Shown here piece by piece: positions 1-64,000 of a DNA stretch of 64,000 bases. Under the pieces are notes generated by a model. That model was not told the origin of the DNA and ran no database searches. It saw only the letters and a program-made list of their open reading frames with translations. Numbering within the stretch: position 1 is the stretch's first letter; every line of letters begins with the position of its first letter. A program made the position numbers and the translations under genes. The DNA comes from Sialis fuliginosa. Taxonomy: Eukaryota; Arthropoda; Insecta; Megaloptera; Sialidae. Where the stretch lies: positions 12,784,267-12,848,266 of the forward strand of contig OY540809.1 of NCBI GenBank assembly GCA_961205875.1, written 5' to 3'.

Positions 1-82
1 TAATTTACCTGTATCTCAGGATCTAACACACCAATTTTAAATAATTTAGAAATGTATAATAAATTGAAAAATGATTTTCTAG

Positions 83-2064
83 ATACCATGCTGTTTTCCA
101 ATACAACGAAAAAGAAACTATAGATCGACCTATTGGTTTTTACATTTACGACTTGGGAAGTACTCACGGAACATTTCTTAATAAAAGCAAAATAAAACCA
201 AATATGTATGTCAGAGTTCAGGTAACTAATATTAAGTTATATCTCTATAGTTTAGATGAAAGTTCAAGTGAACTTACAAACAACAATATTAACTATTTGA
301 ATTTTTTAGGTTGGTCACATGTTAAAACTTGGTAACAGTACTAGAAATTTTATACTTCAAGGACCTCCATATGATAGTGAACCAGAATTGGAAATGAGTG
401 TAACAGAATTAAAAAGAAAACGTATTGAAGAAATAAAATCTCGTGAATCTGAACAATTGATGAATGAAGCAGCGTCAAGCACAAAAACTGAAAATAAAGT
501 AGAACAAAGTGATCCTGGGATTGATTGGGGAATGGGTGAGTATAATAGAACAATAAACTTTTATTTATTTTATTAATTTGTATTTTTTCATGAATTAAGG
601 TGAGGATGCCGATGAAGAGACTGATTTGTCTGAAAATCCATACGCTGTTACAAATAATGAAGAGCTATATATAAACGACCCAAAAAAAACATTACGAGGA
701 TTCTTTGAAAGACAAGGTTGTGAACTTGAATATGATGTAGAAGAGAAAAGTATAGGTCATTTTATCTGCAGGTTAGATTATTTTTATTTTACAATACATC
801 CTTTAACTCAATCAAGTATTGAATATTTTTTAGAGTCGAATTACCGGTAGATGATATAAGAGGAAAGCCTATGATAGCAGAGGCAATTGTCAAAGGAAAG
901 AAAAAAGAAGCAGTTGTACAATGCGCTCTTGAAGGTTGCAGAATTCTCGACAGAATTGGTGTATTGAGACAAGCCAATCAGGAATCTAGAAAACGTAAAG
1001 CTAAAAACTGGGAGGAGAATGATTTCTATGATTCGGATGATGACGAGTTCTTAGACAGGACGGGTGATATTCAAAAGAAAAGGGAACGGAAAATGAAAAT
1101 GTTTGGAAAATTGAAACCAGTAGTCGAAACATATGAAAGCTTAGTAAGTATACATTTAAAAAAAGCATTTTAGGACCGAGAATATTTCCCCAAAAAATTT
1201 AACATCTTTTTTATTTTTAGATGAAACGTGAAGAAACGTTATTAGAAGAAATTAATGCCATAGAAAACAAAATAACAATATACAGCGCAGCTGCAAATAC
1301 AAGTGCAAACAATGAATTAGAAGATGTTGATTCTTTGGATTCTTATATGAGCAATTTAAAAAATAATAAACCTGATAAATTTCTCATACATGATTTAAAG
1401 GTAAGGTTTTTTAGATTTTAGTTTATTTTGATTTGAATGTATAATAAATATTTTACTTTAGCGTCGCTTAGCCAATATGAAACAAGAACACACAAACCTT
1501 CAGAAGTTGATAAATATTGCCAAACCAACAAGTTTACCACCTGTGAAAAAAGAGGAAGATAAAACACAAAAAACTGTTCATAAATTTCCTTTGTTTGGCA
1601 AAAGGTTAAAATCAAAACCATTATTTACAGCAAAACCTGAGAAAAAAATTGTTACAGTAGAAAATGAAACAAATGTTGAAGAATTTGACGATGAACAAGA
1701 AATGGTTGAATCCAGTAAAAACAATAGAATAGAATCTGAAAAGGAATTATCAAATCCTGCTTTGTCTAAAGAAGATAATAAAATAAATGAAAATAAATCT
1801 AATGAAGACAAAAGTGTTGAGTCAAATAAAGTAATTTTAAAAGAAGAAAAACACGATGAAGTGAATTTAAAAAAGACAGTTAACGTTGATGTTAAAAAAC
1901 CTAGTGGAAATAAGAACGTTAGTGATAAAAAAAATAAAAAACGAAAAAAGGAACAAGAAATGAGCTCCACTTATAAAGAAGATGAAAACTACAGTATGTG
2001 GGTGCCACCGGATGATCAGCAAGGCGACGGAAAAACAAAACTAAATGAAAAGTTTGGTTATTAG
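83..2064 (+). CDS. SLC4A1AP: Kanadaptin (SLC4A1AP), 3' part of gene
   Basis: Partial at the left edge. Exons 83-221, 310-535, 600-771, 834-1143, 1221-1400 and 1462-2064, all with GT/AG borders; 542 residues are visible. The first exon holds the end of an FHA phosphopeptide-binding domain ([13 protein letters not shown]). Exons 3-4 hold the double-stranded-RNA-binding-like core, with [14 protein letters not shown] and the hallmark [20 protein letters not shown]. The tail is Lys/Glu-rich and ends in the kanadaptin signature [19 protein letters not shown]. Order and spacing match vertebrate kanadaptin. Kanadaptin is a mainly nuclear protein with a proposed role in trafficking or RNA processing; its function in insects is poorly known. 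The stop TAG at 2062-2064 is followed by AATAAA at 2104. Bases 1-82 look like intron, so the start and the first half of the FHA domain lie outside the window. Confidence 0.95.
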
Positions 2065-3590
2065 AAATATACATCGACTAGAACTTAATTACATAATTTA
2101 TTAAATAAATATTTGATATAATTACAGTGTACCTACTTAATAGTTTTTTATTATAATAAATACATACACTGAATATGTATAATTTATATGAGATTGTTTT
2201 ATATTTATTTCTTCATATTTTCTGTATAAAATATGCCTGAATTTTATCGTAATCTTGAAATAAACAGTTTTTACTTTTTTCTGATATTTTAAATCACTAC
2301 TTTCCATTTTTTACTTCTTGTAATTTTATTTCAGGATGCATCGTAATAGTAAAATGTTATTTTCATTTTGTTACGGTTTAACTTTCTAAAAATATGGGCT
2401 CATAAAGTAAAATTTGTATTGGTAAATAAAAGGGAATTTAAATAAAAACATTCATTTATTAACTAATTCCTACATAATATATTATTTAATACAATACATA
2501 TAAAATCTAAAATATCATTTATTTAAATTGTAAAACATTAAAATGACGGTAATACAAAGAATGTACACCTAATTTAGATAATATTAAATACGATTTAAAA
2601 TGAAATAGTATAAAATTTAATATGGCAGTATATAAAAACAGTGGAAAATTCTCTAATAATTTTCAAACATGTTTTCAAAAATAATAACATTTCCTAATTT
2701 ACATATTATTACGCTACACATAAATTTTTTTTACATACAACTGTTCGGAACCAGTATTATAAAGAAATTAGATAAAATTTGGTAATTTGCAAACGGAGTA
2801 TTAATTATATTCTGATAAATTTATTTTGGAATTTAGAACGGTGATACTTCGATTTATTAATACACTGATCATTCGAGATGTTTTTTTATATACATCACTG
2901 TTTCCATAACATTTTTTTTTACTTGCTAAAACATTAATAAATATTATAGAACTGTCATACAAGTTCGATACCCTGTTCATAGGGCATTAGAAGAAAAAAT
3001 AGCTATCTAACTTCATTAAACTCGCTTTTTTTGACTAAATTTTACATCCTTAGTAGGATAATTTATGAGATTTTATAAATATTAGAATTAGAAAGAAACA
3101 AAATAAAAAGCAAGATTTAATTTAAATATTAAAATTTAGGCTGTGTAGTTATTTCAAATCTATATAAAAAGGAATCGAATTGTCTTTTTTATTACTATAT
3201 CAATATTTATAATTAATTAATAATATACATCAAAACAAAAAAAATAATGATATATTATATTGATCAACATGTTTAAAAATAAATGACTAAAATAAAATGC
3301 ATTAAATAAATACCCCTATAGAAATGAAATAGGAATGAAAAGTTAAAAATAAAAGCATATATTATAAACTAAATATTCCCATTAATAAAGAAATATTTAA
3401 ATAAATAATAAGACCAGTATTTTATAAAATTTTATATGAAAAATATTTGAGATAAAATTATTGATATTTTAGTAATTTTGACTGAAAATAACTGTAGTTA
3501 CAGAACTGAAATATAAATTAATAATTTATAAAATACTGGATTTAAAAAGAACCAATCACAATGCTTCTACTTATTTTCTTTGTCTATTAA
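2065..3590. other. Gene-free 3'-to-3' interval
   Basis: About 1.5 kb of AT-rich DNA between the convergent kanadaptin and Su(z)12 stop codons. It should hold both 3' UTRs. AATAAA hexamers occur near 2104 on the plus strand. I see no open frame, RNA gene or clear transposon. Confidence 0.6.
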
Positions 3591-6504
3591 CTAATTGCAT
3601 ACATTTTTTGATTGGGCTAACGACAATTTCCTTCTATGTCCAACTCCATGTCCATTGTATCTGTTACTTGTTGCAGCAACTTGTTGTTCGACTGCACTGT
3701 TGATCCTCGCCAATTCAGCTCCTTCAGGAGCACCCTCCAGACCTTGCAACATTCTAACAACGCTGTATAATGTGACGGGACTAATCAGTCCAAAATCAAA
3801 CAGACTACTTAAGTGTAAAATGAAATTTCTGTAAAGATTTCGTACAAGTATTTCTTTGCCACGATTCCTGACAAATTCAATACAAGCTAATGGTATCTGA
3901 CAATCCCCTACAAATCCACACTTCATAACGTGAAGGTTCCACAGCTTCATAAGTTCTTTTTCACCTTCGTTTACATCTGTGAAATCATCTATCATCATTC
4001 TAGTCTTAGTACGTAACCAGTCAGGATCATTTTCACCTTCAGAATCACAATCTAATTCCTGCGGCCATACAGGGAGACAAGTTCCTGTGTGGTGATAGAG
4101 ACGTGCATGTCCAGCTAAATACGGCCGTCTTGCATCTCTCTCGCATTCGTCTCTCTGTTGCAAAAACTCTGATAAATTATGTTGACTTTTGTGCGGTTTT
4201 AACACCAAAAGTCTGGTAACGGGTGCTCGGCGTGTCGGCCCTGTCGCAGGCAGTCTAGGCCCTGCGAGAGCGTGCGGTGTCCCGGCATACGATCCGTCGT
4301 ACAGTTCATTGATTGCAACGTCGATCCTCGCACCGCCAGTCTGTGATAAAGGCACATACGTAAATGTGAATCTTGCGTGACATAATCTCAGATGTTTCAG
4401 TAACGAATAAAGAAAACCACAATCAAGACTACACCATGGACAATGCAAATCTTCGCAAGCTTCGGTTTGCTGCCGACTGTTATTGTTGTATAAAAATTGA
4501 TAAACTATTTGATGTTTCTGAGAGTTCTCTTTCTCTTCTACCTTTGGTTTTTGTGTTAGGGATGCTGCTTGAGTGCCTCTTGACCATTTCAGTTTCAATT
4601 TGAGAGTTGGGTTTTGTTTAAACACATCAAAAGGACCAGAACTATCATCTACATCAGCGCCTATACTTTCCCAGTTGGAATATTTCTTAGGGGATATTTT
4701 AGGTGTAGGCATTGAAACCTCTTGTAATGATAATTCATAATCACCATCTGTCAATAAACACCTATTGTGTTTATCATATATTACCAATTCAGAACCATAA
4801 ATTTTGGTACAAGTTGAAGATTTTCTCCGTTTCTGAGGAGGTTGAGAGTCAGCATTTTCATTGATCATTGCTTGATTCGGAAAGCACTGTACTCTTAGCA
4901 CCAGCATGTATGATTTCACTATATGCCCGTTTGTAAAGTTAAATGTTTCGGTTGGTACTGTTATAACCGGAGTAGATGCAGCGTTCTCTTCGGACGGATT
5001 GATCACAACTTCGCTCACACCCAACATTATCTGCATCAGAGGCGAGACACTTTCTTTTCTTTTTTTGTGGCATATTTTAAGTAATATGGTTTCTACTTGA
5101 GCACATTGATAACATTCTAAATCAGAATTTTTTGAATAAAATCCATTAAATGTCAATGTCATCTGCCCTCCAATTGGAATAGGCTTGCAATTTGGTCGTG
5201 ATGATAACACCTGATCCAAAAGACTATCCACTTTAAAGGTACGGCGACTTGCATTCGTTCGTGACATTCGGTGCTTCATATAACTTAAAGTTCGATTTAA
5301 AAATATTGGCTGCATAGAAAAAATTTCAATTACTATTTATGTATGTTATTAATACAGTAGAGGCATGTTTTACATATGTATATGATTAAATTTTAAGACT
5401 GCATTGTAATGTTTCTGTATATATAAATAATATTTATTTATTTACATTATTTTTAAATTGATGGGACTAAACCAATTTTAACTAACTAAGCCACAGTTTG
5501 AGCTCTGTGATTTTAAAACAAATTATTATTAATTTCACTTACCGATAACATGTTTCTTGTACGAAGAAATCGATATATTTGTGTTGGTTCTGAAAAATAT
5601 AAAAAATATTTAAGTATATATATAATTTCATACGTAAAAAATATAAATTCTAGGGAAGCGGACTGAAGCATGGAAGTGTAACTATTTTGTTCAGATATCA
5701 TTTAATTACCATTTGCTTTAATGTATTTATTACTCGTATCTCTGAAAATCATTTTATTCTAATAGAATTATCAATCATAATAGAATTTTTTTGTGCTTAA
5801 GATGAATTACACATATTTGGTGCTTTTTATGAAAATTTTTAGTAAACATATTCTCAAACAAGCTTTTTAAAGGAAGTACTCTGACACCTGCCTCATCGAA
5901 CATATTACTATGGCTCCACCCACCCTTCCTGGTAAAAATTAAATTTGAGTTTTCAGAAGCAACCACTTTATCATTTACTATTAATTACTAATTATTTTTA
6001 GATAGCGTTTAAGGGTTCTTAAAATGTATTTTACAATAACTGTTAACGTTTTAATTTTCTTCTAATTTAAATTTAATCAATAGTTTGAAAAATCTGATTT
6101 ATAAATATCTTAGTCTCGATTAATTTAAATAATCCATGCCCTATTGTTTTTGGGAATATTTAAAATAAATATATCTTGATAATGAGTTGAAAAACATAAA
6201 ATAATTATTCCTGGAAGTTATTAATTTGTTTTTTTATAAAATTTGTATTTTTTAGTGAAAAAGTTAATGATCATATAATTAGGTATTACAAATATATGTT
6301 ATTCATTTTAATTTAAATAAAAACTTTTTTTACTAATTTTTTATAACATCAAAACAAATTCTATTTTGGGTTGAACAATCTCTACATAACCTTTAACAAC
6401 TTACTCTCAAATGCTTGTAAAAATAATTCATGGTCAGCTTGAATGTGATCTGCCCTGATGTTTTTGGAAGTTTCCCCATCTTTTTCGCGTTTTTTCGGTG
6501 GCAT
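3591..6504 (-). CDS. Su(z)12: Polycomb protein Su(z)12 (PRC2 subunit)
   Basis: Three exons on the minus strand: 6405-6504, 5543-5589 and 3591-5309; 621 residues. Su(z)12 is a core PRC2 subunit needed for H3K27 methylation. Exon 1 gives MPPKKREKDGETSKN and then the conserved ADHELFLQAFE. The 47-nt exon 2 supplies KPTQIYRFLRTRN across a split Lys codon, and exon 3 continues PIFLNRTL. A C2H2 zinc finger (CPWCSLDC ... LRLCH) sits near residues 339-361, and the VEFS box (FTDVNEGEKELMKLWNLHV onward) near 490-575. An in-frame ATG at 5315 spans the intron-exon border and is not the start; the family N-terminus lies in exon 1. The large last exon is intron-free and richer in G+C around 4190-4360. It faces mRpS18C head to head. 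Confidence 0.96.
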
Positions 6505-6806
6505 TTTAATTCTTTAAAAAATATGTAAACAACTTTTCAATAAAATATAAGTCCGCTTCTTTCAATCACACGATTCAATTTCTGACGGTTATTCATCTTT
6601 CACCTCTCTGTTCACGTCATACTTGAGAGTGATTTCTTGTCGTTACGTTGAAAGCATTGTTACCCCATGTCAAACAAACAAAAACAGCGATTTTAGGTTA
6701 TTTATATCATTTTTATAAATTACATATTAAAAACTGAAATAAATTATTAACTAGCTGATGTTGTGAAAATTTAAACACACTCACTTATAAGACCAGAGAA
6801 TTTAAA
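6505..6806. promoter_or_regulatory. Shared promoter interval, Su(z)12 / mRpS18C
   Basis: 302 bp separate the two divergent start codons, so both 5' UTRs and promoters must fit here unless a noncoding exon lies elsewhere. No classic TATA box is evident for either side. Assignment as a bidirectional promoter is inference from gene arrangement. Confidence 0.5.
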
Positions 6807-7289
6807 ATGGCTTTAAAAATTCTAAGTATCCCGTTTCGTTTTGTAAATAAAACACAAGGTTGGTTCTCTAATTTATTTTTATTAATTAGTTCACACATGA
6901 CTAAAAAATCTAACGCATACATTTTTACAGTACTTAAACTACAGCTTCCAAGATTTTTTTCAACTAAAGAGTTAACTGATGATTTACCCAATTCAGAATT
7001 GCCAAACCCTTTTCAAAAAGAAAAAGAACAGTGCATTTTATGTAAATATAATATTATACCAGATTACAAGAATGTTCGTCTTTTATCACAATTTCAAAGC
7101 CCGTACACAGGCAGAATATATGGAAAACATATTACTGGATTATGTTCAACAAAACAGAAAGCAGTAGAAGCAGAAATTTTTAAAGCACAATGTTCAGGTC
7201 TAATGCCTTATTATCATAAAAAAGAAGAATATCTCAAAGATCCTAAATTATTTAATTCTGATCATCAATTAAGACCTCATCGATTTTAG
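6807..7289 (+). CDS. mRpS18C: Mitochondrial small-subunit ribosomal protein bS18m (mRpS18C type)
   Basis: One uninterrupted frame of 160 residues. The core matches the MRPS18C branch of the S18 family: NPFQKEKEQCILCKYN, then NVRLLSQFQSPYTGRIYG and KHITGLCSTKQKAVEAEI, ending in YLKDPKLFN. The CxxC and the second Cys seen in MRPS18C-type proteins are present (CILC, GLC). The first ~55 residues are hydrophobic and basic with few acids, consistent with a mitochondrial import presequence. The protein would sit in the mitoribosomal small subunit. No intron is needed. It lies between Su(z)12 (divergent) and a fold-back transposon only 180 bp downstream of the stop, so the 3' UTR may run into that element. 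Confidence 0.93.
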   Translation: MALKILSIPFRFVNKTQGWFSNLFLLISSHMTKKSNAYIFTVLKLQLPRFFSTKELTDDLPNSELPNPFQKEKEQCILCKYNIIPDYKNVRLLSQFQSPYTGRIYGKHITGLCSTKQKAVEAEIFKAQCSGLMPYYHKKEEYLKDPKLFNSDHQLRPHRF

Positions 7290-7468
7290 TTTTGTATTTA
7301 GTAATTAATGTAAGTACTATTTTCGTGTAATATTTGTTTACAGGAAAATATAAAAATATTCAGATTGTATTAGTTTCTTTTGTAATATCCTTAAAACAAA
7401 AATTCATCTTGGTTTATGAAATACATATAATCATATATATTTGTTTGTCTATTTGTCCACTTATAATA

Positions 7469-8223
7469 GTCCGAGAGGTGAGCGACAAAATTTTGCAACT
7501 ACTTTATAGACTGATTTTTTTATATTACGTCACATTTGTGGTGTAGAGATACAGCCTGCTGTCAGTCAGCTAGTTTCATTAGCGTTTGGTGCGGGGGCGG
7601 CTTTATCTTTGTAAAAAATCGATACACGTTGCAACTACTTTATAAAATCTGATAATTTATTTGTAAACAGTATACTAAGTAAGAACCTCTTTTATCATAG
7701 TCAGCCTTCAAAATTTTGCAACTACTTTATAGACTGATTTTTTTATATTACGTCACATTTGTGGTGTAGAGATACAGCCTGCTGTCAGTCAGCTAGTTTC
7801 ATTAGCGTTTGGTGCGGGGGCGGCTTTATCTTTGTAAAAAATCAATACACTTGCAACTACTTTATAAAATCTGAAAATTTATTTGTAAACAGTATACTAA
7901 GTAAGAACCCCTTTTATCGTAGTCAGCCTTCAAAACTCGTTAAGTTAAACACGCTGCTGACGGGCCGGATGCAAGATTTTGAAGGCTGACTATGATAAAA
8001 GAGGTTCTTACTTAGTATACTGTTTACAAATAAATTATCAGATTTTATAAAGTAGTTGCAACGTGTATCGATTTTTTACAAAGATAAAGCCGCCCCCGCA
8101 CCAAATGCTAATGAAACTAGCTGACTGACGGCAGGCTGTATCTCTACACCACAAATGTGACGTAATATAAAAAAATCAGTCTTTATAAAGTAGTTGCAAA
8201 ATTTTGTCGCTCACCTCCCCGAC
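7469..8223. mobile_element. Non-autonomous fold-back DNA transposon with internal direct and inverted copies
   Basis: Terminal inverted repeats begin GTCCGAGAGGTGAGCGAC on the left and end GTCGCTCACCTCCCCGAC on the right (two mismatches), each flanked by TA (7467-7468 and 8224-8225), as expected of a Tc1/mariner-type target duplication. Inside, a ~223-bp unit occurs directly twice (7487-7709 and 7710-7932) and once inverted (about 7976-8203), around a unique 40-bp spacer. Each unit also carries the sub-repeat TTGCAACTACTTTATA twice. No transposase frame is present. Copies differ by few bases, suggesting recent origin. Confidence 0.85.
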
Positions 8224-8414
8224 TATAATCATTATTCTGTGGAAATGCATAAGTAAATAAATAAATGTTTCTTAAAAATATGTTTATTAAATTCATAAAT
8301 ATAAAACACTATACTAAATAAAACAAATGTAAAGTATTAAAAACATTGCAGTATAACATATAGAAACATTGAATTAAATCTAAATTAATCATTAAAATAT
8401 TTTATAAGAACATG

Positions 8415-11400
8415 CTATTCAAAATCATCACCTTTTAAACATTTTCTTATTTCGAACCCTATCTGTCTCGCCATAGGTGGGGGTACAGCATTACCGACTT
8501 GTCTATGTTTATCTAAAATATTTCCAAAGAAACGATATGTATCAGGAAAACCTTGGCTACGAGCGCATTCCCGTACACTGACTACACGATTCTGCGATGG
8601 ATGTAACACTCTTCCTTGTTTACCCATGGGTTCTGGATTAGTTATTGTTGTAGAAAAGAACCCATCCCATTCGAGTCTGCCATACAATCCAGCCCAGTGG
8701 TTGTGACGGTCAGCAGTATGGGGTAAACACCATGGAATTAATGTATTATCTTGCCTGTCTGTTGGACAACACGGTTTTCCTTCAAAACAAGCACATACAC
8801 CTGAAAATTAAATAAACATTAAAAAAAATTTTTTCTCTAATATACCCATATATGTACCTCTTAATTTTTTCTGTTTATCGTAATAAGAATATACAAGTTT
8901 CCTTGTATAACTGCCATCTGAAAGACGAGTCACAATATTTGGTAAGTCCCTCCAGTCAGAACCGGGTGCCGTAGGAATAAATGACATTCTTGCTTCAACT
9001 ATCGGTGCCATTTCTTTACAAATATGATCTCTCAATACAGGTTGATACTGGTCCCCACGCATTAATCGTTGAAAATGAGATTGGGCTTCTGAATCATAAC
9101 TCATTTCTTCAAGTTTGTGTCCGTTTCGTACAGTAGGTAAATCCCACATAGCATCACGTACTGTCACCGTTCTTTAAAAAAATAAAAATCAGTTTCTATG
9201 ACTGCATATAAATGTATAATTAAAATATACCTGTACGGAGCTGAATTAGACCATTTAACATTTGTACTAAATTTCTTCTCATCAACCATGACTGTTAACT
9301 TGCAAGCTTGTTTTGAGAAGACGTGCGTTGGTTCAGGATACATCGGTAACTTCTGTCCGGGAGCAGCTGCAAGTATTATTAACCGTCGACGTGTCTGTGG
9401 TACTCCGTAGTTTCCAGCTTGTAAAACACCGAATGTGCATTGGTACCCCATAGCGATGAGACAACGCAGTGTAAGTTTTAAAACCAAACCGCGTTTAAAT
9501 GATACGAAATTACGTACATTTTCTAATATGAAGAATTTTGGACGATAATAATCACAGTATGACAGATACGAAACAATTAGTGAATTCTTAAAAAGTGAAT
9601 ACTGTCCAGCATTAAAACGGTTCATTCCTGAAAATCCTTGACAGGGAGGACCACCTAAAAGAAATATTATATTGTTTTGCAATAACTAATAACGTATTTG
9701 AAATAAAATTATAAATGAGGAAATGATTTTACATACCACAAAGTAGTTCAACATCTCCTCTTTGCGGCAACTTTTGACCTCTAGAAGTTGTATTTTTACC
9801 ATCAATAACTAAACGCAATAATTCATTACAATCTTCAGTGAAAACTGTAGCGCTTGGATTGTTTAGTTTGTATGCATGAGCGGCAGGTTCTTCTTTTTCA
9901 ATCTAAAAAAAATACATTTATTAAATGCATAATAACTGTTTCCTTTGTTAGTCTTACCGCCCATTCTGATTTGGCTATTTCAGATTGATTTAAACCTTCA
10001 CTCAGTCCTCCACATCCAGCAAAGACATCCAGTGCTCTAAGTGGCCGTAAAACAGGCATAAACATTTCTGGTTTGCATTTTGTTTCAGAGCTAAGATTTG
10101 ATTTCTTCTTTATTCCTTTACCCACACCTTTACCTTTACCTTCCATTCCCATTGACAACAAACGAGTTGGGACATCGGAAAACTCTTGCTTATCCACATT
10201 GTACATTTGATTGAAATAAAACCGATTTGGTCCTAATGCAGACCATTTATCAACTGGTATGTTTAATGCTTCACTGCATGCTATAAAACACTGTCCTTCT
10301 ACTTGGGCTAAAGTTATGTCTTTTACTAAAAAAAAATAACAAAAATTGTATTTTGATTATTATTATTATATAATATATACTCACATTCATCAGACCAATA
10401 TAGAGCATTGAAATCGAATTGTTGACCCAACGTTACTCCTTTATGTGTATTTTCTGGACGATACATTTTATAAACTTGTAGTTTAACATCTTCAGGTTTA
10501 ATTGGTTTACCATCGTCTTTCTGTTTATAAGTAATAGTTTTTATAACACCAATACAAAATGGACTTGATGTTTCCATATTAGAACCTCGAACTGTTTCTG
10601 TTTTACGATAAAACTCTGGGTATGTTTTTGAATCAAAATCTTTTTTATTTGATATTTTTGTGTTGCTTTCTAGAATTGCTACTTTGAATTTAAATATTTC
10701 AGGATCCAAGTAAACTCCAACTCCTTCATTATAATATCGTCCTCTCCACAGCAAAGAACTCCACGTATTATTATCGGAGGCATCAAACAATTGAGGTCTA
10801 TTAGAAGCAGTAATTTCTGAATTGTATCGGCAAGATGCACATGGTTTATATCCTTCAGGACCATGTTCTGAAGGTTTTTCTTCTATAAAAGGATCTTCAA
10901 AACGAGCTAAATCTGGATCATATTTCTTTTGAAAAAAGAAATGTTGGCCGTCATCTTCTAAAGATTCTGGTAACGTATCTAATCCTCCATTCATAGCCCA
11001 ACTTGGTGAAGGTTTTCTTTGTGTAACTACAGCCTGACGTACAATACTTCCTATATTAAATAAATAAATGTATTTATACAATTATAATATAAATATAAAT
11101 TCACAGATATGACTTACCAAGAGGTATACTTTCACAATCATTCACTAGAAATAATTCTCTTGAGTCTGCAGTTTCTCCAAGAACAGTATCAGAACCTCGA
11201 ATAAAATAATGTGCATGAAACATTTTCCTAGAACCTGAAACGAGTGATTTTTCAATTTAAAAACATAATTAATATCTTACTATTATCAATACCAACCGAC
11301 ATCTTCCTGCCACATGTACGCAACACGAGCAACCAGAAGTGGGCGACCTGTTTCCCGAGGTGCTAACATTACACAGTCTCCTGGTTCAACAGACACGCCA

Positions 11401-13999
11401 CCTACCGAAGCCGTACTGTAATACGTGCGTCCAGCGTGACGAGCAGCCACTTCTGACGTCCATTCAACAGCACGTGAAGCTGCATCGGATGTGTTAGCAT
11501 GAACGTACCAGCGCTGAAATGTACCATATATTAATATGGTCTATACATTTATATATATCTAACATACATACTTTCTTTTTATTTGATTCATCGGCTATAT
11601 CCTCAACTGGATCTTCGTCTTCAATTTCACTTTCATCTGCCTCAGCGATGGCCATATTCGGGCATCTTCGCAATCTACAAGCTTGTTTTGCGCGACCTAA
11701 ATAAATATAGATTTTACATTATGAAAAACAGAATCATTGTTTTTTTAATATTCACCAGTTCCACCAAATTTGCACATATCTCGGCACGCATTACAGTCTC
11801 CGCAATCAGGTCTTTGGCAAGCTTCACACACACCACAACGTTTTCTTTTAGCTGCCGCTGATTTTTGTGAACTATCAATTTGATCGACAAAAAACGTTTC
11901 GAAGACCTAATACACAAATGTAGAAACAATTATTTTAATATTTTTAAATATAACAAAAATAAAATTACCTCTCTAACAAGAGTAGTCGTCGTAGCTTTAC
12001 TCCACACAGGTTTTTTTATCTTGGACTGAGTTTTCCGTTCTGTGTGACGTATTGCTTTTCTTTTTCCAAACGTTACTCCGGCCAACTTGATAAGAGACCG
12101 CATGCACGGTGCTGTGATTAAACATTGGTCTTCATCATTACTTGAAGCATCTACACTCGTCACCTAGTATAAAAATTAAAATTTATTTATTATTACTAAT
12201 AATTCATGAGAAAATATTTACCTGATCGCAAATAAACTGGGCATGTCGTAATAACGTTTCTTCGTTGATAGCCGACATACCAGGTGCGGGAATACTCGTT
12301 TCTAATTTGTTTAATAAATCTTCATATGTGGGTTGTTGTAAAATTTCATCTAACAAGAATTCTATCACTAATTTACTCAGATGAATTTTTTCACGTATAG
12401 CTAATAAAAACGGCCTATATTCTTCACTAGGTTCCATTAAATAATAATCAGCAAAAGCAGTAGAGAATCCTAATAATGCATGTTCACCTCCGTCAAATCC
12501 AGAAATCCACCTGAAAATTTAAAAATCTACATAAATTCAGTTCAAAAACAAAGTACGTTAAGTTAATATAACAACTGACCATTCATTAATCGGACCCATA
12601 TCTTTAGTCGGTACTCCTCCTTCAATTGAAGGGTTTTCTTCATAAACTGCTTTCATGTATCCAGAAAAGTAAATGTGAGCATTACGTTCTATCAATCCTG
12701 AATCGAAAGAACAAAGATGCCCTTCTTTATCATAAACAGTAAAAAATGTTACCTGAAACAAGATATAATTGATTTGAATGTGCATTAAACAGTTTACTCA
12801 GATTTTTTACTTTATTTTGTGGTCTTTGATCGTCATCATGTACATCTTCTTCATCACCCGTAAATAACGAAAGTTTAGGATCAGTTAAAGCAACAAACTC
12901 CTCCACTGCATTAGGTGGATGTCCTATAAAAAAATATTAAATTTATGCACATTTTTTCTATATATGTACAATGAAATATTGAATCTATTTACCTGGATAA
13001 AATTTCAAATCGGGATTATCTAATCGTTGCTTGCAAATTTCACAACGTTTCAAACTAGTTTTGATTTTTTCATCTTCTTCAACAACTATTTCTTCTTTAA
13101 TTTCTTCTGTTTCAATTTTAATTTTCTTGTCAGTGTTCATTTCAGTTTCAATTTCTGTTTTTTTATTTTTTCGTTTACGCTCGAACATTGATTTAATTGT
13201 ATTTGTGGAATCACCTTTAGTTTTATTATTGACACCATTACTGTCATCATTCTTATGGTTTTCAAAATCTTTTTTGTCTTCAATTTTATTTTCACTTGTA
13301 ATAGCAGAATTATTGATTTTATTACCATGCTTTGGCTTGGAATTAGTATCTGATCTATCACATGAATTCTTTTCATTATTACTTTCTAAAAAATTAATAT
13401 AAGTAATACAACAATGTGCTTAAAATATTTTAGACTGTGGCGTAAATGAATAATGTGCAACGCTAAAACATTAATAAATAATTAAAATATTTACCTGAAC
13501 TGCTACAAGGATTGTAAATAAAATTTTGTAAATTTGCAGATGAACTAGGTTTGATATCACTTTCACTATTGGAACATTGAATTACATTTTTTGTACTTGT
13601 TTTAGCATTCAAAAATATCTCAGAAATATTTTCTTCTGATAAAAGATCATATAATTTATCATAAAATAAATTCTAAAATATAAATTATTTTGTTAATTTC
13701 ATAAGATTAATTTAAGGTTGAGGTTGACTTTACCTCAATAATATTTCCATCTTCTAAATCATTTTGTAATTCTTTATAATCACTTAAAATTCGATCAGGT
13801 AAATAATTTTCCAATATAGACCATTTTTGTTTTGAATACCCTTTCTTTGTAATATCTCCTTCGTTCAGACTTTCGTCTAATTTGATTAATCTTAAAAATT
13901 AACTATTTTATATTATTGCTTAAAAATGTTGATTAGAAAAAAGTACCTTTTCTTAACATCATCTGTTATATAACTACGACTGATTATAGTTGAAGGCAT
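8415..13999 (-). CDS. DNMT1: DNA (cytosine-5) methyltransferase 1, maintenance type
   Basis: Eighteen exons, minus strand: 13947-13999, 13734-13890, 13495-13672, 12993-13385, 12811-12923, 12580-12752, 12222-12510, 11969-12163, 11756-11906, 11572-11696, 11297-11513, 11118-11234, 10385-11050, 9958-10325, 9737-9902, 9231-9654, 8858-9171, 8415-8800; 1494 residues. It copies CpG methylation onto newly replicated DNA, using SAM. Domains in order: DMAP1-binding-like N-terminus (TDDVKKRL, ~10-60); acidic/basic linker; RFTS (~250-475); CXXC zinc finger with KFGG (~535-590); BAH1 (~610-760) and BAH2 (~790-960); a short Gly-Lys linker (GKGKGVGKG); and the catalytic domain (~1030-1494). Catalytic motifs are intact: [25 protein letters not shown] (nucleophile Cys), [28 protein letters not shown]. 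The start ATG has the MPxx(n)DDV context of DNMT1 proteins. Nothing is missing, so it should be active. Confidence 0.97.
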
Positions 14000-14715
14000 T
14001 ATATTATTTAAACATAGAATTATTTTTTATATTGTTAAAAATATTTTCTTGCGCAGGAAAACTAGAAAATGAGATAATTTTTCCCGCTAAAATGAAACAC
14101 ACACACAACAAAGATGTACAACTTTAAGAAAATAAATTATATAATAATAATACATATGTACAAAAGGTAAAATTTAATAATATTATGAATGGTGAATTGA
14201 TAATATGAATATTAATAAAATTTATAACGGTACTATCATTTTGATAGCAGTAAAAATGATCTTTTCGGGAACTTCATTACTTTGAAAAATGTGAATATAG
14301 CGAACATAGACACATTTAATAATTATATATTTTGTACATATGGTACGATTGCATTACAGTGTCAGTTCACAAAAATGTGGTTATGTGGGTTATGTGTCAC
14401 AAGTGTCACTATAAACAAAAACACGATTCGTACCGTCAAAACCCCGGCAACTACTGCATTGAAATAGAGTATAGATGCATTTTTATTTTGACGTATGGAG
14501 ATTATACAAAAATATTTATAATTTTGTGAATAGGTACATAACTAAAGATTACCGAGATTACAAACCCAGATTACCACTAATCAAATCAAAAGTATGTGAT
14601 AAAAGTTGCCAAGCTGATTATTGAAAAAAATTGTTCTGTATACATATTAATTTAAAGTATTTTTATTATCTCATACAAATACAATACAAAAGTTTAAGTC
14701 AAAAGTGTAATAAAT
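14000..14715. promoter_or_regulatory. Divergent promoter interval, DNMT1 / CLCC1
   Basis: 716 bp between the divergent starts of DNMT1 and the CLCC1-like gene. It contains short open frames (for example from 14282) with no recognisable protein and poor coding character. A noncoding first exon for either gene could lie here. Role as promoter is inferred from arrangement. Confidence 0.4.
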
Positions 14716-16851
14716 ATGAAAGTTTGTATATTCTTTACACTTTATTTTTTAAGTGTATATTATAATTCAGTATTTTCATTTAAATATGATGAAATTCCAC
14801 CACATTATATAAATCCTTCAGATCCTAATTATGATAGAGTAACAAAAACTATTAGGAAACCTAAAAGTTCAGATGATGAACCAATCACATCTTTCAAACA
14901 TGAAGAAGATAAACCAAATAGAACTTATAAAAATGAAATTCTCAACGTTTTGATGTATTATCGGCGAACAGTAAATATGATGTTAAAGTTATTAGAACTT
15001 AATGAAGATTCTGGAGCATTTAAAGTACAATTGAAATCCAAAATAACACAAGAGCAATATGACATATTAAAGCAATTTGGTAAAAGTGACTTGTGGTGAT
15101 GACATTTTAAAAGAATGCATGTTATTTATACTATTTTTTAATCTTTTTAGGATCAGGAAAAGATATACAATATTTGGAAAAACTGTCAATGTTAGATGAC
15201 GCTATTTCAGAACTCTTAACTGATACGATGGAATATGAAATATTTAATAGATTTCTTTTTGGTTCTTTTAATTTTGATATCATTACAGTAATAATATGTG
15301 TTATGGTATTTATTTTATGTGTATACATATTATTAGTTAAACATTCATTCAGAATAACAGGAATATTAATGATATTATTATTTTTTATATTTTGTGTTTC
15401 TTATGTATGGACATTTTTTAATTTGGTCGAAGTAAGTACTAACATATTTTCTTGATTTTAAGATGCATTATAGATTAGACTGCTATATTTTCATGTATAA
15501 TATAAATTTTCATATTTGGCAACAACCGATATTTCTCTAGCTGGAAACTGAAAAAATATGTTGACTAGATTTTTTTACTGAAAACATGTACCCCTACTAA
15601 GCAAATGCCATGCATCTTAGAATTGATGAAATGCATTTAAAATAATATTTAAAGTATACAAATTATATTTTTAATAAACAGGATGAAGAAATTTATCAAA
15701 TAACTGAACAAATGAAATATCAAGATTTCCCTGATGATTGTGAACCTGAAAAATATTCTTTTTGGAGACTTCTAGGGTTTTCGCCAGGTATATTTTATCG
15801 ATATTATTTTTGGATTTGAAATTAATATCTATTATTTTATTTACAGGCTATAAAAATAGTTGTCTAAAATATTTTCGTGCACATCAAAAGACATCTTGGA
15901 AATCTGTAACTCCTCAAAGAGTAATTGGTGAAATATTTGGTCAGACTTTTAGTACAACTTTTGTACATTTAGGAAAAGCATTTATTAATGTAATATCTAC
16001 TCTTTATGGTAATTATGAATTTAACTGTTTTTTAGATTTTTGAAATTTATTATTAATATAATGGTACCATTTCAGATGAAATACCATTTCCTTGGAATAT
16101 ATTATTAATGCCGCTACTTTTATTTACAATGATAGTTTTTATTGCAATTTTACTTGGATACCATATAGAATTTTCCATTTTATATAATTTTATAAGATTT
16201 AAATTTGGAAACCAAACATCTGCTTCGACTATTATTTATCAATCTCGTATAGAAGACGTTCAAGTAAAAGAAAATAAGAAAATAAAGCAAAATAAAAATA
16301 ATAGTACAGAAGATAAATTTACAAAAAATAAGCCAGTAAATGAAAATAAACCTAAAATCACTGATGAAAATATTGAAACTATAAAAAATAGTTTAGAAAA
16401 ATCAAGTGGAAATTCTATCCAAGAAGATAAAAAAATTAATAACGAAAAACATGAATTTGATAGTTCAAATGATATGATAGGAAATGGCAATGGAGATAGT
16501 ATTTCAAAATATATGCCTGAAAATACTGTTAATTCACATAAAAAATCAAGTGGAAATTTTATCCAAGAAGATAAGAAAATTAATAATGAAAAACATGAAT
16601 TTGATAGTTCAAATGATATGATACAAGATGGCAGTGGAGATAGTATTTCAAAATATATACTCGAAAATACTGTTAATTCACATAAAAAATCAAGTGGAAA
16701 TTTTATCCAAGAAGATAAGAAAATTAATAATGAAAAACATGAATTTGATAGTTCAAATGATATGATACAAGATGGCAGTGGAGATAGTGTTACAAATGTT
16801 ACAAAATATATGCCTGAAGTGACTGTTAATTCACATAAAAAATGTGAATAA
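14716..16851 (+). CDS. CLCC1: CLCC1-like (chloride channel CLIC-like 1) ER membrane protein
   Basis: Five exons: 14716-15079, 15151-15431, 15682-15787, 15847-16008 and 16076-16851; 562 residues. An N-terminal signal peptide (FFTLYFLSVYYNSVFSF) leads into a luminal segment with DPNYD...KTIRKP, then YLEKLSMLDDAISELL, two adjacent membrane helices in exon 2, a cysteine-containing loop and a final helix in exon 5 (LLLFTMIVFIAILLGY). The block TPQRVIGEIFGQTFSTTFVH before the last helix matches the CLCC1 family stretch [20 protein letters not shown] in position and character. CLCC1 is an ER protein described as an anion channel; sequence identity here is low. The cytosolic tail is hydrophilic and carries three 48-residue tandem repeats found in no family member I know. 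Confidence 0.85.
16399..16842 (+). repeat. In-frame 144-bp tandem repeat (3 copies) in the CLCC1 tail
   Basis: Units start at 16399, 16543 and 16687, exactly 144 bp apart, so each adds 48 codons without shifting frame. Each unit begins KSSGN(S/F)IQEDKKINNEK and ends TVNSHK. Units 2 and 3 are nearly identical. Unit 1 differs at a few codons (IGNGNGD instead of IQDGSGD), and unit 3 has a four-codon insertion near its end. Confidence 0.95.
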
Positions 16852-19800
16852 ATTACTTTAACCCTTTTGCTGTGTGAGTTGCTTATATCCTTATTTTGTT
16901 TGATCAAACCACTGGACCAATTTTGATAAAACTACTGGAATATGTAAGCCAGTAAAGTGCAGTGCACAATCACATTATCGCTCAAAAGTTGAGCAGTGAA
17001 TCAAGGAAGAGAAGATGCACGAAACAACGTTTTTTAAATATACGCAGACGAAGCCGCAGGTAATGGAGTAATCCGGAAATTTTTTGACATACCCTTTTTA
17101 TTACTTAATTGCAAAGATTAAGCTAAAAAAAATACTAATAGCATTGAACAAATTGTTTTTTTATTGCTCAATTTAATATTATTCAATATTAAGTCGTAAA
17201 AATTAGCTCGCATTTAAAATGCAACTTGATTTATTGAAGCGTTTGTGACGTTACAATTCATGTTCTGTCTTTATTCTGTGGTTCTGTCTAGCTATCAATG
17301 TTGTTTGTATATAAAGTTTCAACGCGTGAGTTATATAAATTACATAGAAGAACACTAAAAATGATCCTCAAATTAGGGATTGTTGCCTTTAGAAAGCCGT
17401 AATTTCCCAAGTATATTATTATTGTACATATTGCAACTATATACAATAACCCTACTTTTAATTTTTTCCTTAGTTTCCTTCTGGTACAGTTATAAATCTT
17501 TTTCCAGGAGTTTTGTAAGTTGAATTATTACAAGGTACGAAACAACTAACCTATTATTTTTCATGCATTTTCCATAATTATCGTTGACACTTGTATAAGC
17601 ATTGACTGAGATTTCAATACTGAATTATGACGTCACGTAACTTGGCGCACATTTGGAATTGTTTGAAAAGTACCTTTTTTTAAATTTGATATTTTTGGGC
17701 CAGGATAAACTTTTGGAGTATGCAAAAAATTTTCTACAATGTATTTTCTACTCTATAGTCTATTGCTAATATAAAATAATTGTTTAATGATAAATAAAAA
17801 GATTTTGTTAATGTCAATGATATATTTTAATAAAAACTTTATTATACATAGCAATGTTTAACCTTTCCTAAAGCAACCGCAAGAGAAATGTACTGCCATT
17901 TGTTACTCTTTAGCAATTAGTATTGGCAAACAATGTGATATGCATTCAATTTGTCAGAATTCTTACATGCAATGCTACTTTTTATTCTAATATGTAAGAT
18001 ATGGCAGATTTCTCTTTATAATAAACATAATCTGAAGATGCCTAGAAAGCTTAAGCTTTTTATCACTAGTTCACAATATATTTAATTCAATTCATACATT
18101 TTTCCTAAACTGTATACAGTAATAATTTGTATTTATTATTGTACATCTACGAAAATACAAACATTATATAATAATGTGATTTGAAATATTTTATTATCAA
18201 TTATTTCCATTTTTGTTATAAATACAACACATAATGTGTGCTCTATCAAACCAGAGATGTCCCACAGTTTTGTGCTGACATTCTCAATAATCAGTGCAAG
18301 AAACTCAACAACAAGACAGTAACACAAAAAAGTGCAGAACTGCATTTTAGAAATAATCGCACCAGTTGGTTTTTTTTTATATCTTATCCAAATTAAATTT
18401 AATGTTCAACGAAATTTAAACAGTTTCAATTGTTAGAATTAATTGAAAGAGTATAAAAGGACAGAAACTCAAAAGAATAATATAATTTTCCATTAAGCGC
18501 AGTTCTACATTTATATCACTTGTTTTGGTTACCTGACAGATGGAATTACACTTGACAAAAAGGTATAGGTCAGTCTTACACTACTATATCAACATTAACA
18601 AAATATTATATACCACAACTTCTATTACATGTTCTAATATATATTCGTTGCACGATGTGTCAATTTGATCACAATTATTAATTTATCAAATTGTAATTTT
18701 TATTAATGAAAATAAATCAGTTTCATTTAAAAAGCTTTTAATGAGTATTACGAGTATGTCTGACAACATTTCTAAATAGAGAGTTGGTCATCGTGCAAAA
18801 TAATAAAAACCACTCAATTTACAAAACATATTATTTTAAACATCATTGTTATTGCAATAAAATTATTATTTACTTTCTTATAAAATTGTATCTATTACAT
18901 GTTTCACTGCAATAACAATATCTTTTTGTTATCCTAAATAAACAACAAAATCGCATTAGAGAATTGGTACAAAATATTGCTAAAACAATTTTTAAATAGA
19001 TACACACAAAACATATATACATCTTTAAAATAAATATTTAATAACTGATATTTTATAAAAAGTTTGTGCACACCTGTATTTTGAAAATTAAAATTGATCT
19101 TTAATTAATATTATTATTATTAATATTTTATATTCCCTGAAATTAGGAATCATAATATTTTATTAAAATTTAAATTTGTGAATACCAAATAAAAGTTTAA
19201 GAAATACAAAATTTGCAAAAAGTATTTGTGACGTATGTTAAAAATTACTAATAACAATGTTACATATTTTGTCTTTCTCAAAATGCATGCAAATAATCAA
19301 ATATTTTAGTATTTATATATAGATTCTTATATAAATATGTATATATCAGTAACAACTTTAACAGTACATATATTTTACTGATCTATCAAAAATCAGATTT
19401 CATATTTTTAAACATAGGTACATAAATAAATATTTATAAAAGATAATAATTTAGAGTGTTTATGTATATCTATATCAAATTCAATATTTAAGTACGCCAA
19501 CTCCAAATGTTAATAAATATTAAATACACTCGCATTAGCTATTCAATATAAAAATGGGAGACTAATCTAAATATTGTACAATACAGAGATGGCATACTTA
19601 AAAATAATTAATCATAGATTATAGGTCAGACGCCAAGTATTTTGAAGTAGAGGAAATTCAGACTCCATTATTTATTTTAGGTTTCTCTCCTCCAACGATT
19701 TTTTGGCAAAAATTGTTACATTATTATAAAATTAAATCTAACTAAATTCTCTACAGATTGGATTCGAATAATGACCATTTTAACTATTAATATTGTAAAT

Positions 19801-20136
19801 TTTAATAAATTCAGACAGTCACTATTTGAATCTCATGAAAAATATGTATAAAACCAACGCTGAGGGGGGAAACTTCATGATTTGTTATGAATCCAGAATT
19901 TCGTAAATTTTTCGACTTAATGCCTAGCCTATTACAGAAATTAATAAATACAATCAATGACTTATACAAAAGGTTTATGATCTATACAATATCTATATCA
20001 GCTACTTTTACAAATATTTTTAAATAACTGCAGAGTTAATCTAAAACCCTACGTTTATTTGTATATAATATATTCGATAACTCTAAAATTGTTCGTAATT
20101 GTAAAAATAGCCGTTATTAACAAAACAGTTTCATAT

Positions 20137-20225
20137 ATATACATATGTGTATATTAATATATATTCTTTGTATATATATGTTAACGGAATGTATAATATA
20201 TTAATTTTATATATATATATATAAT
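20137..20225. repeat. TA-rich microsatellite
   Basis: Interrupted runs of TATATA, the longest near 20208-20222, with a few GTG and GTTAACGG interruptions. Simple low-complexity sequence. Confidence 0.7.
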
Positions 20226-21428
20226 TTTGGATACGTATATTTAAAACACTTTTTTTTTTAAGTGTATATTTCATTTTAAAGTTTATAAATAGAGGAATGT
20301 GAATAAAATACAATTTCAGTAAAGACTTAAATTTAATATCTATGTATTTTATAAAATTATTAATTTTAATGTTAAAAAATCGTGATTATAAATGGCAAAA
20401 ATGTTTGTATACAAATGTAAATTACGGCTGTTATTCGTATGACTACTAAAAGCTCGTTTCTTTTTTGCATAAGATTATTTTATGGCAAATGAATACACTA
20501 AGACCTTGATAGAATTTAACAAGATTTCTAAACAATATCAGACATTTTGAAATATATACTAAAATTATTATAGGAACATTATAAGTCAAGTAAAGCTGAA
20601 CAACCACGTAATCGAAGTAACTTAAGTACGGAATCTCAAAATATTGCTAAATATAGATATTTTATTAACGAAAACTGAACATTTGCTCGATATGCAGGCC
20701 AAATTTCAAGCCAATCGGTTCATTAATATGTACGAATATTCTTAAGATCTTAAATTAGATTATGTAATTAAAAATAATGAGATTCCTTCCTTAAGTGTAT
20801 AGAAGATAATTACAATAATAGTTACCTCAAATATCAATAAACTAATTCAAAAGAGAAGCTAATTGTTAGTTTATTTGTTCCAGAATTAATTAATACAATT
20901 TCTTTTGTTTAAAGTTGAAATAAATTTTAATCATTCGATCTTAGTGCATAATAAAAAATATAAAACAACGATTTTAAAAAGAATTATAAAAATCAATGAC
21001 AATCAAATTTTCGGCGCATTCATGATGCTGTACACAGAATTATCTATACTACAAAAGTGATTTAAAATATTACATTTTTGAGCATTTACTCAGTTTAATA
21101 TACGTGTGCATAAAACGATCAATTTTGGAAAAACAATAACTTGCAGATTAATAAACGTTGTTGTTCAATGTCGTACATTGACAATAAAAACTACAGATAA
21201 ATATTATTGCCTGTTTGAAAATCAAGGCATAATTTATAAACACTGATTCAATTATTATTTGAAGGAACAATAAGATATTAAAACTACAAAGCAATAATGT
21301 ATTAAATAAACAATAAAAATATTAGATCAAAAATCAAATAATTAGACTTCGTTCCAAGCGCTAAAAGCCAGTTGCAATAATGAATACATATAATTTTAAT
21401 TATTAAAAAAAATATATTTCAATATTTA

Positions 21429-21619
21429 TGAGGTTTGATCAAAAAATTCCTGAAATTTTGGATTTGTTTCAAAATACACATATTATGGTGGGTCAGCTAT
21501 GAAAAAAAACGTTTACGAGTGGTAGAAACACTATTAAAGTGGTCGCTGAAGAAGTTGACACATTTATATTCTTATTTGTAAATAAATAAAAATCCTAGGA
21601 ACTTTTTGATCAAACCTTG
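21429..21619. mobile_element. Mariner-like MITE (191 bp)
   Basis: Left end TGAGGTTTGATCAAAAAATT and right end AACTTTTTGATCAAACCTTG are inverted repeats (about 17 of 20 matching), flanked on both sides by TA (21427-21428 and 21620-21621). The remaining ~150 bp has no open frame. Size, ends and TA target fit a deletion derivative of a Tc1/mariner element. The mismatched arms suggest moderate age. Confidence 0.7.
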
Positions 21620-22560
21620 TATTGCCCAAGATTAAATAGTTGCAGAAATGCATTAAGTGAGAATTAGAAAACAACTCATAGATAAACTTACACTAATATA
21701 CCAATCACCTTGTGATGCAAATATGATAATATAAATATATAAAAAATATACAAGTCAATGAAGATTATAAATTATTTGATTTTTGAACTGTTGCTTAACT
21801 TGAAATTCTTACACATAAATTATTATACTAGATAACTTTCAGTGTAAATATACAAGTAAAAAATGTTTTAATATTTTGCAGTAGTTCACATATCAATAGT
21901 AAATATACAGTAATCAATTCCTCGATTTAATATTTAAAAAAACGCAATATTAACAGATCTGTTAAACTGCCACGATATTACCGTAAATTTCCATAATATA
22001 TTTTACATATAATTAGCATAATTTGAACTTAATTATTTTTTTCCTAAGCTATGATAAAATTTAAAAAAATCGGTTTTATTTTTCTATAATCTAATACCTT
22101 GAACAATTACATATTTGTGTTAATTAATGGTCTGCCTGTTCAGGTGTTTTATTATTTGGTCTATAATGATGAATGATATTGTTGAAGGATAAAACTTTGT
22201 TTATATTAATTATTTAGATGAGATGTAATTATATATATAAGACTAATTATGACGGTAAAATACGTGTGAGTTTCACATTTCTGGTAAGTATATATTGCAA
22301 TCACAAACAAATGAATTACCAACCATAGTAACACAAGCTGTTCTATCTAGAATCAAATCGTTATTCATCATTATTGTCTCCAGTCACAGAATGATTCGCA
22401 GAGTTCATTGATCATGTTTATAATAAAAAAATAGAATAAATTACTTGACATTATTCCATAACAATACTCGACAAAAAATCAATTACCTAATCAATGAGAC
22501 GGATCATCCTGTAGAACAACTTATAGATAGATCAGCGAGTGTATTCGATACTGCCTGTTT

Positions 22561-23647
22561 TTACATAAGGTCGCATTTGTCCTTGGCACCGGCTTTACGT
22601 TGCGATTTTCCACCAACTTGTAGACTTACAGTCCGGTTCTTTTCTAAATTTAATAGCTCTTGAAATAGTTGTTTCACATTATGATTTGTTTTAGCTGACG
22701 TTTCCATGAAGCTTATGCCCCAAGCAGCTGCTTCAGCTTGTCCTTCTGAAGCAGTCACCTGCGATGAATAACAATAACATGTTAGTATTGCATGATTAAA
22801 AGCTATAAACTTTTCTTACTTCTCTTAACTCTGCACTTTCATCACACTTATTTCCAACAAGCATTACAGGAATTTGGCTGAGTTCTTGTCCTTTGAGTTC
22901 TTTAATCGTTTCCCATATTGGTCGCAACTCTTCTAACGACTGCCTACTCGAAACACTGTACACTAATATAAATGCATGCCCTTTTGATATCGACAATCTT
23001 TGCATGGCCGGGAACTGATGGGAACCGGTCGTGTCGGTTATTTGCAATGTGCAAATATTTTTGTTGCAACTTATCACCTATTAAATATAAATGTTTTAAT
23101 ATAACAATCTAAAATGCAAACTGACACAAAATACTCACATTATGAATAATTGCAAATACATCAGCCAAAAATAAATATATCGCACATTACATAAAACTGC
23201 AAATAAAAAAAAATACATCTATAACATAAAATAAATAAAAGGTAAGCTGTACAGATACTAGATTAAGCCTGAATGCTTGTTAATAACTTGTCTCTTTAAA
23301 TGTTTCTTTTTTAATGTCGTATTAGAAATTAAAAAATTATTAAAGATTCCAATCTACAACAAAACACCGAACATTTAAATAATAATATATCAACCTACAC
23401 ATACATTTAAAAACTACATACGATTGAATATTGTAAAATATTTTAAATCAATATAATAAAGCACATCATAATAAACAAATATCAAAACTAAATATATAGT
23501 TTTAAATACCTGTCGATAAGTATCTTCTATAGTTGGAATGTAACTTTCACGAAACGTCCCTTTAACAAACCGAAGTACAAGAGATGATTTACCCACACCT
23601 CCAGCTCCAAAGACTACCACACGGTAGTCATTGCTTTGTTCAGGCAT
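22561..23647 (-). CDS. DIRAS2: Di-Ras family small GTPase
   Basis: Three exons, minus strand: 23510-23647, 22820-23077 and 22561-22758; 197 residues, against 199 in human DIRAS2. The N-terminus [19 protein letters not shown] is almost identical to vertebrate DIRAS1/2. G boxes: GAGGVGKS (residues 14-21), effector loop with [20 protein letters not shown] and ETSAK. DTTGSHQ replaces the DTAGQ of Ras, so the catalytic glutamine (Ras Q61) is absent. This is typical of Di-Ras and gives a largely GTP-bound protein. The C-terminus KCDLM is a CAAX box for prenylation; the preceding tail is basic. The likely site of action is the inner plasma membrane, in neurons in other animals. Whether it is the DIRAS1 or DIRAS2 orthologue is not meaningful in insects. 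Upstream noncoding exon(s) are likely. Confidence 0.96.
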
Positions 23648-24540
23648 TCTAATTAAAGCTGAAATTTTGATTTAAGCACTCATCTCTTGTAAACTCAAAA
23701 AAGTGTCACACTACAAAGGTTATATGGAAAGCGACTAGTTGATGTTAACTGAACGAAATAACTCGTTTATACCCATCAAAGATAAAAGAAAATAATTTAA
23801 TCACTTCACAGTTGACGATAGTTATAAAAACAGAAATATCAAACTAAATTAAAATCACTTGAATTACGTTATCTTCAACTGTGAAAACTGACGTCAATAG
23901 AAACGGAAAATATAGTTTATTGATTGGCCGGATAGTTGAATTTAACAAATGATGAATGAACGGAAAACATAGATATGTACATCTTTATCTATGTCATCAC
24001 TTCAATTGACGTAGATATATTTAAATTTCCCAAATAAAACTTTATTTTGTACTATAAATCACGTATAAATTATAAATAAATAAACTTTAATTAAACCAAA
24101 TGAAGTTTAAAAGTACACTTTAAAACATATCTAGTTAATAATTATTGTATAATAAAGATCTCATCGTATTAATTTTAACGACAGTTAATTTACAAATAGT
24201 TCTTTTGGTAAGTTTGTCTGAATATTTTTTAATAAATATTTTATTAATTAAATGACATACAGTTCACTTAAAAAACGATAATTGTATGTACAAAACTATC
24301 GTATTTTCTAAATTGAAATGTATCTGACAAAGATAACAGTACTAATTGTGAATTACACAACAGGGATGAAGATTTTGGCGGTTGAATATAATACAGTTCG
24401 TTACACCCGTTACACATCCGAAATGGTCCGTTGCAAAGTCTTGGAGTTATTTTGAAAATATAATGTTCTATAAATGTAGTGTTATATATTTGGCGTAAAA
24501 TAATTATTCTACTGTTCAACACTGATTAGTAATTTTGAAA
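23648..24540. promoter_or_regulatory. Divergent promoter interval, DIRAS / bora
   Basis: 893 bp between divergent start codons. Short frames here have no recognisable product. It probably contains DIRAS 5' UTR or a noncoding exon and the bora promoter close to 24400-24540. Inference from arrangement only. Confidence 0.4.
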
Positions 24541-27500
24541 ATGGATATAGATGAAAATCAAGTAACTCCTTACAAAAAAAAATCTCCAAAGGTATTAAAA
24601 ACGGTATCTCATATACATAGAACTCCAGTAAATACGCCGTTATATAATTTAAAGGAAGAGTGCAATATATACAACAATCGTTCATCAACCGATAGTCCAT
24701 TTAGATTTTTAGGAAATAATTCTACCCCACCGTCACGACTACTAAAAGTAAAAAATCCATTTGATGCTATATTAGCTGACAAATTACATTTACCTGTGTT
24801 CAGGTAAATAAATAAATATATATATATGTACACTTACATAGGTAAAACAGTAATTGAATTTATTTAATTTTTTAGCCCTTCTATGTTTAAAATGACTACT
24901 CCTTCAAAATCAAATGAAAAATTTCAGTGGACAATTGAAAGTATTTCATCATTAAATCCAGCACCTATTGAAGAATTTCCTAGCAATCAATTTGACGAAC
25001 CGATCGACCCTGAAATAGAATCTAAAGCACACGCTAATATTGAAAAGTTTGTATTCTTTTTATTCTTATAATATTTGTCAGGGTTAAAAGTTTCAGATTA
25101 AAATATATAAATTCCATAACATATAATACTAGAAGTTTTTTTATTTTGTGTTTTAGATTTTTTAATGAGAAACAAATAGTTCCTAGCCCCTGGAACCAGG
25201 CTGTGAAAGTAATTTTACCAACTGATTCAAAAACACCTACTACTGAATGTGTTCAAGAAAAAAAGACTGAAAAACTTGAATTAACATCTACTTGCGACTG
25301 TAAGATCATTATTGAAATATTTATTTATTTTTAGTTATAAATATGTCATTTTTGTATCACAAAAATCATTCAAATATTTTAGTTTTAATGTTATTGTATT
25401 TTAATATTTAATTGTATTTCTTTAGGTTCAGTGCAAACTCTTTTGTCACTCCCTGTAAATCTTCCTAAAGAAGTTGAAGAAATTTTAAAACCTTACTTTA
25501 CTTACACACAAGATCAACAGACTCACAAAGACAATATTGAAAACACATCTCTGTGTCGTAAACTATTTCACCATGAATCTATCAGTTCTTCAGACTCTGA
25601 GGAAGAATATAAAGCTCTGTCACCTATCCCTCATTCACCGTGTATTGTGAGTATTTATTTAATTTTTTAAGTGATTTAAAAACTGTTTTTCAAAATTTTG
25701 GAGTTGATAGATTTGAAATCAGCGTGTCAAAATCTATAATACTTGAAAATTTGAAAAAAAAAATTTGGTCGAAAATCAAAAAAATTCAAAGGGGTATACC
25801 TTAAAAAAATATGGCTAGTATTTAAGCGTGCAATATTATATATACTTTGAGCATTAAATATATTGTATTTGAGTATTAACATTTTGAATTCTGAGCATTA
25901 TACTAAACATAAAGTGTAACATTAAAAATAATTTTTTTGAGCAATAACATTTTCTGTTTTGAGCATTAAAATTTTGTTTTGCGCAATAATATTTGCGTTC
26001 ATTATTATTGTATAAACTATAAGATATTATACAAGGTTTGAGGTTTTCACGTTGATCTGGTTATGGATCTTGTCTTCTGGGTGCAAGCCGCATCAATATG
26101 GTCGTGTTATCGACTAACATTTCATCACACATTTCAGTGGACATCAGGACTCTTCTAAAAGTGACTTTTAGAAGAGCCTTGAAGATGTCCACTGCACACA
26201 CCCAGAAGCCAAGATCCATATAAGATATTAAATAAAAGTATCTGTAAAAAATCTCAAATCACACTGTATTTTTTTTCTATTTTTTTGTAACGCAGCGAAC
26301 CATCATAATTTATATAATAGTTAGCTGTGTATACGCGATCACTACAAGTTGTTTACTAACTTTAGCCAAAAAAAATTAATTATTACATTTTTCATCATTA
26401 AAAACTTAATTAAATAGCCAAAAAAGCATTAAAAAAATAAAAACTTTAATTTAAATTTTTCATCTTTAAAAATTTTTATCGCTGAAACGGCTAATTTTTC
26501 GAAGTTGTGCCTGTGAGAGCTTTTAATCAGCATCACTTCTTAAACTACAATATATACAAAAAAATTCAATTTGATCTACAAGTCTGAAATTTTGAGACAA
26601 TTAACTTTTAATCCAAAGCTAATTTTAAAAAACACCCTAATACTTATACAAACAATAATTTTAATTATTTTTAATTTTAATTTCAGGAACTTGCTAAAGG
26701 TATTGTGCCTCGTACTTATGATTCTTCTTTTATTAAAGCAGACAATAATAAATCACCTATGGTATCGCCCATAAAAAATATATCTCCAAATGCACAAATC
26801 CATCAATCAACTCCATCTCCTCATCAACACAAAAAAATTGCAAATAGTCCACAAGCTACTCTAGAAGAATCTCCACTTTCTCCAATTTCTAAAAACGTAC
26901 CGACACTCGATGTACAAAACTCACCAGTTTGTGTTGAAAACATGGATACAAATGATGCTGGTGATCTGACTAGGCGGTTATTTAAAAACAAATCAGTGAC
27001 TCGTTTAGATTTTAGCGGCAATATGAGTGTCGATACAGTACCAGATGTCGAGAGAATGTCAGAACAATCTTTTTTACATCATTCTGTTTTAGGTAAGTTT
27101 TTGTGAAATGCTTATAAATTTGTTAACACACTTATATGTATTTTGTTTTTATGGAAAATATAAGTTTTACAAAAAAATGCTTATTTGTTTTTACTAGCAT
27201 TGTTTTTTTTAAACCTTTTATTGGGTCAAATTATGTTAAATAGTTTTTAAACATGCATGTTTAAAATTTTAAATCAATAAAAAAGGGTTTTCTTATAGAT
27301 AAATAGAATTTGAGTTGAAATTTATGAAAAAAAAAATACATCATTATGATTAATTCCAAAAAATATAATTATTATATGAATTATGTTTTTAAAATTATAT
27401 TTTCATTTGAAAAAACTGTATGGTGTTGAAATGAAAAAAAATAATACATGTTTCTGAATGAAAATTAGGTATAAACTTTACTTTTGAAAATGAAGTCTTT

Positions 27501-28342
27501 ACTGATGTTATTACCCAACTTAATCAAGTTCTTGCTCGGCTGCTCCACGTTCACTAAAGTTGCTATGTAGGAGGATTTGTAATGGGGATACATATCTTCT
27601 TTCCCCCACAACCCAATTTGGACTATTCCGTTCAGGAATGACATACATTTTTATTTTTTATTTACTATGTATATTATAATACGAGTATTTTTCAGGTACA
27701 TCTTCAATTTCACATGAAGACTACACTAATTCCACTGCCAACTGGGATATAGAAAATTTCACTATTTCAAGCAATAGAGAGTCCAAGTACATAAACTTAA
27801 GTCAGATTAAATGTGATGGTTTAATAAAATCATATGTTCCTGCAAATACTAGCAATAATTCTGTCTCAAATACTCCAATTAAAACTAATGGTCGTAAAAA
27901 ATCTTTAGTTCGGAATCTTTCAACAAAGATTTCAAATGAACAACATAGTATTGATATGGAGGCGTTTATACAAAATAAAGAAAATATACCACCGAGTAGT
28001 ATCAGAAAGAGTACATTACGACGTAGTTTTTCTAGTATAGAATTTGGAAGTAAACGCAATGTAAGAAGTAGCAGATTCTATTTAAATGATAAGTATAGTA
28101 GATTTAACTGGAGACAACATGATAGGTCTTCAATACTTTCTAATAATTCAAACGATGATAATTTTAGAGACAGATCTATTTTAAACCGTGATTGTAGTTA
28201 TAGTTCTACCGGAAACGCAAACGATTCATTGTTTATTGCATTATCTCCTATGTCACAAAACACAGAAGATACTGGTTACAGTAGTAATTTTATAGAATCT
28301 CAAGGATCCGATTCTTTACCTACTAGTTCTTTTCAAAAATAA
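24541..28342 (+). CDS. bora: Aurora borealis (Bora), Aurora A / Polo activator
   Basis: Six exons: 24541-24803, 24876-25046, 25157-25299, 25426-25646, 26687-27092 and 27696-28342; 616 residues. Bora helps Aurora A phosphorylate Polo/PLK1 at mitotic entry. Family marks: NPFDAILADKLHLPVFSPSM, KFQWTIESISSLNP, EKFFNEKQIVPSPWNQ and QTLLSLPVNLPKEVEEILK, all in the conserved N-terminal third and in the same order as human BORA. Exons 4-6 are Ser/Pro-rich with many SP/TP sites (SPIP, SPMVSP, ESPLSP), as expected of a Cdk1-regulated disordered protein. A degron-like DSSDSEEE stretch lies in exon 4. Intron 4 (25647-26686) is enlarged by repeats. The start is the first ATG of the conserved exon. Confidence 0.93.
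26030..26220. mobile_element. Palindromic insertion in bora intron 4
   Basis: A ~160-bp palindrome (26062-26220): arm TATGGATCTTGTCTTCTGGG is mirrored by CCCAGAAGCCAAGATCCATA, and an inner hairpin pairs GACTCTTCTAAAAGT with ACTTTTAGAAGAGC. The direct repeat TATAAGATATTA (26018-26029 and 26219-26230) brackets the block and may be a target duplication, though the AT-rich background lowers its weight. No coding sequence. Family unknown. Confidence 0.55.
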
Positions 28343-29515
28343 ATAATAGTTATCGCATCGCAAATTAACCAGTGAGTATTAACTAACAGATTGCATTATT
28401 GGTACTTGGTTGGATTGGTACATATTTTTAAATTAAATTTAAAAATCAGAGCCAGTAGATTCATTTATTTCATGCATTATTGTACAATATTTCCCCCTTT
28501 TTCAGCGAGCTCTATTTTGCCTTGTTGTAAACGCAACTATTCAAAATTCAGGCTTATATAGTATGTATTATACTAATGAATTTATAATACATAGTAGTCA
28601 ATGATTTTATTATATTTCATAAAAATTTTGTGATATCTATACTTCATTTAATTAAATTTATTAATAATATTGTAATTCTCATTTATTTTAAGTAAGGGAC
28701 ATTTTTTTAAAATATAATTTTTATCACTTGTAATTTTAAAATATATAATGTTGATGATTTCAAAAATGAACAATTATATATAAGGTAAACATTTAAAATT
28801 AATTTAATATAAAAACGAAAAAGACTGTAACGTGATTGGAAATGTTTATTTTATTATTTGGATACGATTTAGAATTCATTTTTATTATTATATTATCTTA
28901 AATAGCAGGGTACAGTACAAGAATTGTGGAAATTATACTAGACAGAGATTTTTTAAATCATTCATGGCAGGAATTGTGAGATTAAAAAAATTATGTGATG
29001 TAAATATATCATTAAATTTTCCCTTTTAAAAGTAACTTTTGTCTCAGAAGTAAGTTTCAAGATCTCCACACTGAACCCTGCTATTTAAACATCCTGTATA
29101 CACATATTGATGTTTCAAACATTCAACATGTTTTTTATAATATTGATAATACACTTTAGAGGAAGATATATATAAATGTAAATGTGTAAATGATGACGTT
29201 AGATTGCATAATGCAGGGTCACTTTGTCAAAACATATACGTTTTCTATTTCCTTATATTTGTATTGCTAGAATATGAATTAGTCCTTTCATATACTCTTA
29301 GATAATATATTATTTAGCTTGAATATTACCCACCATATTATCATTACACGATAATTTTTATTTAATTTTAATGTTTGTGGATTTGGTTGAAAATAGAATA
29401 AGAAATATTGATATATTGTTTAAAAAATGTTTATTTTACATTATTCATGTGCAATTGATTTTCTTACATTATAAATAAATATATTTATATATTAAAATAT
29501 ATATTGTAGTCACTT
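28343..29515. other. Gene-free 3'-to-3' interval, bora / IntS1
   Basis: 1.17 kb between convergent stop codons, AT-rich. It should contain both 3' UTRs; AATAAA follows the bora stop directly at 28340. Nothing else is recognised. Confidence 0.55.
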
Positions 29516-32500
29516 TCAACAACCTATTTGAAGATTCAAAAGTGCAATTGTTTTGTTAATGTTATCTATCGTATTTATATCTGATCCCATTCCAAGAGTG
29601 AATGCTTTCTGAAGAATAGGTATTGCATTTTCTGAAAAAAAAAAACAATAGCCTTTGATTGCATGTTTATCATGAAACATGAAGTTAGCTGCACAACTAA
29701 ACAACAATTGAAATTTTCATCTGTCAAAATCATAGAGATAAAATGACAGAGACAGTGAGCCAGCCGAAAATGAAAACTCTCGGTAGAAAGAGAAAGAACG
29801 AGATTGTAGACCACAGAATAAAGATACTCCAGAAACGACAGTCCACGTCATGTAGATACTCAATACTTACATAAAATGCTATGGCTCACTTAATCTATGT
29901 ATACAATGTCTGGTCAAAACAGTAGAAACCAAAAGAAACAAGTATTTAAAATAACATACCTTGCATACAAACGGTAAGTTCCGGTAATCTGTCTAAAGTC
30001 GTAACAACAATATCAGAATTAGGTGAATCGAGACAATGCAAAATCGATGTTAGTATAATACAAGAAGCTGTTTCACTTGACGGATTGTGTTTTAAATATT
30101 TCGCTAACAGTGCGTGAGCTAAACTTCGAATATTAGTCATTGGTGATTCGACAAGTTTACAGATATCGGTTAATATATTGGTAAGAATTCCAGGTTTTCG
30201 ATTTGAGAGATGATCAATATCTTGTAAAGCTGATAAAACTTCTGGAAAAATATTATGATAAATTAGTCGAGCCTTATTAAATAAATAAATAACTTACCTT
30301 CACCCTGTACTTTTGCTAAGCTAGACACCAGCTGATCCCAATGTTGTGGTAACTGTTCTGGTGCAGCTGGAGGCACTACAGCAACCAATACATCATCGCC
30401 ATCTTGATCTACAATATCCGATTCATTTCTTGGCAATAAAATACCACTCATTAAATCTCTTAACGGTAATATATTGCTGTGCATTATTTGTAAATCGCTG
30501 AAAAAATAATCATCGTTTATTGCTTGTTTATATTTATTTTAAAACAGCAGCGGTGGCGAGCTGTATTCAGGTGAGGCCATGCGAGTTGCTATCATAAATC
30601 GAATACATTCGGATTTTGTTGTGTCTTCCGAAAGGGTAATTCTCAGCTGTACTGATTATGTCGAATGTGTCTGATCTAAACTTAAACTGTCACTGAACTC
30701 ACATGAATATAGCTCGCGCAACGCCACTGTTTTAAAAATTACTTACTTCAACAGATGTGCATATTTTTGAAGATACTTCAATGCTCTTTTTGCATCAAAA
30801 TTAATATATCCTTGTAAAATAATAACGAATCTAGTCAGAAGACTTAAAAGTTCCTTCAAATGACCATGATACTGTAAAGTTTAAAAATAATTAATTAAAC
30901 GATTATTTTACAAAAACAGTATAAAAATTACAACATACTCTAAATAAAATAAAATACTCGTGCAAAGAAGTTTCAATGCCTTCTTTATACTCTGTCATGA
31001 ATACTTGAGGTTGTAATAATTCTATAATTCCTAAAATCTGCGTGAATAGGTTTAAATGATTTCTGGAGCGGAAAACGTTAAATTCTAAATGAGTTCTGCC
31101 TCTAAGACTAGCAGCAATCATCGGTAGTTGACGTAAAACAAGTATTGGATGTACAGCGGCCATTTTACGTGCCATTAATTCGTACTCTTGCGATCTACGA
31201 GACCAGTCTTTACTCGTTGGTGTTGCTGCTAATGCAGTAAGTAAACAATGTGATATTTTATCAACTGTACTACTTGACCAACCTGTAAATATAATTTGTC
31301 AAATACATATGTCACCTAGTAAAGTTAGATTAAGTACAATAAATAAATACCTGCAACGTGAGCCTTTTCAAATATTTTTTGTCTGTAACTTCCTACAACA
31401 TAATGAATAACTTTTGGAACGTACATGTACAGTAAAAGCAAAAACTGCTCTGCCATATGTGAATACGTATATTTCAAATCGTCTATTTCAGAGTCAGCGT
31501 CGTCTATTGTTATAATACTGTCATCTACTTTTGTCTTTTTCTCATCGTCAGATTTGATTAGAGACAAAAGATAGCGTGTCACGCAAGATACTGCTATATA
31601 GTTTTCATCTATACATTGTAAGAGCAAAGGCAATCTTTGCTCAAGACAACTAATTGCTTTTTTCAAATCGTCCGTTGATTTTTTTATCGACATCAGGGCT
31701 TCTTGTAACATGTAACGTACAAGTGATTTCAACTAAAAAATTATGAATTTTATTATTTTTATATATTGACTATCTGTGCCCGCGCATAGTTGAATTAAGT
31801 ACAAACACGATTAGTTATTATTGTAATAATAACTAACCAACACTTAAATTACCAAACAAAAACGATTCAGAACAAGAAGTAAAATTAATTTTTGTTCTGT
31901 TTAAATTTAAAAGTTAACTATTGAAAACAAAATAAACAATTGACGTTTAAAGGACCGAATGCCGGCCAAACGCATCGCTCGCTTCTGCCGCACGCCGCGA
32001 CACGGGTCTTCTTTAGTTCAAGCGAATACTATGTTCCCGTATGTATATTTCGATATTTTCTAAACTATACGACCAAATCGAATGCTGTAAAGGGCAAATT
32101 ATATCTACTTTAAGTACTTATGACGATAAAATAATTTATTTCGATAAGGATTAATGTTTTGCAGGTCATAAGTCCATGTAAACAGAACCCAAATATTTTT
32201 AATTTTCTTTGTAACATAAAAGCAGTCATTGTGGCTTAAATATAAAAGTTAGACATATGGTGTCACGGACTTTATTTTAGATCTTTTGATTCTACACAAT
32301 TTTTTATTACATTATTTTGTTCAATATTGAACAGTTTACGTAGCGTATTGCAAAAGAGTGCACTGGCAACAAACTTTTTTCCAACTTGATTTACTATTAT
32401 CGTCACTGTTTAGTTCTTATGTTACCTAACGTAACAAAATATAGCCTATAACCTGACCAGAGAACATATCTATGAATTAAAAAAAAACACGTAAATCGAA

Positions 32501-35500
32501 TAAGTGGTTCTCGAGTGATAAGCGCACTAACTTGAGCTTTATATATATAGATAATTGAAAATATGAATTACTTCGGTGTTTGAAAGTTCCAATATATCTT
32601 CAGGTTTATAATGTTTTGGAGTAAATTTGTCTTTTCCTTGCCATAGTTTAGGATTCTGAGTTAATGCTGTCAGAAAATCTAATACATCTGTAGCATCGTA
32701 CCTAAAATAACATTCATATTTTACAAATCATAAAAAAAACATAGATCTAAATAACTTACTTAGAACTTGTTTCATTTAAAAGATGTCCAATACATTGATG
32801 TAGCGTTGCCCAGCCTGCTCTATGTATTAATAAAGTCAATAAATATGGACGAAACAGTTTTGATACATTACCTGATTTAGCATCGACTTTTAAAAACAAT
32901 AAATCAATCTGAAAATTAACATAAAAAAAATTATTATCTTAAAAAAATTTGCAATATTCAAATATGACGGCAATTAAATTTTTCAAGAAGGAAATTAAAG
33001 TTTGAAATCTCTGCTTCAAGATTTCTTTCCAAAAATTTATTTTCATGCACATTTTAAAAAATTACAAGCCAATAAAGGGTGCACCGAAAAATTACAATTT
33101 CTTTTATACTTACTTGTAATTCTGGGCAACTTCCAATTAATTCAGGTTCTATTGATGCTAATTTATCCACTAAAAGTCCAGTGTTTTCAAAATTGTTTTT
33201 ATATGATATATCAGATATTTTTGTCATCAATAACATTTTAGTTAATTTTTCTACATTATTACTATTGATGTAATTCCTATGTAATAATTTATTTTCACCA
33301 AATAAAAAGATATCTAAAAAAATATTCAAAGTGAATTATTTAAACTAATTTAATAAATAATATTAAACATTAACGTACCTTTATCATTTTCTTTTTTTAT
33401 TTTAATTAATTTTAAATCTTTTCTATCAATAGAATCTATGAATTTTTTTAAGATCAACGCAATTGACGTTTCATTTCTGATAAAGTTATAAATAAATCGT
33501 GCAGTATCGCTGAACATAGATATTAAGAGTTCGGTATTTTTTGTAAACATTACATTTAATAGTAAATTAGAATAATGCTTTAGTGTAAGTAAAGATTCAA
33601 TAAATTTATCTGATTCCCGATGTATTATAAAATACTGTAAAACAGATTTAAAAACAACAAATTTTGATGTTCTTATTTCCATAGCAAGTGTCTGAAATAA
33701 TTAATATATTTTTATTTTTATAAGTTAATAATAAAAACTATTTTTATATCACCTTTATTAATAACCTAAAATCTTTCTGTTTATCTCCAATGTATATATC
33801 ACTTAAGAAAACTCCTGATAGTAAAGAGTTGACCTGCGTGTGTTCTAAAACCGATTGTGAGTGTTTTATAATTTTTGTATCAGATAATGACCGTTTCCAT
33901 AATAAAGGTGCATTATCTAATTCATCTGTAAAAAATTCATTAACTACACTTAATTATTATTTGAAGCGGTTCATAACAGAAAAAAAATGTCACTTAACCA
34001 GAAAGATTTGTTATATATAAATAAATATACACAATATTATATATAAGAAAATCCCGTGGCAGCTTTTTTTATAAAGGTATGTAAAACATGTTGAATGAGG
34101 TAGAAAAAATGATACATACCAGGAAAATCTGGCTGGTGCAACTGTAATACTTTCACATAAATATCTCCACCCGTAGCTCCTCTTCGATGCTGAACTTCAA
34201 CCAACTGCGCCATGTACGCTTTATCTAAAACTGCATCGTCCACGGAACACTGATCGGATGTTACAGCTGAATCAAGCGCATGCAACAACTTGCTCATGGA
34301 AGCGACCGGTATTCCAAAAGACTGAATGAACAAAACCAGCTGAGCCGGTTCTAAATCGATAAGGGCTGCATCGACTAGCCTCTCTACGTGCGATCTTATC
34401 ATACGTAGTTTTAACCAATCGGGAATCAGAAGCGCTTCCTCTGACGTATCTACCAGGAAGGCTTTTGGTTGCTCTTGGTTTATTGGAAACCACGTTTCAA
34501 GCAGTGTATCAAACAATTGTGAATCTGTAGCTAAAATAAATTAATATTTAGAAATTACACAAACTGGAAAGTATAAATCAAGTAATAACTACCTGAGGTT
34601 GGACCGTACGTCAATAAAATAATCATAGCGTGCAAGACGAGAATATGCATTATACATTCTTCACCACTTGCCCATTGAACTAATATTTGGTCTTGACATT
34701 CAGACCATTGATAAGCTTCTTTACGAGGTTCACGAGCCTGCAATAAACATTAGTTTAAGTGTCAAAAGTCCTGCTAGTTGTATAAATAAAATAAGAAATA
34801 AATTAGATACCTTTTGTAAATAAATACAGAAAATAGACATCAAAGACTGGAGTGTTGACACAGTTACCGAACTATCATCTTCAGAGGTTGGTAGAATTGC
34901 TGCAATAATAGTACTTCGTTCAACGATAAGCTGCGCCATATCCTATACAAAAACCATGAAATTAAAATAACTCAATTTTTTCTGAAATATAATCAAACAT
35001 ACCAATACTAAATCCAACATTTCTGACAGATGATCCTCAGCCGTATGGCTTGCTAAAAACCGTATATAACTACTGACATGTTCAGGATCGTTTTCTACTT
35101 GACAAGCTTGACGTAACGCCAGTACGACTTGAGATCGAAACGCTGTAAAATGAGGCAAAGCTGGAAACTGTCGGATCAACCATGGATCATTACAACTGAA
35201 ATGATTTAATGTTTTTATTTAATAATAATTTAAATTAATAAGTAATAAAAGTTTACTTTTCGGTGGAAGTTTCGCTTTGGTCAACGTCCATAGAATCTTC
35301 ATCAGTAGATTGCAAAACTAACTTGATACCCTTGATAGCTTGGGCACGGCTTGAATAATGAGGCGAAACTAATCTTCTTAAAAAATATTCTAACACCTCA
35401 CAAGCAGGTTCGTGCGATGTATCTTTAGAAGTTAGTAAACTATGAAGATGATTTACGAGTTGATCGTGTTTATGTCTCATTACTCTATCGCCTCTTTCTC

Positions 35501-38500
35501 CAGTCATTAGACCAGAGCTAAGTAGAAATTCACAAAGACACTGGACAGGTAAATGGCTGCAAAAATCAAATATTTAATAACATTTAATTACAAATTAATA
35601 TTTTGTATAATACCTTAAAGCTCCTTCAGAATTTTGTACAAGGTCTGCAAGCCAAGGCATGTGTTGACTAGGCCCTTGTCGCTGAATAATATCAAGAAGA
35701 AAATCAGGACGACGTGAACGACATAATAAATGACCTAAACGGTGAGATGTGTTTAACGCATTTAACTGTTCAAGTATAGATGGAGGAGGCCTTCGAGATG
35801 TCCCCATTGGAACCATTGTTATTAACTATAAAAAAAACAAGATTAAAAATATTTTAACCAAAATCAGACATTTTTAAAATACATACCTGAGGTAATAATA
35901 AACTATTATGTTCTGTGATAGTTGCTTTGGTGCTTGCAGCAGCCAAATGTGATTCAAATTCTAGAATTTGTTGTTTTTCTAATGCAGCGATTTGCAATTC
36001 CTTCATTTTCAACTCTTCAAAATTGTCGCACATAGCCATCGTCGGTGGTGGATATGTGAAATGACTGAAAGCATGAGTAAAATTTAGTAACTATTACCGT
36101 AGAAAATAATTCGAACCCCCCTTATCTAATTTCCTTCCCCCAGGAGCCTGGATAAGTTATCTACATCAAACTGTAATTACATCATTTGTATTACAACAAA
36201 CTCTCTTGAAAAAATTACTCAGAAATCAAGATTCACTATAAATCTACTCATCGCTAGTTGTACTACTGTTATTTAAAGCTGAAAGGTGCCACAACTTTGG
36301 GAAATGATAGAAATTGATATATATATGTATATGAAGCAACTTACTTTGTAATACACATCTCCATAAATATTCTTAATGTAGGATACTTTTCCCAGGCTAC
36401 ACTTCCAAATGTGGTCGGGTTATGAGCAGCAAGTATCAATAATATTATCCATCCTTTCCAATACTGATTTGATATTGCTAACTGTGGTGGCGTGTATCTA
36501 AAACAATTTGAATGTTATGTTTAATAATTGTTGGCAAGAATGCTAAGTTAAAAAGTTAAATAAATTATAAATTCTTACCCAATAGGTAAACTAATATTTT
36601 CTGGATGATGGTAAGTACATAAATTAAAAATCAAATCGATGATTTCTAATTTATCTACTTGTAACATGGGCACACCTTCAGATGATTGCATTGCAGCTCG
36701 CTTTACAAGCGGATCACAAAAGTCTAGCGTTTCAACTTGTTGTAACGGATGATCCTATAAATAAGATTTTTAATTAGAATAATCAAATTGTATTCATTTA
36801 TTTCAATAAATGAATTATTTCTTTCACCTTCGATAGCCCTATAATTAAAATTCTGATTAAAGTAGCTTGTAAAAGTGGAACTTCGGATATTAGTCTCATC
36901 ATTATATTCCTATCATTTTCAGCAGGCCACATATCGATTTTACAATATACATCAATTGGTTCTAGAAGTAAAATCTAAAAATAAAACATATATTATAAAA
37001 CATAATTTATAACAATAGTTGTTAGTTTTAACAATTTTATAACCTTTCGTAAAGAGGCTACAAAATCTTGAGAAGTAGGCCTGTATATACGTGGAACTGA
37101 ATCATGAAGCCACCAAACAGCATCTCTTTGAATTTTTGCAATTTGAAGTTGAAATTTCTACAAATAAAATTTTTTACATTTTGTATACTAACAAGCAATA
37201 CAATCCTTTTACCTGTAATACACCGATATCTTTTTTATCGCCTCTTGAAACCATATTTGCAACTTCTCTAACTTGAGGTGACACTGCCAGAAACATGCAA
37301 AGACATATCAGATCTGCGACTGATACAAATATCCTTTCCCTGAACTCAAAATCTCGTATCAATACTGTGGTTTCTTTCCGTTCACGAATTAAAGCATGGC
37401 AAATTAAATGCATGTCGATATCATATCTAAGAACACGGATTATTTCTCGAAGCAAGGCTCGTAGAGGTCTTAAATAATCATCTTTATTTAATAAAAGTTC
37501 CTATAATTATATAAAATGTATTAAAATATACTTATAACAGAATATTGTCAAATAATTATAATAATAATTATAAATAAATTACCATAAATATTTCTGCTAA
37601 ACTGTTTGCTGCGGCTTCTGGTGACGATTGAAATATAACTGCAATTACAGGCATGTTATTCGGATTTCGAGAATTAGATAATTCATTGTATATTGTATGC
37701 TTTAAAATCAACGGTAAGTTTTCTGGATGTACAATAATCATTTCTCTAAAATAAGATACAATTTCAATTAAAAAGCTTTGTTTTATTTATCAGCAATTAT
37801 TTATAAATACCTCAAACAATTTAAATAGACATTTACAAGAGCTTTTGTCTTAAGTCTTATCTTAACTAGTTGAGATATAACTTCAACATCACGCTGCGTC
37901 GTAGCAGCGCAATTGTAACATAAATACGTTAGAAGCTCTTGCGCTGATCTCATTAATTTGGCATTTTGTAACCACATCTCCAGTCTAGACACAGCAATGA
38001 TACGAATCTACATAAAATTTTTTTAATGTTTTCAATTATAAGTATTTAAAAATTTTATAAAAAAATAAATTACCTCGACTAATCCACAAGAAGTTGATAA
38101 GAATCTTAAGAAGTTTTTCGTAACTGTTTCAGGTGCCTGCCGTCTACTCAATTGTTCTTTAACAGCTTCTAAAACTGTTTCTTCAATACTTTCAACTGAT
38201 TGTGAAAATCTGCAGATTATAAATATTAGCAAAATATATAGCAAAAGCAAATTAAAGTCTCTTTAAAAATTATTTACCTAGAATATACAGGAATATTGCA
38301 TTTTTCAAGTGTATATTTTTTCTTTCCACTACTGCCTTCTATAGGGTCGTCTTCATTGATTGTTAACGGGGAAGATGTTTCACCTCTTCCTCCAAGTGCC
38401 GAGAGTTCTGGTTGGAGTAATGATTTTGGAGGAATACGAGTACTAAATGCTGTCATTATATTTTCCGCAAAAGATGAACATAAATCATGATCAACCCAAA

Positions 38501-39458
38501 TTCTATCACCTAAAGCATCTTCCAAATAACACTAAAATATTAAGTTTAAATGTCTTTTAAAAAATTATTATTATTAAATTTAATAATATTTATTACCTTA
38601 ACAAATAAATCTGGCCATGTATAAACATCTTGAAATGCTCTCATTAGCATATTTACTGATAAAACAGGAAGAACTGGATTACCTTTACTCTTGAAAGTAT
38701 GACCAGAATCTTTACGTAAAAGGCTACATAATGCCTGCATCACAACGTCATTGCGAATGAGAAGGGGGTTGGCTTTTACAATGTATGATAAAGAATTTAC
38801 AAGAATTAATTCAGGTTTATAACGTTGTGATTTAAGTGTACGTAACCCTCCAAGTACATAACCAACCTAAAAGAAAATAATTAACTTTGTAATATGTGTT
38901 AACATATGTAAGTATGTTATTTGTATATTTATTTTTGATTTAAAATAATAAAAAAACAATCTTACTGCTGTATCAGTATCTCCATCAGCTACTGAATTTA
39001 AAATTTGCACAGTAAATTCTGTTTCTTCACAATCTACAGCTAAACTTTCCCAAGGTTCAGATACCGATGTGGAAACAGTCGTAGATGTAAATCTTTCACT
39101 GGGCGCACCAAGAGCAGTCGGACCAGGTCGAGTAACAGCTAAAGCTGCTGCTACAACTTTGGCTTTCTTACTAGAAGGAACCGAAGGGAGAGTTGTTGAA
39201 GTCGGTTCACGTTTTCTTTCTATAAATATTATTAAATATAATAAAAGAATTAAATATTTTTAAATTGTAAATACCTTTACTGCTACTTGCTAGCGATGAA
39301 TGACTACTTGTAGTAAGTTTAGATAAAGCAGTTCTTTTAGCTTCTACATCTCGGCTTGCAGAAGAAGGTTTTGATCCTAATGCAAATAAATCTGACGGAT
39401 GTTGTGTAATTTTTCCCTTAGGACCCCTAACACCTGTAGGAGGTTTATTTCTATCCAT
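29516..39458 (-). CDS. IntS1: Integrator complex subunit 1
   Basis: Thirty exons, minus strand. The first is 39275-39458; then 38966-39219, 38597-38866, 38278-38531, 38074-38209, 37811-38007, 37583-37745, 37213-37500, 37044-37157, 36828-36974, 36579-36754, 36345-36497, 35887-36064, 35614-35825, 35257-35556, 35003-35195, 34811-34942, 34593-34737, 34120-34530, 33753-33925, 33379-33691, 33114-33313, 32760-32908, 32572-32701, 31351-31732, 30939-31282, 30747-30871, 30298-30497, 29960-30241; last 29516-29631. The exons sum to 6321 nt, giving 2106 residues (fly IntS1 about 2050, human 2190). Integrator cleaves snRNA and paused Pol II transcripts; INTS1 is its HEAT-rich scaffold. Marks: MDRNKPPTGVRG...FALGSK at the N-terminus, RPPPSILEQLNALNTSHRLG, and ALIDLEPAQLVLFIQSFGIP in the conserved C-terminal half. 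Most introns are 60-90 bp; those at 29632-29959, 30498-30746 and 31733-32571 are longer, and the first two contain MITEs. Confidence 0.95.
29747..29899. mobile_element. MITE, copy 1 of a dispersed family (IntS1 last intron)
   Basis: The ends CAGAGACAGTGAGCCAGCCG and the inverse of ATGGCTCACTTAATCTATG share AGTGAGCCA. The interior (CTCGGTAGAAAGAGAAAGAA, later GACCACAGAATAAAG, then TTACATAAAATGCTATGGCT) is found again at 54474-54623. About 150 bp, no open frame, inside the intron 29632-29959. Confidence 0.65.
30545..30729. mobile_element. hAT-type MITE with perfect 8-bp target duplication (IntS1 intron)
   Basis: 185 bp. Left end CAGCAGCGGTGGCGAGCTGT and the inverse right end CAGTGGCGTTGCGCGAGCTA align with a few mismatches. 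The element is bracketed by TTTTAAAA at 30537-30544 and 30730-30737. CAG...CTG ends with an 8-bp duplication are diagnostic of hAT elements. No coding sequence. Confidence 0.85.
31733..32571. other. Longest IntS1 intron, with a local GC-rich island
   Basis: 839-bp intron against a typical 60-90 bp. Positions ~31955-32020 are strikingly GC-rich (GCCGGCCAAACGCATCGCTC and CCGCACGCCGCGACACGGGT nearby) within ~75% AT surroundings. No open frame or clear inverted ends. It may be an inserted fragment of unknown type. Confidence 0.5.
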
Positions 39459-39632
39459 TTTCTAAAAACATAAATATTTTTAATATATTTAGTAAATTCT
39501 AAGAAATATTAATTTTGTATACCTATTCACTTATAAAACATGAATTTTATAATATTTTTAAATGTTCCAAAAATACAACTTGCATGCTGAAACAATCAAA
39601 ACAATTGAAATTTTTTTAGGTTATGTTACAAA
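39459..39632. promoter_or_regulatory. Compact bidirectional promoter, IntS1 / MYSM1
   Basis: Only 174 bp lie between the divergent start codons of IntS1 and MYSM1, AT-rich without an obvious TATA box. Both genes must initiate within or very near it unless a noncoding exon exists. A TTTTTTTAG tract just before the MYSM1 ATG resembles an acceptor, so an upstream noncoding MYSM1 exon is possible but unproven. Confidence 0.55.
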
Positions 39633-42600
39633 ATGGCAGAAGAAGACGAGATAGATGTTCTTGGTGATTTTAATTTAGACAATTTACTTTCAAAAAATGA
39701 AAGAGAAATGTAAGAGATGATATTCTTGTTTTATATTTATGCATAAGTGACACTTTTAATAGAAAATTTTTGTAAAATTTATTTAAAATCATTCGTTTCC
39801 TATTTATTTTGACAGATAGTATTATCGGTATTTCTCTCGATTTGCATAAATGTTTATCACGTGACCAAAAATTAATATTCAAGCGCGTAATTTAAAGTTG
39901 TTTATTTTTTTATAGGTATGGAATCGATCAACCACAATGGTCTTTTGAAAATGCAAGTAATCATCCATCCAATTGGTATCATTCAACAAATCCAGATTTA
40001 TATTCTACAGAAAATATTGAAGTAGATACAAACAAAATTGAAAACGATAATATAAATGAATTTGATAACAATGATGTATACGTAGAAGAGAAAAAGGATG
40101 CTTTTGGGTGGACGGATAATGAAAAACAATTATTTGAAAAAGCAATGGTTAATTTAAATGATTTATTTTTTTATTATAATACAATAATAACGTTTATATA
40201 TTTTAGGAAATATTTGGTCGTAGTTCAGTTCGTATTTCACAATTCATTGGTTCTAAAACACCTGCGGAAGTAAAACTTTATTTAAAATCATTTCCGTCCA
40301 TTAAAGCTTATTCTACGTTAACTAATTTGTATAATGAAACATCAGACCAAAATATGGATTTATCAACTGATCCAAATCTATTAGATTTAAATACATCAGA
40401 AGTTATTATAGAATCTCAAATACCTGCATCTATAGAAGAAGTAATAGCGGCTGTGAGTACAGCACAACCTACCGTAAAAAATACAAATAACCGTAAGGTT
40501 CAAAAAGTTCAAATAGCAAATTTGCATAAGAAGAAAGTTAAATATAATTCAAATGTTAATTTTTCTAATATTCCATCTGGATGTTCTTTATTAAAAAAAA
40601 ATTATATGAAGAAACAAAACGATGAAGTAAATGAGCATAAAAAAAGAATGATCAATAAAAAAAGATTTATTTATAATCCAACGTTTAAGAAAAAATCTAG
40701 ATTTAAAAATAGAAGTAGAGAAATTAAACAAGAAATAAAAATCGAACCAGCAAATTTCCAGCTGGTTACTGGAAAAGGATTAGCTGTTCCATTATCGAGT
40801 GGAGAAGAAGTTGTAAGTATATTGATATCGCTTCATCATTCGACCATTAACATGTTTTATAATTATTGTAGATTAAAATTAAAAGAAAAACACCAGACCA
40901 CGAATCAGATTCTGATGTTGATATAGACATTGATGATGAAAATGATTTAAAGAAAATAGAAATTAAAGAAGAAACTGAAATAAAAAATAACGATGATACA
41001 AACTTTTTATCAGCTATGACAAATAATGAAACGCTTATAAAATTGGAAGTACAAAATAGTTTAACTTCTGCTTCAACAGAAACGTCAAAAACAACCAGTG
41101 TTGATAAACAAGTTAATGAAGATTTGAATTTGATTAAATTAGAATCGATTGGTAATATGAATGAAGAATTATTTGAAAAATTCTCAAATAATAATATACC
41201 AACAGAAGAATTACAAATTGACCATAGTGTAATAACGAATGAAGAGAAATATATACACTCTGAATTTTTTGAAGGACGGCCCTCTAAAACACCAGAAAGA
41301 TATATGAAGGTAAAACTTACGAAATGAAACTGAAACAAGTGAAATCTGGACTAATAAGTAATTTAATATTAATTTTTAGATAAGGAATCATATATTAAAT
41401 TCATGGTATATGTCAAAACCAACTTACGTTACGAAAACATCTATTCGTTCTGGTTTGAAAAATTGTGGAGACGTAAATTGTATCGGTCGAGTGCACCAAT
41501 ATTTGGAACAAATAGGAGCTATTAACTTCGGTTGTCGTAAGTGTACTTTGGGAAAAATAAAAACTGTAGATATAAAAATTATATAATGTTTTCAGCTCAA
41601 ACTCAGTATCAAAGACCTCTCTGGTTTATGGTATTTAATCAAGTCCCTAACACATCACAAAATAAAAGTAAGATTAAGAAAGAAGATGTCGATATTCAAC
41701 AAATGAAGCTGGATCAAATTAGGCCACGACACAAAAAAAAATTTTTAGTTGTGAGTACACTTAAATTTAGATAATAAAATTAATAACTAAATGAACTTTG
41801 TTAATTCTAATATTTAGGATGGTGAAGGAGGTTACACACTCACACACAATGAAAATGGTGAAATAATAGGAACTACTATTGTAAATCAAGATACTAATCC
41901 TAAACCGAGAGTTGTGAAAAAGCAATCTATAAAATTAATGTACTGCAGAAATTTCAGTGATGATTATTTGGTACGTTTTATATTTACTATCATTTGCCAT
42001 TTGATTTAATTCATATGTTATTCATTTTGTATGTAGCCACCGTACCAAGTTAAACTGCATATATCGGCATTGCTCAGTATGGATTGGCATGCACATACCA
42101 CACATTCTGAAGTAATGGGGCTTCTCGGGGGATCATATAACCACAGACATAATACTCTTCATATTACGAAGTATGTGGCGTGTCGAAGTGCTGATAATAG
42201 CGCAACGCATTGTGATATGTGTCCAGGTGAGTTTTATATATTTATAACATAGCTTAAGAGGTTAGATAAGACACATTTGAATTTTTTTGTTCAATAGTGT
42301 CTCAGACGGAAGCATCGGAAACATTACAGTCAGAAAATCTTGATGTGATCGGCTGGTTTCATTCACATCCAACTTTCAGTCCAAATCCATCTCAGCAGGA
42401 TATCGACACACAAATGAATATGCAAGAATGGTTTTCAAATACAAAATCTCATAATCCTTTTGTCGGATTAATATTGTCACCGTTTTGTGCAGGGACCAGT
42501 AGCTTGGTTTCAGATTACAGGTCAGTAACAGTTATAAAAAATTCATTATTATTATAATTTAATTCACATAAATTCTTGAAATCGAATTTTCTGACCAATT

Positions 42601-42994
42601 AAGTATAAAAAATAAAATTTCAGATGCCTTATTGTCAGTAAGATATATAATAAAGATGGCACCATTAAAGGAACCCCTTATAAATTTAATATCGAAGTAA
42701 CGTCATACGGATTAAACGTAAATCAACTTATGACAAATGCATCAAAAATTTTAAATATGAATATTTCTTCGTCAGGAAGAATCGATTTTGAAAAAGCTTA
42801 TTTTCAAGATCCAACTATAACTTATTTTGAAAAGGTATAATTGGTAATTATTATTATTCAAATTGAAGTTAATAATTTTTTTCTTTTAGATGATATCTAG
42901 TACTAAAATACATTTGGCAAAATGTGCCGATGTTAACAAAATGACATGTGACTCGATTGTTCAAGGTATTTCTGATCTTTGTCATCAAAAATAA
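39633..42994 (+). CDS. MYSM1: MYSM1-type histone H2A deubiquitinase
   Basis: Eleven exons: 39633-39709, 39916-40147, 40207-40812, 40872-41309, 41380-41536, 41596-41750, 41818-41970, 42037-42226, 42298-42520, 42624-42834 and 42890-42994; 848 residues (human MYSM1 828). It removes ubiquitin from H2A and opposes PRC1. Domains in order: N-terminal [18 protein letters not shown]/Myb domain ([19 protein letters not shown], ~85-140); a long Lys/Asp-rich linker; SWIRM domain (~430-505, [12 protein letters not shown]...[10 protein letters not shown]); and MPN+/JAMM domain (~608-745). The JAMM metal site is complete: Glu in [11 protein letters not shown], then [14 protein letters not shown] giving the H-x-H-x7-S-x2-D motif, so a zinc-dependent catalytic centre is expected. 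The C-terminal helical tail follows to DLCHQK. Head to head with IntS1. Confidence 0.96.
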
Positions 42995-44193
42995 AAGCAA
43001 AATTATATATTGGGATCTGACAACCTCTCTAAAAGTATATTTCTCCTCTACCCCCACATACTTGATTGATAAAAACTCATTCCACATCAAATTAACAATG
43101 TAATTTCTAACAGTTACACATTGTTGCAAAGTTAAATATAACCTTAAATAAAAGATAAATGTAAATTCTAAACTTTAATGAGCGGTTTATACGTTTAGGG
43201 CGAGTATACTTTAAGGTAGGTTGTACTGTAATTCTTAAAACCTAATGTTATCTAAATCAGGAACGAAATAATTTTAAAACGTTTTCAGAAATGTATTTGT
43301 AACGTGATGTTGTAAATAAGTAAAATAACCTTAAAATTGTTGTTATTTATATTAACAGTCTGATACCTATAATATTTATTATACAGATTTTTCATAAATA
43401 CCCCAGACATTTATCTTTGGACATAATTTTGTTATTACGTTATAATATCACTATTTTCTAACGATATCACGTAACATTATTGGTTATTATAACGTTTTAA
43501 TCAAATATTGATAGTTAAAATGTTGTTTAACTTTTACTATGTTATATTTTACATAAGTTATGTAATTTGTATATAACCCGTACTCAACATTGCATTATTT
43601 CTGAAATTACATTGTGAAATAATTTATTTCTGTTTAATAATTTATTGTTATTAATCAGATTCTTACTTCACAATTTATTAATAATAATTTCCGGATGCTA
43701 ACCTCGTTTGAGGGGGAAACTTGAGAATTATATGATGTGGCATCTGACCTATAATAATTAATTTAATTTAATTTACGAGTGCAATGTATCTTGTTTTTCG
43801 AGAATGTCAATTTACTAAATTAAAATTAATTTCGTAATTTTCACAGATGATAAAAATACACGAATACATGAGTTATTATTAAATATAGATTATTTATTTA
43901 ATATATTGATATAAAAAATTAATTAGTAAGTGTCACAGATAAAATTAATGAAATTAAAGTAATACTAACGATACCTATTTCTATTTTTTATAAGAAAATT
44001 GTATAAATAGTATATTTTTATTGTTAAAATTAATAGATAATGTATGACTAGGTTTACGCGAAAACATGTATTTAAATCAGCAGACCTCTATCTATAATAA
44101 AATAAAGAAGGTTGCATTAATTATACTTTGTTTATTATTCAATATTTGTACATAAGCGAGTGAATATATAGTTAATATTATATTATTATAGAA
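42995..44193. other. Gene-free interval between MYSM1 and the CTH region
   Basis: 1.2 kb of AT-rich sequence following the MYSM1 stop. No coding frame, RNA gene or clear repeat is visible. Confidence 0.5.
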
Positions 44194-44648
44194 CAGGCAA
44201 CGAAGGGATTTAAATAGAACAAATTCGGAGTGCGGTGAAATTTGGTACCTATGTAGTATACATTATCCATGGGTCTGTGGAAAAAAATTTACAGTTGTTC
44301 GAAGTTTAATTCAGTTTTTATTGAATAACATCAAGACAAATAAAAATACCAAGACATACCATGCATTAAAATTTTCAAACTAAATTACAACTAAATTTCA
44401 AAATTTCTTCCAATGTGTATCCTAAATTATTATTAATTATGCCGAGAAAAACTCCACTGCCGAGAAAAACCTTGACGCCGATAAAAAGCTCGCGGCCGAG
44501 AAAAACCTAGTTGCCGATAAAAACCTCGCGGTCGGAAAAAACCTCGCTGCTGGAAAAGACCTACTATAATGTATACTACATAGGTACCAAATATTATTGC
44601 ACTCCGAATTTGTTCCAAAAACAGGGCAATTTTTCCCTTCATTACCTG
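44194..44648. mobile_element. Non-autonomous DNA transposon carrying a minisatellite
   Basis: Inverted ends: left CAGGCAACGAAGGGA (44194), right inverse CAGGTAATGAAGGGA (ending 44648). The arms continue inward through the shared blocks GAACAAATTCGGAGTGC and TTTGGTACCTATGTAGTATA, giving ~75-80 bp arms with small gaps. No convincing target duplication. The core holds an 18-bp minisatellite. It ends 38 bp downstream of the stop of the first CTH gene, so it could supply part of its 3' UTR. Confidence 0.8.
44441..44564. repeat. 18-bp minisatellite, about 7 units
   Basis: Units of exactly 18 bp, consensus GCCGAGAAAAACCTCGCG, starting at 44441, 44459, 44477, 44495, 44513, 44531 and 44549 (last one partial). 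It is open on the minus strand as a six-residue repeat, but this is low-complexity translation and not a gene. Confidence 0.9.
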
Positions 44649-44685
44649 TACTATTAATATAGAAACCATTATTTTGGTTCTTGTA

Positions 44686-46212
44686 TTAATTTGAAACAGC
44701 GATTCTCAAAGCGGCATCTAAATCTTCAATTAGATCATCGGCATCTTCTAACCCAACTGAAACTCGAATAAGATTTTCTGTTATTCCTAAATTTGATCGT
44801 TGTTCATTGGACAGTGATGCATGAGACATGACACATCTAAAATCAGAAAAATATTTACATTTATATATATTAAAATACATATATTTATAAAAAAACTCAC
44901 GGTAGAGATAATAAGCTTTCGCAGGCACCTAAACTTCCAGCTAATGTAAAAACTTTAACAGATTGTAAAAATGTTTTTGATTCCTTCAGGCCGCCTTTTA
45001 TATAAAATGCAAGTATACCACTATGACCATAACATTGTTTTTTACTTAATTCATGTTGAGGATGTGATGGCAAACCTAGAGAATTATAAAAATAAAAAAT
45101 ATTTATCTTCTAAGTGAAATATTCAATATAAATTTAATTTATACCAGGATGCAAAACTTTTTCAACAGCTGGATGCGTTTCTAAAAATTTTGCAACTTTC
45201 AATCCATTTTTCATATGTTTTTCCATACGAATTGGCAAAGTTTTTAAACTTCTTGTTACTAATCCGCAATCAAAAGGTGATGGTACAACTCCCATTATTT
45301 TTTGTAAATAATTAATTCTTGTTCTTAACGTTTCGTCATTTATTACCAAAGCGCCCATCAATACATCTGCATGTCCATTCATGTATTTCGACATAGAATA
45401 CATAACGATATCTGCACCAAGATCAAGAGGCCGTTGAAAATAACTCGTTAAAAATGTATTATCAACTGCTAAAATAATATTATGATTTTTCGTTATTTTT
45501 GATATTTTTTCAATATCTCCAACTTTGAAAACTGGATTTGTTGGCGTTTCAATAAACATAAGCTAAAAAGTAATATTTTTAATTGTAATATAACTCCATT
45601 TATACTTACATAACCTAAATATTCTATTGTTAATTTAATACCTTAGTATTTTCTCTGATAGCATCCTCAATTTTTTTTTCATTGCAAATATCAACAAATG
45701 TTATTTCAGAGCTTTGTCTTTTGAGTACTTCGTAAAACATCTGATTTGTTCCACCGTATAAACTATCACCACATATAACGTGTTCGTTAGCATTAACTAA
45801 GCCTGCAACTATAGACGCAGCTCCATTTCCAGATGCAAAACAGAATCCGTACTTTCCATTATCTAATGAAGCGATGTGTCTTTCTAATACATCACGTGAA
45901 GGATTACCATTTCGACCATATTGAAACTAAATATCAAGAAAATATATCTAAGAAATATATTTTTTTAATTTTTAACTTTGCCTATGTTAAATATCATATT
46001 GTATTAATTTCAATATATCTCATATACATATGATCAAATTAGTCAATTAATGGTTAACCTACCTTTCCTTCTCCTGGAGTATTTTGTTTAAAAGTAGTCG
46101 ATAAAGTAATTGGTGCTACGATTGCTTTTGAATTCCATTGTTCTGGTTCTTGAGCAGCGTGAACTGCTTTTGTAGAAAATCCACGTATTTGTTTCAAAAA
46201 TCCGTGTTCCAT
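44686..46212 (-). CDS. CTH: Cystathionine gamma-lyase-like, diverged copy A
   Basis: Five exons, minus strand: 46063-46212, 45642-45926, 45145-45562, 44901-45075 and 44686-44836; 392 residues. A PLP enzyme of the Cys/Met metabolism (CGL) family, cytosolic; the family enzyme splits cystathionine to cysteine, 2-oxobutyrate and ammonia. The PLP lysine is K204 in MYSMSKYMNGH. YGR (residues 53-55), YGGTN and VDNTF are kept. Three residues that fix substrate choice in human CTH differ: E59 is Q52 here (FQYGRNG), R119 is Q112 (YGGTNQMF) and E339 is G331 (TLAGSLGACESL). The frame is intact and all splice sites are canonical, so it is a working gene of possibly altered specificity. Exon layout and phases match copy B 0.9 kb downstream on the plus coordinates, showing tandem duplication. 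Confidence 0.93.
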
Positions 46213-47089
46213 ATTTAATAATTATTTTATTTATGTTCCTATTTGTTAAATGTGTTTGTAAAATAACTGCAATTGATGTACTTGAATGCAAATTATAGAA
46301 AATATATTTAAATTTTATTCTTGTTAAGTATAGTTCAAGGTAATATAATATCTTATCTGTATATTGAAGCACTAAAAATTGAATAGATAATATCATATAT
46401 TAAACACACACTAGTATGTTTAATATATGATAATATATATCTTCAATAAAAAACACCATCTTAAAAAGAACTTTTTTTAATAGATTACTAAAGCAAATAC
46501 CTTGAAAATTATTGTATTAAATTATAATATTCTATCCAATTTTTTATTTAAAACATTATTGTTTTTATGCAGTTTCAAAAATAATTGTAAAATTTCAAAA
46601 ATTCAAGTTTAGTGATTCTCTTTAAAAATAAAAGGTGCACTGTTTTGGCTGTAGGCCATTCACAGACAGATGTTATTGAGGTAATAGACGTTATTCAGAA
46701 ACTTTCAAAGATGTAATTCTGTAAAAAAAATTTGAGATAACTATAATTTAAGGGTGAACCCTCAAAAAATCGTTTTTTATTTATTTTTTATTTTTTCTAT
46801 TCTTTAGTCAAGAATAATAAATATGTTAGAACCATCTACTGGTGAATTTTTTTATAAAGTTCAACTTATGTTTAACTTTTAATCACCTTTTAATCCTGAT
46901 TTTTATAAATGATTATAATAAAGATTATAAATACATGAACTTTTCAGCATATTAGGAATTTAATTGAAAAAAGAAATAGTAATAAAAACTTTTATTTAAT
47001 TAGAAGTATAAATGATTTTATTAATAATTTTTAAAACAATATTTTTTAAAATTATTAATAGTGGCACATGTTTATAATATTTTGTAAAT
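46213..47089. other. Spacer between the two CTH genes
   Basis: 877 bp, AT-rich. It contains the upstream region of copy A and the 3' UTR of copy B (both on the minus strand). No separate gene is recognised. The spacer shows no obvious similarity to the copy B upstream region, so the duplication did not retain long shared flanks. Confidence 0.45.
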
Positions 47090-49631
47090 TTATTTGGCAA
47101 CAGCAATTTTTAATGCATTATCTATATCTTGTATCAAATCGTTGACATCTTCGAGTCCTACAGAAATTCTGATAAGATTATCTGTTATTCCTAACTTTGC
47201 TCTTTGATCTTCAGGCACTGATGCATGCGTCATCACGGAACTAAAAATAGTTAATAGATTAATACAAAAATACAAATGATTTAAAAATAAATTTATAAAA
47301 TAATCAGTTGTTATTAAATTTTAATATTTATTGACAAAATAAACTTACGGCAGTTCTGCTAAACTCTCGAAGCCTCCTAAACTTTCAGCTAAGGTAAATA
47401 TCTTGAGTGAATTCAAAAATAATTTTGATTCTTCTAATCCACCTTTAAGATAGAATGACAACATACCACTATGACCATAGCATTGTTTTTTAGTTATTTC
47501 GTATTGAGGATGAGATGGTAATGCTAAAAAATAAATAATAAACAGAAATAAGCAGACAAATAATTTAAATATTTCAGCACTCGTTAAAAAATTGTGCAAT
47601 TTTCAAATAGCTGTAACTTTGGTCTTTAAGATTCCTTTAATTTTTTTATACAAGCAAATGAAAATAACCCATATTTGATGAAATCGGGTAGTTCACATTG
47701 TATAGTGTTCAATGGTTAATAATTTTAATATTTCTAATAATTTCATTCAGACTTTTAAGAATTATTACTGAGTGTAGTACTGTGTATGTAAACCTATAAA
47801 AAAATAAAAGCCAAGCGAGCGCAAGCGAGCCAGTTTTAAAAATCAGTACATATTAAACAACGAAGTTATGAGACACTATGTATTTATTACATTTAAAGTT
47901 GTTATTAAATAAATTAGAAATCGATATACAAAGTTTTTATTTATTTGTAGGTTTTGTAATTAATCTAAAAAAATTAAACTTATGTAGATTTATAGGGAAT
48001 TTCATAACGAATTAAGTGGTATATTTTTTATTCGATTATCAGGAGTCCCGATATTTCAGAAACATTGAAAATTCCTGTAAATTCTTATCATTAATACACG
48101 AGTAATTAGGTGTTTTATATAAATTATATCTCACTTAGGAGCTCAATATGAAAAAATGTTTTTTGAAGGTTGTTTTAAGGATTTAAAAATGTATAAATAT
48201 TTGGAAACTACATAAAAAATAGAATAAAATGACCTATACCGGAAGTATTTTGGTTGAAACCAAAATATTTGGCGGCAATTTCAAAATCGACTATTTTTAC
48301 AAAAAATCAAACTTAATGTTTTGGTACCGCATTCGGCCAAAATTGAATATTCGGCTCTGAAACCGATTTCAAATGAAAGATCAACAAAAAATGAAGAAAA
48401 TGAGCCTTATAACATGCATAATAAGGGACATTTTGAAAAATAAGGTACTATCAAAAAAAGTCTAATTTCGCTCGATTTCAAAAGTTTAAAAAATCGTAAT
48501 TCAGCCAAAAAAGGTGGCGGGGAGAAAAGATTTTGGGAAACGTGTTTTTTTGATATATACTTTGAGGAAAAAAAATGGGAGCAAAATCGGTGACATACGT
48601 GCGCCCTGTTTTTTAAAAAACTACTGGAAATGCTCATATATATGTTTATTAAATTTGTAAGCTAAATACCTGGATGCAGAACTCTCTCTACTGCAGCATG
48701 GGACTCTAAAAATTTTCCAACAGCTAATCCACTCTTCATATGTTCCTTCATACGGACTGCTAAAGTTTTTAAACTGCGATTAACCAAAGCACAATCAAAT
48801 GGTGAAGGCACTATTCCCATAGCATTTTGCAAGAATCTAATACGTTCTTGTAAAACTTCGTTGTTTGTGACGACTGCTCCCATTATAACATCAGAATGTC
48901 CGTTCATGTATTTTGTAAGAGAATATAATACAATATCGGCTCCAAGATTAAGAGGACGTTGGAAATAACTTGTTAAAAATGTATTGTCCACTACCAAGAT
49001 TAAATTATGTTTTTTTGTTATTTCCGAAATTTTTTGAATGTCTACCACTTTAAACAACGGATTGGTTGGTGTTTCTACAAATACCATCTGAAATAGAGAT
49101 ATTATTTAGTCACGGTTAATACACAAAGTAAAATTTACCTTTGTATTCTTCTTAATAGCCTTTTCAACATTTTTTTCATCCGTGGTGTCAATTAATGTTA
49201 TTTCAATTCCTTGTCTATTAATAACTTTGCTGAATAATCGATTGGTACCACCATAAACATCATCACCACATATCACATGATCGTTTGCATTCAATAAACT
49301 CATGATCGTAGTTGTAGCACCTAATCCAGAAGCAAAGCAGAACCCGTACTTTCCTTCATCTAAAGACGCAATACATTTTTCTAAGACATCACGTGTTGGA
49401 TTTCCTGAACGACCGTAATCATATTGCTTTAAAAAAATAATCAAAATTAGATATAATCATTTATAAAATATCAATGAATACCTTTGGTTCCGCTGGCGAG
49501 GTTTGTTTGAACGTGGTTGATAATGTTATAGGTGGAACGACGGCATAAGAACTCCATTGTTCTGGTTCTTGACCGACATGAATAGCACGGGTGGCATAAT
49601 CTGATGTCTGTTTTAAAAATCCGTTCTCCAT
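47090..49631 (-). CDS. CTH: Cystathionine gamma-lyase, conventional copy B
   Basis: Five exons, minus strand: 49482-49631, 49139-49426, 48670-49087, 47349-47523 and 47090-47240; 393 residues (human CTH 405). It catalyses the last step of transsulfuration, cystathionine to cysteine, with PLP. Catalytic lysine K205 in YSLTKYMNGHSD; YGRSGNPTR, DDVYGGTNR (R113 = human R119) and TLAESLGGFESLAELP (E332 = human E339) are conserved; human E59 is replaced by the similar Asp (D53). Near-identical domain order to vertebrate CTH supports normal activity. Intron 3 (47524-48669) is 1.15 kb compared with 69 bp in copy A, because of inserted sequence. A TTTAAAG acceptor is used at exon 2. Confidence 0.95.
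47524..48669. other. Expanded intron 3 of CTH copy B
   Basis: 1146 bp where copy A has 69 bp. It contains a perfect hairpin, TATTTTGGTT-GA-AACCAAAATA (48246-48267), and a relatively GC-richer block to about 48610 that looks unlike the surroundings, likely one or more decayed insertions. No transposase-like frame is seen. Confidence 0.5.
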
Positions 49632-50504
49632 ATTGTTATTTTAGTTTAACTACTATATTATAAAGTATAATTAGAAGAGTAAGGTATTTTAGGAAGTGTT
49701 GGTTGGAAGGAAGAAAAACTAAAAGAAAGAACGAATTTTAATATTGCATAATCATACAACTGATAAAAAATATTGTTTGGTTCAAGGTTACGTTATCAAT
49801 ATTATTTTATGATAAAAAAAAAATTAAATGACACCTACTAATTCAAACAATGCAAAAAATTGTTTTCTAAATATTTTAAGATTTATAGAAAGTTACACTT
49901 CACAAGTTCCAAGATTTTTTAAATATCAATTGATATAACCTTCAAAATATATTTTTACACTATATTAAATTAATATTATTCTAATTACAGATTTATTTAT
50001 AAAAATTATTAAGAATTATATTAGTAGCAATAAAATTAAAATAATAACTATATTTTCAATTAAATTTGTAAAAAAAATTGTAGCATGCTGTTGTATTAAC
50101 CAAAAGCTTAATTTAGAAACATTTAATAAAAATACTATTTTTCATATATTTAATTACTTTCCATTTATATTTTTACAATATAGAATTAATTAATGTTCAA
50201 ATTGTATTATAAGCAATTATATTAATGGTTTTTTAAATTAAAATGTGCAATTTTAACTTACCCAAAAAAAACCTATAGCTTAATTAGATAATTATATCTA
50301 ACACCTGCTTGTTATTGTTTCACTTAACGTAACTATTATTTAATATTAAAACAAAAAATCATTCATTTTATGCTGTAGATTTATTATAATTATAAATACT
50401 CAATAAAAAAAAATATTTTCTGGTTATTCTTCTAAAAAATTATCATATTCTCACTTACACCTGAAAATTAAATAAAATCTATTATTATAATATACAGTGC
50501 GTTT
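49632..50504. other. Upstream region of CTH copy B
   Basis: 873 bp, extremely AT-rich, between the copy B start codon and a fold-back transposon. The promoter of copy B must lie near 49640-49750. Nothing else is recognised. Confidence 0.45.
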
Positions 50505-51275
50505 ATGATGAAAGGAACAAATTCGTTTAAAATTCAGATAGTTATTTTGTACAAAAACGCTCGTCGATTAGTATTTTTAATTGCGGATTTTTTGAGATAA
50601 GAAAATTGTATACAGGCTGTCTGAAGAAGAACATATACAGTCATCATTGTTTTTCTTTAATGGAACATCCTATATATATTATGCCATTTTTGAATTGTAC
50701 GGTGTATTCTGAATACTTTTTGTATAACATACCATATCTCTAAAATCAGCGGTTTTCGGAATAATGACGTTTGAAAATTGACATTTTGAAATACACACAA
50801 ATCAAATAAAATGTTTAAATTGAACAAATAAACCTTGAACATTTTTTTAAAAGCCAACAAAAACATCCTGGCATGGTAAAAAAAAACATTGAACCTTTTT
50901 TTTCTGTTTTTTTTCCTTTTATTTTTTCTTTTTTTTGCAATACCAGGTATTTGTTCAATTTAAACATTTTATTTGACTTGTGTGTATTTCAAAATGTCAA
51001 TTTTCAAACGTCATTATTCCGAAAACCGCTGATTTTAGAGATATGGTATGTTATACAAAAAGTATTCAGAATACACCGTACAATTTAAAAATGGCATAAT
51101 ATATAGGGTGTTCCATTAAATAAAATCAATGATGACTATATGTTCTTCTTCAGACAGCCTGTATACAATTTTCTTATCTCAAAAAATCCGCAATTAAAAA
51201 TACTAATCGACGTGTCCGAGCGTTTTTGTACAAAATAACTACCTGAATTTTAAACGAATTTGTTCCTTTCATCAT
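50505..51275. mobile_element. Large fold-back (inverted-repeat) element, 771 bp
   Basis: Two ~325-bp arms (50505-50829 and about 50947-51275) are inverted copies. The outer ends read ATGATGAAAGGAACAAATTC and the inverse of GAATTTGTTCCTTTCATCAT; arms differ at few positions. A ~115-bp T-rich spacer separates them. Both arms open into the same short translated frame read from opposite strands, a by-product of the inversion. No clear target duplication; class unknown (MITE or fold-back). It ends 13 bp before the F-box gene stop codon region. Confidence 0.85.
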
Positions 51276-51288
51276 GAATATAACATAT

Positions 51289-52863
51289 TTATCTCATTAT
51301 TACCATTATTTTTAGACATGAATTTTCAATTTCAGGCAAATCTTCTTCTCTTATAAAAGTTCTTCGAAGATCAATACATAAATTCAATGAAGCTAGTCTT
51401 TTTTTAGTCACTTTAATCGCTTCGTATACTGTTTCCAATGTAATAGTTTGACAATTTCTTAAAACAAGCTTTTGTAAATACGGACATAATTTTAAAATTG
51501 CTATAGCACCATCATCTCCAACTGTGCAGTCTTCAAGTTCTACATGAATTAATTTTCCGTTTCTTGCTAAATTTTCCACTACTTCATCATTCACCTTTAA
51601 AAACATAAATTAAAAAAATGATTCTCCTAATAATCTAAGAGATTAAATTCAGACAGACTGACTATACCTGAGAAAGTTGATTCATATATATAGTTTTCAA
51701 CTGCGGTAAATATCTTAATTGTTTGATACCGTTACATGTTAAACGTTCATAACCAAATACATTACATCCAGAAATGTTTATAACTTGTAACAAAGGACAT
51801 TTCCTTACGAACACTGCTAATGTTTCATCATTAACCAAAAAGTCATACTGTAATTGTAGTGATTGGAGATATTTTAAATTGCTTAACAAATGTAAATCTG
51901 TCGTATAATAGAAACGTTTAAGTTTCAAATCTTCTATTTGAGGAATCGATTCAACAAGATCTTTTATTATAATTCTATCATCGCAACATGCAGTCATGTG
52001 TAATTTTTTCAAATGTTTTAATTTCTGTAAATTCCTAACTAATTCTTTGTCATTTATGTCCTGCGAATGCTTAAGAATTATCGTTTCTATTCTTTCATTA
52101 AGTTGATCAAAATTTGTATTATAGACCATATATAAATCATTTAATTCTAGTGTTTGTAAACTTGGATTGAAAATATATATATTCTTTAGTTGGTCATCAT
52201 TAAGTGGTATATCAGTTAAACGTAATTCTGTTAAAGAATTAAATTTTGTACAAAACATACGAACTTCCAAATCTGTTACATTGATATCTGCAGAAAAGAA
52301 AAAAAAAATTTTAAATATGTAATTATATATCATCCTAAAATTAATTTAAAAAATAACACACATTCACTTATAGTCAGTTAAACATTTTATTATTATTTTT
52401 TCTGTCATAATCTTAAAAATCAAATGAAATGAAAAGCCCATACCATTAATTGATTATAATCTATATTATATAATTTTTTAACTTCATATAAGTTCCAAAG
52501 TTGTATTTCACACATACCTGCTAAATTTAAAGAGGTAAGAGAGTCACAGTAATTAATAATTAAGTCAAGTACATTCTTATCTCTACTATTTTGTTTGGGT
52601 CTTACGATTAAAGAACGCAAATTTTGACCACATAATTTTAGAAGAGGTGGCAGTGCAATTAGAACAGGTAAACGAAAAGAATTATCATCAATTGGTGAAA
52701 ATTGCCCTACACAAAGTTTGCGTGTAGTTCTCCATAATATATGACACAATCTTTGCCATCGTTTGCTAACTGATTCAACTCGTAATCTTTCTCTTAAAGC
52801 TAAATAATTCAATATGTATAGTAAACAATCATCATTTAATATATCAAGACTGACTTCTGACAT
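51289..52863 (-). CDS. F-box / leucine-rich repeat protein
   Basis: Three exons, minus strand: 52518-52863, 51668-52287 and 51289-51594; 423 residues. The N-terminus is an F-box (LNDDCLLYILNYLALRERLR...SKRWQRLC, residues 8-48). The rest is irregular leucine-rich repeats of the cysteine-type (CPLLQVINISGCNVFGYERL; CPYLQKLVLRNCQTITLETV). F-box/LRR proteins are substrate receptors of SCF ubiquitin ligases: the F-box binds Skp1 and the LRRs choose the target. I cannot name an orthologue; substrate unknown. The last codons lie 13 bp from a fold-back transposon, so the 3' UTR probably runs into that element. Confidence 0.88.
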
Positions 52864-53190
52864 TTTCTGTAAAAAAAATATGCATAAAAAATATATTAAT
52901 TTATAATTTAAAGAGATTGTTCAATATTGATAACATAATTACACCACAATACTTACGTTCGAAATAAAAAGAAAAAAAAATTTTAATTATAAATAATGAA
53001 TATTTTCTTTCACACCTTTCGTGCATTTCAATAATTTAAAAATGTAATTACCTATCTAGATGCATACAATTATTAATTTCATGAAATAAATATATGAATA
53101 AGAAAATCAAAAAATGTATGGATGTCAGTGAGACAGAGAAAGAACCACGGGGGTGTCACTCTGGTGCTAAAACTGGAAACTCAGTTTGAC

Positions 53191-53273
53191 ATTACCGGGT
53201 GTGGGGATCTCAGACGCATGGGCGGTAAGGGGATACCGGGTATAGGGATCTCGGACGTATAAGAGGTAAAGGG
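53191..53273 (+). repeat. G-rich tandem duplication, 2 units of ~41 bp
   Basis: Unit 1 from 53191 (TTACCGGGTGTGGGGATCTC ... GGTAAGGGG), unit 2 from 53232 (GATACCGGGTATAGGGATCT ... GGTAAAGGGA), about 80% identical. Purine-skewed and G-rich in an AT-rich neighbourhood. Confidence 0.75.
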
Positions 53274-53595
53274 AAGTGTTTTGCACAATAGTGCAACGTT
53301 GATAAAAATTATACAACTATGTAAAAAAAGTTTGGTGATGAAGACGCTAAGTTCTTCTAAAATGGCGTACAGAATTTGTAGAAGAATATCGTTTGCAGAA
53401 CGTTGACATTATTTTTTAGTATTAATGTAAGTATTTAATTATTATTAGTTTTTCTATTACATATGACAAATTTGCATGTTTATTTTAATTTATATGCGTG
53501 AGATACAACTTTTGATTAACTTTTTTTATTAAAAACAAGTACAAATATTTGTATGCTAATAATTAACTTAAAATTTAATAATATTTCTTCCTCAG

Positions 53596-53661
53596 TTTAC
53601 AGATACTACATACACCATATTTCCTGATCTCCTTGAAGATAAAGAAACATTTAGGATATCG
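53596..53661 (+). other. Orphan exon-like segment upstream of NSF
   Basis: 66 nt with an acceptor (TTCCTCAG) and a donor (G/GTATGTG), open in one frame for exactly 22 codons (FTDTTYTIFPDLLEDK...). It could be a 5' UTR exon of NSF, or a chance match. It is not similar to the NSF N-terminus, which is accounted for by the next exon. Confidence 0.25.
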
Positions 53662-54473
53662 GTATGTGATAATAAGTTTTACGTGATTTTATTAAATTTT
53701 ATTATTAAATCAAATATTTACCTATATTAAAAGCAAGCAACAAGTTATGTTTTATTCTTTTAATTCAATAAATAAATAAATCTAGTGAATTTACTGTACA
53801 AAAATGTGAATCATGTAATTCATTGTAATAAACAAATTAAAACTATGTATTATATTTTTATTTCATTCACCTTTACGTAAGAATATTCTATTTATCTTTT
53901 AACAATCCGTGATGTTTTATTGTGTCTGACATAATTTGTACATTTATATTTTGTACAATCAAAAATATTGTTTGACATATTAAAACATCATGGGTTGTAT
54001 AGGTTAGGTTTAATTCCAATAAACAGAAAACATATGTGGATTTCAAATATTTGTATACTGCTACGTGATTGGTGCAAAGAAAATGTATACCCAACCAATC
54101 AGATCCGTCCCACCTCGTAATGTCAAACTATGTTTCCAGTAAAATAACGTTGAGTGTCGCTTCTGTATATTTATTATTCTGTGGAAAGAACTAGAAATAT
54201 TGCGGGAAATTTAATTTAATTTTTTCTTTGTCGTAATTATTTATTTTAATTGATAATTTGAATTATAAATTATATTCATTCTTTTCTATCTAAGCAATTC
54301 TAATTGGTAAAACAGGTAAAGTAAGAATTTTTTTAAATTCTTGCTAGGTATTTATTTTATTTATAGAAAATTACGAAAACATAATGTGAAAAGCACGTGA
54401 AAGATTTTGACACTAGCGGCGCATGCGCACAAAGCTTAAAATGAAATGAGCTTCCAGCAAAGAGATTGTATAA

Positions 54474-54623
54474 CATAGAGACAGTGAGGCAGCCGAAAAC
54501 TTAACCTCGGTAGAAAGAGAAAGAAAAGATTTAAGTGGACCACATAATTTTTCTTTCTCTTATTATTTATGATTGACGCCCATTTACTATTTACATAAAG
54601 AGCTATAGCTCACTTCCTCTATG
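54474..54623. mobile_element. MITE, copy 2 of the dispersed family
   Basis: 150 bp. Left end CATAGAGACAGTGAG and right end CTCACTTCCTCTATG are inverted (13 of 15 match). It shares with the copy at 29747-29899 the blocks GACAGTGAG(C/G)CAGCCGAAAA, CTCGGTAGAAAGAGAAAGAA, GACCACA and TTACATAAA..GCTAT(A/G)GCTCACT, in the same order. Confidence 0.75.
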
Positions 54624-55256
54624 TCTATTTTCTCTTTTGCTTCCAGCTATTACATCAGTCTATGGTGGAAACGGAAATTCTATTTTCAAAATACGACTGC
54701 TACGACTGGCTTTGTTGCTGTTTATGAAAAGGGTACCAAGACAAAAAATCTTTCCATCACTAAATAACTGAAATTCGTTTCTCTATGATAAAAAAAACAT
54801 CAAACAAGAGCCCAGAAATTATCTATACAATTATCATAAATAAAATAATATGTACATACATATTTAATTCTGTGATTTATACATTAGAAATGTCAAAAAG
54901 ATATTTTTCCTCTTCTTCTACGACTAAAATCTATAAAATTGTTTGCCAACAATGAATAAAAAGCACTAACTCTTTACTATTCACTGAATCCGACGTACAA
55001 AAACCCTATAATATTATTGATCCGTCACTTTGTGATACGAAGTAAAGCTGCATTGCAGCGAATTTCTTAAAATAAAAGTTAAAGAAATAAATTCTAATTA
55101 AAATGGTAAATTAAACAAACTTATTCTCTTTATGAGCATTTTTGTAGAAGAAGTTTTTTATTTTCTTTTAATCGTAAAATATTAAATATCAATAATATTA
55201 ATAGGGGTGGGATTATGTAGAGGATGTTCTAAAAGTATGTTAATTTATTACAGCTT

Positions 55257-60318
<5,062 letters not shown>

Positions 60319-60506
60319 AATATTGTTTAGTCAATTTAATATACTTATTTGTAGATCGAGGATAGCATCGAATATTTAGCAAAAAATATATATACATATT
60401 CTTGTTGAATTGCTCGCGATATATATTTATATAAATGATATATACATATTTTATGACAGTTAGATGACCTTGATGTTTTAATAATTATTTATGCGGACAT
60501 GAAAAG

Positions 60507-60729
60507 AAGTGGTGCACAACATTTCTGTTTCAGGAGCCACATAAATAAACTATCCCTTTTGCGAGGGCCACCTGCCGAAGTAGCAAAATTACAATCAACC
60601 GATGTCACAACTACGGTTTAAAGTAAACAACGTAGAACGGCCGTCCATCGAGGAGGCGACTAAACACGAGTTAAACGGTAAATACTTCACCGGTTTGCAT
60701 TGGTTTTGAATTAAGGTTGTGCACCACTG
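60507..60729. mobile_element. hAT-like MITE (223 bp) downstream of NSF
   Basis: Ends AGTGGTGCACAAC and GTTGTGCACCACT are perfectly inverted over 13 bp; the right end continues to CACTG, giving the hAT-style terminal CAGTGG. The inside begins TTTCAGGAGCCACATAAATA, of the kind found in hAT-derived elements. The flanking 8 bp do not match well, so the target duplication has decayed. Confidence 0.75.
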
Positions 60730-61359
60730 TTAATAAGTGTGTTTAAGGATTCATTCCACTCAGCTATTGTTAAATATCAAACCGAGAAAGCCACAGTGGT
60801 TTTATTTATGAAAATCAGTCGATAAATAATTATCTATTATTCAATCTCACAAGTAATTAATAAATTAGCACAACCCAGGTCGAAGTTTTCAGTAGAATAA
60901 GATATGTATTGTCGGTGATAAAGATTTCTTATTGTAAAATCACTGTAGGGAAATAATTCTAAAGTAGATATCACAAATATATCTCTTTTCAATATACACT
61001 TTTTAAATGTAAATGAAAAGTATTGGTATCTACAAATGTTTTAAATGACCTATAACTTATTGTTATTTATTGTATTCCTATATTTTACAGAATATACTTA
61101 AACTACGTTATAACATCGTTTATGGAACCATAATATTCTTACAAATAAGCGCAGATATAACTGAAGCAAAAAAAATCCCTTGCCTTTATTTTGACATTTA
61201 ATATTTTTGAAGTTTTTAAATTTACTTATATATTTTTTTTATTATCTTTATAAATAATCATAGGAGTATAAGTTGCATTATTTTGGTCGAAGTAGCAACC
61301 AAGAGCCGATTTGGAGTTAAAGCTATGATTAGATAATGAAAGTAAATAATTCCTTAGAT

Positions 61360-61552
61360 CAGGGGTTCTCAAACTTATATGGACCGGAACCCACTTTAAG
61401 AAATGGAAACTTTTGCGATATATTCGAATTGTGAGGAATTAAAATATGTTAGTAAAATAAATAAATTTTCAATGAAACACTTTTTTTCAATGCGTTTCTT
61501 GGTGTGTAATATTTTTTAATTTTTCTTGCGACTCACACTTTGAGAACCTCTG
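61360..61552. mobile_element. hAT-type MITE with perfect 8-bp target duplication
   Basis: 193 bp. Left end CAGGGGTTCTCAAACTT and right end AACTTTGAGAACCTCTG-type inverse (one or two mismatches) are the classic hAT/Charlie-like termini. CCTTAGAT flanks both sides (61352-61359 and 61553-61560). The interior (GGACCGGAACCCACTTTAAG ... TTGCGACTCACACTTTGAG) is noncoding and typical of this widespread family. Confidence 0.93.
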
Positions 61553-64000
61553 CCTTAGATGATGTTATAACTAAAGTATTTTTGTGAAATGAATATTATT
61601 TCATTTATTAAATAAATCTATTCAAACATTAATTACAAAACAAAATACTATAATACAAGTGAAATGATTTTAAATTTTCTTTTTAATAAAATTATATTTA
61701 CTAAACTTTCCACTTTCCCAAAATTGTACATAAATATAAATATTTTCTTGTACCCAGAAAAAAATAAATAAATCTGCGTAGATCTAAACTTTGAAATAAA
61801 TCAGTAATAAAATTTTGTATATGTAGTAAGAAACTGAAATTGCAACTGTTAGTGAGAGTTAAGTTACAGTCCTACCATGATCTATTGAAATCCGGAATTT
61901 TATTGATAATATCACTTGTATAGTCAATTAAAAATATAAATAAACGTATTGTGAAGAGGTATTCAGTAAAAGTCACAATGAAGTAATATTATTTTTAAAC
62001 GAAGAGTCACAATACTTAAAATTTTATTTAAATATATAAAAACATTACTCAATTATGTACAGTGATTAAATAAATTTTACTTAATTAGATGTATTTGTTG
62101 CAAACATTCCAAATAGTTAAACTTATAAAATGCAATGTTAAAATATGTGTACTCTAATGCAGTACAATTATATAATTATAAAATTAAATATATTATCTTG
62201 AAATGTATAATATGTTTACTTTTATTTAACAGTATTAACCATATATTATAACTATATACATATATATAGTAGTATTTTTGAAAAGCATTTTTTTTGTCAA
62301 AAATGAGCAATAAAGAATGTCAATGTCTAAAATATAAATTAAATATCAATTAAAATTCACCTTATTTCATTAAAGAAATTACTCTATTATAAAACGTTTA
62401 CGAAAACAAAAATATTTATTTTTTAAATGTTATTTATTATTAAGATATTATCTATTTATTGATTTTTATTATCGTTATTAATTAATGTTTTAATTTAAAC
62501 CATTTCATAACAAAATCAGGCAAAACTTTATTATAACGTGTACACAGCGTTCAGGAAAGTTCATGGATACATAACAAGCAACCCAGTTCATTATACGAAA
62601 CTGTTACCACAACTTGATGGTGGACCTTTTTTTCAGATATAATAATAATAATTTATATAGAAATAATTTTTATTAATGACAATATAAAATATTTATTATT
62701 ATTTCGTTGACGATGACTTTACGGAGCACATTTTTGCAAAGCACGCTGGTAACGATATTAGGTAGCGTGTTATGAGTCTTATATCTTTCCTTGTTCATGA
62801 AAATGCCATGTATTTTTTTTATTAATCATAATATTATTAGAGTAAAATTTTATTATTTCTTCATTGTTTTAATTAAATTTAAATCAATTATAATCTCTTA
62901 AACTTATATTCGGATATTGTAAAGTAAAGCATGTAGATAGTATAGTGCTGATATTTTATATATCTGAAAAATCATGGAAACTTTCAATAATGATGTAGAA
63001 AGAAGACAATTTGAGTGATTTATATATCACCTGTACATTCTAAAGCCTTTATCATACAGAACCCAATTTTCATATCATAATTGCAAATGAAGGACTCAAA
63101 AGAGTTCAATTTCAGTGGTTCTAGTTGAAAAAGATCTGTACAGTCAGTAGAGTCAGTACATATAAATATTTTAACAATTGCTATACCGATTTAATATCAG
63201 CACTGCATTTAGATAAAAAGAACTTAATAAAAGACAACTAACAGTGAAAAAGTCATTGTTATCAAGTCTGAAAAAATAATCGTATGCTAAATTCAGTATC
63301 GAAACAAGGATTAAACATAAAACATATTATTGTTAGAAATAAGTAAATAAACAAGCATTTATTAGAATTACAATTATATCTAATTAACCGGTGTTTATCT
63401 TTATTAATTGTACCTTGCACGTTTTTATGGGTTATTATAATTAAGATATCCTTGTTTTGGTTCTGTTTATACAATTCATTGTTAATGTATGTGTAGAGAT
63501 TTATATTTTAGATTGTACAATTTGTTTTCTGTGATTGCTAATATAAATGTAGCTTACAAATTGTAATTACTATTGATTTTAATTGTAAATAATGTAGAAA
63601 TTTATGATTAGAAATTGAAATAAAAGTATTATTGATTGAATATTGTTTCATTTCAAATAAGAAGAAGCACTAAACTCCTGAAAGTAGTATAGTACACGTT
63701 ATTCTGTTTGTTTGCAATTGAAAAATTATAAATGCAATGAAGCAAAGACTGTGAGAAAAATATATTTCTTTTATAAAGTAATCATAACATTGCACATAGT
63801 AAAAAATATATGGAAGAACTATGAAGCCACATTTTAAAATATCAATGCTGCGCACTTGTAAAACTGATCGTATAATATTCTCTGATATTTTAGTACTTTG
63901 TTAGTCATATTGATAACGTTACTCTTGATTGAGCTTATTAATTGTAGCTATTTGCTTGTATTAAGTGTCGGAGAAAATTAACACAAAAATAAAAAAAATT

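Follow-up and report, generated by a model that had tools for sequence, protein, structure and literature searches.

The window analysed here is the whole stretch of 64,000 nucleotides from Sialis fuliginosa (G000:C1:12784267-12848266), taken from a genome of 392 Mb that is assembled in 14 contigs of chromosome size and six smaller ones. Two intact genes related to that of cystathionine gamma-lyase (CTH or CGL) lie in it head to tail on the minus strand, with five exons each; we refer to them as copy A and copy B (positions are those of the window):

44686..46212, minus strand: copy A gene, 392 amino acids, GT-AG introns, open frame, PF01053 match
46212-46063, 45926-45642, 45562-45145, 45075-44901, 44836-44686, minus strand: coding exons of copy A, GT-AG splicing
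47090..49631, minus strand: copy B gene, CTH-like, 393 amino acids, GT-AG introns, open frame, PF01053 match
49631-49482, 49426-49139, 49087-48670, 47523-47349, 47240-47090, minus strand: coding exons of copy B, GT-AG splicing

All eight introns of the two copies have GT-AG borders (8/8), and their positions coincide except at the beginning of exon 2, which is one codon shorter in copy A. The copy A protein is 67% identical to that of copy B and 55% identical to human CTH. Its score of 463.9 bits against the PF01053 profile (Cys/Met metabolism PLP enzymes; cut-off 27) and the presence of K204 make it a member of the family; copy B scores 503.5 bits.

A search of the whole genome with the PF01053 profile and copy A as query, which sets a lower bound on copy number, revealed copies A and B as the only insect members of the family. 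The sole other match, on contig C16 (17.6 kb), was rejected as a third insect copy: it is intronless and has bacterial-type neighbours, and the contig was therefore taken as bacterial. It looks like a contaminant or an associate within the insect assembly; in the stretch G000:C16:4000-13999 we observed bacterial-type genes, with the PF01053 gene in two frames at about 5355-6504 of that stretch. A bacterial origin of copy A itself is excluded by its four introns, which match those of copy B, and by the tree described below.

Intron 3 of copy B (47524-48669) is 1,146 nt long, that of copy A 69 nt. About 70 nt beyond the stop codon of copy A lies an inserted element (44217-44615), whose inverted ends are 50 nt long (92%) and enclose an 18-bp tandem array at 44440-44565; relatives of the element occur on many chromosomes (at least 97 match rows, with 40 of 303 candidates scored). 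This element also contains the first AATAAA downstream of copy A, 364 nt beyond the stop codon.

Substrate ligands and catalytic core of copy A

The earlier note had proposed that copy A carries Gln, Gln and Gly at human positions 59, 119 and 339, and that copy B keeps Arg119 and Glu339 with Asp at 59. Alignment with human CTH bears out both statements (Q52/Q112/G331 in copy A, D/R/E in copy B), and at 55% identity its register is unambiguous at positions 119 and 339. At position 59, where exon 2 of copy A is a codon short of that of copy B, using the next AG upstream would include a TAG stop (by eye), so the assignment of Q52 holds. The following codons of copy A are considered below:

45921..45923, minus strand: Gln52, human E59, distal amino ligand
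45909..45911, minus strand: Asn56, human S63, near the substrate side chain
45741..45743, minus strand: Gln112, human R119, distal carboxyl ligand
45386..45388, minus strand: Lys204, human K212, PLP Schiff-base lysine, kept
45368..45370, minus strand: Ala210, human S218
45299..45301, minus strand: Lys233, human N241, distal carboxyl ligand
44936..44938, minus strand: Gly331, human E339, distal amino ligand

In a crystal structure of CGL with cystathionine, which its authors describe as low resolution, the distal carboxyl group is bound by R102, R45 and N223 and the distal amino group by E320 and E42 (PMC7483736). Numbering offsets were used to map R102, R45, N223, E320 and E42 to human R119, R62, N241, E339 and E59, where copy A has Q/R/K/G/Q and copy B R/R/N/E/D. 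Four of the five distal ligands are thus replaced in copy A, and the one kept is R62, which also clamps PLP; the set E59, R119, N241 and E339 expected of a CGL enzyme reads Q, Q, K and G.

The catalytic machinery is far better preserved. At twelve cofactor, catalytic and alpha-carboxylate positions, copy A is identical to human CTH in ten; the departures are T211S and L91N, the latter at the PLP phosphate. Kept residues (human numbering) include the PLP lysine, Y114, Y60/R62, N161, D187, S209, S340 and R375. The earlier description of copy A as an open frame that retains the PLP lysine K204 and the clamp Tyr and Arg (Y53, R55) was accurate.

Position of copy A among the enzyme classes of the family

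Among the best 80 of at least 573 prokaryotic relatives, R119 is present in 80/80, E339 in 78/80 and E59 in 65/80; the sets at 59/119/339 are ERE (64), VRE (5), DRE (4), ARE (3), QRE (2), DRV (1) and ERD (1). Since E59 is replaced in 15 of these sequences, in two of them by Gln, position 59 is weak evidence. The CTH structure 8j6n, possibly an engineered entry, has Val there. Toxoplasma CGL has Ser (S77) and still cleaves cystathionine; its S77E mutant is inactive, and S77A has a kcat/Km about eightfold lower according to Table 1 of that study, although the authors deem the parameters near wild type (PMC6073527). The claim that all three specificity residues have changed is consequently strict for 119 and 339 and loose for 59, which varies in homologues. 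In the N241 column, 61 of the best 80 relatives have N, 16 have F and 3 have K, so that Lys at this position is rare, though not unique, among them.

A further 68 loci were obtained with the TIGR01328 model of bacterial methionine gamma-lyase (MGL) as the best 8, 30 and 30 matches in 4, 185 and 296 genomes, a non-random sample; only two of them, L127 and L157, exceed the model cut-off. In the combined set of 148 sequences (80 + 68, at least four genes being counted twice), R119 and E339 are both present in 92, both absent in 54 and mixed in two. The 54 sequences lacking both have I, V, L or F at position 59 (one Thr), mostly T or V at 119 (one Q), and V (32), A (21) or S (1) at 339. Family members outside the cystathionine type thus normally lack R119 and E339 together. 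The Q/Q/G set itself was found in 0/80 of the best prokaryotic homologues and in 0/54 of the class without R119 and E339. N241 does not track the classes: it is R or K in most of one batch of 24 non-cystathionine loci, and is kept in 27/30 loci without R119 and E339 in the batch from 296 genomes.

At human D112 and S218, copy A has Ser and Ala, which rank among the most frequent states of the class without R119 and E339 (for S218: A 25, G 25 and S 4 in the 54 sequences). The cystathionine type has 113 conserved columns, 13 of which discriminate between the classes; copy A departs from the cystathionine state in 7/13 of the discriminating columns and in 18/100 of the others (p=0.008), as compared to 2/13 and 16/100 for copy B and 2/13 and 10/100 for human CTH. 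This test is partly circular, because two of the columns had defined the classes; without them the result for copy A is 5/11 against 18/100 (p=0.048), and for changes found only in copy A 3/9 against 7/84 (p=0.054).

Copy A shares with animal CTH the PF01053 domain, the catalytic residues, the gene lineage and, in the human case, 55% identity, and differs from it in the replacement of R119, E339, E59 and N241. With bacterial MGL it shares the absence of E59, R119 and E339. The two loci above the TIGR01328 cut-off have I/A/V (L127) and I/G/V (L157) at 59/119/339; this hydrophobic/neutral/Val combination differs from the polar Q/Q/G of copy A, and both loci have Cys at human G116, where copy A has Gly. 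With 345.4 bits against a cut-off of 549.7 (copy B, 362.7), copy A is ruled out as a member of the MGL family. We also dropped a reading of K233 as an MGL-like lysine, the register at that column being uncertain (K in L127, D in L157; a Pseudomonas sequence has Asp there).

The engineered forms of human CTH, namely cyst(e)inase E59T/E339V and triple mutants at 59/119/339, resemble copy A in the positions changed and in the CTH scaffold. They differ in the residues introduced; copy A is natural and has the additional N241 change.

Duplication and selection

In a tree of 50 sequences, the split uniting copies A and B and the split uniting both with human CTH and 8j6n each received a support of 100, which places copy A in the animal CTH lineage. 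An alternative tree, in which copy B joins the vertebrate pair and copy A is excluded, was rejected at p-AU 0.014, on a number of replicates below that recommended for the program. Since A groups with B, the duplication falls on the arthropod side. The dS between the copies was estimated as 1.5 (NG86), 1.0 (LWL85) and 5.5 (ML, saturated), and on these values from three methods the duplication is old; dN is 0.18-0.21, and pairwise dN/dS is 0.14 (NG86), 0.20 (LWL85) and 0.03 (ML).

Copy A has the longer branch (0.33 vs 0.12) and 43 private changes against 22 in copy B with human CTH as outgroup (chi-square 6.8; 5.2-11.8 over six outgroups). At columns conserved in at least 90%, changes of copy A alone (11/43) were no more concentrated than those of copy B alone (5/22; p=1.0), a result that speaks against a selective retooling of conserved sites. 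In a simple neutral simulation the frame stayed open in 0/300 runs at each of three distances. Judged from these comparisons, copy A evolves faster than copy B, yet under constraint. The earlier note had named relaxed or neutral evolution of copy A as an argument against a new function; the pairwise dN/dS of 0.03-0.20 speaks instead for purifying selection on the pair.

Possible function of copy A

In animals, CTH makes cysteine, and H2S arises by side reactions. A CBS gene is present on contig C6 (its exon matches span positions 27-446 of 457, no single exon exceeding the cut-off), so that copy B together with CBS can run ordinary transsulfuration and would sustain it, leaving copy A free to change. 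A gene of PF05694, the family of methanethiol oxidase, is present on contig C9. Neither the CBS nor the PF05694 gene proves anything about copy A. Apart from the CBS gene at 12624606, PF00291 exon matches are clustered at G000:C6:12383639-12386466 and may represent two tandem genes.

Double mutants of CGL at the E42 and E320 positions gain activity towards L-cysteine and L-cystine, and triple mutants at E42, R102 and E320 gain MGL activity; the gain of cysteine activity is reported for human CGL and is absent in yeast CGL (PMC7483736). In yeast CGL, double E48/E333 mutants selectively lose cystathionine hydrolysis, and E333, the equivalent of human E339, sets the substrate orientation against beta-elimination (PMC6073527). 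Changing both Glu in human CGL favours beta-elimination of cyst(e)ine (PMC6073527; PMC7483736). The E59T/E339V pair of human CTH has been named cyst(e)inase (PMC11340627), and PDB entry 5eig is human CTH with T59 and V339. For beta-elimination by mammalian CGL, cystine is the better substrate (PMC11229439).

Against this background, the explanation we somewhat favour is that copy A functions as a PLP lyase of the CGL family but no longer recognises the distal zwitterion of cystathionine. Substrates would still bind by their alpha-amino acid end and undergo elimination normally, but the pocket would have ceased to select for an additional amino acid head. The main cystathionine activity has likely been lost, and copy A probably acts on another sulfur compound. 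Candidate reactions would be beta- or gamma-elimination on homocysteine, cysteine or methionine, in no particular order; the loss of R119 and N241 argues against cystine, which has a distal zwitterion too, and for smaller substrates. The idea of the earlier note, a new sulfur-amino-acid reaction, is thus supported as regards cystathionine recognition, by the N241 change in addition to those at 59, 119 and 339, the firm grouping of A with B and the purifying selection on the pair. Its shift towards methionine is not: Q/Q/G is polar, the TIGR01328 score of 345 bits falls below 549.7, and the mutant literature also permits cysteine or cystine. Methionine in particular is an unlikely substrate. 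Counting against the favoured explanation are a Q/Q/G set that matches none among the surveyed homologues, the variability of position 59 in true CTHs, the failure of N241 to separate the classes, and the change of L91 to Asn.

If copy A were still essentially a cystathionine gamma-lyase, specialised by tissue or stage of expression rather than by chemistry, its case would resemble that of aphids, whose two CTH genes differ in bacteriocyte regulation (PMC10067822), and the variability of position 59 in true CTHs would fit; the loss of both R119 (80/80 in the best homologues) and E339 (78/80) makes this improbable. We regard a decaying or dead paralogue under relaxed constraint, either a pseudoenzyme or a subunit in mixed tetramers with copy B, as distinctly improbable. 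The roughly twofold excess of private changes (43 vs 22), the longer branch (0.33 vs 0.12), the changes at L91, T211, T355 and G343, and the first AATAAA, 364 nt beyond the stop inside an inserted repeat, point that way, and are opposed by the open frame, the canonical splice sites, the pairwise dN/dS of 0.03-0.20 and the retention of the PLP lysine and Y114. Conversion into a cystathionine beta-lyase, yielding homocysteine that could, for example, feed methionine synthesis by a symbiont, is likewise distinctly improbable: it would agree with Gly in place of E339, whose yeast equivalent E333 opposes beta-elimination (PMC6073527), and psyllid host beta-lyase genes have been discussed as symbiont partners (PMC10558732), but without R119 and N241 cystathionine should bind less well in either orientation.

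Returning to the favoured reading of a lyase without distal recognition, it can be extended, quite tentatively, to a natural animal lyase for methionine, homocysteine or cysteine, derived from CTH by stripping the distal ligands and possibly serving a plant or symbiont amino acid. Evolution might then have used the same positions as protein engineers, but with a polar Q/Q/K/G pocket, of which our literature search, partial in coverage, found no description. If the pocket has truly been rebuilt under constraint, copy A would parallel in nature the engineered cyst(e)inase and methionine-degrading designs, and with the pair one could test directly how substrate specificity changes after duplication in the CTH family.

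The pair may also be relevant to how the two CTH genes of sap-feeding insects share their tasks, a matter on which the reports cited here give expression data. Two CTH genes with differing bacteriocyte expression have already been published for aphids: one gene has a bacteriocyte logFC of 5.57 in Myzus and 6.48 in the pea aphid, the other 0.68 (not significant) and -1.16, respectively (PMC10067822, Table 1). The genes are g10610 and g10608 in Myzus, whose close numbers suggest a tandem pair, and 100159197 and 100159560 in the pea aphid (PMC10067822). They are set beside copies A and B by gene count, two in one insect, and not by sequence. Bactericera has two CGL genes, both upregulated in bacteriomes (PMC10558732, Table 1), and CGL is highly expressed in the firefly light organ (PMC6191289; PMC7522259). 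Active-site residues of insect CTH are not discussed in the portions of these aphid, Bactericera and firefly papers drawn on here, and no report of active-site divergence between insect CTH paralogues emerged from the same partial search.

Several observations concern the rest of the assembly. A pattern search for viral contigs matched 19 stretches, none of which was confirmed. TTAGG-type repeats open 10 of the 13 contigs C2-C14 (first 500 bases), and two of the other three begin with N. Contig C20 is mitochondrial, translated with the invertebrate code, and its gene order is the ancestral insect order. These features agree with an insect genome. Within the window, minus-strand frames at 8415-11081 resemble, by eye, exons of DNA methyltransferase 1.
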